The position numbers and the translations under genes were made by a program. The notes beneath the pieces are model-generated. The model was not told the DNA's origin, ran no database searches, and saw only the letters and a list, made by a program, of their open reading frames with translations. DNA of 56,548 nt from Sulfoacidibacillus thermotolerans (GTDB taxonomy: Bacteria > Bacillota > Bacilli > Alicyclobacillales > SLC66). The stretch covers positions 1-56,548 of the forward strand of contig NZ_MPDK01000018.1 of NCBI RefSeq assembly GCF_003144315.1. Direction: 5' to 3'. Shown piece after piece: positions 1 to 56,548 of the stretch (position 1 is the stretch's first letter; each line of letters opens with the position of its first letter).

Positions 1-54
1 TTTAGTTTTCAAGGATCAACTCGCTACCTTCTTGCGCCGCCGCTCGCGGCGACA
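1..54 (-). other. Leader of an rRNA operon (boxA-like)
   Basis: The minus strand reads ACTCG, a GC-rich hairpin (GCCGC-GA-GCGGC), CGAGT, then TTGATCCTTGAAAACTAAA at the left edge. A CTTTGAAAACT-type box is typical of Bacillus rRNA leaders and of the 16S-23S spacer, where it serves antitermination and processing. A promoter directly upstream favours the leader before 16S. The rRNA gene itself lies beyond base 1. Confidence 0.6.
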
Positions 55-90
55 TCGAGTAATATAGCATATGCCCCTTTTACGAGTCAA
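54..90 (-). promoter_or_regulatory. Probable rRNA operon promoter (leftward)
   Basis: On the minus strand a TTGACT -35 box (90-85) is followed after 18 bases by TATATT (66-61), with TG one base upstream giving an extended -10. An A/T-rich stretch lies upstream, as in strong stable-RNA promoters. The transcript would start near 54 and leave the window at base 1. No rRNA sequence is inside the window, so the identity rests on the leader that follows. Confidence 0.65.
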
Positions 91-165
91 CTAGTTTTAG
101 CGAGAAAACAAGAAAAATGTCGAGGTAATTTATCCCATGCACCATCACGTGTTAAATGCGGTATC

Positions 166-196
166 GGGGTAGCACAGTGACCTAAATTGCCACCCC
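166..196 (-). terminator. Weak hairpin after the GH31 gene
   Basis: A 9-bp stem (GGGGTGGCA with TGCTACCCC, one G-U pair) lies about 50 bases beyond the GH31 stop codon, before the rRNA promoter. It has no clear U-run, so termination is only a guess. Nothing else is seen in 91-248. Confidence 0.3.
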
Positions 197-248
197 CGCT
201 TACTTCATTCAAGCAAACGATCTAATGTTCACCTTTACTTAAAAAATC

Positions 249-2705
249 TTACCCTTCTCCCCACTCTAATTCCAAAACTGCTGCAGAGAGGTCTGCAGAA
301 AGTTTTACCCAAACTTCATTTTTAGACGAATTCAATGCATATCCCTGTTCACTATGAGCAAGCTCTGCAAACTCTACACGCTTCATCCCTCGCACAACAA
401 ATCGTTCAGGCGTTTTTAGTGTCTTAAATTTAAAAACACGAGATGAATAGGAAACCTGATAGCCATATTGTAAATATCGATATGACAATCGCGCCTGATT
501 CACACTCACTGGTTCCAGGCTGACCTCAAATAAATTTGACCCACCCTGTAGATGGTTATAGGAAACGCCATCATCTTCGTACAAAGTATAGCGGTAGGGT
601 TGATCGAGAGGAACTCCATAAATCGCAAAAGATAGTGTCTCTACATTCTGAAATGAAACGGATTGAGCAACCGGATGCTCTGGCAAAATCGCCCCCTTGC
701 GAATGAAAATTGGCATGATCTCCAACGGGGCGTCAACCACCCGGTAAGCTTCCCCCTCACATTCTTCCATCGACCAATAATTCACCCACCGCCCTTTTGG
801 CAAGTAGACTAATCGTTTGTACATGCTCGGTCGAAAAATAGGTGCAACTAGAATATCCTTGCCCAATAAAAACTGATCGGACAAATTAGTCACATTCGGA
901 TCTTCTGGATATTCGAGAACGAGTGGACGAATGATCGGAATTCCTGTTTGTGAGGCTTCAAAAAATAATGTATATAGATAGGGGAGCCATTGATAACGTA
1001 ATTGAATGGCGCTTTTACACAGGCTCTCAACTTTGTCGCCGAATTGCCATGGTTCTTGTCGAGCGGTGTCCAGTGCGCTATGGTTGCGAAAGAAGGGGAG
1101 TAAGGCTCCCAATTGCGTCCAACGCACTAATAATTCAGCCGTTACATCATGGGCAAATCCGCCAACATCGGCACCTGCGAAAGCCAGCCCTGACATACCC
1201 ATATTTAACAACATAGGGACTGACATCTCCATGTGTTCCCAAAAACTGCGATTGTCTCCCGTCCAAACCGCTGCATATCTTTGTACGCCCGCATACCCCG
1301 CACGCGTTAGGATAAAAGGTCGCTGATCTTTTAGGAGGGTTTTCATCCCCTCGTAGGTTGCCCTTGTCATGAGCATGCCATACAGATTATGCATTTCAAA
1401 GTGTGTCTTTGGTTGCCCTTGGTTACGATGAATCACTTCTAAATCCATTGTTTTTGTGGTATTAAATACTGCTGGCTCATTCATATCATTCCATATCCCT
1501 TGGATCCCAATATCCGTATAAAACTTATGTTTTTCACCCCACCACGCGCTTGTCAAATCATCTGAAAAATCAGGAAAGGCACTTTCTCCAGGCCATACGT
1601 GACCATAAAAAATATTCCCCTCGATATATTTGCAGAAATGATCTTCAGCTATCCCCTCACGATATATTTCGTAACGCGGATCCCGTTTCACTCCAGGGTC
1701 CACAATAGGTACAATATGAAAACCTTGTTCCCCTAACGTCCTCACCATTCCTTGAGGATTTGGAAATCGCCCGTTATCAAACGTAAACACGCGATATTCA
1801 TTCATGTAGTGAATATCGAGATGGATCGCATCACAAGGAATCCCTTTTTCGCGAAACGTCTTCGCAAGATCGACTACCTCTTCCTGGTTCATATAACTGT
1901 ACCGCGATTGATGGTATCCCAGTGACCATGCGGGAGGTAAAGGAATCTTGCCGGTCAGTACAGTATAATTTGAAATCACATCTTTCATCGTCTTTCCTGT
2001 AATGCAATACGCATCAAAATCTCCTACTGCCGTTTGAATTTGATACGTATCAGAACTGGATTGCAGATCAAATACACTCTCACTCGGATTATCTATAAAT
2101 AACGCATACACCCCATTCTGATGTGTGTGTAATACATAAGGAATGGATACATAAAGAGCTTTAATCTCTGGAACATGCGGTGCATAAACATCCGAATTCC
2201 ACATATTATATTTTTCGCCGTTTTTATCTAAAAATCCTGTTTTTTCTCCCAGTCCATAAAAATGCTCCAATGAAAACTTGCTAACTTGCGCAATCGTTTG
2301 CCCGTTTGCAAAACTCACAATCGATTCCAACGAATAAATTAACTTTCCTTCGACATCATATACTTCAAGCTTAAAACGTTCCTTATAGATTTTGACGAGC
2401 AAAAAATCTGTAGCCCATTGAAGATAGCCCTCATCCTCAAAAAGAGTTGCCTCGACTGGCACGACAGATGTCAGAGCAACAGCCGCTGTAGACGATGTAT
2501 TAGCGACAACAAGACTCCCTGTGACGCGCATGCGCAAAATCTGTGGATGTACAAATTGAAGTACGATAGCAACACCATCACACAGTAATTCCAAGTATCC
2601 GCTCCGTTGCAAAACTTGCCGCACAGTTCCTACTTGTCGGCCATGCTGTGTCTTAGATCCTTTCTCTGTATTTTTATCTGGATGTATGCTTTCACTTGTC
2701 TGCAC
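249..2705 (-). CDS. GH31 alpha-glucosidase
   Basis: Intracellular alpha-glucosidase of glycoside hydrolase family 31, releasing glucose from the non-reducing ends of imported maltodextrins. About 818 residues from the GTG at 2705, which has GGAG eight bases upstream. A TTG at 2753 is in frame but has no ribosome site and would overlap the upstream gene. The catalytic signature WNDMNEP holds the nucleophile Asp near residue 407, and the acid/base Asp lies in WTGDNRSF near 484. The N-terminal beta-sandwich typical of the family precedes the barrel, and no signal peptide is seen. Last gene of the maltodextrin operon, 29 bases after the GH13 gene, so the pair likely work together on linear and branched dextrins. 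Exact specificity (maltose, isomaltose, alpha-xyloside) cannot be read from the sequence. Confidence 0.92.
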   Translation of the reverse strand: MQTSESIHPDKNTEKGSKTQHGRQVGTVRQVLQRSGYLELLCDGVAIVLQFVHPQILRMRVTGSLVVANTSSTAAVALTSVVPVEATLFEDEGYLQWATDFLLVKIYKERFKLEVYDVEGKLIYSLESIVSFANGQTIAQVSKFSLEHFYGLGEKTGFLDKNGEKYNMWNSDVYAPHVPEIKALYVSIPYVLHTHQNGVYALFIDNPSESVFDLQSSSDTYQIQTAVGDFDAYCITGKTMKDVISNYTVLTGKIPLPPAWSLGYHQSRYSYMNQEEVVDLAKTFREKGIPCDAIHLDIHYMNEYRVFTFDNGRFPNPQGMVRTLGEQGFHIVPIVDPGVKRDPRYEIYREGIAEDHFCKYIEGNIFYGHVWPGESAFPDFSDDLTSAWWGEKHKFYTDIGIQGIWNDMNEPAVFNTTKTMDLEVIHRNQGQPKTHFEMHNLYGMLMTRATYEGMKTLLKDQRPFILTRAGYAGVQRYAAVWTGDNRSFWEHMEMSVPMLLNMGMSGLAFAGADVGGFAHDVTAELLVRWTQLGALLPFFRNHSALDTARQEPWQFGDKVESLCKSAIQLRYQWLPYLYTLFFEASQTGIPIIRPLVLEYPEDPNVTNLSDQFLLGKDILVAPIFRPSMYKRLVYLPKGRWVNYWSMEECEGEAYRVVDAPLEIMPIFIRKGAILPEHPVAQSVSFQNVETLSFAIYGVPLDQPYRYTLYEDDGVSYNHLQGGSNLFEVSLEPVSVNQARLSYRYLQYGYQVSYSSRVFKFKTLKTPERFVVRGMKRVEFAELAHSEQGYALNSSKNEVWVKLSADLSAAVLELEWGEG

Positions 2706-2734
2706 TCTACTCACTCCACTTTCTTTTTCTTCTC

Positions 2735-4438
2735 TCAAGTTGCATCTTTCCAAATGACTACCCCATGTGGCAAGAGGTCGTTGGCTTTAACGCATCCTTT
2801 AGGATAAGCAAGAAGGATTTGTGCCCCATGCGGCAGTGCTTGTCTCCGCTCTGTAAAGTTAAACTTCACATAAACCGAAGAAAGACCGTCTTTTGAAATC
2901 CGCTTATATTCAAACTGTCCTCTTTTATCTTCTGAAAAGATCATCCTTGTGCCTTGGAGCGCAGTTTCCGAATGACGCAAATACGCAAGCCTCTTCACAA
3001 GTAATTTTAATTCGCGCTTTTGCAAATGATCTTCCCAAACCATCCCACCTCGACATTCTGGATCTCCCGCCCCTTCCATTCCCACTTCATCTCCATAATA
3101 AATCATTGGGATACCCGGAAAACTGAACTGAAAAATGAGCACACGCGCGATTACATCGATATTTCCCTTTGCTAAAGTTAAAATACGTTCTGTATCATGA
3201 CTCCCCATAAGGTTAAACATACTGCGAATCGCCGGCTCAGGATATTTATGCAACAACCGAATCATCTCACGAATAAATGTGCGGGCATTATCTTGATGAG
3301 TCACAAAAAACCGAACGACTTTTTCCCGAAAGATGTAATTCATCACTCCATCGAATTGATCTCCGCGTAGCCAAGGTAAACTATCGTGCCAAACTTCCCC
3401 GATAATAAGCGCATCCGATTTTATCGATTTTACAGTATGACGGAACTTGCGCCAAAAGACATGATCGATTTCATTTGCAACATCAAGACGCCAGCCATCT
3501 ATATCGAATTCACTAATCCAATAGCGCGCAACCGAGAGCAAATACTCTTCTACCTCAGGATTGGCTACGTGTAACTTTGGCATCGTAGCCACACCATTGG
3601 CAAACGTCTCATAATTCACTTTCTCCATATCAACTGAATCCTCATGCACAAAAAACCACGACCAAAACCTAGAAGCCAATCCCTTTTCCCGAACATCTTG
3701 AAATGCATAAAAATCGCTTCCACAATGATTAAAGACCGCATCTAATACAATGCGAATTCCTAATGCATGCGCCTTATTGACAAGACGCCTAAAATCTTCC
3801 TTTGTCCCAAATTGGGGATCAATCTCAAAATAATCAGTCGTATCGTATTTGTGATTTGAATTTGCTTTAAATATGGGTGTAAGATAAAGTAGATCGATGC
3901 CTAGATCTGATATATATTGTAATTTATCCTCAATCCCTAACAAATCACCCCCATAGACACTGTCCGATGTCGGCCTGCTTGACCAGGGTACAAAGGAATT
4001 TCTATGTGATCGCATCCCTCCCTTTGCAAAACGGTCTGGAAATATTTCATAAGCTACTGATTGATCTACCCACTTAGGAATTCCAAAAATATCCCTTGTA
4101 CACAAATAGGGAATTTGAAAAACCCCTGCCTCCTTCAATTCATCACTAACCGCTGATTCTCCATACCACATAACGACATCTTTCAGTCGAATTTGAAAAG
4201 TATATTTTAACCGTCGCTTTTCACAAATGACCTCTGTAAGATAATAATCCCATTGACCATCTGATCCATCAAACTCCATATCAACCTGATGGTTCAGATC
4301 TTGTTCATAACGATCTCCGTATCGCACAGCAACACTCTTCGCCTTACCAGGGGCGACACAGAGAATGATGCGCACCTTCGTTTCCGTTAGTGCATAAGCA
4401 TACGGCTCATAAGGAACATGGTAGATCCACGACTTCAA
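2735..4438 (-). CDS. GH13 cyclomaltodextrinase / neopullulanase-type amylase
   Basis: Intracellular alpha-amylase-family enzyme that hydrolyses cyclodextrins, pullulan or short maltodextrins. About 567 residues. The N-terminal 110 residues look like the CBM34-type domain of cyclomaltodextrinases and neopullulanases. The four GH13 regions are all present: DAVFNHCG (I), GWRLDVANE with nucleophile Asp near 319 (II), IIGEVW with acid/base Glu near 348 (III) and NLMGSHDT with the third Asp near 415 (IV). No signal peptide, so it acts on imported sugar. Start: the TTG at 4438 has GGGAG seven bases upstream. The in-frame GTG at 4447 overlaps that ribosome site and is less likely. Lies between the LacI regulator and the GH31 gene in one leftward operon. 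Confidence 0.9.
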   Translation of the reverse strand: MKSWIYHVPYEPYAYALTETKVRIILCVAPGKAKSVAVRYGDRYEQDLNHQVDMEFDGSDGQWDYYLTEVICEKRRLKYTFQIRLKDVVMWYGESAVSDELKEAGVFQIPYLCTRDIFGIPKWVDQSVAYEIFPDRFAKGGMRSHRNSFVPWSSRPTSDSVYGGDLLGIEDKLQYISDLGIDLLYLTPIFKANSNHKYDTTDYFEIDPQFGTKEDFRRLVNKAHALGIRIVLDAVFNHCGSDFYAFQDVREKGLASRFWSWFFVHEDSVDMEKVNYETFANGVATMPKLHVANPEVEEYLLSVARYWISEFDIDGWRLDVANEIDHVFWRKFRHTVKSIKSDALIIGEVWHDSLPWLRGDQFDGVMNYIFREKVVRFFVTHQDNARTFIREMIRLLHKYPEPAIRSMFNLMGSHDTERILTLAKGNIDVIARVLIFQFSFPGIPMIYYGDEVGMEGAGDPECRGGMVWEDHLQKRELKLLVKRLAYLRHSETALQGTRMIFSEDKRGQFEYKRISKDGLSSVYVKFNFTERRQALPHGAQILLAYPKGCVKANDLLPHGVVIWKDAT

Positions 4439-4480
4439 AGTAGTCACTCCCGCTTTACATGCAGTTTACCGACGTTGCAG

Positions 4481-5512
4481 TTAACGCGAAGACGTCTGAT
4501 GATTGCGATGGAATCCACACGACTCACGAATAACCAACTCAAAATCTACAATCTTAGAGCGCTTGAGCATCTTTGATGCACGAATTTGTTCAACTAACAA
4601 TCGCGTCGCACCTACCCCTAATTCGTGCATATGCACACGAACACTCGTAAGCGGGGGATTCGCAAGTTCCGCAAGACGGATATCGTTAAACCCGACAATC
4701 GCCAGATCATCTGGCAAGTGATAACCCAACTCCCCAGCAGCACGCATTGCGCCAAAAGCAAGTACATCGTCAGATGCCAGTACAGCAGTTGGCCGAGTGG
4801 GCAAAGCTAGGAGGTGCATCATTCCCTGATATCCGCCTTGTTCAAGAAAATAGGTTGAGATCTCCATGCGTGTATTAGGTTCAATTCCCACCTCTAGCAA
4901 TGCATGGCGATAACCTTCCAGGCGATCTCTTGTGACTACCAAATCAAAGGATCCGCCTAGAAATCCGATTTTCTCATGTCCCAAGTCAAGCAAATGTTTC
5001 GTAGCTTCATATGCCGCTTGTACATTATCATTATTAACATAAGAAATAGGAATATCTTCCGCTGGTCTCCCCAGCAAAACTGAGGGAAACTGGTGTTGTG
5101 CAACCTTGGGTAAAACTGCATCCCTGATACGACTTCCCAACAATATCAGTCCATCCACTCTTCGCCCGCGAATCATTCGATCTACAGCATCTTCTTCATC
5201 AACCGCAGAAGTTGAAAGAACTGTGTCAAAACCTTCCGAACGCGCCACTTCACTGACTCCGCTCATCATTTCTGCAAAAAACGGATTCGCAAAAAACTCG
5301 GTCATCTGCGGAGGAATCAGAATACCAATGGAACTTGCCGTATTGGTTACGAGCCCTCGCGCAAATACATTCGGTTGATAATCTAACTGTTCCAAAGCCT
5401 GACGGACGCGTTGCTTTGTTTCATCGGAGATACGCGGTGAATTAGCCAACACCCGTGAAACTGTTGAAGGAGAAACTTTTGCCAGAGCTGCCACATCTTT
5501 AATCGTCGACAT
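4481..5512 (-). CDS. malR: LacI-family regulator of the maltodextrin operon
   Basis: DNA-binding sugar-responsive repressor, about 343 residues. The N-terminus (MSTIKDVAALAKVSPSTVSRVL) is the classic LacI helix-turn-helix plus hinge, and the rest is a periplasmic-binding-protein-like effector domain. ATG at 5512 has GGTGG nine bases upstream; a GTG two codons earlier is too close to it. Sits inside the operon between malG and the GH13 gene, so it would be autoregulated. The two CAAACGTTTG palindromes upstream of malE match the known core of MalR operators in Firmicutes and are its likely targets. The symbol rests on context. Confidence 0.85.
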   Translation of the reverse strand: MSTIKDVAALAKVSPSTVSRVLANSPRISDETKQRVRQALEQLDYQPNVFARGLVTNTASSIGILIPPQMTEFFANPFFAEMMSGVSEVARSEGFDTVLSTSAVDEEDAVDRMIRGRRVDGLILLGSRIRDAVLPKVAQHQFPSVLLGRPAEDIPISYVNNDNVQAAYEATKHLLDLGHEKIGFLGGSFDLVVTRDRLEGYRHALLEVGIEPNTRMEISTYFLEQGGYQGMMHLLALPTRPTAVLASDDVLAFGAMRAAGELGYHLPDDLAIVGFNDIRLAELANPPLTSVRVHMHELGVGATRLLVEQIRASKMLKRSKIVDFELVIRESCGFHRNHQTSSR

Positions 5513-5560
5513 TGTCACTATCCACCATCACGTTTTCCTCTCTTACAACACGATTTCACC

Positions 5561-6451
5561 TTATCCCTTAACAGCACCCGCCACTAAACCAGAAGCAATA
5601 AAACGTTGACCCAGGCCAAAAATCAAAGCCAGTGGAATTGCAGACATTAATGCTTCAGCAGAAAACATGCCCCAGTTTTGCCCGAATTGGCCACTTATTA
5701 ATCCGTACATCCCAACGGCTAAAGTGTATTGAGAAGGCGTTTCAAAAACCATACCCGCCATAATATAGTCGCTAAAAATGCCCACTAAAGTAAATAGAAA
5801 AATAACGATCAGCATAGGCGTCGCCAGCGGCAACAAAATTCTCGTAAACCGATACCAACTGTTAGCCCCATCAATAATAGCCGCTTCTTCAAGTTCTTTC
5901 GGCACAGCATCAAAATAGTTTTTAAGCAGCCAGATATTAAATGCACTACCACCAATCATAACCAAAATATATCCACCCATGGTGTCAATCAGATTAAATT
6001 TAGCCAATGCACTATAGTAGGCAGCGATCGCGAGGAAGTTTGGAAACATTTGAAGGATAATCAGTGTCATGAGTCCATATTTCCTTCCCCAAAACCGCAT
6101 TTTCGAAAATGCGAACGCAGACAGAGCAGTTATGAAGACTTGAAGAATGCCAATACTCACCGCTAAAATCACGGTGTTTTTAACCCAAAGCAACCATTGC
6201 CCTTGCTGAAAGACTTGAATATAATTCACCAACGAGGCATGCGCCGGCCACAGCGAAAACGAAACGTATGAATTTAACGGATTGACCGATGCTTCAAACA
6301 CGAACCACAAAGGGATCAGGACAACAAACACGAAAACAATCAACACAAATCGCGCAGTCCAAAGTGCAATACGTTCGCCCGCGCTAAACCCACTAGATTT
6401 TGCAGAAAAACCTTTCGCTCGCTTTTGCAACATTCCCTTCGCCACAGTCAC
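5561..6451 (-). CDS. malG: Maltodextrin ABC transporter permease MalG
   Basis: Inner-membrane permease of a carbohydrate ABC importer (CUT1 family), 296 residues with about six membrane spans. The cytoplasmic loop with EEAAIIDGANSWYRFTRILLP is the EAA motif that docks the ATPase. GTG start at 6451 overlaps the malF stop (GTGA), with GGAGG just upstream, indicating translational coupling. Pairs with MalF. No ATP-binding subunit is encoded in the operon, so a shared MsmX/MalK-type ATPase from elsewhere is presumably used. Confidence 0.92.
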   Translation of the reverse strand: MTVAKGMLQKRAKGFSAKSSGFSAGERIALWTARFVLIVFVFVVLIPLWFVFEASVNPLNSYVSFSLWPAHASLVNYIQVFQQGQWLLWVKNTVILAVSIGILQVFITALSAFAFSKMRFWGRKYGLMTLIILQMFPNFLAIAAYYSALAKFNLIDTMGGYILVMIGGSAFNIWLLKNYFDAVPKELEEAAIIDGANSWYRFTRILLPLATPMLIVIFLFTLVGIFSDYIMAGMVFETPSQYTLAVGMYGLISGQFGQNWGMFSAEALMSAIPLALIFGLGQRFIASGLVAGAVKG

Positions 6452-7416
6452 TCAACCTCCTTAAAAGCACCTGTATAACGCATGTTTAGCCAACTGATCA
6501 CTCCGACAATGACAAACAAGATGATCGATATTGCCGATGCAAGATCATACCGATTAAAATCAAGCGTCATTTTATATGCCGCTGAAGCTAATATATCGGT
6601 CTGCCCTACAAATGGATTATCAGAACGTGCTGGTCCACCCCCTGTAAGCAGATAAACTCCGCCAAAATTATTAAAATTAAAGGCAAATGACGGAATGACA
6701 AGAGGCAAAGTAATTGACCAAATTTCCCGAATCGTAATCCATCTGAATTTTTGCCACCAATTCGCCCCATCGATTGCCGCCGCTTCATAGATCTCACTTG
6801 GGATCGCTTGCAATGCACCCAAGCAAACTGTCATCATATAAGGAAAACCCGCCCAGACATTCACCATAATCACTGAAAAGCGCGCCCAAAACGGACTCGA
6901 TTGCCAGGGAATTTTGGGAATCCCTACTGTGTGTAAAAGCGCATTAATCTGTCCATAGGAATCATTCAACAGCCCTTGCCACACCAACATGGTGATCATC
7001 CCAGGAACCGCCCAAGGAATAATTAGAATTGTACGATAAATAATACCCTCACGTAAATGCGGATTATTTAAAAGCACCGCAAGAAAGAGTCCAATGAAAT
7101 ACGCAAATCCTGTCGTTAAAAGTGCATAGACCAACGTCCAGACAAATGTCGGGATAAATACCGCAGACAAAGGATTATTGGGATTCAATAGAGATATAAA
7201 ATTTTTCAACCCAACAAAATGATAATTCAAAAAATGCATCTGATTATAATCTGTAAATGCAATAAAAATCGTATAGAGAATAGGTGCTATTCCCAGCACA
7301 GCAATGGTAATTAAAGCTGGGCTCATATAGAGATAGGCAATCTTCTGCGTCTTTGAGCCTTTCTTTACGGATTTATTATTCGCTATCCGATTGAGATTTG
7401 CCATATTCGCACTCAT
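6448..7416 (-). CDS. malF: Maltodextrin ABC transporter permease MalF
   Basis: Second permease of the CUT1 sugar importer, about 322 residues from the ATG at 7416, which has GGGGG eight bases upstream. Reading further upstream adds residues that do not look like this family. It has six predicted spans and the EAA loop EIYEAAAIDGANWWQKF. The first span follows a basic N-terminus (KKGSKTQK). Overlaps malG by four bases and starts 71 bases after malE. It lacks the long extra N-terminal region of enterobacterial MalF, as is usual in Firmicutes. Confidence 0.92.
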   Translation of the reverse strand: MSANMANLNRIANNKSVKKGSKTQKIAYLYMSPALITIAVLGIAPILYTIFIAFTDYNQMHFLNYHFVGLKNFISLLNPNNPLSAVFIPTFVWTLVYALLTTGFAYFIGLFLAVLLNNPHLREGIIYRTILIIPWAVPGMITMLVWQGLLNDSYGQINALLHTVGIPKIPWQSSPFWARFSVIMVNVWAGFPYMMTVCLGALQAIPSEIYEAAAIDGANWWQKFRWITIREIWSITLPLVIPSFAFNFNNFGGVYLLTGGGPARSDNPFVGQTDILASAAYKMTLDFNRYDLASAISIILFVIVGVISWLNMRYTGAFKEVE

Positions 7417-7487
7417 TGCATTCACCCCCATTGATAGAACGGGGAATTTGCATGAATACCACCTGCAAACCCCCCTATGCATTTTCC

Positions 7488-8744
7488 TTAACCAGCAATC
7501 AGAATTCCCTTTTTTATATTCGCAACAAAATCTTGCGCACCTTGTTCCGGAGAAACCTTTCCGTCAATAATATTTGACAGAACACTCATCGCCGTCCAAA
7601 CAGCCTGCATCTGTGGAATATTTGGCATTGGGACAGCATTTTTCACTTGATCCGCAAAAGCCTTAAAATAAGGGTTATCTTGTACCGCAGCAGACTGCTG
7701 CACACTCGTCAACGCGGGGATCTGTTGTGCATTTTGGAAATACATCTGCTGTGCATTTGCGTTTGTAATTGCTTTTACCAAGCTCCAATCAGCTGATTGT
7801 GTATGGCTACTCGCCGACACGAAAGTTGTAATAACACCCAAAAACGGCGTCGCAGGGTGACCGTTAGGGAGTGTCGGCCAAGGGGCAATGCCATACTTCA
7901 CACCCGATTGATTCATGTTAGGAATTTCCCAAGGACCACTAATAAACATGCCAATGCTCTTATTCTGAAATTTCGTTTGTGCAATATTTCCGTTTTCACT
8001 TGGGGTCATCCAATGGTATTTATGATCCATGTCATACATCAATGTATACGCCTGAACAGCTCCCGCATTGGCTAGACCTATATCATTTGGATCTAGCGTT
8101 CCGTTGTTATCTTTAAATACATACCCACCCATTCCACCTACTAGAGCAAAATTAAAATACAAGTTATGTTGAGCATATCCGAACCCGTATTTATTTGCAT
8201 CATTTTCAAATTGACTCCAAGTAGTAGGTGCCACAGGAATCTCATCTTTATTATAGAAAAGCGCCGTGGTTTGAACGGATACCGGAACCGAATACTCCAC
8301 CCCATTAATCGTAACTGCATCAATCACTGAATTTGCATAGTCACTGTTGTTCAAAAACCCATTAGGAACTTTAGAAAGGAGTCCTTCTTGAGCGAATGCT
8401 CCATTGTTATCATGCGGCATCCCAAAGACGATATCAGGTCCCTTACCTGTACGAGCTGCGGTTGCGTAGAACTGAAAGCCATTCGCATTATGACTTTGAT
8501 CCACAACCTTTACTGTATCTCCATGTTTTTTCGCCCAAGCATCAGCAATTTTCTCCATGTCTTGTAATTGCGGTCCTGTCGCCCACGACCACACGGTAAT
8601 GGTTTGCCCGCTTGGAATCCCCGGCGACGCCGGGTTCGGCGCACTCGAAGCACTATTGGTAGCCGCCCCACAGCCAGACAATAGCCCGCTTATCATCGTT
8701 AAAGCGGTTACATTATAAGCGACAATCTTCAATTTCTTATTCAT
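7488..8744 (-). CDS. malE: Maltodextrin-binding lipoprotein MalE
   Basis: Extracellular substrate-binding lipoprotein of the maltodextrin importer (family 1 solute-binding protein), 418 residues. The N-terminus is a lipoprotein signal peptide ending in the lipobox LLSGC near residue 25, so it is anchored in the membrane after lipidation. Motifs such as GKGPDIVFGMPHD and MFISGPWEIPNM are typical of maltose-binding proteins. ATG at 8744 is preceded by GGGGGAGAAG. First gene of the operon, which its promoter and LacI-type operator directly precede. It would capture dextrins released by the glucoamylase encoded at 52648-55557. Confidence 0.93.
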   Translation of the reverse strand: MNKKLKIVAYNVTALTMISGLLSGCGAATNSASSAPNPASPGIPSGQTITVWSWATGPQLQDMEKIADAWAKKHGDTVKVVDQSHNANGFQFYATAARTGKGPDIVFGMPHDNNGAFAQEGLLSKVPNGFLNNSDYANSVIDAVTINGVEYSVPVSVQTTALFYNKDEIPVAPTTWSQFENDANKYGFGYAQHNLYFNFALVGGMGGYVFKDNNGTLDPNDIGLANAGAVQAYTLMYDMDHKYHWMTPSENGNIAQTKFQNKSIGMFISGPWEIPNMNQSGVKYGIAPWPTLPNGHPATPFLGVITTFVSASSHTQSADWSLVKAITNANAQQMYFQNAQQIPALTSVQQSAAVQDNPYFKAFADQVKNAVPMPNIPQMQAVWTAMSVLSNIIDGKVSPEQGAQDFVANIKKGILIAG

Positions 8745-8800
8745 TCAACTTCTCCCCCAATCGTTTCTTTTTTTCTATAACAAAGAAAATGCAGTTTGTG

Positions 8801-8810
8801 CAAACGTTTG
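8801..8810. promoter_or_regulatory. LacI/MalR-type operator O1
   Basis: Perfect palindrome CAAACGTTTG just downstream of the malE -10 box, within TGCAAACGTTTGAA. The AACGTT core is typical of LacI-family operators, and this form matches reported MalR sites of Firmicutes. Confidence 0.7.
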
Positions 8811-8815
8811 AATTG

Positions 8816-8844
8816 AGTTTAATTCGTTTTTTATTCCAAGTCAA
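8816..8844 (-). promoter_or_regulatory. Promoter of the malEFG operon
   Basis: Minus strand: TTGACT (8844-8839), 17-base spacer, TAAACT (8821-8816). Near-consensus sigma-A promoter reading into malE. The operator at 8801-8810 falls at about the start point, so a bound repressor would block initiation. Confidence 0.75.
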
Positions 8845-9006
8845 CTAAGCAAGCAAAAAAATATCAAGTTTGCGGTCAATGTATTACTTTTATTTACTAT
8901 ATAACAAGAAAATATGAGATGTACGTTCAGTAGATTACTGAATAAACAGAATGTAATCGCTACCAAAATAGTTAAACAGGAGGTCTGTACGAAAAAACCA
9001 CGAATA

Positions 9007-9016
9007 CAAACGTTTG
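9007..9016. promoter_or_regulatory. LacI/MalR-type operator O2
   Basis: Second exact copy of CAAACGTTTG, 206 bases from O1 and about 75 bases upstream of the amino-acid permease promoter. It may work with O1 by DNA looping. The rest of the 452-base gap between malE and the permease shows only these sites and the two promoters. Confidence 0.6.
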
Positions 9017-9091
9017 CGCTACTCGCACCAACAACACACCCCAAGAAGACGACTGTAAATACAAAATATTTTGTCTTTATTATTGTCGCTT

Positions 9092-9120
9092 TTGATTTAA
9101 TGTGATAGCATTCGTATCAT
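9092..9120 (+). promoter_or_regulatory. Promoter of the permease-aminotransferase operon
   Basis: TTGATT (9092-9097), 17-base spacer, TATCAT (9115-9120), 76 bases before the permease start. No operator was recognised beyond the LacI-type palindrome upstream. Confidence 0.5.
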
Positions 9121-9196
9121 AGAATGAAAGATTATATAACGTAATCTCGCGAATTTTTACTTATCATCTACGAGGACATTAAAAAGGGGGATTAAT

Positions 9197-10729
9197 ATGT
9201 CAAGTAATCTAACAGCAGCCGTTGGTGTTGATTCTGCAAATCCTTCCTCACAAGTTCTTGCAAAGAAATTAACCTGGTTAATGGTGCTTGCTTTTGGATT
9301 AGCTGGTGAAGTCGGGGCAGGAATATTTGCCGTTTCGGCACAGGTACAGGGAATCGTTCCTGGGGTTGGATCCCAAGTGCCACTCGCAATTTTTGTTGAT
9401 GGATTCATCGCCCTAACACTCGCCTTTACCTATTGGTTTTTCTCCGGATCTATGGCAGGCGCCGGCGGTGAATATTTGTTTATCAGTCGTACACTAGGAG
9501 CCCGATTCGGTTTCATTGTGCATGTCATTTCATGGTTTGGGAGCACAGCGAGTATCGGATTTTTAGCTTATACAGCACCTACATTTTTAGCTTCCGCCTT
9601 AAACAGCATCACTAAGGGGTTAGGTTCACCACTTCTATCTACAGATGGTGAAATCATCGCTGGTTTGGCGATGATTTGGATCGCTTGGGCACTACACGTA
9701 AGAGGCATTCGTTTGGTAGGAATCATTTTGCAAATCGCCATGGGTGTAATCCTGTTTGCAGGTCTACTTGTGATGATTGTTGGATTTAGTCATTCGCCAG
9801 CAAATCTTCTAGAAATCCTTGCGGCTAAGACTCATTTATCCCCGGCCATTTTAATGAATGGAGCACCACGCCAAACGAGTTTCGCTTTTTTCATGGTTCT
9901 TCCCGTTTTGTACTATGCGTACTCAGGATTACGCGGAGCAACTTACACTGGAGGTGAAACTCCTAACGCAAAACGCGTTTTAGGAAAAAGTATTTTGCTG
10001 CTGGTTTTACTTGTCACCGCATTTTACACTCTATTTGCTGCGGCCCTCTACCATCTGGTCCCCTGGCAATTATTAAGCGGTCTACTGCATTTTCATCATA
10101 AATCCCTCGCAAGTGCATCCGCTCTCGTCGGTTTGTTTTTGCCTGCGTGGCTGTCTGTGCTGCTCAATTTTGCGGTCGCCCTGATCGTCTTTAAAACAAT
10201 ACTACCTGGCATGATGGGACAGTCTCGGATGATGTTGGCCTTTTCAGCAGACGGAATTTTACCAGATTACTTTAAGCGTCTATCTATCTTTCAAACTCCT
10301 ATGCGCACCTTAACTACAGGAGCCATAATGTCAAGTCTTATCTTAATTCAAACTGCCTTTACAGGGACTGCATTCGGGCTAGCCTCGAGTGTTTTAGCGG
10401 GAACAATCGTTCATTTCGCTCTTGGTCTTGGTGTTCTCAAACTTCCTAAAGCAGCTCCCATGCTCTATGCCAGTAACAATACATGGTTAAAACAACATCG
10501 TAATTTTCAAATTTTACTCGGTTGGATACAAATGATCATTGCAATAAGTCTAGCTTATCTGGTAGTACTCCCATCTCTTGGTTCTGTATGGTATTTTAAT
10601 CCACTGTTCCAAGTTCTGCTTTTCGCTATGATCGGATTTCTTTTGTACAACCGATACTGGCGAGCAATCATTGCCTCAAATTCAATTGAAGAGCACCGTA
10701 ACAGATTCGGATCAGAATCAATTCTATGA
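9197..10729 (+). CDS. APC-family amino-acid permease
   Basis: Integral membrane amino-acid transporter of the APC superfamily, 510 residues and about twelve spans. The first span carries GLAGEVGAGIFAVSAQVQG, matching the family's glycine-rich substrate site (consensus GxGIF). A later segment with YYAYSGLRGATYTGGETPNAKR matches the usual F/Y-x-G-E-x-x-N-P-x-x region after span 6. ATG at 9197 follows AAAAAGGGGGATTAAT. First of three closely packed genes with an aminotransferase and a D-2-hydroxyacid dehydrogenase, suggesting that the imported amino acid is deaminated and reduced. The substrate is not evident from sequence. Confidence 0.85.
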   Translation: MSSNLTAAVGVDSANPSSQVLAKKLTWLMVLAFGLAGEVGAGIFAVSAQVQGIVPGVGSQVPLAIFVDGFIALTLAFTYWFFSGSMAGAGGEYLFISRTLGARFGFIVHVISWFGSTASIGFLAYTAPTFLASALNSITKGLGSPLLSTDGEIIAGLAMIWIAWALHVRGIRLVGIILQIAMGVILFAGLLVMIVGFSHSPANLLEILAAKTHLSPAILMNGAPRQTSFAFFMVLPVLYYAYSGLRGATYTGGETPNAKRVLGKSILLLVLLVTAFYTLFAAALYHLVPWQLLSGLLHFHHKSLASASALVGLFLPAWLSVLLNFAVALIVFKTILPGMMGQSRMMLAFSADGILPDYFKRLSIFQTPMRTLTTGAIMSSLILIQTAFTGTAFGLASSVLAGTIVHFALGLGVLKLPKAAPMLYASNNTWLKQHRNFQILLGWIQMIIAISLAYLVVLPSLGSVWYFNPLFQVLLFAMIGFLLYNRYWRAIIASNSIEEHRNRFGSESIL

Positions 10730-10744
10730 TTGGGGGAAAATCAG

Positions 10745-11902
10745 ATGAAGCAATCATCAACAGAAACAGAGCAAATGTTCACTACAAGTTTTCCCTCTTC
10801 ATTGAAATGGAGCAATCCGCCACGAATTCCACTTTTGCGACAAGGGCTCGCATCACCCGAAGGTTCAATTCGTCTAAACGCAAATGAATCGCCACTTAGT
10901 CCCATTCCAGAGGTAGAAAAGCGAATGGTTGCTGCCTCTATGCGCGTTAACCGTTACCCTGAGGTAACGGCAAGTACCCTACGAAGCGCACTGGGACAAC
11001 AACTTGGCATCCTCCCTTCACAAATTATGATAGGAAATGGTTCATCTGAGTTGATTCACTTACTCACATCGGCGTTTGGCAGTGAAGGCACTGAAGTGAT
11101 CGTTCCGACTCCTTCATTCCCTCTATATGCAACAAGTGTGACCTATACAGGAGCGACACTTGTGACTGTACCAATCCATGTTCATGAAGGGACCATGGAT
11201 CTTGATGCAATGAATGAAGCAATAACAGAGCGTACAAGTTTACTCTTCCTATGTAACCCAAACAATCCGACTGGAGGATACACTCCACTCGAAAAAATAA
11301 AATCATTCCTCTACAAAATTCCACCTCACGTTGCAATCGTATTGGACGAAGCCTACTGGGAACTTACTGACTCCTATATACGTGGTGATAAGACGGCAGT
11401 AGACTTATGTAAACAATTCCCGAATTTAATTATCCTACGTACCTTTTCAAAATTTTACGGCTTGGCAGGTCTTCGTATAGGATATGCCATTGTACACAAT
11501 GAGCAGATGGCGCTTCGCCTAGCAGGAACTCGTCCCCTAACCATGCCAAATACGGTCGGACTCGAAGCTGCTCTAGCCTGTTTAGAATTCCATGAGGCAT
11601 ATCAACAGCGGGCTCACGACACCATGAAAGAACGAACTCGCGTCTTACACTCCATTCGTTCACTCGGATACTCCGTATTCCCCTCACAAACAAACTTTTA
11701 CTGTATTCACTTTCCACTCGGGACAGCACCATTTCAATCACAAGGCATACACATTCGCGACGGTCTGACGATTCAAATGCCTGAATACATCCGCATAACA
11801 TTAGGAACCTTCGATGAGAATCAGAGAGTACTTGATGTGCTAAGAACATGCACACCTCATGCAATCCAATCTGCTAAAGAGAGAGGCGAACAAATCAAAT
11901 GA
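10745..11902 (+). CDS. HisC-like PLP-dependent aminotransferase
   Basis: Fold-type I aminotransferase resembling histidinol-phosphate or aromatic aminotransferases, 385 residues. Visible motifs: RLNANESPLSP near 43, GNGSSELIHLL near 98, CNPNNPTGGY near 170, VLDEAYWEL with the PLP-contacting Asp near 201, and RTFSKFYGLAGLRIGY with the PLP-binding Lys near 236. ATG at 10745 has GGGGG eight bases upstream; an in-frame TTG right after the permease stop lacks a site. It is isolated from any his genes and is followed by a hydroxyacid dehydrogenase overlapping by four bases, so a catabolic role on an imported, perhaps aromatic, amino acid is more likely than histidine synthesis. Confidence 0.85.
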   Translation: MKQSSTETEQMFTTSFPSSLKWSNPPRIPLLRQGLASPEGSIRLNANESPLSPIPEVEKRMVAASMRVNRYPEVTASTLRSALGQQLGILPSQIMIGNGSSELIHLLTSAFGSEGTEVIVPTPSFPLYATSVTYTGATLVTVPIHVHEGTMDLDAMNEAITERTSLLFLCNPNNPTGGYTPLEKIKSFLYKIPPHVAIVLDEAYWELTDSYIRGDKTAVDLCKQFPNLIILRTFSKFYGLAGLRIGYAIVHNEQMALRLAGTRPLTMPNTVGLEAALACLEFHEAYQQRAHDTMKERTRVLHSIRSLGYSVFPSQTNFYCIHFPLGTAPFQSQGIHIRDGLTIQMPEYIRITLGTFDENQRVLDVLRTCTPHAIQSAKERGEQIK

Positions 11903-13011
11903 CACTCCACTCGTTTCACGTCTTGTCGATGCTATCAAAAAAACATTTCGAAATCGCTAGACCAACACTTCCAAACTGGATGACGTTCGTTCATTGGGAT
12001 GATTTACATAGCGAAGAGCAGCGACGTCCTTCCGGATTTCAAGCCGTCTTAGGAGGTGGAACGCCAATTCCCCAACCCGTTCTCATTGCTCCCGATCTTG
12101 AGATCATTCAATTAGTCAGCGCAGGTTATGATCGTCTAGACATGTCCATACTTAACGAGCGCAATCTTTTAGTTTGCAATAATCCGGGAGCAAACGCACA
12201 AGCAGTCGCAGAGCACATTCTCATGAGTCTACTCTACTTTGCGCACCGGGCAGGGGAAGCGCAAGCGATCATCTATGGTGGACAATTTACACTCGCTCGA
12301 TCATGTCTTATGGGCCCTCTCCTGCGCGATCTAAGCGAAATGACTCTTGGTATCGTAGGATTCGGTGCAATCGGACAACTCTTTGCTCAAATCGCAAAAC
12401 CATTTGGTGCGAATTTGCTCTATCATTCTCGTTCGCGCAATCAAGTTGCTGAGACACGACTAGATATAACTTATAGTGAATTAGATCCTCTTTTAAAAGA
12501 GGCTGACGGAATTGTGGTTACATTGCCACTCACATCACAAACTTATCATCTATTTGACTCTCGACGGTTTGCACAAATGAAAGAAACAGCGATCTTCATA
12601 AATGTTGGGCGGGGCGGGGTAGTTGACTCTTACGCTCTAACATCAGCTCTTGCGGAAAAGCGCATCTATGCAGCGAGCATAGATGTCTTTGATCCAGAGC
12701 CGCTCCCTCCTGATCACCCACTCTTACACGTTTCCACAGAAGTACGTGAACGCCTTTTATTAACTCCGCATACGGCGGGATTAACACATCACGCGTGGCG
12801 GGGGATGGTGCAAAAGGCAATCGATAATCTCATACGTTATGCAATCTCGGGACAACCGCAACACATTGTACCCTCGACAAAACATACTGTTTTTCTGAAA
12901 ATGCAAAATGAGTCTGCATCGCGACTAGATCATCCATGCGATGCATTGGAGAGGAGAGGAAAATTCAGCGCGAGGTTTAATTTCGAATCGAAGTGGCGTA
13001 TTTTCCCTTAG
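11899..13011 (+). CDS. D-2-hydroxyacid dehydrogenase
   Basis: NAD(P)-dependent reductase of 2-keto acids, 370 residues. The Rossmann motif GFGAIG is near 154, and the catalytic Arg in NVGRGG is near 238, Glu in PEPLP near 267 and His in TPHTAG near 291. After the second beta strand the sequence runs YHSRSR instead of the acidic residue of NAD-specific enzymes, which suggests NADPH preference (inference). ATG overlaps the aminotransferase stop (ATGA), so the two are coupled. The last roughly 40 residues, after ISGQPQHIV, are unlike the family end and rich in charged residues. This could be an old frameshift or read-through extension. Confidence 0.82.
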   Translation: MTLHSFHVLSMLSKKHFEIARPTLPNWMTFVHWDDLHSEEQRRPSGFQAVLGGGTPIPQPVLIAPDLEIIQLVSAGYDRLDMSILNERNLLVCNNPGANAQAVAEHILMSLLYFAHRAGEAQAIIYGGQFTLARSCLMGPLLRDLSEMTLGIVGFGAIGQLFAQIAKPFGANLLYHSRSRNQVAETRLDITYSELDPLLKEADGIVVTLPLTSQTYHLFDSRRFAQMKETAIFINVGRGGVVDSYALTSALAEKRIYAASIDVFDPEPLPPDHPLLHVSTEVRERLLLTPHTAGLTHHAWRGMVQKAIDNLIRYAISGQPQHIVPSTKHTVFLKMQNESASRLDHPCDALERRGKFSARFNFESKWRIFP

Positions 13012-13199
13012 ATCTTTCATTCGAGGAGGAATCCAGATCATAAAAATGACATTTGACATCCGAAACCCGAAAACGCGGCTTACAACACTTCACATATTCT
13101 GCTCTCGGAAGTTGCTATACGCAAAAAACAGCGGATCAAATCCACGTAAAGTGCCAGCTACCCGAGCAGACGACTGCATATCTATTTGAGCAAAGAGAG

Positions 13200-14024
13200 C
13201 TAGAGAATACGAAGCATGGATAATGGCTCGCTCCAGTAATATCCTTGGCTTAGGCGAATACCAAAAGAAATTAATTGATCAACATCCGCCCGCTCCTCTA
13301 CCCCTTCAGCAATAATTCGATCGTGAAACGGAACCTGTTGCAATAACGCATGTAGTTGGTCTTGTTGTTTAGCCGATCTCGAAATCCCTTGAATGAGAGA
13401 TCGGTCAATCTTTATATACTCTGGTTCAAGAATGCTCAATTTCCTTAAAAAATCGGCATCGCAACCCTCATAGCGAATATCATCCAACGCAAACCGTATA
13501 CCAAGTGAACGGAGTTCACGAAGTGACTGCTTTAACTCAAGCGGGTGATATGGAACATATTCGATCAGCTCAATGACAATCCATGCGGGATCAAAAAGTT
13601 CCTTACGAAGAGATCGTTCTAAGGATTTGACAAACGTTAAATCCAATAAACTCGTTGGCATCACATTTAAAAATAACTGCTTACTTGTAAGTACATCGCA
13701 TTGAAATTGGCGCAAAGCAGTCTGCACCGCTAAACGATCGGCATCAATCTGCCGCTTCTGAGCCACAGAAGTCTGAAACCAAGTATCTGGCTGAAGCATT
13801 TGGCCATTCCAATGTGGACGGCTTAACGCTTCGTGTGCTTGAACTTTTTGTGCGACATGATCGACGATGGGTTGGTATACGCTATATAAAGAACTCGATT
13901 CGAGAACTTCTTGCACGTACATCGCTTCCTCTCGCGGGTAAGCATTCAGATGTATTGGATTCGCTGCGCTCTCTAAGATGGGGTCCATCGCGTGCAATGA
14001 ACGTTTAAAAACTTCTCGCTCCAT
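13200..14024 (-). CDS. EAL-domain protein, possibly inactive
   Basis: Stand-alone EAL domain (cyclic-di-GMP phosphodiesterase family), about 274 residues with no GGDEF partner or membrane span. Recognisable elements are YQPIV, the EAL triad in HEALSRP, LFLNVMP, ELIE, DDI, IKIDRSL, IIAEGVE and a C-terminal SQGYYWSEP. Loop 6, normally DDFGTGYSSL, is DDIRYEGCDAD here, so the dimerisation loop is altered and catalytic activity is doubtful. It may instead be a c-di-GMP sensor. ATG at 14024 has GGGGG five bases upstream, and an ATG ten codons earlier has none. It is transcribed away from the regulator at 14481. Confidence 0.8.
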   Translation of the reverse strand: MEREVFKRSLHAMDPILESAANPIHLNAYPREEAMYVQEVLESSSLYSVYQPIVDHVAQKVQAHEALSRPHWNGQMLQPDTWFQTSVAQKRQIDADRLAVQTALRQFQCDVLTSKQLFLNVMPTSLLDLTFVKSLERSLRKELFDPAWIVIELIEYVPYHPLELKQSLRELRSLGIRFALDDIRYEGCDADFLRKLSILEPEYIKIDRSLIQGISRSAKQQDQLHALLQQVPFHDRIIAEGVEERADVDQLISFGIRLSQGYYWSEPLSMLRIL

Positions 14025-14111
14025 CCGATCCCCCTGCTTTTCCCTCAAAGTCATTACCGCTCAACACAACCTCGACCACTTTCCACTCATGAATTACATC
14101 CTCATTCGAGA

Positions 14112-14146
14112 CAAGTGGCGTCAGCTCAGACCGTTGACGCCACTTG
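14112..14146 (-). other. Strong hairpin downstream of the peptide gene
   Basis: Perfect 12-bp stem (CAAGTGGCGTCA and its complement) with an 11-base loop, 66 bases beyond the stop of the small peptide gene and upstream of the EAL gene. No U-run follows in either direction. It could protect the 3' end of the peptide mRNA or act in the EAL leader. Confidence 0.45.
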
Positions 14147-14211
14147 CCACAAACATTTAGAAATCAGCCTACCATCTGTGTTATATTGTAGTTAAGTAGA
14201 TTCGATTCGAC

Positions 14212-14367
14212 CTAAAGTACTCCTGGATCAGTAATTGCAAGTGGAGAAGATTGATAAGTGCCACTTGAGGCAGAGAATACACCCACTCCTACACCCGTAG
14301 AAGCTAACATAAGAAAAGCCGAGAGAAATATGCTACTGATCACGATCAAGATTTTCATATCTTTCAT
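14212..14367 (-). CDS. Small exported peptide, probable signalling pro-peptide
   Basis: A 51-residue gene not previously recognisable by length. It starts at the ATG at 14367 with GAGGGAG nine bases upstream and ends with TAG at 14214-14212. The N-terminus (MKDMKILIVISS) has two or three lysines and then a hydrophobic core of about 16 residues, a typical Sec signal peptide, with possible cleavage after the FSA near residue 33. The short remainder ends in SPLAITDPGVL. It is divergent from a helix-turn-helix/TPR regulator with a perfect inverted repeat between them, the layout of peptide pheromone systems of the RRNPP group (PlcR-PapR, Rgg-SHP, NprR-NprX). The active peptide would probably be a C-terminal fragment, re-imported by an oligopeptide permease. 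A 12-codon ORF from an ATG at 14371 overlaps out of frame. The function is inferred. Confidence 0.7.
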   Translation of the reverse strand: MKDMKILIVISSIFLSAFLMLASTGVGVGVFSASSGTYQSSPLAITDPGVL

Positions 14368-14397
14368 TCATAATCACTCCCTCTAGGTTATGAATAT

Positions 14398-14403
14398 AGT
14401 ATA
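14398..14403 (-). promoter_or_regulatory. -10 box of the peptide gene promoter
   Basis: TATACT on the minus strand, about 31 bases before the peptide start codon. The matching -35 position (14421-14426) falls in the inverted repeat and is not a consensus -35, as expected of a promoter that needs an activator or is repressed there. Confidence 0.5.
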
Positions 14404-14417
14404 CCTCACCGACCGCA

Positions 14418-14450
14418 TTAACATGTGTTACTGTTACTAACACATGTTAA
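14418..14450. promoter_or_regulatory. Perfect inverted repeat operator between peptide and regulator genes
   Basis: Arms TTAACATGTGTTA and TAACACATGTTAA are exact complements, separated by the seven bases CTGTTAC. The site lies midway between the divergent peptide gene and regulator gene and covers the -35 positions of both. It is the obvious binding site for a dimer of the helix-turn-helix/TPR protein. Confidence 0.75.
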
Positions 14451-14480
14451 TAGAATGATAGCCAAAGGGGCGTAGAACTC

Positions 14481-15668
14481 ATGTCGATCGGCGAACGCGT
14501 TAGAATTTTTAGAAAACAACGAGGGATGAGCCAGGCTGACCTCGCTGGCGACTGGTTCAACCGTTCTTATATCAGCCAGATCGAGTCGGGATCCACCATT
14601 CCACCTGTCGAGACTTTGCAATTACTTGCAAAAAAATTGCAAGTATCATTAGAAGACCTTCTTGATCAACCAGATGCAGTCAAATCCGAAAAAGAACCTT
14701 ATCATAAACTACAGCAGGCAAAGCGTTGTAAATCAATAAAAATTGCAATTGAAGCATGGCAAAAAGCAATCGATCATTCCTTAAGCTTAGTTGCAGTAGA
14801 TGCTGCTTTATTTATTACTCAGCATGAGGGGTACACAGAAAATGTACATATAATTTTGTTCACAACTTACAACTTATTAACGAGATCACCGATTAATGAA
14901 AATGCAGCATGGTATGAGTTTATGTTTCAATTAGGTAATTCATATTTTCACCAAAAACAGTTTAATGAGGCAAGACAGATATATGAATCTTTAATTCAGA
15001 CTAATTCTGCACTTGATATAGAACAAAGAGCAAGAATCAATCTTGCTTCTACATTTTTTCGTTTAACTTGGTATGAATTAGCTATCATGAATTACGAAAG
15101 AGCGATAGATCTAATTAAAGATGAATTAGTTAACACAGATGAAATAAAGTTAAAAATCGGCATGTGTCAACATGGACTCGGGAGTTGTCATCATTATCTA
15201 GGAAACCTTAGTTTAGCTTTTGAATATACGCAAAAAGCTCAAGAACAGTACAATAAAGTTGACCGAAATCGTTGGCATGATGCCAATCACAATTTAGGTA
15301 TTATTTTAGTTGCACAAAAGCGTTATAATTACGCGAAACAGAAACTTTTAGTAAGTCTGCAATTTTATGTTGAATCGAAATTATATGCAAAAGCCGCAAA
15401 TGTATTAGATGACCTCGTAAAAATTGCTATTCTCGAAAACAATCTTAATTTAGCTTTTGATTACAATTCACAAGGAATCTCCTATCTCGAAAAATACGAT
15501 TATGACCCAGTTTTAATGGTCCGATTGTTACTACAAAAGTGTCAGATTTTAAAATTGCAAAATAATGAGTCTTATCGCGATCTCTATACGGCGGTGAAGG
15601 CACTCGCTCGTGCAATTCAATTTGATCTAAAAGACAATGCCTTAGATACCGAACACCTGAGTGAGTAA
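14481..15668 (+). CDS. HTH-TPR peptide-responsive regulator (RRNPP-like)
   Basis: Cytoplasmic transcription regulator of 395 residues. Residues 1-63 form an XRE-type helix-turn-helix (GERVRIFRKQRGMSQADLA ... ISQIESG). The remaining 330 residues are helical with repeated TPR-like units, such as FMFQLGNSYFHQKQFNEARQ near 147 and GMCQHGLGSCHHYLGNLSLA near 227. This is the architecture of PlcR, NprR, PrgX and Rgg, which bind re-imported peptide pheromones in the TPR groove. ATG at 14481 follows AAAGGGG ten bases upstream. The gene is visibly more A/T-rich than its neighbours, a hint of transfer. Divergent from the 51-residue exported peptide across a perfect inverted repeat, so likely autoregulated. 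Targets beyond this locus are unknown. Confidence 0.82.
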   Translation: MSIGERVRIFRKQRGMSQADLAGDWFNRSYISQIESGSTIPPVETLQLLAKKLQVSLEDLLDQPDAVKSEKEPYHKLQQAKRCKSIKIAIEAWQKAIDHSLSLVAVDAALFITQHEGYTENVHIILFTTYNLLTRSPINENAAWYEFMFQLGNSYFHQKQFNEARQIYESLIQTNSALDIEQRARINLASTFFRLTWYELAIMNYERAIDLIKDELVNTDEIKLKIGMCQHGLGSCHHYLGNLSLAFEYTQKAQEQYNKVDRNRWHDANHNLGIILVAQKRYNYAKQKLLVSLQFYVESKLYAKAANVLDDLVKIAILENNLNLAFDYNSQGISYLEKYDYDPVLMVRLLLQKCQILKLQNNESYRDLYTAVKALARAIQFDLKDNALDTEHLSE

Positions 15669-15702
15669 TGATAACTTTTGGTGGTCACTTTTTTGATCAT
15701 CG

Positions 15703-16386
15703 TTACTGTGAATGAAGGAGACTTTTATACCATTGCAGATCGAATATCCATTCCTCTTTATGTCCCTTTACGATGCCTTCGCGGCGCAAGTCTTTCCAGA
15801 TTCGGCTGACAGACTCACGCGAGAGCGCTACCATGTTGGCAATTTCGGCATGAGTGACAGGGAGATGAACATGAACCCCATCCAACTCCACACGACCATG
15901 TTCTTCAATAAAATGCAAAATTAAAGTTAACACTCGCTCCCTGGCGCCAAAAACGGCTAATTGTTGTAACTTGGATTGCAACTGAATGATCATATTGCCA
16001 AGAACGCGAAGCATCTTTTGCATCATACCTGGATGCTGTAGCAATAATTCTTCGAACATTGCGATCGACATAGCAAAAAGCGTACAATCCACCACTGCTT
16101 CTGCAGTACCTGGATATGGACCCGAGTCAAAAAATCCGACGTGAGGAAAAAGACTTTGCACTCCTAATAGATTCACAATATGTTCACGCCCTTCAATGTC
16201 TACCCTTGAAATCTTTACAAGTCCTCGTTCCACAAAGTAAATCGCTGTTCGCTTCTGCCCTTCAACAAAGATGCATTCACCACGAGAGACGTGAAGCACG
16301 TGCATAATGTCCTGCAAGTGATCAAACTCCGCTTCTGTTAAGTCCCGAAATAAGTCTATCTGACGCAATGAATGCATCACTTCCAT
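15703..16386 (-). CDS. Crp/Fnr-family transcription regulator
   Basis: Regulator of 227 residues: an N-terminal cyclic-nucleotide-binding-type beta-roll (GECIFVEGQKRTAIYFVERGLVKI near 36-60), a long dimerisation helix, and a C-terminal winged helix (HAEIANMVALSRESVSRIWKDL near 180-200). Only two cysteines are present and they do not form the Fnr iron-sulphur pattern, so oxygen sensing of that kind is unlikely. The effector is unknown. It ends 34 bases from the convergent HTH-TPR gene. The neighbour upstream is a symporter operon closed by a terminator, so this is its own unit. Confidence 0.85.
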   Translation of the reverse strand: MEVMHSLRQIDLFRDLTEAEFDHLQDIMHVLHVSRGECIFVEGQKRTAIYFVERGLVKISRVDIEGREHIVNLLGVQSLFPHVGFFDSGPYPGTAEAVVDCTLFAMSIAMFEELLLQHPGMMQKMLRVLGNMIIQLQSKLQQLAVFGARERVLTLILHFIEEHGRVELDGVHVHLPVTHAEIANMVALSRESVSRIWKDLRREGIVKGHKEEWIFDLQWYKSLLHSQ

Positions 16387-16462
16387 ATCACACCATCCAA
16401 TCTTCTGCTCAGCGCAATTTTATGAGATAAAGAAGACTTCCGTCAAACCTTTTCTGTATATA

Positions 16463-16507
16463 AAAACAGCACCTAGAGCGATCCTTTACAGATCGTCTAC
16501 TAGGCGC
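16463..16507 (-). terminator. Intrinsic terminator of the symporter operon
   Basis: On the minus strand a hairpin with arms built on CCTAG...CGATC and GATCG...CTAGG is followed by TGCTGTTTTTAT. It lies about 20 bases after the symporter stop codon and before the Crp-family gene. Confidence 0.75.
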
Positions 16508-16528
16508 CGCTAAAGAGTATCCGCAATA

Positions 16529-18058
16529 TTATGCGAGAGCAGACTTGACCGACTCTTCCTCGTAATCTTCTGCTTTTGTGATGTCGTTTCCATTGTGTAC
16601 GTTTAATGCACGAAGAATCAGGGTCGCCACAATCGCAATCACAAGATTGACAATCAACGCCCAAATCGCTGCATATCCTGGAATCACTGTGGTCCCTAAA
16701 TGAATCGCATACACCGATGACTTAAAGTTTTGCGCGATCGCCATCCACGTTCCGACCGCCATGCCTGCTAGCCAACCAAGTAAGAGACCATAGCGATGGA
16801 ACCAACGTGTATACAAACTGAAAATCAAAGCCGGGAACGTCTGCAAAATCCAAATGCCGCCCAATAACTGGAAGTTAATAGCAAGTGTTGTCGGAAGTGC
16901 AACGATAAACAGCAGTGCCCCGAGTTGCACGATCAACGTAACGACTTTTGCAACCATCGCTTCGCGTTCAGCAGAAGTTTGCGGTGCAATGTATTCCCGA
17001 AATATATTACGTGTAAATAGGTTGCCAGCAGCAATTGACATAATCGACGCTGGTACCAAAGCACCGATGGCAATTGCTGCAAATGCAAAACCTGAAAACC
17101 ACGCGGGGAACTCTTTTAACAGCAGTAGCGGCACAGACATCGTAGGAGACTTTGTATGAATGCCCGCCGCGATTGCCATGATCCCAAGCAGCGCAATAAA
17201 TCCAAGGATAAAAGAATAGGCAGGCAATAATGCCGCATTGCGCTTAATCACATCGCGTCCCTTCGAACTCAAAATTCCAGTCACTGAGTGTGGGTAGAGA
17301 AATAGCGCAAGTGCAGATCCTAATGCGAGCGTAGCATACGCAGAGTACGCCTTAGGCCCAATAATGAGTGAGCCCGGCACAGGCTTACGAGTTGGCAACA
17401 CTTCATTGGCTACATGAAATATGTGGCCAAATCCTCCAAGCTTAGCTGGAATGATGAAGATCGCCGCAATAATCGTTATATAAATCATAATGTCCTTGAC
17501 GACAGCGATCATGGCTGGAGCCCGCAGTCCACTGACAAATGAGTAGCCCGCCAGTATCAAAAGGGCTACAATCAACGGCAATTGTCCTTTAATCCCCATC
17601 GCCGCAATCACCGCTTGCATCCCTACAAGTTGTAGTGCAATATAAGGCATCGTCGCGAGAATCCCAGTGATCGCAATGGCAAGTGCAAGAGAACTACTCT
17701 CAAAGCGTCCCCGTACAAAATCAGACGCAGTGACAAATCCGTGTTTCTTTGACACCGACCACAATCTGGGCATGACTACAAAGACGAACGGATAGATGAT
17801 GATAGTATAAGGCACCGCGAAGAATCCCGTAGCACCCGCAGTGTACATAAGTGCGGGAACCGCGATGAAGGTGTAAGCAGTATACAAGTCGCCACCTAAT
17901 AGAAACCACGTAATCAAAGTACCAAATCTTCTACCACCGAGTCCCCATTCATCGATATGGGACAAATTCCCGCGCTTCCACCGTGCAGCAGTAAATCCAA
18001 TCACAGTAACAAGCACGAAGAAAAGAATAAATACGGATAACGCTGTCCAGTTGACCAT
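16529..18058 (-). CDS. Sodium:solute symporter, monocarboxylate type
   Basis: Secondary transporter of the SSS family, 509 residues with about 13 spans. The N-terminal segment with WGLGGRRFGTLITWFLLGGDLYTAYTF is typical of the group near MctP/ActP carriers that take up monocarboxylates such as acetate, pyruvate or lactate. ATG at 18058 has GGGGAG six bases upstream. The small DUF3311 membrane protein gene directly upstream is a regular companion of this subgroup. The C-terminus is charged (DITKAEDYEEESVKS). The precise substrate is not certain. Confidence 0.85.
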   Translation of the reverse strand: MVNWTALSVFILFFVLVTVIGFTAARWKRGNLSHIDEWGLGGRRFGTLITWFLLGGDLYTAYTFIAVPALMYTAGATGFFAVPYTIIIYPFVFVVMPRLWSVSKKHGFVTASDFVRGRFESSSLALAIAITGILATMPYIALQLVGMQAVIAAMGIKGQLPLIVALLILAGYSFVSGLRAPAMIAVVKDIMIYITIIAAIFIIPAKLGGFGHIFHVANEVLPTRKPVPGSLIIGPKAYSAYATLALGSALALFLYPHSVTGILSSKGRDVIKRNAALLPAYSFILGFIALLGIMAIAAGIHTKSPTMSVPLLLLKEFPAWFSGFAFAAIAIGALVPASIMSIAAGNLFTRNIFREYIAPQTSAEREAMVAKVVTLIVQLGALLFIVALPTTLAINFQLLGGIWILQTFPALIFSLYTRWFHRYGLLLGWLAGMAVGTWMAIAQNFKSSVYAIHLGTTVIPGYAAIWALIVNLVIAIVATLILRALNVHNGNDITKAEDYEEESVKSALA

Positions 18059-18119
18059 GGCACACTCCCCTCAGATCGTTCTTCTCATGGATCTCATTTT
18101 CCATTTCCATTAAATTGAC

Positions 18120-18320
18120 CTATTTAGTGACTACATAGACAAACCAAGTCAATAAAGCGCTAAGAATTACCCACAAAAATTGATACCAATAAAAAAACGG
18201 GAATCCCCACAATGTGGGTTGATACGTCGAGTAGAATTGCGGAAACAATGTGACAATATACGGTACAAGCAATAACCAAAGCCAGCCACGGTTGCGTTTG
18301 CGTTTCGACGATTCGTTCAT
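18120..18320 (-). CDS. DUF3311-type small membrane protein
   Basis: A 66-residue protein with a basic N-terminus (KRKRNRG) and two membrane spans, about residues 13-30 and 42-63. Length and the WGFPFFYWYQFLW segment match the DUF3311 family, which typically sits beside SSS symporters and may be an accessory subunit. ATG at 18320 has an excellent site (GAGGAGGTGAAACC). It lies 61 bases before the symporter gene in the same operon. Confidence 0.82.
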   Translation of the reverse strand: MNESSKRKRNRGWLWLLLVPYIVTLFPQFYSTYQPTLWGFPFFYWYQFLWVILSALLTWFVYVVTK

Positions 18321-18488
18321 GGTTTCACCTCCTCCTCGTAAGCGTATTCACAGCACCTTGATTGTAGTAACTTCTCATATTTCTTTCTTTTCGTCAAGGA
18401 GTTTTATTAAGAGATGTTGATAGGAGACATTTGCTATGATGTTGTAAGAGAATTCGTTGTACATCCACATGGTCTGGAGGGATAACAG

Positions 18489-19004
18489 ATGGAACAATAC
18501 GAAGAAAGTGTGGCAACAATGTACCTGGCCGCCATTCGACAGCAGTTTCAGAGCATCAAAGATTTAGGTGATCGAACACTAGAACAACTTGAGGAACAAC
18601 AACTGCATTTTACACCGAATGAAGAGTCAAACAACATCGCGACCATTATCAAACATCTCCACGGTAACATGAGATCGCGCTGGACAGACTTCTTAACGAG
18701 TGACGGTGAAAAACCGGATCGTAAACGAGATGAAGAATTTATCGACCGTCAACAAACAAAAAATGAAATCCTAGAACTCTGGAACATGGGATGGAAAATA
18801 ACCTTTGCTGCTATCGAGGCACTCACTCCAGCAGATCTAATAAAAACGGTATATATTCGCCAAGAGCCACACACAGTCATTCAAGCCATCGAACGGCAAA
18901 TCTCACACTATAGCAACCACGTAGGACAAATCATCTACATCGGAAAACTGCTTACAAACACAGCTTGGAAAACACTCACAATCCCACGCAACAGATCTCT
19001 GTAG
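18489..19004 (+). CDS. DinB-like DUF1572 protein
   Basis: Cytoplasmic four-helix protein of 171 residues resembling the DUF1572 branch of the DinB/YfiT superfamily, many of whose members bind a metal with three histidines and some of which are thiol transferases. Candidate ligands are the His in IIKHLHGNM near 56-58 and the pair in ISHYSNHVGQI near 138-142, giving an H-x3-H pattern. ATG at 18489 has GGAGG eight bases upstream. It stands alone, divergent from the symporter operon and convergent with PPK2. The reaction is unknown. Confidence 0.8.
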   Translation: MEQYEESVATMYLAAIRQQFQSIKDLGDRTLEQLEEQQLHFTPNEESNNIATIIKHLHGNMRSRWTDFLTSDGEKPDRKRDEEFIDRQQTKNEILELWNMGWKITFAAIEALTPADLIKTVYIRQEPHTVIQAIERQISHYSNHVGQIIYIGKLLTNTAWKTLTIPRNRSL

Positions 19005-19029
19005 AGGAAACAATGGCTAAAACCTTGAT

Positions 19030-19060
19030 GCAGAGCGCGGCTTTGCTTGCCGCGTTCTGC
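19030..19060. terminator. Bidirectional hairpin between DinB-like gene and PPK2
   Basis: A 12-bp stem with one G-U pair (GCAGAGCGCGGC and partner) and a 7-base loop in the convergent gap. Only a short T-rich stretch follows on the minus side (GGTTTTAG), so efficiency is uncertain. Confidence 0.45.
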
Positions 19061-19127
19061 AAACAAAGCTTCACTAGCGAACCAAAAAAGCCTATTGAAT
19101 CGATGTTTAATCTACTCGTGACAGAGA

Positions 19128-19988
19128 TTAAGGGGCAATTTTCTTGTCGCGAAGATAGGTCTCGTCATATGGAAACACTACATCTGGATTTGGAAGGGTA
19201 ATCGCCTCCTCTTTATCCACATATTGAAATTGTGTCAATATGTGTTTTATTACGTTTAATCTCGCTAAGCGTTTATCATCCGCTCGGACAATATACCAAG
19301 GAGCTAACGCATGATGTGTGCGAGCGAACATCTCATTACGTGCCACACTATATTCTTCCCAATGTTTAATGCTTTGTTCATCGATCGGACTCAACTTCCA
19401 TTGCTTGAGTGGATCTGTCTGCCGCGCCTTTAATCGTTTCTTTTGCTCCTTCTTGCTAATATCTAGATAGTATTTTAACAACCGAATCCCTGAACGCACT
19501 AACATTTGTTCAAACAGTGGGACAGTTTCCATAAACTCTTGATATTCTGCCTCTGTACAAAAGCCCATCACGCGCTCAACCCCAGCGCGATTGTACCAAC
19601 TGCGATTGAACAAAACTAATTCATGGGCTGCTGGCAAATGGGCAACATAGCGCTGAAAATACCAACTCGAACGATCGCGGTCTGATGGCTTCCCAAGCGC
19701 GACAACGCGCGTCTCACGCGGACTTAAATGCTCCACGATGCGCTTGATCGCTCCATCCTTACCTCCTGCGTCGCGGCCTTCAAAAATGATCAGAATTCGT
19801 TCGCCTTTTGCAATCATATCTCGTTGCAACTTGACCAACTCAACTTGCAGGTGATAAAGCATTTGCTGATAATCGCGTTTTTCCGCTTCTTTTGCGGCTT
19901 TATCAAGTTGTTTGGCCATTTTCACTTTTTTCGTTGCCTCTGTCTTTTCATCCACCCGCGCGCTGTCGTCAAGCTCTTTTTTCGCCAC
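19128..19988 (-). CDS. ppk2: Polyphosphate kinase 2 (PPK2)
   Basis: PPK2-family kinase that transfers phosphate between polyphosphate and nucleotides, about 286 residues. The P-loop is GRDAGGKDG, the Walker B region is LVLFNRSWYNRAGVE, and the lid carries LKARQTDPLKQWKLSP. A single PPK2 domain suggests class I or III, which mainly make NDP or NTP from polyphosphate; the subclass is not certain. GTG at 19988 has GGGGGG six bases upstream, and an in-frame ATG 15 codons earlier has none. The first 45 residues are rich in Lys, Asp and Glu. Energy buffering from polyphosphate is the expected role. Confidence 0.92.
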   Translation of the reverse strand: MAKKELDDSARVDEKTEATKKVKMAKQLDKAAKEAEKRDYQQMLYHLQVELVKLQRDMIAKGERILIIFEGRDAGGKDGAIKRIVEHLSPRETRVVALGKPSDRDRSSWYFQRYVAHLPAAHELVLFNRSWYNRAGVERVMGFCTEAEYQEFMETVPLFEQMLVRSGIRLLKYYLDISKKEQKKRLKARQTDPLKQWKLSPIDEQSIKHWEEYSVARNEMFARTHHALAPWYIVRADDKRLARLNVIKHILTQFQYVDKEEAITLPNPDVVFPYDETYLRDKKIAP

Positions 19989-20112
19989 GCCGATCCCCCC
20001 TCTATTTGTTACTTCCGTCCAACCTGCGCGCAAAAATTGACTCGCTATGATTCTTCAATCTAGAAGAGTATCCATGTCTTGTCTAGATCTAAAAGGACGA
20101 ATTCGCAAAGAA

Positions 20113-20910
20113 CTATTTCCCATCTGTTGCCGTCGGTTCAGGACTCATTTGCTGGATCATCAGCGCCGACAACTCGTTCTCAACGCGGAAGTGATCGAGT
20201 AATGTTTGCATCCCATTGTCCGCAAGTGCAACTGGAAGTAGCTCTCGCATCGCATCTAACATCGGTTGGCCAAACATGCCACGTAAACGAACGTAATTGA
20301 TAATTAACTGTTTAGTAGCAAAAGGGGCATTTAGTGCCTTTAGGACACTTCCCAAAAACTCTGCCGCAGCCGCTTCGCCAGCCGTTTCGTGGGAGGATGC
20401 CGTCTCCGCCATTGCAAGCAGCAGTTGTTCGATCCGCTCTTGCTGCATCGCTTCAAGCCTTACCTCGTAATACTCTTGAAATAATGCTCCTGCCAGTAAT
20501 CGCACATCAGGTGCTGTCCCCTCAGCATGTTGAAAACCTGGAATGCCATGCAGCCAGTTGGCATCGACCGAATAGACATCATCATGAATCGTCTGATTCG
20601 CAACAAAGCGTACTGGACGTCCATGAAACTGTGCAATAGAGCGCAAAAATCTCTGCAAATCTTCCGTTAGCTTAGTAGGTCCGCCTTGTAGAATAAACAT
20701 TCGATCAAACCCCTTTAATTCTGTAATGCGTAAAGTTTTTAGGGGCTCACTGATATCGCTCAGTACCAAATCTGCCTTGCGATTTTCATCATCCCAAGGT
20801 AAAATCTCAACACTCATCGGAAAATCTTTTTGCATTTGCGTGGCCAATGCTTCGAGAATCGGTGTTACATCCATGGTCCTGCGAAAGCTCCCTAATCCAA
20901 ATACCACCAT
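20113..20910 (-). CDS. Hypothetical protein upstream of PPK2
   Basis: A 265-residue protein that I do not recognise. ATG at 20910 has GGAG nine bases upstream. The N-terminal 130 residues alternate strands and helices (VVFGLGSFRR, ADLVLSDIS, RMFILQGGP, RPVRFVANQ), resembling an alpha/beta nucleotide- or sugar-binding fold. The C-terminal half is helical and rich in Glu, Ala and Gln. No signal peptide or membrane span. It lies 124 bases upstream of ppk2 on the same strand and may be cotranscribed. No function is assigned. Confidence 0.65.
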   Translation of the reverse strand: MVVFGLGSFRRTMDVTPILEALATQMQKDFPMSVEILPWDDENRKADLVLSDISEPLKTLRITELKGFDRMFILQGGPTKLTEDLQRFLRSIAQFHGRPVRFVANQTIHDDVYSVDANWLHGIPGFQHAEGTAPDVRLLAGALFQEYYEVRLEAMQQERIEQLLLAMAETASSHETAGEAAAAEFLGSVLKALNAPFATKQLIINYVRLRGMFGQPMLDAMRELLPVALADNGMQTLLDHFRVENELSALMIQQMSPEPTATDGK

Positions 20911-21044
20911 CAAAATCCGCTCCTCTATGCCTGTAGGATCGCAGATCCTGGATACTTTTCATCACTCAATGACACATTACAATCTAAATTTCAGAACTGT
21001 ACTGCGTTTAACTATAAAGTAACATCCTGCAATCTATTAGTCCA

Positions 21045-21578
21045 TCACTTAGTCGGAACAAGGAAAAATGCGCCAACCATCATTGCAGCTAAAATAACGA
21101 GAGGAGCTGATACGCGAAATACAAACAAAGCCATTGCAGCTAAGATCGCAATTCCAAACATCCGCCAGTCCGGAAATGATCCTTTAGATGACATCCATGC
21201 AGTCTGCAATAACAAGACGACGACAACAGGCCGCACACCTGCAATTAATCCCGCTAAATGTGGATTGCCCTTTAGTGCTGATAGTGCGTTGACTAGCAGC
21301 ACAATCCCGATCGCAGTAGGTCCAACCATCCCAATAAGCGCTGCGAGTCCGCCAAAAATTCCAGCCGTTTGATAGCCAATGAAGGTTGCGAGTTTCGTCG
21401 CAATAGGTCCTGGAAGCGTATTTGCTAACGCCAAGGCATCAGTAAACTGCTGCTGTGTCATAAAATGATACTCATTGACTACCTGCGATTGAATGATCGG
21501 AATAGAAGCAGGACCTCCCCCATACCCCAATAGTCCTGACTTCAACATCGCGAAAAACAAATTCCAAATGGTATTCAT
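21045..21578 (-). CDS. Half-size chromate transporter (ChrA family)
   Basis: Membrane protein of 177 residues with about five spans, matching one domain of the CHR chromate transporter family: GLLGYGGGPASIPIIQ near residues 15-30, and LALANTLPGPIATKLATFIGYQ near 48-70. Short-chain CHR proteins are normally encoded as adjacent pairs whose members insert in opposite orientation. No second copy is next to this one, so either the partner lies elsewhere or this half forms homodimers. ATG at 21578 follows CGGGGGGAAC. Real substrate unknown; chromate and sulfate analogues are typical. Confidence 0.85.
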   Translation of the reverse strand: MNTIWNLFFAMLKSGLLGYGGGPASIPIIQSQVVNEYHFMTQQQFTDALALANTLPGPIATKLATFIGYQTAGIFGGLAALIGMVGPTAIGIVLLVNALSALKGNPHLAGLIAGVRPVVVVLLLQTAWMSSKGSFPDWRMFGIAILAAMALFVFRVSAPLVILAAMMVGAFFLVPTK

Positions 21579-21715
21579 GTTCCCCCCGAGCCCCCTTCAA
21601 CCGCCGCGCTGTCTACTGACATTTTACATGAATCACACAATTCAAAGATACTCAATGATAACGAGTCGTTTCACTGCGGCGTTATGGAGAATGAGGCGAA
21701 CTGCATACTAGGAAT

Positions 21716-22699
21716 CTACTCATGATCACTCGGCTTTTGAAAATGCACGATTGGCTGTGGACGAGCTAAGAGAAAGACTGTTGCGACAATGCACACACCC
21801 CCAAGCAATGCGTCAAATCCCATGTGTACATGTAAAAACAAAACCGCTACGAGTGTTGCCGAAAGCGGTTCAGCACTAGACAACAAACTCGTTTCTGTCG
21901 CAGAAATATACTTTAGACTGGATAGGTATAAATAAAACGCAAGCAATGTTCCAAATATTACTACAAAACTGATGAGTCCACATGAACCTATCGTCAATAT
22001 ACCACTCACTTGCCATGGAGGATTGGCCAAACCTACAAAAAAACTGCCAATTAGCATTGCCCAACCCGTAATCAGTGCTGAGCCGTATTTCTGCAACAGT
22101 GGTTTCGGGTATAAAGTGTAAAAAGCAAGAGCAATCGCTGAAACCACTCCCCAAACAACGGCTGAAGCAGAAATAGCTATATCCCCCCACTTTCCATCTG
22201 TCACCAAGAAAAACGTCCCACACAAAGCTAACAATACAGCAGTCCATTCACTGCGACTCGGCTGTTTGCGATGCCGCCAAGCAAGATACAGTGTAATCAA
22301 CACTGGTCCTAGATACTGCAAGAGTGTCGCCGTGGCAGCATTGCCATATTGGATTGAACGAAAATAAGAATACTGGACACCAAGTAACCCAAATACACCA
22401 AATACAAGTACTCGCAAAGCATCCGAACGACTATTCCAAATTGCAAAGACATTTCTCCATCCAGTGATCCAACTCATAGACAGCAGAAGAATGACCCCGG
22501 AAATCCCCATGCGCACTGTCACTAACCAACCCGGGTGATATCCGTCACGTTGGAATAAGACCTGGGCCGCCGTTCCAGATATCCCCCACAGTGCCGCTCC
22601 AAGTAATACCATCGAGATCCCCTTAAAGCGGCGGAAGTGAGTATTTACCAGCGTTGTTTCAAAATCTAAGTTTGCACTTTGCAAATGGCTCTGATCCAT
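21716..22699 (-). CDS. EamA-family (DMT) transporter
   Basis: Ten-span drug/metabolite transporter, about 327 residues, with the two EamA repeats visible: GAALWGISGTAAQV in the first and VVWGVVSAIALAFYTLYP in the second. ATG at 22699 has GGAGG six bases upstream and begins one base after the paaG stop, so it is coupled to the end of the paa operon. Longer in-frame starts would run inside paaG and lack a site. Its place suggests export or import of an aromatic acid or pathway intermediate. The substrate is not readable. Confidence 0.85.
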   Translation of the reverse strand: MDQSHLQSANLDFETTLVNTHFRRFKGISMVLLGAALWGISGTAAQVLFQRDGYHPGWLVTVRMGISGVILLLSMSWITGWRNVFAIWNSRSDALRVLVFGVFGLLGVQYSYFRSIQYGNAATATLLQYLGPVLITLYLAWRHRKQPSRSEWTAVLLALCGTFFLVTDGKWGDIAISASAVVWGVVSAIALAFYTLYPKPLLQKYGSALITGWAMLIGSFFVGLANPPWQVSGILTIGSCGLISFVVIFGTLLAFYLYLSSLKYISATETSLLSSAEPLSATLVAVLFLHVHMGFDALLGGVCIVATVFLLARPQPIVHFQKPSDHE

Positions 22700-22700
22700 C

Positions 22701-23498
22701 TCACACCTCCTCAGCCCCCGCATAACCCCGAAATTGCGGCGCGCGCTTCTCCCAAAAAGCTCGCATTCCTTCTTGATGATCCACTGATTTTCCAGCAAGA
22801 CTCTGTAGCTTTGCTTCATACGCCAAGGACTCTTCTAACGTAAAATGCTGTCCGCGATAAAAGGCAAGCTTCATGTAACCAAGCGCTTCGGTAGGAAGAT
22901 TTGCTAACTGCTCTGCTGCTGCTATACTTTGCTCCTCTAACTGCTCAGGTTCTACAACGCGATTGATAAATCCGAGTTGAACAGCCTCCTGAGCCGATAC
23001 CGCACCTCCAAACATCGCCAATTCCAGTGCGCGAGTGAGTCCAATTGCCCGCGGCAAGAGCCAAGACATGCCCGAATCCGGAACAAGTCCAATATTTACG
23101 AATGACTGGATAAAGCGTGCTTTTTGAGAAGCGATTTTAAAATCACAAGCCAATGCCAAACTGACACCTGCTCCTGCAGCAACACCATTCACTGCACAGA
23201 GGATCGGTTTATTCAGATTCATCATCTGCTGAATAAGAGGATTATAACTCGTGGACAGCAATTCACCATAGTCAATTTCTCCATGTGCGCGAATTTCCTC
23301 CAAATCCTGTCCTACGCAAAATGCTTTCCCGGCACCTGTTAAAAGAACTGCGCGCACCTCGCGATTCTTCGCAATTTCATCCATTACTTGCTGCAATTCT
23401 GTGCGCATACAAAGTGAGAGCGCATTTAATTTCTCTGGACGCTGCAATGTAATTTTCGCCACTTTAGATTGGTAGGTAACCGATAGGGTCTCGTACAT
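22701..23498 (-). CDS. paaG: Enoyl-CoA hydratase/isomerase, PaaG-like
   Basis: Crotonase-family enzyme of 265 residues. In the phenylacetate pathway PaaG turns the ring-epoxide CoA ester into the oxepin-CoA. Motifs: AFCVGQDL for the first oxyanion Gly-containing loop, AVNGVAAGAGVSLALACDF for the second, and GLVPDSGMSWLLPR, where an acidic residue replaces the hydratase Glu as in PaaG-type isomerases. ATG at 23498 has AGGATCA upstream. It follows the aldehyde dehydrogenase after a strong hairpin. It could cover both PaaG and PaaF roles, since no separate PaaF is nearby. Confidence 0.85.
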   Translation of the reverse strand: MYETLSVTYQSKVAKITLQRPEKLNALSLCMRTELQQVMDEIAKNREVRAVLLTGAGKAFCVGQDLEEIRAHGEIDYGELLSTSYNPLIQQMMNLNKPILCAVNGVAAGAGVSLALACDFKIASQKARFIQSFVNIGLVPDSGMSWLLPRAIGLTRALELAMFGGAVSAQEAVQLGFINRVVEPEQLEEQSIAAAEQLANLPTEALGYMKLAFYRGQHFTLEESLAYEAKLQSLAGKSVDHQEGMRAFWEKRAPQFRGYAGAEEV

Positions 23499-23516
23499 TG
23501 ATCCTCGCTCCTAAAT

Positions 23517-23548
23517 GACAGTACCGCCAGCAACTTGGCGGCACTGTC
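23517..23548 (+). terminator. Hairpin between aldehyde dehydrogenase and paaG
   Basis: A 13-bp stem (GACAGTACCGCCA with one mismatch) and 6-base loop, followed on the plus strand by GTTTTTCTCATTTT. The U-run faces antisense to the operon. On the minus strand it may still slow transcription or mark an mRNA processing point between the two genes. Confidence 0.55.
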
Positions 23549-23593
23549 GTTTTTCTCATTTTACTTATGCAAAAAATCAAGAAGGAAATCTGT

Positions 23594-25075
23594 TTATTTC
23601 AATCCAAATGGATTGATCGGTTTTTCACCGATATAGGCTAAGACGCTTTTTGTCTCGGTATACAAATCGAGGGATTCCATTGCAAGTTCACGCCCAAACC
23701 CAGACTGCTTGTACCCCCCAAACGGAAGGCCTGGAAATGCCGAGAACGGGTTATTGATCATTACAATTCCAGCCTTAAGTTGTCCCGCTACACGATGCGC
23801 TCGCCCAAAATCCTTGGTCCAAATTGAGGCGGCCAATCCATAGATCGTATCATTCGCCAATTGCACGGCTTCTTTTTCGTCTTTAAACTTCACAATCACA
23901 ATCACTGGGCCAAAAATTTCTTCCTGAGCCACTTTCATGTGATTTTCAACGTCGACGATCACTGTCGGCATATACCAGTGTCCTTTCGCAAATTGAGGAC
24001 CTTCCGGACGTTTTCCGCCATAGACCACACGAGCTCCATCTTCGATCGCCGACTGCACATAAGAATCAATCACTTCTACTTGTTGTTCAGAGATAATCGC
24101 TCCAATGTGTGTTTTCTTATCTAGCGGATCGCCCATCACTAATTGCTTAGCCTTCTCAACAAATGCCTCAACAAATTGATCATAAATACTCTCTTGTACA
24201 AAGAGGCGTGATCTCGCTTCACAAGACTGACCTGTATTGTAGTAAATCCCAAATAATGCACCGTCAATCGCCGCATCAAAGTCTGCATCTTCAAATACCA
24301 GATTCGGTGATTTACCACCCAACTCCAGAGTTACACGCTTTAATGTTTTTGACGCGCGTGCCATAATGTCTTTCCCAGTGGTCGTTTCCCCTGTAAATGC
24401 CACTTTATCCACGCCTGGATGTTCCACCAAATATGCACCCACATCGGCCCCGCTGCCAGTAATCACGTTTAACACGCCCTCTGGAAGCCCCGCTTCATGG
24501 CAAATATCAGCCAGCACGATAGCAGTAATCGGCGTTAAACTCGCCGGTTTCAGAATCACCGTACACCCCGCCGCAAGAGCTGGAGCGATTTTCCACGCAG
24601 CCATCATAAAAGGATAGTTCCAAGGTACAATTTGTGCACAAACACCAGACGGTTCTTTAACCGTATAGTTAAAAAAGCCATTTGGAACAGGTTTTGTGCG
24701 ACCTTCATGAGCCAGTGCAGCTGCTGCATAAAGCTCAAAATCTTCAATTGCTTGCATCACCTGTCCTTGAGCATTCGACAAGGATTTTCCGCTATTTAGG
24801 ATTTCTAGTTCGCATAGTTCATCAAAACGACTGCGCATGATCCCTGCAATTTTATTGAGTAATTGCGATCGACGAGCAGCTGAAAAGCGGCCCCATTTGC
24901 CCTCAAGCGCCTTTCGCGCTGCTGCCACAGCCTTATCCACATCTTCACGTGTCGCTTTCGCGACTTTTGCAATCACTTCACCTGTTGCTGGATTATACGT
25001 ATCAAACCAAGCTCCATTCGAGCTTTCGACGTGTTCGCCGTTGATCAAAAGGGTGTACTTTTCTTGCAATTGCAT
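23594..25075 (-). CDS. NAD-dependent aldehyde dehydrogenase
   Basis: Aldehyde dehydrogenase superfamily enzyme, 493 residues. Catalytic Glu lies in LELGGKSPN and the nucleophilic Cys in NTGQSCEARSRL, with PWNYPFMMAAWKIAPALAAGC for cofactor binding. ATG at 25075 has AGGAG nine bases upstream. It closely resembles betaine-aldehyde/phenylacetaldehyde-type enzymes. Within the paa operon it could feed the pathway from phenylacetaldehyde, or oxidise the ring-opened semialdehyde that PaaZ handles in other bacteria, since no paaZ is present. Sequence alone does not decide. Confidence 0.88.
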   Translation of the reverse strand: MQLQEKYTLLINGEHVESSNGAWFDTYNPATGEVIAKVAKATREDVDKAVAAARKALEGKWGRFSAARRSQLLNKIAGIMRSRFDELCELEILNSGKSLSNAQGQVMQAIEDFELYAAAALAHEGRTKPVPNGFFNYTVKEPSGVCAQIVPWNYPFMMAAWKIAPALAAGCTVILKPASLTPITAIVLADICHEAGLPEGVLNVITGSGADVGAYLVEHPGVDKVAFTGETTTGKDIMARASKTLKRVTLELGGKSPNLVFEDADFDAAIDGALFGIYYNTGQSCEARSRLFVQESIYDQFVEAFVEKAKQLVMGDPLDKKTHIGAIISEQQVEVIDSYVQSAIEDGARVVYGGKRPEGPQFAKGHWYMPTVIVDVENHMKVAQEEIFGPVIVIVKFKDEKEAVQLANDTIYGLAASIWTKDFGRAHRVAGQLKAGIVMINNPFSAFPGLPFGGYKQSGFGRELAMESLDLYTETKSVLAYIGEKPINPFGLK

Positions 25076-25146
25076 GTCTCATTTCTCCTTTATCTGAAGA
25101 GTATAAAATGGCTAAATCCTTGGTATGACTGCAAAATCCATTCTTT

Positions 25147-26349
25147 TTACAAACGTTCAATCAAGGTTGCAATCCCTTGACCTACTCCAATACACATCGT
25201 AGCGAGTCCAAAACGCCCTTCACGACGTTCAAGTTCATACAGCAATTCCCCTAAAATGCGCGCGCCACTTGCACCAAGTGGATGACCCAGTGCGATAGCG
25301 CCACCATTTACATTGACTTTTTCACGATCTAGTGCGAGTTCCCGAATACAGGCTAGAGACTGTGCCGCAAACGCCTCATTTAACTCGACAAGATCGAGAT
25401 CTTCCACAGATAGCCCAGTTCGTTTTAGCAACTTGCGAGTGGCATAAATAGGACCCAATCCCATATAACTCGGATCGACACCAGCGACTGCATAGGAAAC
25501 AATGCGAGCACGTGGTTTTAGCCCAAGCGACTCTGCGTAGGATTTTTCCATAACCAATACGGCAGCCGCCCCATCGTTAATCCCTGACGAATTGCCAGCA
25601 GTGACCGTTCCTCCTGCGCGAAAAGCCGCTGGTAACTTTGCCAACATCTCTCGCGTAGTTTGCGGACGCATATGTTCATCCTTACTAAATAACTCCGTTT
25701 TCCCGCGCCCTATAGGAATTTCTACTGGAATAACATGATCTTGAAAGCGCCCTTGCTCCCATGCGGCATGAGCCCGCTTTTGACTTTCTAAAGCAAATTC
25801 ATCCTGATCTTCACGGCTGATATGATACAGTTCAGCGACATTTTCTGCCGTTTCACCCATACTATATGGCGGATACATTGCCGCCAAACGCGGATTTACA
25901 AATCGCCAGCCAAGCGTTGTATCTGCCAGTTCGCGATTTCCTCTGGGCAATTCTTCTTCCGGTTTCAACATGACAAGTGGTGCGCGCGACATATTCTCCA
26001 CACCACCCGCAATAAACACATCTCCTGCGCCCGATACAATGTGCGCGGCAGCTTCATTGACAGCTTCCAAACTCGAGCCACAAAGGCGATTGACCGTCAC
26101 TCCAGCTACAGAAACAGGCAACTCCGCTAATAATCCAGCCATCCGAGCAACATTGCGATTATCTTCACCTGCTTGATTGGCACAACCAAGAATCACATCT
26201 TCAATTGCATCACGTGCAACACCTGGATTCCGTTCGAGTAAAGAGCGAATCACCTGTGCCGCCATATCGTCTGGCCGCACTGACTTGAGCGATCCCCGAT
26301 AGCGGCCAAAAGGCGTGCGCACAGCATCGATAATAACGGCTTGTCTCAT
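25147..26349 (-). CDS. paaJ: Acetyl-CoA acyltransferase, PaaJ-type thiolase
   Basis: Thiolase of 400 residues that would release acetyl-CoA from 3-oxoadipyl-CoA and from the dehydro-C8 intermediate at the end of phenylacetate breakdown. The acyl-binding Cys is in [12 protein letters not shown] near 90, the His in [12 protein letters not shown] near 350 and the second Cys in TMCIGVGQG near 385. ATG at 26349 has GGAGGTCAAC upstream and overlaps the stop of the preceding dehydrogenase-like gene. Assignment to PaaJ rather than a general fatty-acid thiolase rests on the operon. Confidence 0.88.
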
Positions 26350-27107
26350 TGTTGACCTCCACCTATATCCTGTTTAGATCCCTCCAAATAGGAGTAGAAC
26401 CCTCTTCCACTACTTTCTCCCAACCATTTTGCATATACGAGTTTTTGCAAAAGCGGAGCCGGGCGGTATATGTCTTCTCCTAGATATCGATGCATTCCTT
26501 GCAGCACAGAAAGAATTTCATCAAGCCCGATTTGATCTGCCCACTCGAAAGGACCCAGCGGATAATTTGTCCCAAATTTCATTGCGATGTCAATATCACT
26601 CGCACTTGCGACAGCTTCCCCTAAAGCAAAAGCTGCCTCGTTGACGATCATCGCAAGAATGCGCGGAAACACCATCCCCGGATAATCCGCAATGCTCTCG
26701 ATCTGCTTGCCCCGCTCTTGCCAAAATGACTGCGCCCGCTTCCACAGCTCGTCCTGCTCCATCTGCAGAGGCCGAACGAGTTCTAACACATCCATTGAAG
26801 CGATCAACCAAGGCTGAAAACCACATACACGCTGTGGATGCTTAAACCAAGAAGCGACTTCTGTCACATATGCATTTAACCCCGATACATACACGAGCGC
26901 GTGTTCTGGAATTACTGCCTCTACGCGCTCCAAACTCGATTTACGTAACGCTGCATCGGCAATGCATTCGATGACGACAGAGACAGTCGAGTAGTCTTCT
27001 AATGCATCTGTAAAACGCATTACGTCGTCTCCCTTGGCACTCAACCAGTGTATGATTTCCTCACAAACCGGACGATCTCCAAGCAAAAGAACCCGACTAG
27101 CGGTCAT
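26346..27107 (-). CDS. Degenerate 3-hydroxyacyl-CoA dehydrogenase paralogue
   Basis: A 253-residue relative of the neighbouring PaaH with the same order of parts: a Rossmann-like N-terminus and a helical C-terminal domain ending [20 protein letters not shown] ... SGRGFYSY. Two key features are lost. The nucleotide loop is LGDRPVCEE instead of GGGIMGNG, and the catalytic His of HFFNPAP is Gln near residue 98 in GFQPWL. It may be catalytically dead, structural, or act on a different substrate. ATG at 27107 overlaps the last 11 bases of paaH, and its stop overlaps the thiolase start, so it is tightly built into the operon and probably useful. Confidence 0.8.
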
Positions 27108-27948
27108 AGGTGTAATATCCACCTCCTGTCTTTTTCCCCAATTTTTTAGATTGCACCATAGAACGTTGCAAACCATGAGGACGAAACCTAGGTTCTTGGA
27201 AATAAGATTCATACACCGAAACAGTCACCGCATAATTCACATCAATGCCAATAAGATCTTGGAGTTCAAAGGGCCCCATCTTGAATCCTGCTGCTTTAAT
27301 AATATGGTCGATCGCCTGTACCGAAGCCACCTGCGCTCCCGCGATGCGCAATGCCTCAAGATAAAAAGGACGCGCAACCCGGTTGACGACAAACCCAGGC
27401 GTATCTGTGACACGTATCGGCAACTTGCCAACTGCAGTCGCAATCTGAACGATCTTTTCGACGACAGCCGAATCTGTAAATCGTCCGGACACCACCTCTA
27501 CTAGTCGCATCACAGGCGCCGGATTAAAAAAGTGCATCCCCACGACACGCTCCGGATGTTGTACAACCGAAGCAATTTCAGTAATCGATAACGATGATGT
27601 GTTCGTCGCTAAAATTGCCGTGGGCGAGCAAATCCGATCTAGTTTACTAAATATATCCTGCTTTACATCAATTCGTTCGACGACCGCTTCAATCACTAGC
27701 TCTGCTGAACTCAACTCGTCTAAGGTGTTGACCGTACGGACTCTCTGCATAATATCCGATACAGACTCTACCAACTTGCCGCGGATCCTTTTACGCTGCA
27801 AGCGATCAGCTAGATCGTCAAGCGCCTTTTCCCGAAGTTCTGGAGATACATCATATAGGTAGACAAGGTGACCAGCGGTCGCAAATACTTCCGCAATGCC
27901 ATTTCCCATGATGCCCCCGCCTACAACTGCAATGATCGTTTTTTCCAT
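27097..27948 (-). CDS. paaH: 3-hydroxyacyl-CoA dehydrogenase PaaH
   Basis: NAD-dependent dehydrogenase of 283 residues that oxidises 3-hydroxyadipyl-CoA in phenylacetate breakdown. Rossmann motif VVGGGIMGNGIAE near 8-20, catalytic His near 139 in GMHFFNPAPVM and partner Glu near 151, and C-terminal domain ending [12 protein letters not shown] at 27948 has GGGAGG upstream; the longer in-frame reading has no such site. It lies between paaK and its divergent paralogue. It could equally work as 3-hydroxybutyryl-CoA dehydrogenase. Confidence 0.9.
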   Translation of the reverse strand: MEKTIIAVVGGGIMGNGIAEVFATAGHLVYLYDVSPELREKALDDLADRLQRKRIRGKLVESVSDIMQRVRTVNTLDELSSAELVIEAVVERIDVKQDIFSKLDRICSPTAILATNTSSLSITEIASVVQHPERVVGMHFFNPAPVMRLVEVVSGRFTDSAVVEKIVQIATAVGKLPIRVTDTPGFVVNRVARPFYLEALRIAGAQVASVQAIDHIIKAAGFKMGPFELQDLIGIDVNYAVTVSVYESYFQEPRFRPHGLQRSMVQSKKLGKKTGGGYYTYDR

Positions 27949-27996
27949 AGTACCTCCCTGCATCTCACGATGTAAAAAAGGTCCGACATGATCCAA

Positions 27997-29325
27997 CTAA
28001 CTGTGTTGATATAGATTGCGTCGATCAATCACGCGATTTGCTTTTCCTTCGCTGCGTGGCAATGCACCTGGCGGATGAAGTGAGACTTGTGTTGAGATCA
28101 AAAGCGCATTGCGAAGTTCGTGCATGATTTCCTGCCGAATCCGTTTATATGGCTCTGCACTTGGATCAAACTCACCCACAGCAAGTACAAACGCTTCCTC
28201 TACCTCTACGAAAACCGCAATTTCATCCAGTGTACCTTTGCGATCAATTTGAATCTGGAAATGAGGCGCCAAATTCGGATGGCTCAGAACCACAGATTCA
28301 ATTTCTGAAGGAAACACATTTACCCCACGAATAATGACCATATCATCAATCCGACCTTTAATTCGCGACATGCGCAAATGTGTTCGACCGCACTTACACG
28401 GTTCTGGGTATAAAAAACCAATATCCCCGGTCCGATAACGAATGATTGGAAATGCTTCTTTCGTGAGCGAGGTAAAGACAAACTCCCCAGTTTCGCCGTA
28501 AGGTAAGGGTTCGAGCGTATTTGGATCAATGACTTCGATGAAGAAGTGGTCCTCTGCGACATGCAACCCTTCTTGTTGTTCATAACATTCGATTGCAACA
28601 CCGGGCCCCATCACTTCAGACAGACCATAGATATCAATCGCCTTTAATCCAAGCTTCTCTTCTAGTGTGTGGCGCATCTCTTCAGACCACGGTTCTGCCC
28701 CAAAAATCCCATATTCTAAACTTGTCGCACGCGGATCTTTTCCCATGGCTTCCATCGCTTCAGCAATATTTAATACGTAGGAGGGTGTTCCAGCAATTCC
28801 GCGCGGGTTGAAGTCTTCTAAGATCGTAATTTGCCGCGGCGTATTCCCTCCAGACACCGGAATCACAGTTACACCAAGGCGCTCAGCGCCATAATGAAGT
28901 CCTAGGCCACCTGTAAACAAACCATATCCATAAGTGTTTTGAAACAAATCCCCAGGGCGCCCCCCTGCCGTTACAATCGCTCGCGCCACAATTTCAGCCC
29001 AGTTTGCAAGATCGCGTTCTGTATATCCGACAATCGTCGGTTTGCCCTTCGTTCCAGACGAACCATGAATGCGTATAACTTCTTTTTGACTCACTGCAAA
29101 TAATCCGAAAGGATAATTCTCGCGTAAATCAGACTTCTTTGTGAAAGGTAGCCTGCGCACATCATCTAGTGTCTTGATCTGATCGGGTGTAATGCCCTTT
29201 GTCGCAAAAGCATTGCGATAGAAAGGAACGTTCGCGTATACCCGTTCGACCGTTTCCTTGAGACGGTGTAACTGTAACTCTTGTAGTGAATCCCGATCCA
29301 TCATTTCAATTTTAGGCCGATACAT
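27997..29325 (-). CDS. paaK: Phenylacetate-CoA ligase PaaK
   Basis: AMP-forming ligase of 442 residues that activates phenylacetate to phenylacetyl-CoA, the entry step of the pathway. Motifs: IHGSSGTKGKPTIVGYT (P-loop-like) near 90, GIFGAEPWSEEMR, DIYGLSEVMGPG near 235, IIRYRTGDIG near 300 and the hinge IKGRIDDMVIIRGVNVFPSEIE near 330. The CxCGRTHLR segment is typical of PaaK. ATG at 29325 has GGGAG close upstream. Placed between paaD and paaH. Confidence 0.94.
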   Translation of the reverse strand: MYRPKIEMMDRDSLQELQLHRLKETVERVYANVPFYRNAFATKGITPDQIKTLDDVRRLPFTKKSDLRENYPFGLFAVSQKEVIRIHGSSGTKGKPTIVGYTERDLANWAEIVARAIVTAGGRPGDLFQNTYGYGLFTGGLGLHYGAERLGVTVIPVSGGNTPRQITILEDFNPRGIAGTPSYVLNIAEAMEAMGKDPRATSLEYGIFGAEPWSEEMRHTLEEKLGLKAIDIYGLSEVMGPGVAIECYEQQEGLHVAEDHFFIEVIDPNTLEPLPYGETGEFVFTSLTKEAFPIIRYRTGDIGFLYPEPCKCGRTHLRMSRIKGRIDDMVIIRGVNVFPSEIESVVLSHPNLAPHFQIQIDRKGTLDEIAVFVEVEEAFVLAVGEFDPSAEPYKRIRQEIMHELRNALLISTQVSLHPPGALPRSEGKANRVIDRRNLYQHS

Positions 29326-29378
29326 TGAACTCCCTCCCCATCCCATTGCACCTCAACTGCACTTTAGCCAGCTCACAT

Positions 29379-29900
29379 TCAGACAAACTTCATTCCCTCA
29401 AAAGGTTGATTGCACGTTTTACAATAATAGATCGCTCGACATGCTGAAGGCCCAAACATACTCACAACTTCTGTGTTTGTAGAGCCACAGTAACTGCACG
29501 ATGGCGCCTTATGCGGCGCAAATTCAGCAGAAGGAGGGGCAATACCAAATTCCAGAATCTTCTTTCTGCCTTCTTCTGTAATGCGATCCGTCGTCCATGA
29601 TTCATCCATCACAAATTGCACGTCCACGCTTGCCACTCCCTCAATCCCCACAAGCCTACTCTCGACTTGGGTACGCATGAGTTGAAGCGCTGGACACCCG
29701 ACAAAAGTTGGCAGCAATTTGACTGTGACATGGCCCTGCTGATGATCTACGTCATAAATCATCCCAAGCTCAGCCAAGCTCACCATCGGCATTTCTGGAT
29801 CTTTTACCTCTGCAAGTGCTGAGATAACACGTTGCAAAAAGACATCCGATCCATCAGACGCTTCTTTTGAACTTGAAGCAAACGTGAAATTGCGCGACAC
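29379..29900 (-). CDS. paaD: Phenylacetyl-CoA epoxidase assembly protein PaaD
   Basis: A 173-residue PaaD protein needed for maturation of the PaaABCE multicomponent oxygenase. The first 110 residues form a MIP18/DUF59 domain (DPEMPMVSLAELGMIYDV, LLPTFVGCPALQLM). The C-terminal 40 residues hold a zinc or Fe-S ribbon with Cys pairs CSYCGS and CKTC plus a Cys in GPSACRA. GTG at 29900 has GGAGG seven bases upstream. Twelve bases separate it from paaC. Confidence 0.93.
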   Translation of the reverse strand: MSRNFTFASSSKEASDGSDVFLQRVISALAEVKDPEMPMVSLAELGMIYDVDHQQGHVTVKLLPTFVGCPALQLMRTQVESRLVGIEGVASVDVQFVMDESWTTDRITEEGRKKILEFGIAPPSAEFAPHKAPSCSYCGSTNTEVVSMFGPSACRAIYYCKTCNQPFEGMKFV

Positions 29901-29912
29901 GACTATCCCTCC

Positions 29913-30698
29913 TTACCAAGTCGCTGTTAGATCCGAGCGATATACCTCAGTCATTACATTTAAAAGATCCTGCAGATCGGAACTATGCACACCAAGACGC
30001 CCATTCTCTAACGTCTCATTTTGTTTCGCTGGCCATGTCAGCCCACTGTGATCAAACAACGCCTTTACTTGCTGTGCCCATTTGTCATACAAAGTGCTTT
30101 CAGAAATCGGGAAAATCCCCTCTTCACGCAAAATCTCGCCAGACTGTCCAAGCGAAAAGAGATCAGGCAAATCTGTCCAAATTGCTGTGATCGCCTTTTC
30201 TAAGCGCTCTTTCGCTTCCCCCTGCGCTTTTGCAAGACGTTCAAACCAAGTCTCCATATGCAACAAGTGATATCGTTCTTCACGCAATATTTTCTGTACG
30301 CCTTTTTGCAGGGGAATATAATTGCTTTGCAACAACTCCTGTAACCTGAGATGGTCGAACACATCATAGAAATAACCTCTCGCAATCGTGTATGCCCAGT
30401 CATGGTTGGGGCGTTCGAGCAAACGAGCATTTTTCCGTTGATTCGCTGTTCGCGCAAATGCCAATTGATCCGGATCGCCTTCTCCTAATTCACTCAACAG
30501 TTCAAAATAAAATGTCGCATGCCCTACTTCGTCTTGTGAAATCGAACTAAAAGCGATATCTTCCTCAAGGTCAGGCGCCACCCCTAACCACTCGGAACCA
30601 CGATGACCAATTGTCAACTCATCATCCGCCATCTGATACAGAAAATCGATCAATGCTTCGTGATAACGGTTATTGCGTTGTTGTTCTGCCTGTTGCAT
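29913..30698 (-). CDS. paaC: Phenylacetyl-CoA epoxidase subunit PaaC
   Basis: Structural partner of PaaA in the ring-epoxidising oxygenase, 261 residues with a ferritin-like helical bundle. Two iron-ligand-like motifs survive (SQDEVGHATF near 55 and LREERYHLLHMETW near 125), although in characterised PaaC proteins the di-iron centre is not used. ATG at 30698 has GAGGT eight bases upstream. It sits between paaB and paaD. Confidence 0.93.
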   Translation of the reverse strand: MQQAEQQRNNRYHEALIDFLYQMADDELTIGHRGSEWLGVAPDLEEDIAFSSISQDEVGHATFYFELLSELGEGDPDQLAFARTANQRKNARLLERPNHDWAYTIARGYFYDVFDHLRLQELLQSNYIPLQKGVQKILREERYHLLHMETWFERLAKAQGEAKERLEKAITAIWTDLPDLFSLGQSGEILREEGIFPISESTLYDKWAQQVKALFDHSGLTWPAKQNETLENGRLGVHSSDLQDLLNVMTEVYRSDLTATW

Positions 30699-30731
30699 CT
30701 CACTTCACCTCTCGTTCGCAATCTCAATCGT

Positions 30732-31085
30732 TCAATGTTCCTTGATGTCATTTACTAGATCATCCACCGTAATCGCCACTTGTTTAAACGCTTTCCATTT
30801 TCTCGCATTTTCTGCATAACCCGACACTTCGCGATAACTCTTGCTAAGCACTTGATTTGCAAAGAAATCCTGATCTTCATATGACGTTGCGTGAACATTC
30901 TCTTGTTTGACCACCCAAATATTCACTGCTTTCTCCCGCCGCAAAAAATTTTCACGCGCAACCTGCAAAGCAAGTTCTGCAGAAGGAGCTACCACACTTC
31001 CAACATGCACATGATGACTTAGAGCATCTCTTTGCACAAAAACCTCATACACCTCATAATGTTGGTTCTGTATCTGACGCTCCAC
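30732..31085 (-). CDS. paaB: Phenylacetyl-CoA epoxidase subunit PaaB
   Basis: Small bridging subunit of the epoxidase, about 117 residues, with the typical PaaB opening YEVYEVFVQRDALSHHVHVGSVVAPS and the middle segment ALQVARENFLRR. The GTG at 31085 has GGAGG ten bases upstream. Another GTG three codons earlier (31094) lies almost on the ribosome site but cannot be excluded. Length and order fit the family. Confidence 0.92.
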   Translation of the reverse strand: MERQIQNQHYEVYEVFVQRDALSHHVHVGSVVAPSAELALQVARENFLRREKAVNIWVVKQENVHATSYEDQDFFANQVLSKSYREVSGYAENARKWKAFKQVAITVDDLVNDIKEH

Positions 31086-31125
31086 TACCCTCACTCCTCC
31101 GATCTTTTGACGTTTCTATTGATTC

Positions 31126-32067
31126 TTATGCGCTCGCTTCAACTGTTTGACGCGCGCGCAACATCGCATCGCGAACCCATTGTTGCCCTTCGTGCGCAGT
31201 GCGACGTAACTCAATACGCGCTTGTGACTTCGGTCCGGCGTTGTGTTGGACCATGTAAGAAAACCATTCCCAATCCGGCTCTGTATACGTCCACAACTTT
31301 GTCTCGGCGTTATAAGCAAGTTTGTCATCGGGCACAGTCAAGCCAAGTGCCAATATGCGCGGGACATAACGATTGATAAACTTCTGCCGCAGTTCTTCAT
31401 TCGTCCTCGTCCTAATTTTGTAATCCATCATCCGTTGTGCTCCACTCGACATTTGCGTTGGACCAAAGAAAAACATCATCGAAGGCCACCAACGATTCAC
31501 GGCCGCTTGCAGCATCTCACGTTGCTCCGCCGTCCCCTCTGCCAGCGCCAGTACCACAGATTCACCATGTTGCATATGAAAACTTTCTTCTGCACAAATC
31601 CGCTGCAAGACGCGCGCATAGGGCCCATAGGAACTTTCCAATAAAGAGGCCTGCGTAATGATTGCACCGCCATCTACAAGAAACCCAATAATCCCTGCGT
31701 CTGCCCATGTTGGCGCTTCCATATGAAATACATTGTGAAATTTCACCTTATTTACAAACAAATCCGTAATCATGTCATCACGCACTTTACCAAGCGGCTT
31801 TGCAGCGTCTTCTGCGACGCGCAGTAACAGTTGCCCATGCCCAATCTCGTCTTGCACTTTTGCGATAAGAGCGAGCTTGCGACGCAAATTAGGGGCCTTT
31901 GGAACCCATTCCTTTTCTGGATAAGCACCCATCACCTCGCTAATTCCATGCATATGAATTTGCTTAATCACTAACTTGCGATAGTCATCCGGCATCCAGT
32001 CTGTTGATTCAATCTTTTCGCCTCGCTCAATGCGATCCATAAAATGTTGCAATTCCAGATCACTCAT
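31126..32067 (-). CDS. paaA: Phenylacetyl-CoA epoxidase catalytic subunit PaaA
   Basis: Catalytic di-iron subunit of the phenylacetyl-CoA 1,2-epoxidase, 313 residues. Iron-ligand motifs are KVQDEIGHGQ near 70 and RICAEESFHMQHGE near 158, both of the E/D-E-x2-H type in a ferritin-like bundle. ATG at 32067 has GGGAG five bases upstream; an upstream in-frame ATG has none. First gene of the paa operon, preceded by the shared operator motif at 32105-32122. The reductase subunit PaaE that should supply electrons is not encoded nearby. Confidence 0.94.
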   Translation of the reverse strand: MSDLELQHFMDRIERGEKIESTDWMPDDYRKLVIKQIHMHGISEVMGAYPEKEWVPKAPNLRRKLALIAKVQDEIGHGQLLLRVAEDAAKPLGKVRDDMITDLFVNKVKFHNVFHMEAPTWADAGIIGFLVDGGAIITQASLLESSYGPYARVLQRICAEESFHMQHGESVVLALAEGTAEQREMLQAAVNRWWPSMMFFFGPTQMSSGAQRMMDYKIRTRTNEELRQKFINRYVPRILALGLTVPDDKLAYNAETKLWTYTEPDWEWFSYMVQHNAGPKSQARIELRRTAHEGQQWVRDAMLRARQTVEASA

Positions 32068-32104
32068 TCTCGCTCCCACCTTTACTCGTTTGTGCACAAC
32101 AAAA

Positions 32105-32122
32105 ACAATCGCTTGCTTGTTT
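32105..32122. promoter_or_regulatory. Probable PaaR operator upstream of paaA
   Basis: Reverse complement reads AACAAGCAAGCGATTG, sharing AAGCAAGCG with the two sites around paaR. It lies 38 bases before the paaA start, where a bound repressor could block the operon promoter. Confidence 0.6.
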
Positions 32123-32226
32123 TACTCGAAAAAGAAAGTTGTTTAAGTACCCCGTAGAATCACTCCATTCTGTAGGGTGTATATATTCAGAAAATTGAGC
32201 GCGAGCACACTGCGCGGTGTACTTTT

Positions 32227-32805
32227 CTACCGTTTTTTCAAAGCCCCATGCAAAATAATCGAAGAAAAACGCTTTGCAATCTCTTCAGGAGACAAATCCC
32301 CATTTTCGTTGTACCACTCATAAACCCAATTCCCAGCAGAAAGAATCAATAACCGCAAGTACTTTAAATCGTCTGCAGAAAAAACACCCTCGCTCGCGCC
32401 ATCTTCCAGCACACGAATCCAAAGCTGTTCATACGCGTCACGCTTTTTCTGAATGAGCGCGCGCCGCTCATCGCCAAGCGCTGTCCATTCCTGCAAAAAC
32501 ACCTTGGCCGCATCTTTTTGCTTCGTTACCACGCGAATGTGTTCTGCCAATCCGCGCTCTAACTTCTCAACGGCAGTGCCCTCGCCGAGAACAACAGGTG
32601 TAAGCGCTTGTAAAAAAGCATCTGCCCCCTCATCGACAATATAAAAGAGTAGATCTTCTTTCGATGAGATATGTGCGTATAAACTACCAGACAAAATACC
32701 TCTTGCTTCCGCAATGTCGCGAATCGTCGTGCCGTGATATCCTTTATGGCTAAACAACTTTCTAGCTGCTAAGAAAATTTCCTGTTTGGGATTGGATTTA
32801 CTCAC
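32227..32805 (-). CDS. paaR: TetR-family regulator, probable PaaR
   Basis: TetR repressor of 192 residues. The N-terminal helix-turn-helix is clear (TIRDIAEARGILSGSLYAHISSKEDLL near 26-54), followed by an all-helical ligand domain. GTG at 32805 has GGAG five bases upstream. It lies directly upstream of paaA on the same strand and divergent from a thioesterase. Three copies of one palindromic motif flank these genes, making phenylacetyl-CoA or a similar CoA ester the expected inducer, by analogy with PaaR of other Gram-positives. The name is by context. Confidence 0.8.
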   Translation of the reverse strand: MSKSNPKQEIFLAARKLFSHKGYHGTTIRDIAEARGILSGSLYAHISSKEDLLFYIVDEGADAFLQALTPVVLGEGTAVEKLERGLAEHIRVVTKQKDAAKVFLQEWTALGDERRALIQKKRDAYEQLWIRVLEDGASEGVFSADDLKYLRLLILSAGNWVYEWYNENGDLSPEEIAKRFSSIILHGALKKR

Positions 32806-32825
32806 TGCGTCTCCTTTCCGACTTA

Positions 32826-32845
32826 ACCAAGCGCTTGCTTTGTTG
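32826..32845. promoter_or_regulatory. Probable PaaR operator upstream of paaR
   Basis: Contains AAGCGCTTGCTTTGTTG (reverse CAACAAAGCAAGCGCTT), with the central palindrome CAAGCGCTTG. It lies 20 bases before the paaR start, between its promoter and the gene. Confidence 0.65.
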
Positions 32846-32882
32846 TGTATACAAAACTTTGAACAATTTGTTGATATATCGA

Positions 32883-32910
32883 ATTATAGCGCGTTAAAAT
32901 GAATTTTCAA
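32883..32910 (-). promoter_or_regulatory. Promoter of paaR
   Basis: Minus strand TTGAAA (32910-32905), 16-base spacer, perfect TATAAT (32888-32883). It reads through the operator at 32826-32845 into paaR. Confidence 0.7.
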
Positions 32911-32966
32911 TGGATATAAATGGTCTGCATATGTCGATTTGATGAATGATGTTCCAAATTAAAACA

Positions 32967-32995
32967 TTGAAAAACACAGTAAATTTGTTTATTCT
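32967..32995 (+). promoter_or_regulatory. Promoter of the thioesterase gene
   Basis: TTGAAA (32967-32972), 17-base spacer, TATTCT (32990-32995), directly followed by the operator copy at 32999-33014. Confidence 0.6.
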
Positions 32996-32998
32996 CAA

Positions 32999-33014
32999 AC
33001 AAGCAAGCGCTTAC
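32999..33014. promoter_or_regulatory. Probable PaaR operator at the thioesterase promoter
   Basis: ACAAGCAAGCGCTTAC, third copy of the motif, at the expected start point of the thioesterase transcript. Confidence 0.65.
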
Positions 33015-33081
33015 TTATAATCTGAGGTCGCCGGTATTTCACCCATCGACCCTACTTCACATGAAGGATAGGAGGGGAATG

Positions 33082-33474
33082 ATGAAAACTGGATTACAAC
33101 CTGGTCACCGCGAATCGATTACGATTTACGTAGCGGAAGACATGTGTCCTTCCTTTGGTGGAGACGTGGTACATCCTGTACTCTCCACTGTAACGATGGT
33201 TTACTACATGGAATGGGTCAGCAGACTCATTATCCTGCCCTTTTTGGAACCTGAGGAAGAAGGAATCGGCACCTCCATTTGCATTACCCATATGGCACCA
33301 GCACCAATAGGGAAAGAAGTTACCTTTTTTGCAGAAGCATCTGAAGTCCATGATCGCAAAGTAGTTTGCAAGGTATGGGCAGAACACGATAAAGCGCAAA
33401 TTGGTGAAGGCGTATTTACTCAAATCGTCAAACGAAAAAGCGATATTTTGCAGCGCATTGAAGCCATGAGGTAA
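33082..33474 (+). CDS. FlK-like hotdog thioesterase
   Basis: A 130-residue hotdog-fold acyl-CoA thioesterase close to the FlK group: HPVLSTVTMVYYMEWVSR near 30-47 holds the Thr and Glu positions and ICITHMAPAPIGKEV near 67-81 the His. ATG at 33082 has GGAGG six bases upstream; the ATG at 33079 is adjacent and an earlier one at 33061 lacks a site. Divergent from paaR behind the same operator motif, so it is probably part of the phenylacetate regulon, freeing CoA trapped in dead-end esters as PaaI does. An alternative is hydrolysis of gentisyl-CoA for the neighbouring aromatic operon. Confidence 0.8.
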   Translation: MKTGLQPGHRESITIYVAEDMCPSFGGDVVHPVLSTVTMVYYMEWVSRLIILPFLEPEEEGIGTSICITHMAPAPIGKEVTFFAEASEVHDRKVVCKVWAEHDKAQIGEGVFTQIVKRKSDILQRIEAMR

Positions 33475-33507
33475 ACAGCGAAACATGCGCTCATCGCACC
33501 GCAAACG

Positions 33508-33533
33508 AGGCGCTGCTCCTAAGGGCAACGCCT
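33508..33533. terminator. Bidirectional hairpin between thioesterase and MFS gene
   Basis: A 9-bp stem (AGGCGCTGC with GCAACGCCT, one wobble pair) and 8-base loop in the convergent gap. The U-runs are weak on both sides. Confidence 0.4.
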
Positions 33534-33571
33534 GTTCGTGTGAGCAAAATAAATACCAACTTCGACAGCCT

Positions 33572-35008
33572 TTAGGGGGATATTTCCTCCAAACGTTTTC
33601 CTCGCGTCCGGATCCCAAAAAGCGCTAGGACCGCTCCTGCGACAAGCCCCCCATTAATAATAAGAAACGATGGCATAACTCCTAAAGAAGGAATGAGCGG
33701 GGCGATGACGAGGATGCCGATTCCCCCTCCAAGATGCCCAATCCCATCAACAAGTGCAAACCCTGTCGTACGTGCGCGCGTAGGATAATGTTCTGTAGAC
33801 CATGCATAGGCGATGGGAATCCACAAATTGAAGCCAAAGAACGTAACCATCGAGCCAATCATCGCAAGTGCGAGATTCGCCCCCGAAGATGCGACTAAAA
33901 AACCTCCGATCAGTGTTAAAAGCGCAGAAATTGGCATCCATAATTTTCGTTCCAAGTGCTCACCAAATATGGCTGCAACGATTGCACAGAGAACAAACCC
34001 GACGGTTCCCACAGATGCGATTAATCCAGCTTCCGGCGGAGGGTACTTCAACGAGGACAAAAGCGTAGTAAACCCTGAAGCATAAGCGTACACAGTTACG
34101 TAACTAAAGGTCCACATCAACATGAGTAGGATCGTGCGTCTTACATACAAACTATTTTTAAAAATCTCAGAGTAAGGCATTGCACTCTGCGACTCCTCAG
34201 CCAAACCAAGGTCATGTACAGGAGCTAATGGGCCGTGTTTTGCCGCAATCATTTCCATATTTGCAACAACCAAATTCGCCTCTTCCAGTCTGCCCTGTGA
34301 CACAAGCCAACGCGGGGATTCTGGTAACTGCACACGCAAGAGCACTCCAACAAGCGCAAGCAATCCCCCAATGAGATACATGATACGCCAACCATATCCA
34401 AATTGCGCACTCGCCAATGCAAATGGTAATCCTAACGGGAACGGAGTTTTCGGCGTAGTCAGTAAGAGTCCCAACCAAATCCCGAGGAAGGCTCCAACAG
34501 CAGACATGACAAAGATTAAAGACGTATAACGCGCACGCTGTTGACGTGGTGCCACTTCATTTATATAAGCATTCACAATCGCCAAGTCGGCGCCAATTCC
34601 CGTCCCCGTAACACCGCGCGCAAGTACAAACCATCCATATTGATTGACTACTGCAGTCAAAAGCGAACCTAATCCTGAAAGTAGCATCGTAATCATCAAC
34701 ATATGTTTACGTCCGATTCGATCGGAAATTGGACTGAGAATCAGCGTGCCTACCACATACCCTGCAAGGTTAATCACAACAGGGAGCCCTAAGTAGTTGT
34801 TCGCATCCATCGGACTACAACCAGGCACAATATTACTGCAAGTCTGAATAAATGAGACATTAATATCGAATATATCGAAAAATGTAAATAAAAAACCGAC
34901 ACCGATCACTCCGATGAAGAGTGCAGGTAAACTCCATACAGTCAATCGGTCGAGTCTCGCAAAAATGAAGGAGGCGCTTACATCCCTCCTTGAAGACAGT
35001 TCTTGCAT
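33572..35008 (-). CDS. MFS transporter, probable aromatic-acid carrier
   Basis: Twelve-span major facilitator of 478 residues resembling the sugar-porter/aromatic-acid symporter group. The loop 2-3 signature SDRIGRKHMLM lies near 110 and PESPRWLVSQGRLEEA near 245. ATG at 35008 has GGAGG eight bases upstream. Last gene of the aromatic operon, separated from the 82-residue gene by a gap with a 38-base palindrome, so it may have its own control. Uptake of the hydroxy- or other aromatic acid used by the upstream enzymes is the natural guess. Confidence 0.85.
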   Translation of the reverse strand: MQELSSRRDVSASFIFARLDRLTVWSLPALFIGVIGVGFLFTFFDIFDINVSFIQTCSNIVPGCSPMDANNYLGLPVVINLAGYVVGTLILSPISDRIGRKHMLMITMLLSGLGSLLTAVVNQYGWFVLARGVTGTGIGADLAIVNAYINEVAPRQQRARYTSLIFVMSAVGAFLGIWLGLLLTTPKTPFPLGLPFALASAQFGYGWRIMYLIGGLLALVGVLLRVQLPESPRWLVSQGRLEEANLVVANMEMIAAKHGPLAPVHDLGLAEESQSAMPYSEIFKNSLYVRRTILLMLMWTFSYVTVYAYASGFTTLLSSLKYPPPEAGLIASVGTVGFVLCAIVAAIFGEHLERKLWMPISALLTLIGGFLVASSGANLALAMIGSMVTFFGFNLWIPIAYAWSTEHYPTRARTTGFALVDGIGHLGGGIGILVIAPLIPSLGVMPSFLIINGGLVAGAVLALFGIRTRGKRLEEISP

Positions 35009-35165
35009 CCCACTTACCTCCCCATAGTTGAGTTGAATGAGGGCGCCGACAGATTCCGTCAAGCCCAAGATTATCGATTCACCGCTGGCCATGCGGCGGC
35101 CTGAGCAGAATCCACCTGCGCCCGTCAGTTTCTGCAGCATCAATCGCTACAACGTCTACAAGCGC

Positions 35166-35203
35166 TTTCACATCTAAAATCATATATGATATTAGATGTG
35201 AAA
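35166..35203. promoter_or_regulatory. 38-base near-perfect palindrome
   Basis: Arms TTTCACATCTAA and TTAGATGTGAAA flank ATCATATATGAT, itself a palindrome. Only one position on each side (A/A) breaks the symmetry. No U-run on either strand, so it looks like a large or double operator upstream of the MFS gene rather than a terminator. Confidence 0.6.
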
Positions 35204-35222
35204 TCAACGGTAGATTCTGAAT

Positions 35223-35471
35223 TTATTTTTGTTCAACTTGCCATTCGTGATAGGAATGCAAGAGATGTATCGTCATTACCGCAGACAAGTCAAAGATAAT
35301 GGTCGGCAACTGAGAAGTTAGCTCGAAAAGGATCTGATCCAAAGACAAACTTCCTGTTTGCACTTGATCCATCAAGTGGTCAAGCGTCTCACTCTTTACA
35401 TTTTCATAGATCGTCTGTAAATGTTGCGCGCTCAATTCAGAGAAAAATTCACCAAATGATCCTTGTCCCAT
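35223..35471 (-). CDS. Small hypothetical protein in the aromatic operon
   Basis: An 82-residue acidic protein that I do not recognise, predicted mostly helical (SELSAQHLQTIYENVKSET, LDQILFELTSQLP), without signal peptide, cysteines or clear membrane spans. ATG at 35471 has AGGGG about ten bases upstream. It lies 39 bases after the flavin hydroxylase and before the palindrome and MFS gene, all on one strand, so it probably belongs to the operon. An accessory or regulatory role is possible; none can be assigned. Confidence 0.55.
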   Translation of the reverse strand: MGQGSFGEFFSELSAQHLQTIYENVKSETLDHLMDQVQTGSLSLDQILFELTSQLPTIIFDLSAVMTIHLLHSYHEWQVEQK

Positions 35472-35510
35472 CTCTTTTATTCCCCTTCACTTCTCATTTG
35501 TACGTATTTT

Positions 35511-36743
35511 TTAATATTTTGTCGCAAGCTGGGGAGGTCCTGATTTCGGTCCATAAGGTCCCTCATCAAGCCATCTGCCTAAAGATGGCCAAATCCCTGC
35601 TAAAGAAACTGCGATATGACGCTTCACACTTATTCCTAAGCTACGCCCCTGCAGATGGACAAGTGCAACCCCAGCAGCAGCACGATTATACTGCGCCGCA
35701 ATTTGACGTTCTTGTGCAAACACTTGGATCGCTGCCCAGGCCTTTGTCTTATCTTCTGTATGCAGTGCAACAGCAATCGCGCGTGCAGCCGCAACAGCAT
35801 CGGGGACACCCGAATTTAATCCGCGCGCACCAAATGGAGCAAAAAGGTGTGCCGCCTCCCCCACGAAGAGCAACCGATGCTGCTCATCCGTTAATTCACG
35901 GGCTACTACTTGAAGAAACTGATACGTAGACACCCAGGTCACACGATCGGCATATTTTGGATCAATCACTTTGGGCAACCAGTTTTGAACTCCTGCAATA
36001 CCGCTGTATTTTACTGGATCGTCCTCGTCAAATAACTGGAGATCCACTCGCCAACCACCTGCAAATGGAACATACAGTACATTGCGCCCCCCGATCGCGG
36101 GATGTTGATAGTGAAAAATGCGTTCGATGGGCAAGGGATTTTTGGGGTCTTCTTGTACATCTACAACAACAAATGTGTTTGTCGAGCGTGTACCTTCCAT
36201 CTTTATCCCTGCTTGATGGCGAATCACAGAGCTTGCTCCATCTGCCCCAATCACATACTGAGTGCGCCATACCCTGCCATTTGCTGCAACCATTGTGACA
36301 CCATGTTGATCAACCCTCACTTCTTCTACCGGCATCTCCCAAACAAATTCCACTCCAGAATCCAGACACGCCTGATATAAAAAGCGTTCCGCCTCTACCT
36401 GTGGCAAACTTGTAAAAGGAGGCAAAGCGTCTGGCGCATACGCGGCATATCTCTTCACATATACATCCTGTCCTCGCCACATCGTTCGCTTGACGGGCCA
36501 TACCAGACCACCGGCAGCAAGTGTAAAACCAAGTCCAACATACAGATCGTCTAACATTTGCAAAGTCGCTTTATGCAGATAAATCGCGCGGCTCCCTGGA
36601 CGAATGCGCTCTCTAGGTTCCGCTTCTAAGATCGTCGCTGAAATGCCGTATCGGCGCAAAGCGAGTGCCGCTGTCATCCCGACAGGTCCCGCCCCGACGA
36701 TCACTACAGGACGTTCTGATGAAAATTGCTCTTGCTGCACCAC
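35511..36743 (-). CDS. FAD-dependent aromatic hydroxylase
   Basis: Class A flavin monooxygenase of 410 residues, related to MhpA/phenol hydroxylase-type enzymes. FAD motifs are VVIVGAGPVGMTAALAL near the start, the NAD(P)H/FAD segment IGADGASSVIR near 165, and LLFVGEAAHLFAPFGARGLNSGVPDA near 285. It lacks the C-terminal thioredoxin-like domain of longer members. GTG at 36743 has GGAGG seven bases upstream. Grouped with a CoA ligase and gentisate dioxygenase, it likely makes gentisate (or gentisyl-CoA) from a hydroxybenzoate. Whether it acts on the free acid or the CoA ester is open. Confidence 0.85.
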   Translation of the reverse strand: MVQQEQFSSERPVVIVGAGPVGMTAALALRRYGISATILEAEPRERIRPGSRAIYLHKATLQMLDDLYVGLGFTLAAGGLVWPVKRTMWRGQDVYVKRYAAYAPDALPPFTSLPQVEAERFLYQACLDSGVEFVWEMPVEEVRVDQHGVTMVAANGRVWRTQYVIGADGASSVIRHQAGIKMEGTRSTNTFVVVDVQEDPKNPLPIERIFHYQHPAIGGRNVLYVPFAGGWRVDLQLFDEDDPVKYSGIAGVQNWLPKVIDPKYADRVTWVSTYQFLQVVARELTDEQHRLLFVGEAAHLFAPFGARGLNSGVPDAVAAARAIAVALHTEDKTKAWAAIQVFAQERQIAAQYNRAAAGVALVHLQGRSLGISVKRHIAVSLAGIWPSLGRWLDEGPYGPKSGPPQLATKY

Positions 36744-36799
36744 TCTATTCCCTCCCGCACACGTTTTCAACCGAGGATTCGCTATATCTATCCCTGAAT

Positions 36800-37279
36800 T
36801 TATTGATGATAAGCAGCCTGCGTACGCTGAATTTGCTCGATGTGTTTCTCCAAATGTTCAGTAATAAAGTGCTGAATTTGCCATTCAATCGTTTGATACC
36901 TAAACTTCGCGTGAAATCCCTCTATCTGTAAATCTGAATCAGACAAGGAGTGAAGTGAATGCAAAACTTCTTCCCGCCCCCGTCGGGTCGCCTGCATCAG
37001 TTGTTCCCGCGCTTCTTGCCCCGTCAACTGTACAGCTTTGATACGATCCTCGTGCTCTACCGTTCTCCCGAATTTTTCAAGCGGATGATGCGCTACCTGT
37101 AGAATATCTTGACTGAAGAAGTGTTCAAACTCCGCGATATGCGCGAGAATTTGTGCAATCGACCATGCATTTTCATTGGGTTTCCAGTGCAACATTTGAT
37201 CGTCTAGCCGTCTTATCACTTGCTCTAAACGATTGTGCAACTGTTCCACAGTGGCAATGAATTCTCCTCGCTTTACCAA
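36800..37279 (-). CDS. DinB-fold protein, candidate maleylpyruvate isomerase
   Basis: A 159-residue four-helix protein of the DinB/YfiT superfamily with an intact metal triad: His near 47 (ILAHIAEFEH) and H-x3-H near 142-146 (EHLEKH). Members of this fold include mycothiol-dependent maleylpyruvate isomerase and bacillithiol transferases. It sits between the hydroxylase and the fumarylpyruvate hydrolase, exactly where the missing isomerase step of gentisate breakdown belongs, so a bacillithiol-dependent maleylpyruvate isomerase is a good hypothesis. TTG start at 37279 with GGAG eight bases upstream. The family call is firm, the reaction inferred. Confidence 0.8.
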   Translation of the reverse strand: MVKRGEFIATVEQLHNRLEQVIRRLDDQMLHWKPNENAWSIAQILAHIAEFEHFFSQDILQVAHHPLEKFGRTVEHEDRIKAVQLTGQEAREQLMQATRRGREEVLHSLHSLSDSDLQIEGFHAKFRYQTIEWQIQHFITEHLEKHIEQIQRTQAAYHQ

Positions 37280-37318
37280 CTAAATCGCTCCTTCCAACCA
37301 ATATGACTGCTCGCGAAC

Positions 37319-38260
37319 TTAGGGAGCTACAATGTGATTTTCTAAAACGCCTATTTTCTCAATCTCGATACGAACTACATCGCCGATCTTCATAAATCCC
37401 TGGGGTTGCATTGCCACCCCCACACCTCCTGGAGTTCCTGTAGCGATCACATCACCTGGTTCCAAGGTCATCACTTGCGAAATAAAAGATACAAGAGCCG
37501 GAATATCAAAGATCAAATGGCGCGTATTGTCACTTTGTCGCAATTCTCCATTGAGCCATAATTGGATGTCTAATTGGTGGGGATCTAAAATCTCATCCGC
37601 AGTAATGAGAACTGGTCCCATGGGTCCCGAATTGTCAAATGACTTGCCTTGTAGCCATTGCGGCGTGCGATGTTGCCAATCCCTTACTGTAATATCGTTC
37701 ATTGCAGTGTAGCCAGCAACATAAGACATGGCTTCGTCAACTGCAATATACCTCCCTTTTTTACCAATCACGACAGCTAATTCGGCTTCATAATCAAACT
37801 GATCCGACACGCGTGGAAACGGGATGTCTGCTTGATGGCCGCATACTGTGTTGCCAAGCTTTGCAAAAAGAACTGGAATCGTCGGTACATCTCGCTTCAT
37901 CTCCGCCACATGATCATGATAATTGCGGCCAACACACACGATTTTCTGAGGATTTGGGATTGGCGCTAAACGCTTGATTGCCGACGCCTGAAATACATAG
38001 TCAGGTAACACTTCATTCACCTGCACTTGCCCCTGCACAAATTCTAAAACCTTGTGCGCCTGACCCAGGCTTTTTGTTCCCCCTTGTAAAAAAGCTAGCG
38101 CATGTGAAGGCAAAAGAGCATCTGCGAGTCGCTGTGCAAAAGGCTCACCCTGTTGCTCAAGAAACGCCAGACAAGCGCGGTTCGCATCAAAAACGAGATC
38201 GTTGTCAAGCTCTATGCCAAGTCGCCCTTGCCCACAGTTTAAAAAGGAAAGTAGTCTCAT
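37319..38260 (-). CDS. Fumarylpyruvate hydrolase (FAH family)
   Basis: Fumarylacetoacetate-hydrolase-family enzyme, 313 residues, expected to split fumarylpyruvate to fumarate and pyruvate. Metal ligands: Glu near 158 and 160 in DYEAELAVVIG, and Asp near 189 in TAMNDITVRD. Also KIVCVGRNYHDHVAEM near 106 and GDVIATGTPGGVGVAM near 280. It has the extra N-terminal domain (about 90 residues) common in this family. ATG overlaps the stop of gentisate dioxygenase by four bases, so the two are coupled. Confidence 0.88.
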   Translation of the reverse strand: MRLLSFLNCGQGRLGIELDNDLVFDANRACLAFLEQQGEPFAQRLADALLPSHALAFLQGGTKSLGQAHKVLEFVQGQVQVNEVLPDYVFQASAIKRLAPIPNPQKIVCVGRNYHDHVAEMKRDVPTIPVLFAKLGNTVCGHQADIPFPRVSDQFDYEAELAVVIGKKGRYIAVDEAMSYVAGYTAMNDITVRDWQHRTPQWLQGKSFDNSGPMGPVLITADEILDPHQLDIQLWLNGELRQSDNTRHLIFDIPALVSFISQVMTLEPGDVIATGTPGGVGVAMQPQGFMKIGDVVRIEIEKIGVLENHIVAP

Positions 38261-39375
38261 GTCCTGCCCCCATTCCCCAAGTGATCGCCCACAACCGTCT
38301 GATACTTCTCTGGATAAAGTTCGCTTCGTTCTAACTTCAACCGCTCCATAATCGGCAAGTCATTTGCAGAGAATAGATAGGCATCTGTATTGCCGTCATT
38401 TACGTGTTCATGCCACACCCAATTAGGAACGACAAATGTATCACCTGACTGCCAGAAAAAGCGAACTCCATTCATCACGGTGTATCCTTGACCACGAAAC
38501 ACATGGTAAACTGCACTATGCACATGCCGATGTGCCTGTGTCCGATCACCCCGTGCCAACTTTTGCATCATGGCCCCAATTGTATGCCCTGCCGCTTCTC
38601 CCGTAGCTGGATTCACATATTCCACAGCAAATCCATCACATGGATCAGGATCAAGTTTGGACAATTGATCCAGGGCTTGCTTTGTCTTTTCCCACTTATA
38701 GATTGCCTGTGGCGCATAACGATTGTCTCGGTCCGTAAGCGGCAACAATCCAGGGGCTGTAAAACGCTGAGTAGAGTAATTTTCAGGCTGCGAAATTGGC
38801 TGATGAAACTCAGGATAATTTTCAAAAAAAGTAACCCCTAATTGATACACGAATGGAATGTCCAAACAATCAAACCAAAGCATCGGCGTATCGCCTTCAT
38901 GAACATGATCGTGCCATAATCCTGAGGGCGTAATCAGAAAATCGCCTTCTTCCATCTTCACACGTTCACCTTCTACAAGGGTATAAGCACCAGAACCTTG
39001 CAACACAAACCGAATCGCATTTTGATTATGCCGATGCGACGGCGCTCTTTCACCAGGCAGCAAAAGTTGCACCCCTGCATATAACGTATGAGTAAGTGCA
39101 CCCCATCCCCAGGGTTGCAAATCTTCTAATCCAGGATTCCGAAAAAACACAACACGCCGTTCTCCACCACGATCAGGAGTAACAAGTTCACCCGATTCCA
39201 TCACTAACCGATATACGTCATCCCACTTCCATAGATAAGGTAGCGCACGCGGGCGCGGCTCTTTACTCATAATCGTTTGGATTGAACTCCACAAGGGTCC
39301 AAGATGGAGAGTTTGTAACCGCCCATAATATTCATTTAAGCGGTCGTCCTCTAATTCTTTCTCTTCTCTTGCCAC
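38257..39375 (-). CDS. Gentisate 1,2-dioxygenase
   Basis: Ring-cleaving bicupin of 372 residues that turns gentisate into maleylpyruvate. The first cupin has the Fe(II) site: His near 114 and 116 in SHRHNQNAIRFVLQG and His near 155 or 157 in GLWHDHVHEG. The second cupin keeps similar residues (QAHRHVHSAVYHVF, WVWHEHVN). The N-terminus and PRALPYLWKWDDVY are typical of the family. GTG at 39375 has a GGGG site rather far upstream (12 bases). It lies 21 bases after the CoA ligase. Confidence 0.9.
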   Translation of the reverse strand: MAREEKELEDDRLNEYYGRLQTLHLGPLWSSIQTIMSKEPRPRALPYLWKWDDVYRLVMESGELVTPDRGGERRVVFFRNPGLEDLQPWGWGALTHTLYAGVQLLLPGERAPSHRHNQNAIRFVLQGSGAYTLVEGERVKMEEGDFLITPSGLWHDHVHEGDTPMLWFDCLDIPFVYQLGVTFFENYPEFHQPISQPENYSTQRFTAPGLLPLTDRDNRYAPQAIYKWEKTKQALDQLSKLDPDPCDGFAVEYVNPATGEAAGHTIGAMMQKLARGDRTQAHRHVHSAVYHVFRGQGYTVMNGVRFFWQSGDTFVVPNWVWHEHVNDGNTDAYLFSANDLPIMERLKLERSELYPEKYQTVVGDHLGNGGRT

Positions 39376-39396
39376 GTGTTCACTTCGCCCCTTTCG

Positions 39397-40695
39397 TCAT
39401 ACGCCAAACGCTTTTTGCCCATTTCGCAAATCTAATACACGTCGCGCCTTCATCTCAAAACGCGGCAATACACCTGGCGCAACTGTCTCTACTTCAATGC
39501 GCAATCCTAAGCGCTCACGCAATTTGACTTGAAGACGTGAAGCCACTTCACTTGTCGCTTCAAGTTGCACTTTTACTTGCAAGAGTTCTTGATGGGAATA
39601 GTACACAATACGAAATTCCGCCACCTCTTTAAACTCCCGGATAATCGCCTCCAGTGACTGAGGAAAGATGTTCACTCCACGGACGACGACCATATCGTCG
39701 GAGCGTCCTACAAGGCCGCCTGGAAAAAATCGAAATCGATTTCCACAACGACAGGGCTCACTTGCATTGACCACCATATCCCCTGTACGATAACGGATTA
39801 GCGGATAGCCATAACGCCCAAAATTTGTGAGAACAAGTTCTCCCATCTGTCCTAGCGGTACAGGTTGATGTGTTTGCGGATGGATCACTTCCGCGAGAAA
39901 TTGTCTTTCATTCACATGCAACCCACCTTGTTCAACACATGAAAATGCATACGCTCCCATCTCCGTCATTCCCGCATGGTCATAACACTTAGCTCCCCAC
40001 GCAGACTCAATCGCCTCGCGCACCGCAGGAATTGACGCACCTGGTTCCCCTGCATGAATCAAACAGCGAATCTGTGAATTTTTGATATCCAATCCTTCTT
40101 TCGCGGCCACTTCCGCTAAATGCAACGCATAGCTTGGTGTACACAGCAGTACCGTCGCCTGATTGGAAAGGATACTTGTTAAGCGTTCTAGAGAATTTTG
40201 TCCACCTCCAGGAATCACTAAAGCACCCAGCTTCTTTGCTCCTTCATAAGCCGCCCAAAAACCGATGAAGGGACCAAAAGAAAATGCAAGGAAAACTCGA
40301 TCTTCTTTCGTCACTAAAGCGGAGCGCAAAACTTCTACCCAACAATCTGTCCACCACTCCCAACTCTCTTTGGTATCAAGGATTCTCAAAGGACGGCCAG
40401 TGGTTCCAGAAGTTTGATGATATCTGACATAACTTGCTTGCGGATAGGAATGATTCGCACCATAAGGCGGACGATTTTGTTGATCTTGAACCAGTTCACT
40501 CTTGTGTGTGAAAGGAATTTGGCGAAATTCTGCCATGGTACGAATAGGTAGATGCGTATCTTTTAACTTGACTTTATAAAAGTCATTAAACTGTGCAGCA
40601 AACAGCAAAAGTTCATTCGCCTTGCGCAGTTGATACGCTTCCAAACTGGTTTCATAATCATTGGTGGAGTACACATACAATTCTGCTTGTGACAT
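39397..40695 (-). CDS. PaaK-like aryl-CoA ligase
   Basis: AMP-forming ligase of 432 residues, clearly of the phenylacetate-CoA ligase family but distinct from PaaK at 27997: YHQTSGTTGRPLRILDT near 95, CYDHAGMTEMGAYAF near 235, LIRYRTGDMV near 300, and GRSDDMVVVRGVNIFPQSLE near 333. ATG at 40695 has a GAGG(TG) site upstream; the longer in-frame reading overlaps the IclR gene and is rejected. First gene of the gentisate operon, suggesting that the aromatic acid (for instance a hydroxybenzoate or anthranilate-like acid) is first made a CoA ester. Confidence 0.85.
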   Translation of the reverse strand: MSQAELYVYSTNDYETSLEAYQLRKANELLLFAAQFNDFYKVKLKDTHLPIRTMAEFRQIPFTHKSELVQDQQNRPPYGANHSYPQASYVRYHQTSGTTGRPLRILDTKESWEWWTDCWVEVLRSALVTKEDRVFLAFSFGPFIGFWAAYEGAKKLGALVIPGGGQNSLERLTSILSNQATVLLCTPSYALHLAEVAAKEGLDIKNSQIRCLIHAGEPGASIPAVREAIESAWGAKCYDHAGMTEMGAYAFSCVEQGGLHVNERQFLAEVIHPQTHQPVPLGQMGELVLTNFGRYGYPLIRYRTGDMVVNASEPCRCGNRFRFFPGGLVGRSDDMVVVRGVNIFPQSLEAIIREFKEVAEFRIVYYSHQELLQVKVQLEATSEVASRLQVKLRERLGLRIEVETVAPGVLPRFEMKARRVLDLRNGQKAFGV

Positions 40696-40746
40696 CGCTT
40701 TCACCTCGCTCCTGAGATCCTTTATAACAGCACTCAGACTGTGATG

Positions 40747-40762
40747 ATCACGATATCGCGAT
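40747..40762. promoter_or_regulatory. Quasi-palindrome before the gentisate operon
   Basis: ATCACGATATCGCGAT, symmetric except for one A/C pair, 52 bases upstream of the ligase start and about 20 bases upstream of a TATAAA-like -10. It fits an IclR-type activator site, but this is weak evidence. Confidence 0.4.
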
Positions 40763-40804
40763 TTGCCATGTGACAATAGAGTGTGTTCCTTTATAGGAAA
40801 CGCA

Positions 40805-41593
40805 TCATTCGATCGGGGGGAATGATCGCAAAAGAGGATATAAACTGTGAGAAATATGACGAGCTGCCTTTGCCACGGAGGCCAACAATTCTTCAACTTG
40901 CGACAGCTTAACGCGCTGTATTCCGCCAGACACCGCAATAGATGCAAGAACCTTTCCTGTTGGGTCAAAGATTGGACAAGCAACACTGCGAATTTCCTGA
41001 CATAACGGTTCTTCTCCGTAGGCGTATCCGCTTACTTCTATTTCTTTTAAATATCGCACATCTCGCAGTAGAGCCATTTCAGAGGTACAACCGAAGTGGG
41101 ATTGCATCACTTGCTGTGCTTGCATGGGTTCTAAAAAAGCGAGCATAGTGAGCCCGCCGATCGTGTTTGGCAATGCTGTCCTTGAACCCATGCAAAACAA
41201 TCTCCATGCACTATTCGGTTGCTTATATAAGAGCAGGAAGAGGCTCTCATTTTGATCCAGTAATAAGAGATAGCTATCCAGTCCCGTCTGCTGATGCAAT
41301 TTTTCAACCACTTGCTGTGAAGCACGGAACACTGGATTGCACTCTGCTGCGATGAGACCAAGTTCTAACAAAGCAGTTCCAAGTCGGTATTTACCTGTTA
41401 GCTCATCCCTTTCAAGCACTCCTTCTGCGACAAAAGTTTGTATAATCCGCGAGACAATACTCTTTGCAAGCCCTAAACGTCTGCTTATTTCCGTTACGCC
41501 TAACAAAGGAGTTCGATCTGAAAATAACGTTAGAATTTTCAATGAATTTGAGGCGGTCACAAGAAGCAAATTTTTGTCATCCTCATTTTTCAC
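40805..41593 (-). CDS. IclR-family regulator 1
   Basis: Regulator of about 262 residues: winged helix (LLGVTEISRRLGLAKSIVSRIIQTF near 31-55) and the C-terminal GAF-like effector domain (CPIFDPTGKVLASIAVSGG near 205). GTG at 41593 has GGAGG eight bases upstream; TTG just before it is an alternative. It lies between a second IclR gene and the aryl-CoA ligase, all on one strand, and is the likely controller of the gentisate operon. IclR proteins of aromatic pathways commonly act as activators with the substrate as effector. Confidence 0.87.
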   Translation of the reverse strand: MKNEDDKNLLLVTASNSLKILTLFSDRTPLLGVTEISRRLGLAKSIVSRIIQTFVAEGVLERDELTGKYRLGTALLELGLIAAECNPVFRASQQVVEKLHQQTGLDSYLLLLDQNESLFLLLYKQPNSAWRLFCMGSRTALPNTIGGLTMLAFLEPMQAQQVMQSHFGCTSEMALLRDVRYLKEIEVSGYAYGEEPLCQEIRSVACPIFDPTGKVLASIAVSGGIQRVKLSQVEELLASVAKAARHISHSLYPLLRSFPPIE

Positions 41594-41666
41594 CAAATCA
41601 TCCTCCCATCTTTCCAACGAACATCTTATGGTTGACTCCCCTTATGCAGTCTTTACTGCTGCGCTC

Positions 41667-42419
41667 TCAGTTCGAACGACAACCTATACGTTCAGAAATA
41701 GCGAGTGCTGTATGTTTTGTTAGGCGTCCATACTGTTTAATCATCTCAGTTGTAAACAGATTGACATGTCCAGCCAAACTAACACTTGCAATCGGTCGCA
41801 TCCGTTCATTAAAAATGGGGGCTCCAATTGAACAAACTCCAAGATCCACCTCTTCCTCCTGAAATGAGTATCCATTCTTGCGCACAAAGTCCAATTCGCG
41901 TAAAAGAACGTTGGGATCCATATTTGACTTTACAGTCAACCTCCGCCAACCACTTTCAAACGTCGGTAGCCACTCCTGCACTTCAAGAAATGCGAGCACT
42001 GCTTTTCCTGAAGCAGCGATGCTCGCTGGCGCACGCCTGCCAACACGCGAATACAAGTGATCATTGTGTGCATGCGTTATTTTTACAAGCCAAGTCACTT
42101 CTCCTTTGTCATAACAAGTAAGATGTGCCACTTGGCCAGATTGCTTCGCTAAATGACGAATAAAGGGAGCCGCTTCTTGGACAAGAGCGAGGTGATTTAA
42201 GATAAAATGACTCATTTCAAACATCTGCAAACTAGGTCGATAGTGTGCGCGTTCAGCTACTTTCTCCAAAAAACCCATATTCACAAGCGTCTGCAACAAT
42301 TTATTAGTCGTAGATTTCGGTAACCCCGTATAGCGTGACACTTGGGCCAAAGACATCTCAGGTCGATCCAAACGAAATAATCGCAAAATGGAAATGATAT
42401 GTTGAACTGAACTGAGCAT
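41667..42419 (-). CDS. IclR-family regulator 2
   Basis: Second IclR protein, 250 residues: winged helix (MSLAQVSRYTGLPKSTTNKLLQTL near 22-46) and effector domain ending SIGAPIFNERMRPIASVSLAG near 200. Divergent enough from its neighbour not to be a recent copy. ATG at 42419 follows GGGGGGGAGGAT. The two IclR genes are 73 bases apart in the same direction. One may respond to the substrate and the other to another pathway's signal; the target cannot be told. Confidence 0.87.
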   Translation of the reverse strand: MLSSVQHIISILRLFRLDRPEMSLAQVSRYTGLPKSTTNKLLQTLVNMGFLEKVAERAHYRPSLQMFEMSHFILNHLALVQEAAPFIRHLAKQSGQVAHLTCYDKGEVTWLVKITHAHNDHLYSRVGRRAPASIAASGKAVLAFLEVQEWLPTFESGWRRLTVKSNMDPNVLLRELDFVRKNGYSFQEEEVDLGVCSIGAPIFNERMRPIASVSLAGHVNLFTTEMIKQYGRLTKHTALAISERIGCRSN

Positions 42420-42501
42420 ATCCTCCCCCCCTTTTCGCGCACTATAATCTTAATATATCGTGACTTCTAAATAAACAAAATATATTTCCGGTAAGATGAA
42501 C

Positions 42502-42553
42502 AATGATGACTAGAAGCATTGAGAGTCCCCCCAAAATGCTTCTAGTCATCATT
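42502..42553. terminator. Long hairpin after the ribose operon
   Basis: Perfect 19-bp stem (AATGATGACTAGAAGCATT and complement) with a 14-base C-rich loop, 18 bases beyond the rbsK stop. On the plus strand TTTTCAATC follows the stem; the minus side has only TGTTCATCTT. Probable end of the rbs transcript, and a barrier before the IclR genes. Confidence 0.6.
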
Positions 42554-42570
42554 TTCAATCATTTGTATTT

Positions 42571-43491
42571 TTACTCATTCCTGAGGACAGAGAGTACTTC
42601 GGAGCGATGGGGCATAGAGGATTGTGCCCCTGCGGAGGTAACAGAGAGTGCTGAGGCAGTCACTGCGAACCGCAACGACTTTTCAAGTGACAGTTGCTCT
42701 GTCACAGCGGCAGCAAACGCCCCCATAAAAGTATCGCCAGCCCCAGTTGTATCCACAACCTGCACTTTCATCGCAGGTACAACAAAACTTTCAGATTGTG
42801 CAGTCATACAGAGCGCTCCATGTTCCCCTCGTGTAATCACAACCGCTTTTACATTCCCTTGTAAAAGGAGTTTTGCTGCACAAAATCCCGACTCATCATC
42901 TTCAACCGTTTGACCCGTTAATAACGTAGCCTCATATTCATTGACGACAATGTAATCACTCTTCGCGCAAAATTCTATTGCATACTCTTCAATTGGCGAT
43001 GGGTTATAAAAAATTGGGATCCCTAACTCAAGTGCCCTTGTGAAAACAGCAGCGTTCGTCGATGCAGGGATCTCATTTTGTAAGATGACTCCATCTATAG
43101 ATTGGAACTTTTCACCTTTCACACGAACGTCATCTGCAGTTAGGACAAAGTTTGCCCCCGGGTTTACAACAATAGAATTCTCGCCTGCTGCGTTGAGCGT
43201 AATGAGCGCAATGCCAGTTGGCATGCCCTCTTTCACCACAACTCCCGCTACATCAATACCAAGTGCAGCATATTTATTGCGCAACTCAGATCCAAAAACA
43301 TCGTCTCCAACAGCCCCAATCATAGCCACGCTCGCCCCCAATCGCGCAGCTGACACAGCTTGATTGGCTCCTTTCCCACCGCTTGCAAAGTTAGAATGTA
43401 TAGCTCGTACCGTCTCCCCGATCTGCGGGTGCCGTTTTACGCGCAAATAGATATCCATATTCATACTGCCTACAACCAATAAATTCGCCAT
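42571..43491 (-). CDS. rbsK: Ribokinase
   Basis: PfkB-family sugar kinase of 306 residues that phosphorylates ribose to ribose-5-phosphate. The N-terminal signature GSMNMDIYLRVKRHPQIGETV with GGKGANQAVSAARLG near 38-52, and the C-terminal DTTGAGDTFMGAFAAAV near 247-263 with the catalytic Asp, are diagnostic. ATG overlaps the rbsC stop (TAATG). Last gene of the operon. Confidence 0.93.
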   Translation of the reverse strand: MANLLVVGSMNMDIYLRVKRHPQIGETVRAIHSNFASGGKGANQAVSAARLGASVAMIGAVGDDVFGSELRNKYAALGIDVAGVVVKEGMPTGIALITLNAAGENSIVVNPGANFVLTADDVRVKGEKFQSIDGVILQNEIPASTNAAVFTRALELGIPIFYNPSPIEEYAIEFCAKSDYIVVNEYEATLLTGQTVEDDESGFCAAKLLLQGNVKAVVITRGEHGALCMTAQSESFVVPAMKVQVVDTTGAGDTFMGAFAAAVTEQLSLEKSLRFAVTASALSVTSAGAQSSMPHRSEVLSVLRNE

Positions 43492-44507
43492 TACTTTACA
43501 AACCCTTTCCCGCGTGCTTGCAAACCCGCTACAACGAGAATGACCGCAACAAAAATATACTCATAGAGTGCAGGGAGTCCTAATAAGACAATCATATCGT
43601 CAATGAGACCGATAATCAGTGCTCCTAGCGCTGCTCCCACTACTGAACCACGACCTCCAGTAAAGGGGATTCCACCAAGGATGACTCCTGCAATTGCTTG
43701 CAAAGAATATCCCTCACCAGTAACTGGATAAATGGAGGCCTGCCAAGCTGTCATCATCACACCTGCTAATACAGCGAGTACACTTGAAATGATAAAAGCG
43801 ATGATTTTGATTTTGTCCGTATTAAGACCTACCGTCCGCGCAGACGCTTCATTTGAACCAATACTCTTAAGCCAAGTTCCAAAAGGTGTATAGGAAATCG
43901 TGATTTGTCCAGCAATAATGAGGAATAGAGCAATAAAGATCAGATTCGACACACCCAATGTATGCCCCGCGAGTCCCATAAATCCAAAAGGACGATTCGG
44001 CGTCACTGAATACGGACTAATATAATTCCCACCATTAAATAAAAGGGCAACTCCCCGCAATCCCCAATACGTTCCTAGTGTTACAATGAACGAGGGGATC
44101 CGCCCTTTCGTTACCAACAACCCAACAATAAGCCCCACTATTGCTCCAAAAATAAGTCCGATTGGCACCGCGATGTACGCTGGTTGATCACCAAACACAG
44201 AAAGATAAGCGACCAGCATCCCCCCGCTTGCAAATACGCTTTGCACACCTAGATCAATCATGCCTGTAATGACAACAATCGCCTCACCTACTGCGATGAT
44301 CATTAAAAAACTAGAACTGACTAATAACGCCTCAATGTTTCTTGCCGTTAAAAAAGAGGGGGCAATCATACTCGAAATAAAGAGAGCTAAAATGACAAAA
44401 AGAATTGGCCTGCGAACACTGCCATTTTGTCCAAACAATGCTGATAAGAACGATCGCATTCTTGGGATCGAAACTTCGGACGAAGCTGATGCTGCAGATC
44501 GATTCAC
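43491..44507 (-). CDS. rbsC: Ribose-type ABC transporter permease RbsC
   Basis: Membrane permease of the CUT2 sugar family (RbsC/FrcC/XylH group), 338 residues with 8-10 spans. Family segments: EAIVVITGMIDLGVQSVFASGG near 75-97 and YSLQAIAGVILGGIPFTGGRGSVVGAALGALIIGLI near 260-300. GTG at 44507 overlaps the ATPase stop (TAGTG) with GGGGG upstream. Together with RbsB and the short ATPase it forms the importer. Confidence 0.9.
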   Translation of the reverse strand: MNRSAASASSEVSIPRMRSFLSALFGQNGSVRRPILFVILALFISSMIAPSFLTARNIEALLVSSSFLMIIAVGEAIVVITGMIDLGVQSVFASGGMLVAYLSVFGDQPAYIAVPIGLIFGAIVGLIVGLLVTKGRIPSFIVTLGTYWGLRGVALLFNGGNYISPYSVTPNRPFGFMGLAGHTLGVSNLIFIALFLIIAGQITISYTPFGTWLKSIGSNEASARTVGLNTDKIKIIAFIISSVLAVLAGVMMTAWQASIYPVTGEGYSLQAIAGVILGGIPFTGGRGSVVGAALGALIIGLIDDMIVLLGLPALYEYIFVAVILVVAGLQARGKGFVK

Positions 44508-45283
44508 TAGGATTCCCCCTTTTTGACACTGCGGTCTTGGAACATCACACGAACCAAATCTTCAATCGATAAGTTCTGGTTCACTAAGATATCTCGGATT
44601 TTGCCGTGCGCAAACACGACAATTCGATCTGCTACTGTTAAGATATCCTCCAACCGATGGCTTACTAAAATAATCGATTTACCATCTGCCTTTAGATCCT
44701 TGATCAATTTTAAAACGTCTGCAATTTTCGATACAGAAATGGCCGCTGTAGGTTCATCCATGATAATGAGATCACGAGAAAACAAAAGCGCCCGCGAGAT
44801 TGCGACAAGTTGTTGCTCTCCTCCAGAGAGCGCCCCTACTTGATCCGTCGGCCTTACTTTTGAATTGAGGGTTTTTAAAACGCGCGCCGTCTTCTCAATC
44901 ATCTTTGGAGCATTCAAGAACACACCAAAGCGCCGCACCTCTTCACCTAAAAAAGCATTCTGCCAAACTGCCAAATCAGGTGCTAACGACAGATTTTGAT
45001 AAACCATCTCAATTTTCAAGTTTCTACGCGAAGTCCGCGGAGAAGAAAAAGATACTTTTTCCCCTTTATAATAAAAATCGCCGCGATCTTTTTTGTTATA
45101 TCCCGATAACAAGCTGAGAAACGTCGATTTCCCCGCACCATTATCTCCAATTAAACCCACGACTTCGCCTGGAAATACATCAAGACTGACATTGTCCACA
45201 GCCTTAATCTGACCAAAACTTTTTGTTAATCCACGAATTGAAAGGAGTGGAGTTTTCTCGTGTTTTGCTACATCATTACTCAT
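44507..45283 (-). CDS. rbsA: Single-domain sugar ABC ATPase (FrcA-like)
   Basis: ATP-binding subunit of the CUT2 importer, about 258 residues. Walker A GDNGAGKSTFL near 40, signature LSGGEQQLVAISRA near 140, Walker B LIIMDEPTAAIS near 160, switch His in LVSHRLEDIL near 195. Canonical RbsA is about 500 residues with two fused nucleotide-binding domains. This one has a single domain, as in the fructose transporter FrcA, so it presumably acts as a homodimer. ATG at 45283 lies nine bases after GGTGA of AGGAGGTGA; a TTG at 45292 is closer. Confidence 0.88.
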   Translation of the reverse strand: MSNDVAKHEKTPLLSIRGLTKSFGQIKAVDNVSLDVFPGEVVGLIGDNGAGKSTFLSLLSGYNKKDRGDFYYKGEKVSFSSPRTSRRNLKIEMVYQNLSLAPDLAVWQNAFLGEEVRRFGVFLNAPKMIEKTARVLKTLNSKVRPTDQVGALSGGEQQLVAISRALLFSRDLIIMDEPTAAISVSKIADVLKLIKDLKADGKSIILVSHRLEDILTVADRIVVFAHGKIRDILVNQNLSIEDLVRVMFQDRSVKKGES

Positions 45284-45385
45284 GTCTAACAATCACCTCC
45301 GACACAAAATACGTCAAAAAACTGGGGGGTGCTGTCTTTTTTTTGCGCAGACAAACAGCAACTTTCCCCGATATAAGGTTCATCT

Positions 45386-46468
45386 TTAAGGTTGAACCTT
45401 ATATGCCGATGACTTCCCATAAGGCAGTGGCGGCACAACCGCAGGAGTCCCCCATCCCGCAATCGTCGATACATTACTCTTTGTCACAAGCTGCATAGGA
45501 ATGACGAGATTACCATTTGGAAATTGCGATTGTGGCGGCTTCACTTTACTAGCAAGCAGATTTTGCATCGCCTCGACTGCCCAGAATGCTTCCACATAAG
45601 GAGAGTGTGTCACTGTGTCTAATTGAGTGCCGTTTTGTATATCTGTAAGACTTTGTGGTTGTGCGTCTGCACCTACGACAAATACATCTTTCCCTGGATG
45701 CAACCCGGCATTTTGCAATGCAGTAATCGCACCAATTGCCATCGCGTCATTCGAAGCAATAACTAATTGGATATTTGGTGTTTTAGCTAGAAATTCGGAC
45801 ATCATCTGCTGTGCGTTACTTGTTGAAAAGTCTGCAGATTGGTTAAAAACAATTTTCGCTTGTCCTTTTTGGATATATGGATTTAAGACGTCCATTGCCC
45901 CATTTAAACGGTCAATTGCCGTACTTGATCCAAGCGTCCCTTGTAAGATCGCCACGTTCCAAGGCGTCGGGATGTGGTGTTGTTGCAAATACTGCAGTGC
46001 ATATTGCGTCTGCAATTGTCCTAGTTTCACATCGCGATCGCCAATAAAGGCGACACGCGCAGAAGGAGTTGATACATCGCGGTCAATTGTAATTACAGGT
46101 ACGCCACTTGACATCGCTTGTTGTGCAGCGGCTGTCACAGCACCATTGACGGGATTTAAAATAATCCCTTGCACATTGTTCGCAATTGCTTCTTTGATAT
46201 CAGCGATTTCATCAGACGATGAATTATGTGCGCTAATCACCTGAATGCTCATAGTAGGATATAGCTTCGCGGCCTGTTCCACAGCTTGTGCCATAGGTGC
46301 AAAATAAGGAATTGAATATCCAGTAAAAATAAAGTCAATTTTTGTTTTAGATGTTGCAGAACTAGCCCCAGAATTCCCGGTATTCGTTGTCGCAGTGGTC
46401 CCGCAGCCCGTCACCACACCTGCGATCAGTGTTGTTCCTGCAATGAAGGCAAGCACTTTTCTCTTCAC
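45386..46468 (-). CDS. rbsB: Ribose-type sugar-binding lipoprotein RbsB
   Basis: Substrate-binding lipoprotein of the CUT2 importer, 360 residues, with signal peptide and lipobox VVTGC near 18-22. Mature fold of the periplasmic-binding-protein 4 type: ADIKEAIANNVQGIILNPVNG near 107, GVPVITIDRDVS near 140, ASNDAMAIGAITALQNAG near 240. GTG at 46468 has AAGGGGG upstream. It lies between rbsD and the ATPase. The ligand is probably ribose given RbsD and RbsK, but other pentoses or fructose are possible. Confidence 0.9.
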   Translation of the reverse strand: MKRKVLAFIAGTTLIAGVVTGCGTTATTNTGNSGASSATSKTKIDFIFTGYSIPYFAPMAQAVEQAAKLYPTMSIQVISAHNSSSDEIADIKEAIANNVQGIILNPVNGAVTAAAQQAMSSGVPVITIDRDVSTPSARVAFIGDRDVKLGQLQTQYALQYLQQHHIPTPWNVAILQGTLGSSTAIDRLNGAMDVLNPYIQKGQAKIVFNQSADFSTSNAQQMMSEFLAKTPNIQLVIASNDAMAIGAITALQNAGLHPGKDVFVVGADAQPQSLTDIQNGTQLDTVTHSPYVEAFWAVEAMQNLLASKVKPPQSQFPNGNLVIPMQLVTKSNVSTIAGWGTPAVVPPLPYGKSSAYKVQP

Positions 46469-46576
46469 AACTTTTCCCCCTTATATCTCTTATGTGTTGT
46501 CTTTGACATGAAAATGAACAAGCAGCCTGTCCTTTCTTGTATTTTGCCAATCACCCCCTAAAAAAGTCCTCTTCAC

Positions 46577-46969
46577 TTAAAACAACACGCCAGAACGCAA
46601 GAGCACATTCGCATAAGATGTCCATTCCCCTGTACGCACCACAGTGTGAGTAAAAGGCAATAAATTTTTGAATTCCTCATGAGTGACAAAAGTCACTGGA
46701 GCTGCAATACGCTCACACAATCTAGCACAAAGCTGTGGATGCAATTCTTGAAGTGGTGCTGCCAAAACTGCTGATTCGACATACATCTCCTCTAAAATTG
46801 TCTCCAAAACATCGAAGACTGTGGGCATTCCCACTTTAAGTGCAAGGTCAATCACTCGCACTTCGCGCGGAACGGGAAGTCCATAATCCGCTAAAACAAT
46901 ACTTTGTCCATGTCCCAACTCAGCAATTACTTTTGATAATTCACCATGAAGGATCCCGGATTTTTTCAT
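46577..46969 (-). CDS. rbsD: D-ribose pyranase RbsD
   Basis: Converts the pyranose form of ribose to the furanose form for ribokinase, 130 residues. The opening KKSGILHGELSKVIAELGHGQ carries the catalytic His near 20, followed by LADYGLPVP, and the end is TGEWTSYANVLLRSGVLF, all diagnostic. ATG at 46969 has GGAGG upstream. First structural gene after rbsR. Confidence 0.93.
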   Translation of the reverse strand: MKKSGILHGELSKVIAELGHGQSIVLADYGLPVPREVRVIDLALKVGMPTVFDVLETILEEMYVESAVLAAPLQELHPQLCARLCERIAAPVTFVTHEEFKNLLPFTHTVVRTGEWTSYANVLLRSGVLF

Positions 46970-46987
46970 TTATACCTCCATTTTATT

Positions 46988-47003
46988 GTGGTAACGTTTT
47001 CAC
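46988..47003. promoter_or_regulatory. RbsR-type operator before rbsD
   Basis: GTGGTAACGTTTTCAC, symmetric around AACGTT with GTG...CAC ends. It shares 15 of 16 bases with the site at the rbsR promoter. Confidence 0.7.
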
Positions 47004-47044
47004 CTTGGGTAAAAGTGATTTACACTGCGCAAATTCTCGTCTAT

Positions 47045-48016
47045 CTAGGTCGAATTGCGCACCACGAGTTCTAGTTGATACTCCCGAGATTGTGGATTTC
47101 CTTGACCATATATGATCTGTTGATGCAACAATTCCACTCCCGCTGTCCCCATAAGATATCCAGGTTGCCGAATCGTCGTCAAAGTCGGAGATATATAAGA
47201 AGAAAACGAGATATCATCAAATCCAATCAAGAGAAAATCCTGTGGGATTTTTAGGCCCATCGTCTGCGCTGCTTGAATAATTCCAAGTGCCATCATATCG
47301 TTCCCAGCAAAAATCCCATCTGGCAACCCGTCATCCAAGATCTGCTCCAAACATCGATAGCCACTTTCAAAGCGAAAATTTCCTTGAATTATTTTCCCCG
47401 TTGCGCCGAATTCTTGAATCGCTCGCAAAAATCCTTGATGTCGCAAAGTAGCTGAGGGAGAATTGATAGGACCACGAACATGGATTAACCGCTTACATCC
47501 ACGTTCAATCAAATGTTTTGTCGCAATATACCCGCCCTTTTCATTGTCAATCCAAACGCAATTCACTTGCTGAGACGTTTTTTGATCAACTAGTACAAAA
47601 GGCAGGTCTGATAAAACAGATTGTAATCTTTGCTCTGGACTTCGTGCGCCGACAACGACGATGCCCTCTACCCACTTCCCTTTCAAAATGTCGATATAGG
47701 ATTGCTCTCGTTCAATCTTCCAGTCTGAATTACAAAGAATCACGGATAAACCAAGTGCGCTTGCTGCATCTTCTATGCCACGAGCCACATCAGAAAAAAA
47801 GGGGTTGGATACATCAGGTATCAATAATCCAATGGATGAGGTCTTTCGACTAACCAATCCTCGCGCCACATTATTCGGTGTAAAATGCAACTCTTCCATC
47901 ACTTTTAAGACACGCTGTCTCGAATCTGCACTCACATAGCCAGTTTCATTGAGAACCCTAGACACCGTGCTCACAGATACCCCAGCTAATCTTGCTACAT
48001 CTTTAATTGTTGGCAT
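47045..48016 (-). CDS. rbsR: LacI-family regulator RbsR
   Basis: LacI-type repressor of 323 residues: helix-turn-helix and hinge at the start (TIKDVARLAGVSVSTVSRVLNE ... PNNVARGL), then a sugar-binding core (PDVSNPFFSDVARGIEDAAS near 68). ATG at 48016 has AGGTG six bases upstream. It lies directly upstream of rbsD. Two near-identical palindromes, one at its own promoter and one before rbsD, are the obvious targets, giving autoregulation and control of the operon. Name from context. Confidence 0.87.
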   Translation of the reverse strand: MPTIKDVARLAGVSVSTVSRVLNETGYVSADSRQRVLKVMEELHFTPNNVARGLVSRKTSSIGLLIPDVSNPFFSDVARGIEDAASALGLSVILCNSDWKIEREQSYIDILKGKWVEGIVVVGARSPEQRLQSVLSDLPFVLVDQKTSQQVNCVWIDNEKGGYIATKHLIERGCKRLIHVRGPINSPSATLRHQGFLRAIQEFGATGKIIQGNFRFESGYRCLEQILDDGLPDGIFAGNDMMALGIIQAAQTMGLKIPQDFLLIGFDDISFSSYISPTLTTIRQPGYLMGTAGVELLHQQIIYGQGNPQSREYQLELVVRNST

Positions 48017-48070
48017 CGCTTTCACCTATATAAAACTTCGACTATCGGTCTGATCTTTTCTTATCCCGAT

Positions 48071-48086
48071 GTGGTAACGTTTCCAC
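48071..48086. promoter_or_regulatory. RbsR-type operator at the rbsR promoter
   Basis: GTGGTAACGTTTCCAC, immediately downstream of the rbsR -10 box, covering the start point. Confidence 0.75.
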
Positions 48087-48087
48087 C

Positions 48088-48116
48088 ACTATAATGCGAA
48101 AACTACGGTTTGTCAA
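48088..48116 (-). promoter_or_regulatory. Promoter of rbsR and the ribose operon
   Basis: Minus strand consensus TTGACA (48116-48111), 17-base spacer, TATAGT (48093-48088). The operator follows at once. Confidence 0.8.
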
Positions 48117-48235
48117 TCATTGAGCCATCCCAGTTTGATCAATGGTTTTACATGATCTCTCGTTTAGCATACCATCATGTTATCACTTTACATTTTATTC
48201 AGATCATCGATTGATCTGAGATATGGAGGGTTCAT

Positions 48236-49090
48236 GTGAATCGACTTTTCTATACTGTTTTAGTCATCGCAACTACTGCCTTGATGGGATCATCATTTGC
48301 AGTCGGTAAAATTGATATGGAATATATCTCTCCTCTTCTCTTGGTTGGAATTCGCTTTACTCTAGCAGGTCTCGTAATGGCGTTCCTTGTTCTTCGCCGA
48401 CAACTCCCGCATACGCTCGGCGACTGGGTCCACATTTTCATGATTGGATTATTCCAAACCACCGGCGTGATGGCGAGTATCTTTATCAGCATGCGCACGA
48501 TTTCAGCAGGTGAGTCCGCAATTCTGACTTTTTCTAACCCTCTGTTTGTCATTCTTTTTGGTACCCTATTCCTTAGAATACACTATCGATTGATCCAATG
48601 GACCGGTGTTTTAGCAGGATTTATCGGCGTATTTATCACACTTGGCATGCAACTTCATGTCCATTCTGGAACTTGGATTGGACTTGCCGGAGCTATCTCT
48701 TGGGCCATTGCAACTTTACTTATAAAAAGATGGAACGCTCGATTTGATCTATGGGTTCTCACCGCTTACCAGATGTTATTTGGAGGAATTGTTTTGCTCA
48801 TTTTCTCGCTAACTCTTGAGCACACTCACCTCGTTTTGAATTTCGTTTCTGTCTCTGCGTTACTTTGGTTAGCAATCATGGGCTCCATCGTACAATTTGC
48901 GATTTGGTTTTATTTGCTACAGAAAAATGATCCAGCCAAAACAAGTGCCTTTTTATTTTTAGCTCCTTTTTTTGGGATATTATCAGGGTGGCTTCTCCTT
49001 GCAGAGCCAATTTCATGGTTTGTCGCATTGGGCAGTTTACTTATCTTCATTGGAATTTTCCTCGTCAATTGGCCCCAAGCAAGCGATTAA
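48236..49090 (+). CDS. EamA-family (DMT) transporter
   Basis: Ten-span drug/metabolite transporter of 284 residues with both EamA halves: ATTALMGSSFAVGKIDMEYISPLLL at the start and LAGAISWAIATLLIKRWN near 143. GTG at 48236 has GGAGGG upstream. Divergent from rbsR and followed by a YitT-type gene on the same strand. The substrate is unknown; exporters of amino acids or nucleosides are common in the family. Confidence 0.85.
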   Translation: MNRLFYTVLVIATTALMGSSFAVGKIDMEYISPLLLVGIRFTLAGLVMAFLVLRRQLPHTLGDWVHIFMIGLFQTTGVMASIFISMRTISAGESAILTFSNPLFVILFGTLFLRIHYRLIQWTGVLAGFIGVFITLGMQLHVHSGTWIGLAGAISWAIATLLIKRWNARFDLWVLTAYQMLFGGIVLLIFSLTLEHTHLVLNFVSVSALLWLAIMGSIVQFAIWFYLLQKNDPAKTSAFLFLAPFFGILSGWLLLAEPISWFVALGSLLIFIGIFLVNWPQASD

Positions 49091-49192
49091 AGATCCAGCT
49101 GATTGCCTAAACTAAATACAACCCTGTCGTTTACAGTTCCCTTCACCTTTACCACAATCTATACAGGGGAATCCTTGCATGGGAGAGCCGTA

Positions 49193-49807
49193 ATGAATTC
49201 TTTGCCACCTGTTCGCTATTTTGTCGGTTGTCTTTTGATTGCCGCGTTTACTGTTTTTATTGAACGAAACGCACACATCTCCGCTGGAGGAGTCAGCGGT
49301 CTAAGTATCGGAATCGCAGATCTTTTGCACACGAGTGTCGGAGTCGCGAATTTTTTTATCAAAAGCATGATTTTTGGATTTGTACTTGCTTATGGCGGGA
49401 AAGCTACCGCATTCTGGACGTTGCTAGGAGCTGTAATGACCAGTCTCGCGATGTGGTTATTTGAAATGATTCCCGTGGATGTGGATTGGTCAAAATGGAG
49501 CGCCTTTTTGCTCATCTTACTATTTTCCAAATTCCCAATTGGTTTGCTCATATCAAAAGGATATTCCACGGGCGGATATACGGCAATTGCACAAGTCATG
49601 CATCAAAGGCATCGCATCCCACTTTGGATCACTTTGCTTTCGCTTAACTCACTGTCGATACTTGCCATGTATATTGCGCAAGGTCCTACTGCAGGTATTC
49701 TCACAACGATTCTTGCACTCTCTGCCGGAATGTCTACGCAACTTTGGTCGACGATTACAAGCAAACTATTAGATAGACAGAATTGGGAAACCTCACAAGC
49801 ATCTTGA
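49193..49807 (+). CDS. YitT-family membrane protein
   Basis: Integral membrane protein of about 204 residues with five or six spans, resembling the YitT/DUF161 group (ISAGGVSGLSIGIADLLHTSVGVANFFIKS near 28-57, and FPIGLLISKGYSTGGYTAIAQV near 115-137). ATG at 49193 has GGGAG seven bases upstream. An in-frame ATG at 49103 would add 30 residues without a site. It lacks the usual cytoplasmic C-terminal DUF2179 domain. Function unknown; it may share a transcript with the EamA gene. Confidence 0.75.
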   Translation: MNSLPPVRYFVGCLLIAAFTVFIERNAHISAGGVSGLSIGIADLLHTSVGVANFFIKSMIFGFVLAYGGKATAFWTLLGAVMTSLAMWLFEMIPVDVDWSKWSAFLLILLFSKFPIGLLISKGYSTGGYTAIAQVMHQRHRIPLWITLLSLNSLSILAMYIAQGPTAGILTTILALSAGMSTQLWSTITSKLLDRQNWETSQAS

Positions 49808-49842
49808 AAACACCTCTTCGTGTATAATTAGCTAGAAATTCA

Positions 49843-51627
49843 TCAGATTTCAAATCGTCCAACGCGTTCCCTGAGCCCTTCAGATAAAGCGGTTAAGTCG
49901 TGGACTGACGCGGAGATTTCCTGCACAGTCGCCAAACATTCTGCCGTGCTTTGCACATTTTGCTGAGATCCCAGTGCAACCATTTGCAAATTCTCGGTCA
50001 GTCCCGAAATGCGCTCTACCGAATCTTCAATTGCGGTACCTGCCGTTCGCACAGAGTCCATAATTTCATTCGCGATGGGCACCACCGCTTGTACAGACTC
50101 AAGAATATTCGAAAAAGACGCGCGTGCATCCTGTGCGACATCCTGGCTTTGTGTTACAAATCCCATAGATTCCTTCATGCTATTCATGAGTTCTACTACC
50201 AGTTGCTGATTGTGTTGAATGATTTGTTCAATTTCACTCGCAGCAGATCGACTACGTTCTGCCAGTGAACGCACCTCACTTGCGACCACTGCGAATCCGC
50301 GCCCATGTTCCCCTGCCCGCGCAGCTTCAATCGCAGCGTTAAAAGCGAGTAAATGGGTTTGCTCTGTAATCCCTTTAATCGTATTGACGATCGAACCTAT
50401 CGCTCGTGAAGTTTGTCCCAAATCCGATGCGTGATGATAGGTTGTTTCTGTGATTATCTGTATATTTTTCATGCTTTCTGTCACATTTTCAATCAGTTGA
50501 TTCCCTAAATCTGTATTCCCTTTTGCTCTCTCAACAGCTCCTCGAACCAGTTCGACCTTTTTTATAATTTCCTCACTTTGTTGACGAATAGAGACCATCC
50601 GTTGCTTCATCACGCTCAAGGAGTCAATTGCTTTCTCACTCACATTGGAAAACTCACTCGCAGTGACAGCAATATGATTCACAGCTCCCCCCATTTCATC
50701 CATCGCTACACCTAACTCGCCAGTGCTCTCTGCTACTGCATGTGCATCCTTCATGATTTGTTTTACAAGTATTGCAATTGAGGCCAATAAGTCATTCGTC
50801 ACATTAGCCAAATCTTGAATTTCGTCTCTGCTGTGAACATCTTCAATCCGTTTGCGCAAATCACCATTTGCCAAAGCAATACTCTCTAAGATGGCAATCA
50901 CCCGTTTGAGATGCTTTGGTGTCTGAAATGTGGCTGGAACTCCAACCCCAATCGAGATCGCAATCGCCAATAACAATAAACCAAGGATCAATAGAACCGT
51001 TTGCTTAACCTGAGACGATAAATTTTCTGCATCTTGGTTAACTTGAATTTCTTCATAATGAATAAATCGACCGATCTCATCGATCGCCGCTGTTCGAAAT
51101 GTGTCACCTGCACCAGAAGTGTCCTGCTGAATGGCAATGATCACATCCCCACGATTCCGCATTTGAATTAATTGCCCTGCATAACTCACATAATCTTTAA
51201 CCGATGTATTTGCAGATTCCAGTGCTTGTAACGATGGATCACTCGTTGCAAGCAATCCCTTCAATACATCGTAAACATTCTCATATTGCCGTATGGCAGG
51301 ATAATAACTAGATTGCAAGATGAATGGATTTCCCGTGACAAGATAAGTTTGCATTCCTAAATCCAGTGCCAATAAATCTTCCTTAAGTACGTTCCCGTAT
51401 TTAATAATTTTCAAATCTTGCATAGCCACTGTATTTACTTCTGCTTGTAGAGCAAATAACCTCGTCATTAATAAAATCCCTAATAACACAATAATTGATA
51501 GGATAGACAAAAAGGCCCCGCCTACCTTTACTTTAATCGAAACGTGACGCTCTCTTAATTGCCAAAAGGAATCGTGGAACCTCCGTTTCACTCCCTCAGT
51601 AACGCTTTCCCATAATCTTTTTTTCAT
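49843..51627 (-). CDS. Methyl-accepting chemotaxis protein
   Basis: Chemoreceptor of 594 residues. Order: short basic N-terminus, membrane span near 34-56, a helical extracellular sensor of about 150 residues (four-helix or CHASE3-like), a second span near 210-232, a HAMP linker, and a long coiled-coil signalling domain. The kinase-contact tip is [33 protein letters not shown] in segments near 420-450. ATG at 51627 has GGAGG upstream. No CheA/CheW genes nearby. The ligand is unknown; the neighbourhood of sugar genes suggests a carbohydrate, but that is weak. Confidence 0.92.
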
Positions 51628-51656
51628 GGCTTTCCTCCACTGATTATCCTATACAT

Positions 51657-52565
51657 CTAAGGCAAAGCACCTACGATGCGAATTTTTGCAGTTCGCTCGA
51701 CAGCCGCAATCTTTTGTTCCCACATTTGCATCTGACGTTGCCGAATGAAGGATTGAATAATTTGCGATTTCACTTGTGCATAAGGGAGCATGTGACGTTG
51801 CAATACGTCGAAGATCACATAATTTGCACCAATGTGTATTGCTGAACTGGGTTTGCCAATCGGTGCTGCCATGAGCGTTTGTTGAACCGCCAGAGGAAGT
51901 GAAACGAGCGGTTTATTTGTCCACTCAAAGATCGCTGAAGATGACCCTCGACTAAGTTCTGGTACCATTTGTTCGACTTGTTGTACACTATCACCTACTA
52001 CTTGTTTAACAGTTACGTTTGTAAAATACGCAGGGTGAGAATGATAAAATTTTTCTAATTCTGTGTTTGATGGAGCTGCCACTGTGAGATGTTTTTGATA
52101 TGCCTCAATTGCCAAGCTAGCGCGCGCCCAATTTGCTAGATCCATTTCGCTAATGTGAAAATGGTCTAGACTCTGGTTAAATGCTTGCTCACTTCCATGA
52201 TAGCTATACAGCGTAATTTCACGTTTGAACTGCTGAACTAACGATACAATTTGCACGTTCGAAACCGCAGGTTGGGATTTCATAATTTGTGGCAATAAGA
52301 CCTTGTATACGGAAATGTAGACTTTTAGAAACTGACTCTTCATTGCCCCCGTGAGAATCGCATGAGGTTGCATCAATCGAACTTGCATATCTAGCGCTTG
52401 AATGAATTCCGAACGTGAAATCACTCCCCCTTGATAAACGGCGATCGTCGAAGTCCTCGGTAATAAATGTAAACTTTCATTAGTCTGTGCTGAACATCCC
52501 ACCAGCAATCCACTGAATCCCCATAGACTCATGTAGAAAAGTAGTTTTTGAAGACGGTTCTTCAT
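51657..52565 (-). CDS. PrsA/SurA-like lipoprotein with reduced PPIase region
   Basis: Lipoprotein of 302 residues: signal peptide with lipobox LLVGC near 20-24, a SurA N-type helical chaperone region (GGVISRSEFIQALDMQVRLM ... near 47), then an N-terminal-to-parvulin linker and a C-terminal helix. The parvulin (rotamase) region near 175-255 is shorter than normal and lacks the usual HILV and GG motifs, so isomerase activity is doubtful. ATG at 52565 has GGGGAG upstream. It lies directly after the glucoamylase, separated by a hairpin, so it could help fold that secreted enzyme, as PrsA does for amylases. Confidence 0.72.
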   Translation of the reverse strand: MKNRLQKLLFYMSLWGFSGLLVGCSAQTNESLHLLPRTSTIAVYQGGVISRSEFIQALDMQVRLMQPHAILTGAMKSQFLKVYISVYKVLLPQIMKSQPAVSNVQIVSLVQQFKREITLYSYHGSEQAFNQSLDHFHISEMDLANWARASLAIEAYQKHLTVAAPSNTELEKFYHSHPAYFTNVTVKQVVGDSVQQVEQMVPELSRGSSSAIFEWTNKPLVSLPLAVQQTLMAAPIGKPSSAIHIGANYVIFDVLQRHMLPYAQVKSQIIQSFIRQRQMQMWEQKIAAVERTAKIRIVGALP

Positions 52566-52605
52566 TCATCTCTCTCCCCATGTTCACGCGACGCGCTTCG
52601 TACGA

Positions 52606-52640
52606 TGTAGGGTGCGATCTTAATAAGATCACACCCTACA
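52606..52640 (-). terminator. Hairpin after the glucoamylase gene
   Basis: A 14-bp stem (TGTAGGGTGCGATC and near-complement, one mismatch) with a 7-base loop, just past the glucoamylase stop. No U-run, so it may reduce rather than stop transcription into the lipoprotein gene. Confidence 0.5.
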
Positions 52641-52647
52641 ACTTGGA

Positions 52648-55557
52648 TTAAGGCTGAGAAATCCACGGATTGTAGTTATTCCCGTTGTTGTTATCCCATG
52701 TTCCCGCTTGGTTGTAGAATGCTGCATTTAACTGACTTCCTGACGGAACAATGATGTTTGCCGCCCAGTACCCGTTTCCTAGGTTCGTCATCGGTGTATT
52801 TGTGACCCCGTTCCAATTGTTATACCCCCAGTGTAAGGTGATAGAGGTCGTCGCAGAGGAGGTACTTAAAGAACCATCGTAATAAATCGTGGCAGGTTGT
52901 CCCCCAACCAAGGGATTCGGCCAGGTATCTATCGGTGACGCAACAGGAGTATGGCTACCTGAGTTAATCGTGTAATTCCAATTCCCCCCGCCATTGTTAT
53001 CCCATGTTGTCTCACCTGAATTTGTAAAGGCAAAATTTAGTGATGTAGCGGTCGTTGGAACACTGATTGTCGTCTCCCAGAAGCCATCCGGTCGCTGAAT
53101 CATCTGCTGATTCATCGGATTCACCCAATTGTTATAGCCCCAATGTAAGTAGATGGGGTTGGAACCTTGCAGTGGACTTCCATCGTTTGCAGGATTGTAG
53201 AAGATGGTCAATGCGTCACCCTGAACGAGTTGATTTGAATTTAAATCGACTGTATATCCTGAATGCGGCTGATATGCGTTCGCCACAAAGTGGTCATACA
53301 CCGTCATCGGCATGCCCGGCAATTGACTATTTCCAGCATTAAAATTGGCTTGAGCCGCCACAAGTGAAATATATTGTGCCATTGACCAATCGAGCGGGTT
53401 CATCGAATTGGCTGGCGTCCCCGCAGTGTACCCAGACGGTGGATTGTTCTGCCAAACTTGTTCAGGAATCATGTAACTGCCATTTGCAAAACTTTGCATA
53501 TCGGTGATGTAAGAGCTCACAGAGTGGCCCAATAAAAATTGATCTTGCGCGTATTCAGCAGTTAAAATCGGCCATAATCCACCAATCCCACCTGTGCCAT
53601 CAAAATTAGCACCTGTCGACGTAGAACCATATCCGTCATGGTTATAACGGAAAAACGAGATGCTTCCGTTGGGGAAAGTCTCCTCTAACGAGCCAGCAGA
53701 TTCACCAGCATTCGGGTTAGCAGTGACAGCAAGAGAACTCGTAATGTAGGGACTTTGTGCTGATTTGATACCCAAAATCGCCAATTGTAAGTAGCCGTTA
53801 TCGACGATTGCATTTTCGTTATAAGTTCCTCCGCCATTGGCAATGGTGACACTAGCACCATTGTTTGGGTTAGCACCAGGAGCAATGCGAATAAAATACT
53901 GTCCATTGCCAAATGGTCCATTTGTCGTATAAGTCCAATCTGGAATCAACGCAGCCCAGTAGTCTGCAGTATGTTGGAAGAGTGCCGCATTTGTTGTATC
54001 GCCGTTCAATGCGGCAATTTTAGAAGCTAAATACAGACCCGCCACTTCAGCTGCCATCGTGGAAGGGGAGTATCCCGCATTTTCTTCCCAGCGTTCGAGG
54101 GGAGTATAAGGCCCATTTGCCACAAGATATTTAGCAGCTGGAAGAATGTGATCCGCATAGGTTGTTGCGTTTACGGTACTGGGATCATAATTGCGCAGTT
54201 TCCATGCAAGAATAATCGGATAAGCGGTCTGATCCATCTCTACGCCTGTCCAAAAAGGAATCCCATTGACAAAAGAATTTTGTGGAAAATGTCCATCACT
54301 TTCTTGCTGATCGTTAAACAAAAACCATAGCGCGGCATCAGCATCTGCTAAATCTCCATCTAAAATCATTGCGCTCGCACTATTGTATAAATCACGTGCC
54401 CACGCCAGGTGATATCCCTCGTCTCCAGGTCCATTCGTATTGCCCCATGGTGTCCCGATCCCAGCCACAATAGCCCCTGTACTCGGATCCTGAGCAGCTT
54501 TCAACACCATCGTTGCCATATTGTATTGCTCTCCGCCAATGCCTCCATATTGATTGAGGCTGCTCTCATAGTTGTTCCATTGGCTGATGTATGAATTTTC
54601 CGTGGCACCTGGATTGCTGGCGAGATTCGTTAGCTCATTGGCCGCATTACTTTCTGCAGCAGCTGCAGTCGCTCCAAAGCCAACTACGACATCAAACGTG
54701 ACACTGGTCTGATTGGCAACCGGATTTAAATTAAACTCCCCCATATTTGCCACATTTCCATTTTGAGCTAAATCATAGGCATCCGTCATCGTATAACTTG
54801 GTGTACTGCCCCCGAGCAAATTGGTCAATCCATCATTGACTCCAACAAAACCATTTGAAAGCATCAATGTGTTATTCTGTGTTAGCCACCCTAGTCCATT
54901 CCCTACTGCCAATGCAGATGCATTGCTCGCGTTACCGCCAGTATCTTCCCCGGTAGTGACCAACATGTCTTGGCCATTATAATCGACTGTCTGTCCTGTA
55001 TCGTTGTTTCCGTTCCCATATTGAGCTGGGTTTGCGTACACATACAGTAAATAATCTCCCAAAGTTCCCTTCAATGCAGTAAATGTCACTTGCTGAATAA
55101 CCACTGGACTGTTCGGATCTGTATAGATTGTCTTTTTGATCTGCCAATCACCATTGGTTCCAGTATTGGTAACATTCCATGCTAAAGCGTTATTGTTTAC
55201 TAAGGTCACCGAATGCGTAGAGTTGGAACGTTCTGTTTGATCCCACGTATTCCCTGCATCCCCGACGATAAATTGCAAATCTTTATAATCTGGCGTGTCT
55301 ACCCATGGATAAAACATTTCCGTAATCACGCCATTTGCTCCCGTGAACCATACATCGTCCGCTGTGCTTGCAGGATTCTCCGCTCGCCCTAAAAACGTCT
55401 TGTTTGACGGAGCCCAAGTTGCCCCATTCCCAGGCCCGTCCGGTGCCGTCCCCGTATTAATTGTTGCCGCAGAAACTCCCGGTAAGATCGATGTGGATAA
55501 TGCAAACAGAATTCCGAATGTCAAAAAAAACCGTCTGCCCCATCGTGTTTCCAACAT
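52648..55557 (-). CDS. Secreted GH15 glucoamylase with two starch-binding domains
   Basis: Extracellular glucan 1,4-alpha-glucosidase, 969 residues. Signal peptide 1-30 (cut after GVSA). Next comes a beta-sandwich of about 270 residues, then the (alpha/alpha)6 GH15 barrel: GYHLAWARDLYNSASAM near 381-397, catalytic acid Glu near 491 in LERWEENAGYSPST, LWPILTAEYA near 661, and catalytic base Glu near 699 in IPEQVW. The C-terminus carries two CBM25-like starch-binding repeats (about 766-866 and 877-966), each with HWGYNNW and a WDNN motif. ATG at 55557 has GGGAG(GGAGC) upstream. Its glucose and dextrin products feed the mal operon at 249-8744. Poor in Lys and Arg, as secreted acid-stable enzymes often are (inference). 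Confidence 0.93.
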   Translation of the reverse strand: MLETRWGRRFFLTFGILFALSTSILPGVSAATINTGTAPDGPGNGATWAPSNKTFLGRAENPASTADDVWFTGANGVITEMFYPWVDTPDYKDLQFIVGDAGNTWDQTERSNSTHSVTLVNNNALAWNVTNTGTNGDWQIKKTIYTDPNSPVVIQQVTFTALKGTLGDYLLYVYANPAQYGNGNNDTGQTVDYNGQDMLVTTGEDTGGNASNASALAVGNGLGWLTQNNTLMLSNGFVGVNDGLTNLLGGSTPSYTMTDAYDLAQNGNVANMGEFNLNPVANQTSVTFDVVVGFGATAAAAESNAANELTNLASNPGATENSYISQWNNYESSLNQYGGIGGEQYNMATMVLKAAQDPSTGAIVAGIGTPWGNTNGPGDEGYHLAWARDLYNSASAMILDGDLADADAALWFLFNDQQESDGHFPQNSFVNGIPFWTGVEMDQTAYPIILAWKLRNYDPSTVNATTYADHILPAAKYLVANGPYTPLERWEENAGYSPSTMAAEVAGLYLASKIAALNGDTTNAALFQHTADYWAALIPDWTYTTNGPFGNGQYFIRIAPGANPNNGASVTIANGGGTYNENAIVDNGYLQLAILGIKSAQSPYITSSLAVTANPNAGESAGSLEETFPNGSISFFRYNHDGYGSTSTGANFDGTGGIGGLWPILTAEYAQDQFLLGHSVSSYITDMQSFANGSYMIPEQVWQNNPPSGYTAGTPANSMNPLDWSMAQYISLVAAQANFNAGNSQLPGMPMTVYDHFVANAYQPHSGYTVDLNSNQLVQGDALTIFYNPANDGSPLQGSNPIYLHWGYNNWVNPMNQQMIQRPDGFWETTISVPTTATSLNFAFTNSGETTWDNNGGGNWNYTINSGSHTPVASPIDTWPNPLVGGQPATIYYDGSLSTSSATTSITLHWGYNNWNGVTNTPMTNLGNGYWAANIIVPSGSQLNAAFYNQAGTWDNNNGNNYNPWISQP

Positions 55558-55676
55558 CAGTTATGCTCCCTCCCTTTCATTCCTGTAATTTCTTTTGTGT
55601 TGTACTGAACTGTGCATAATTTATTCCTTTTTGCTCCCCCTTTACTTAATGGCTGGGGATTGTTCACCACCTCCTA

Positions 55677-55690
55677 TGATTGCGCTTTCA
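55677..55690 (-). promoter_or_regulatory. cre-like site upstream of the glucoamylase gene
   Basis: Minus strand TGAAAGCGCAATCA matches the catabolite-responsive element consensus (TGWAARCGYTWNCW) at 13 of 14 positions. It lies 120 bases before the start codon. Otherwise 55691-55900 shows only A/T-rich sequence with no convincing promoter. Confidence 0.4.
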
Positions 55691-55909
55691 ACGAACATTT
55701 GACCTCATAAAATACAAAATTATTAGATAACAATAGTCATCTGCCCGCTTACTCTATGAGAATGATCCATGCTATCTACGATAACATTACAGAGTTCAGA
55801 TAATACAGTAGGTTTGTTTTTACATTAAACTATTCCAATAGAGAAATCAACAATTCACAGAACTTTTTTCACGCATTTTTAGCTCCCTCCGCGAATTATC
55901 GACATGAAA

Positions 55910-55950
55910 ATCTCCCCTCGTTGGTGAAAAAACTCACCAAGTGGGGAGAT
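55910..55950 (-). terminator. Second hairpin downstream of the ferredoxin-like gene
   Basis: Stem built from ATCTCCCC/GGGGAGAT outside and TTGGTGA/TCACCAA inside with a short A/T loop. On the minus strand it is followed by TTTTCAT. A back-up terminator before the glucoamylase upstream region. Confidence 0.6.
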
Positions 55951-56003
55951 ACCTGCGAATTTTATAAGAAGCACTCCTACTCGCTTGTTTAACAACTAAA
56001 ATA

Positions 56004-56037
56004 CAGTTTACTCGCTTTCGCTAAAGCGAGTAAACTG
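56004..56037 (-). terminator. Intrinsic terminator overlapping the end of the ferredoxin-like gene
   Basis: Perfect 14-bp stem (CAGTTTACTCGCTT and complement) with a 6-base loop. It includes the last codons and stop of the gene, and TATTTTAGTTG follows on the minus strand. Confidence 0.75.
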
Positions 56038-56439
56038 ATAAGGAAGAAGTGACTTTGGAACGTGAGCAAGAGTTCCTAACTCTCTCGTCGCTTCCGCCCA
56101 AGCAAGCAACTCGTGATAGGGCTCTTCCGTAGAAAATCCACCAAACCATAGTTGAACATCTTTACTAAGAATGCTGACCACATTCGCAATGTCGCAAGGT
56201 CCCAGACAGCCACTAATCGTCAATTGCACTGTTTTCAACAACTTTCTTTCCTTCCAAGTCTTTTTCAACCACTCTAATGGAATGGCTGGCCTGCCCTTAT
56301 CTGTTCTCCCACAACAACAACCGGAGCAAACGACAACTTGTGCTAGTACCTTCCGTTTTGTTGCTATGTACCCTTGAACTTCTATTTCTTCTGTCTCCAC
56401 TCTGGCAACCTCCTTGTCTGTGAACACATGGATCTTCAT
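56008..56439 (-). CDS. Thioredoxin-like [2Fe-2S] ferredoxin domain protein
   Basis: A 143-residue protein with the thioredoxin-like [2Fe-2S] ferredoxin pattern: CSGCCCG near 38-44 and GCLGPCDIANV near 77-87, giving Cys at about 38, 41, 42, 43, 78 and 82. Between them lies RPAIPLEWLKKTWKE. Similar domains occur in stand-alone proteins next to cobalamin genes and in electron carriers. No such genes are in view. ATG at 56439 has AGG about 17 bases upstream, not ideal, so the start is provisional. The stop codon lies inside a terminator hairpin. The gene begins about 40 bases from a group II intron end. Confidence 0.78.
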   Translation of the reverse strand: MKIHVFTDKEVARVETEEIEVQGYIATKRKVLAQVVVCSGCCCGRTDKGRPAIPLEWLKKTWKERKLLKTVQLTISGCLGPCDIANVVSILSKDVQLWFGGFSTEEPYHELLAWAEATRELGTLAHVPKSLLPYQFTRFSESE

Positions 56440-56477
56440 ACTAACATGTTTTCGAGCCTCTCACTCAATACCGACTA

Positions 56478-56548
56478 ATCGAGTAGGAGGGGGCGGCTAG
56501 CCCCCGACCTCTCACACCACCGTACATGCGGGTCCGCATACGGCGGTT
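56478..56548 (-). mobile_element. 3' end of a group II intron (domains V and VI)
   Basis: The minus strand entering from the right edge reads a domain V-like hairpin: ACCGCCGUA pairing with UACGGUGGU, and AUGCG/CGCAU closing a four-base loop. Then come GUGUGAGAGG and a domain VI-like stem GGGGGC/GCCCCC, ending UCCUACUCGAU. The CGC in the 5' strand of domain V resembles the catalytic triad of class C introns. The reverse transcriptase and domains I-IV would lie beyond the window. The exact 3' splice point near 56478-56484 is not certain. Confidence 0.65.

Follow-up and report, generated by a model that had tools for sequence, protein, structure and literature searches.

A probable peptide pheromone and HTH-TPR receptor pair of RRNPP-like type, with a conserved signal core and changing neighbour genes, in acid-loving Bacillota

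The window, a 56,548-nt stretch of Sulfoacidibacillus thermotolerans contig NZ_MPDK01000018.1, carries two divergent genes at positions 14212-15668, which is where the original prediction had placed a 51-residue export-type peptide opposite an HTH-TPR regulator; the coordinates are correct, and the pair was confirmed by the open reading frames and Pfam domains found. The start codons of the two genes are 113 nt apart. The putative propeptide gene (14212..14367, minus strand) translates as MKDMKILIVISSIFLSAFLMLASTGVGVGVFSASSGTYQSSPLAITDPGVL, with a short basic N-terminus, a hydrophobic segment (hydropathy peak 2.7, from which it was judged to be of the export type), a variable linker and the C-terminal sequence SPLAITDPGVL. 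The codons of these last 11 residues (14215..14247, minus strand) form the likely signal region, as indicated by an alignment of 13 peptides and by dN/dS. The gene has orthologues in two genomes of the same genus, G001 and G002; a peptide start reading MKD[MI]K is common to two congeners, and a purine-rich stretch lies ahead of it in each. Downstream of the peptide gene and on the same strand, an EAL-domain protein of the c-di-GMP phosphodiesterase family (13200..14054, minus strand; PF00563, 2.4e-36) is a possible co-transcribed target.

The regulator gene (14481..15668, plus strand) encodes 395 residues and a putative pheromone receptor, as assessed by Pfam, profile searches, phylogeny and an AlphaFold2 model. 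Above their cut-offs, Pfam models matched as HTH_3 (8.1e-13), TPR_12, TPR_2, TPR_1 and TPR_8. The N-terminal HTH domain comprises residues 1-62 (14481..14666, plus strand), with HTH_3 at residues 8-60 in agreement with the modelled helices, and the TPR superhelix comprises residues 66-383 (14676..15629, plus strand), as delimited by modelled helices and structural alignment.

Between the two genes lies the perfect inverted repeat that had been noticed at the outset, now delimited as a putative operator at 14417..14451 (no strand assigned). It consists of 14-nt arms (14417-14430 and 14438-14451) that are 100% complementary around a 7-nt spacer, ATTAACATGTGTTA-N7-TAACACATGTTAAT, with one TAACAnnTGTTA dyad in each arm. 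The hexamer TATACT (14398..14403, minus strand), probably the -10 element for transcription of the peptide gene, is located 15 nt from the proximal arm, and the same element and spacing occur in G001 and G002.

The peptide gene was compared among the three congeners. Their regulator orthologues share 74% and 70% identity with that of the window, each with a divergent peptide, and the orthologous peptides end in ...SSSPLAITGPGVI in G002 and ...SSPLAVTDPGVI in G001. Synonymous change among the three peptide genes is high to saturated. Where computable, dN/dS was 0.05-0.17 for the signal segment and the last 11 residues (three pairs for the latter), and the linker was less constrained, with dN/dS of 0.57, or dN of 0.47-0.57 where dS was saturated. 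Since the signal segment and the last 11 residues have changed little while the linker drifts, selection acts on both the export segment and the tail, and the degree of conservation is similar in the two. A chance open reading frame is ruled out by this purifying selection, and the pattern fits a propeptide whose signal lies at its C-terminus.

In the wider alignment, PGV is invariant in 13/13 peptides, and at least 90% of these first 13 peptides have a proline six residues upstream of it; the peptide of genome G040 lacks that proline, and that of G008 reads QMIGPGV. The conserved core can be written as P-x-x-[IV]-[TP]-x-PGV, or as a TDPG-x variant. In the order of Sulfobacillus, peptides beside regulators of more remote kinship end in GITNPGVPA, SVTDPGSPS, GLTDPGAP or [GT][VT]TDPGYP.... 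In Alicyclobacillus peptides and in G008, the PGV core is followed by 8-17 further residues, so that the extreme C-terminus is the core in some lineages only. The suggestion that the mature signal lies near the C-terminus is supported for the conserved C-terminal core and not, across all lineages, for the extreme C-terminus; random variation of the C-terminus, which was to count against the pair, was not what the alignment and dN/dS revealed. When the 51-residue peptide was compared with Pfam, none of the families, that of PapR among them, was matched at E ≤ 1, and in PHROGs it had one weak match over the signal segment to phrog_33877, of unknown function (E 0.0012).

In order to follow the pair across genomes, relatives were drawn from the order of the window's organism (59 genomes), from GTDB contigs (29 loci) and from the order of Sulfobacillus harzensis (42 genomes). 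Order membership in the Sulfobacillus set is as returned by the genome search and class membership is from the NCBI taxonomy, in which Sulfobacillus is placed in Clostridia and A. mengziensis in Bacilli. A peptide was scored if a divergent open reading frame of 30-80 aa started within 250 nt and had a hydrophobic segment and PG in its last 25 residues. Such a peptide was found at 20/29 clade regulators, as against 0/39 other HTH-regulator loci (other HTH regulators from the same searches, whose TPR content was not individually checked) and 57/5,800 dinucleotide shuffles. PG had been seen before counting, and the 20 loci are not independent, since the peptide is the same in G490 and G491 and nearly the same in G061 and G062; the count is therefore descriptive and is not a test. 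It does place the small gene beside homologues of the regulator, as the original prediction required. Among named species, a PG peptide is encoded in A. mengziensis, A. montanus and S. harzensis and on a plasmid of A. fastidiosus, and the remaining hosts include metagenome-assembled genomes.

By the same rule, 9/29 clade regulators have no divergent PG peptide. They are those of A. suci and a near relative (G034, G042), A. contaminans (G029) and HOT.MB2.19 (G043), the broken regulator of G044, which has a PG peptide upstream on the same strand, and those designated G064b (peptide ending ...GITDGGPA), G064c, G484 and G485a. The peptides of G484 and G485a end in IP.PSPITDVYHMVL, and both regulators group with controls in the tree described below. 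When the 59 genomes were searched with a profile built from the 13 peptides, nine strong matches (E ≤ 1.1e-10) were obtained, all adjoining the regulator, with the next match at E 0.012; at E ≤ 1 there was no match in G034, G042, G029, G043 or G044. All nine matches are within the profile and the TDPG variant was missed, so the search indicates only that further PGV-type copies away from the regulator were not found. In S. harzensis, the profile passed over a second, TDPGYP-type copy that was recovered via its regulator; it covers the PGV type only, and orphan copies of the variant are possible.

The AlphaFold2 model of the regulator, built from 12 sequences (mean pLDDT 90.6, pTM 0.73), has five HTH helices followed by a sixteen-helix TPR superhelix. 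In structural alignments it matched apo NprR (5dbk, Z 22.7) and RapI (4i1a, Z 22.6), with NprR and Rap proteins in the range Z 20-23. The TPR protein LGN reached Z 27.3, ranking above NprR and Rap, and other TPR proteins scored as high or higher; because these match equally well or better, the model may be regarded as consistent with an RRNPP-like fold without being diagnostic of it. A profile of 12 regulators matched PlcR (2qfc, residues 3-256, E 8.3e-15) over both HTH and TPR regions, the sole such match among the best 60 of 126, and the window regulator alone as query matched PlcR over the HTH only. NCBIfam gave only matches below cut-off, and the PHROGs matches of the regulator were to the HTH region.

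A midpoint-rooted tree was constructed from 39 regulators, namely 27/29 of the clade (the broken G044 regulator and that of G490 were omitted) and 12 controls. PG regulators fell in one 25-row group without controls, at a support of 89/81 that is under the 95/80 mark and applies to a midpoint root, and most of the loci without a PG peptide are nested inside this group. Three residues distinguish the clade: W93 (23/25 of the clade vs 0/14 controls), R183 (23/25 vs 5/14) and S190 (22/25 vs 4/14). Positions 2 and 9 of TPR helix A usually face the ligand, and we take R183 and S190, as aligned to consensus TPRs, to occupy these positions. W93, R183 and S190 are candidate groove residues for the predicted peptide binding.

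The inverted repeat has the properties of an operator that is shared with a second gene. Its arms are identical in G002, and in G001 they are kept largely by matching changes in both arms. The operator pattern occurs at exactly two sites per genome in 3/3 congeners, and the reversed pattern at none in each (≤3 mismatches). In each of the three congeners, the second site adjoins a protease gene whose product has an export-type N-terminus by eye: a Peptidase_A4 protein in the window genome and in G002, and in G001 an S53-type protein that includes a pro-kumamolisin activation domain. In the window genome, the A4 protease gene is divergent from an aminotransferase-family gene, which is followed by an amino-acid permease. 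These positions suggest that the repeat behaves as an operator for both the peptide locus and the protease gene.

Six sites in three congeners give 12 gene directions, in five of which a -10-like hexamer is located exactly 15 nt from the proximal arm. It is TATACT at all three peptide genes and TATGAT at the A4 gene of the window genome, and TATAAT is also found at this spacing on the far side of the second site in G001. The spacing is absent in 7/12 directions, including the A4 gene of G002 and the S53-type gene of G001. A scan for the sigma-70 consensus returned 6 sites against 5.8 expected. An operator arm occupies the -35 position of the peptide promoter, which suggests activation.

At the corresponding position, other lineages carry different dyads: three Sulfobacillus-type loci have TAACATTTGTTA, and three Alicyclobacillus-family loci have TCTCGCACGAGA. 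A longer form of the latter, TACTCTCGCACGAGAA, has a single occurrence, at the locus, in each of 3/3 Alicyclobacillus-family genomes (≤1 mismatch), and TACTAACATTTGTTARTA is exact at the locus in 3/3 Sulfobacillus-type genomes, where the search also returned one extra site with two mismatches (G061) and one match of the reversed control (G063). No second strong operator site was found in these three Sulfobacillus-type and three Alicyclobacillus-family genomes.

The gene or genes that follow the peptide on the same strand vary by lineage, while the peptide core and the regulator stay. An EAL gene is downstream of the peptide in the window genome and in G001, and none is present within the 975 nt available downstream of the G002 peptide. 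The peptide is followed by ThiF in G040, by ThiF and an MFS protein in locus L054, by an AsnS/asparagine-synthetase-A-like protein and a methyltransferase in L052 (with look-alike open reading frames in L051), and by a short unknown open reading frame, an FGE-sulfatase-domain protein and a methyltransferase in L053. In G008 it precedes genes for MauE and for a thioredoxin-like protein, and an ABC exporter is encoded past fragments of transposase; in A. mengziensis it precedes an unknown open reading frame and then a subtilase. Radical-SAM and MFS genes follow it in G485 and G493, the best model for these radical-SAM proteins being the RiPP maturase TIGR04463, below cut-off, and the GITDGGPA peptide of G064b adjoins a B12-binding radical-SAM protein. 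Separate short Cys-containing open reading frames, picked by eye, lie beside radical-SAM genes (L173 4759-4860 and L174 2219-2293), and another (L170 49-135), also picked by eye, is beside a radical-SAM gene at the PG-less G064c locus. The PG peptides in the radical-SAM loci are without Cys, and the name of the RiPP-maturase model refers to Cys-rich targets.

Taken together, the co-conservation of the small gene with the regulator and the conserved C-terminus support what had been proposed at the outset, an unnamed pair of RRNPP-like type. We consider that the locus is probably an autoinducing pheromone-receptor switch of this kind, with a conserved signal and exchangeable targets. In the mechanism that we propose, the propeptide would be exported by Sec and processed outside the cell to a short fragment around PLAITDPGV(L). 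When density is high, this fragment would be re-imported via an Opp-type permease (four SBP_bac_5 matches to Opp-type binding proteins are present in the window genome, and such matches were likewise found in 11/14 control genomes) and bind in the TPR groove of the regulator. The peptide-bound regulator would then bind the operator and activate the divergent peptide promoter in a positive feedback, together with the protease gene and one or more genes that follow the peptide, here that of the EAL protein. The same switch would, in other lineages, stand beside radical-SAM or ThiF enzymes with exporters, or beside a subtilase. Secreted proteases, and further products that are shared, may be induced in this way.

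The sign of control could be the opposite, with the regulator repressing the peptide gene and its operon until the peptide relieves it, or with the peptide switching the oligomeric state of the regulator, as peptide alters that of PrgX. The operator lies between divergent genes and near the -10 element of the peptide gene, so that binding could block either promoter. Against this, inspection of the peptide promoter by eye reveals no good -35 element, and the equal spacing from arm to -10 at the unlinked protease gene suggests an arm that replaces the -35, as with an activator. We consider this sign of control unlikely, although it is itself a version of an RRNPP-like switch and overlaps with the autoinducing switch preferred above.

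It is improbable that the small peptide is instead the precursor of a RiPP or bacteriocin that is made by neighbouring enzymes and regulated by the HTH-TPR protein, the PG core belonging to the product and being no signal. ThiF after the peptide in G040 and L054, and the radical-SAM proteins with MFS exporters in G485 and G493, would suit such a precursor. The neighbours switch between EAL, subtilase, AsnS-like, ThiF and radical-SAM proteins, however, while the peptide core and regulator are constant, and the short Cys-containing open reading frames could themselves be the precursors, so the PG peptide need not be the radical-SAM substrate. On the grounds of these open reading frames and of the Cys-less PG peptides beside them, a RiPP precursor was rejected as the main reading.

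Slightly less probable still is that the exported peptide does another job, as a small membrane or secreted protein or a toxin, and is linked to the regulator only as the product of a target gene. The signal segment is as conserved as the tail, and peptide binding is only predicted, as this would allow; on the other side, the linker drifts while the tail is kept, the tail core is common to two classes of Bacillota, and no partner other than the regulator was found to be constant.

Direct membership of PlcR-PapR, NprR-NprX or Rgg-SHP, to which the original prediction had likened the pair, is very improbable, because gene order, peptide type and TPR type do not support it, although parts are shared with each. 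We judged the relation to PlcR, NprR and Rgg from these features. The gene for PapR is downstream of its receptor gene and co-directional, and the PlcR regulon includes secreted enzymes. The present pair shares with PlcR-PapR an HTH and TPR receptor, a small propeptide that is of Sec type by hydropathy, a likely C-terminal signal and the two-domain profile match to the PlcR chain, the sole one among the best 60 of 126; it differs in its divergent peptide gene, its operator of paired TAACAnnTGTTA dyads and a receptor of 395 residues, compared with 293 in the solved PlcR chain. The divergent order and the lack of a Pfam match of the peptide at E ≤ 1, the PapR family included, speak against membership. 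NprX is encoded downstream of its receptor gene, and NprR-NprX controls an extracellular protease. The two systems are alike in having an HTH receptor with a long TPR region, in the structural match to apo NprR and in the protease target, here predicted; gene order, which speaks against membership, the A4 or S53 type of the protease and the PG-type signal core are points of difference. Peptide and regulator genes are divergent in Rgg-SHP. This order, and the radical-SAM RiPP-type neighbours of some lineages, recall Rgg-SHP and its RaS-RiPP loci, as far as these are described in the portions available of PMC13361665 and PMC8092268. In the corresponding parts of PMC9765709, Rgg proteins are described as having degenerate TPRs, and SHPs, there and in PMC10075063, as short and exported by PptAB. 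The canonical TPRs above Pfam cut-offs found here speak against membership of Rgg-SHP, and a 51-residue propeptide with a long hydrophobic, signal-type segment (by hydropathy) is unlike SHPs, which lack a Sec signal.

Computational detection of RRNPP systems has been based on a propeptide of 10-100 aa, Sec export, a receptor of 250-500 aa, TPRs and adjacent genes, according to the part of PMC10075063 available. Four of these five features were found here (51 aa, 395 aa, TPRs and adjacency), and Sec export was judged by hydropathy. With RRNPP_detector, 10 Alicyclobacillaceae gene clusters were inferred under RRNPP-type systems, the single mention of that family in the paper, and the present pair agrees with the bounds of the program for size, TPRs and adjacency; neither a PG core nor an operator, a protease target or a link to Sulfobacillus is named in the same part of that paper, and individual pairs may be given in its supplementary tables (PMC10075063). 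Among the literature matches listed, RRNPP and Alicyclobacillaceae occurred together only in PMC10075063, itself available in part, and no title or abstract start described the peptide, subscription journals, preprints and supplements being outside the scope of the search. On the sequence evidence, the pair appears to be an unnamed RRNPP-like system with an unusually conserved signal and exchangeable targets. According to PMC9765709, in the part available, RRNPP propeptides have diverged too far for their ancestry to be traced, and a signal core kept between two classes would be unusual for systems of this type.

A bolder and rather doubtful extension is that the peptide "word" P..[IV][TP].PGV, with its TDPG-x variant, is a portable density switch common to acidophiles of two classes (around Alicyclobacillus and around Sulfobacillus), in which regulator, peptide and operator position are fixed and one controlled gene is exchanged for another, whether a protease, an EAL protein, a ThiF or radical-SAM enzyme or an exporter. 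With a core in common, species that cohabit in acid environments could hear one another, and receptors for which no peptide gene is recognised, as in A. suci and A. contaminans, could be listeners. If the switch operates as proposed, acid-loving Bacillota, uncultured lineages included, would have a quorum-sensing system with a predicted signal, operator and target, and nearby cryptic peptide-product genes would be marked as inducible. Proteases of the A4 and S53 families are active in acid, and density sensing would be tied to their export as a public good at low pH.

Relatives of the pair were also sought farther afield. Across 398 genomes of the phylum, searched at E ≤ 1e-35 with four candidates scored per genome listed, there were at least two others beyond that of the window, in G344 and G130; by translation, G344 has a co-directional export-type peptide in which the PG core is absent. 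Six pattern matches in viral contigs included no relative, and phage records gave none at E ≤ 1e-8. Among plasmids, one record matched at E ≤ 1e-10, that of A. fastidiosus, on which the regulator is split.

Two members of the PG clade, the relatives of the window's HTH-TPR regulator, many of which are accompanied by a divergent peptide with PG near its C-terminus, were found to be disrupted. The regulator on an Alicyclobacillus fastidiosus plasmid (L083, 5807-8514) is split into two parts, between which lies an ORF (6621-7874) that looks like a transposase gene. In genome G044 (L011/L089), the regulator frame contains an internal stop codon, and an export-type peptide with ...NDVIGPGIDIVTSGGFES is retained upstream, on the same strand as the broken regulator. 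At three Sulfobacillus-type loci (L051-L053, ~2980-3045), the regulator frame has no ATG, GTG or TTG upstream of the first HTH helix.

Export-type peptides were also found at other HTH-TPR regulators. In another clade, they lie downstream of, and co-directional with, the regulator (L012, 2853-3014; L014, 945-1106), and these two peptides share the conserved tail ...GSLPQPISPxVKxMSGTxTL; regulator and downstream peptide perhaps constitute a second peptide system. A proline- and glycine-rich export-type peptide is encoded co-directionally and immediately 3' of a related HTH-TPR regulator in G344, a genome of the same phylum (L126, 2807-3001). Outside the PG clade, L132 and L133 carry export-type peptides with the ending IP[AT]PSPITDVYHMVL, upstream of and divergent from HTH-TPR regulators. 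The genes divergent from HTH-TPR regulators at L023, L024, L028 and L030 resemble spoIIAA/spoIIAB, as judged by eye on translations.

Near the A. mengziensis subtilase, an ORF (L082, 10964-11635) gave a weak Bacillus_PapR match (E 0.085, below the cut-off), which is probably due to chance. On the far side of the protease operator in the congener G001, where the inverted repeat recurs beside an S53-type gene, a perfect TATAAT occurs at the 15-nt operator-to-hexamer spacing seen at peptide promoters (region L186, 4039-4099). A GC-rich hairpin comes after this hexamer, but no obvious gene does; the product is possibly a small RNA or short transcript.
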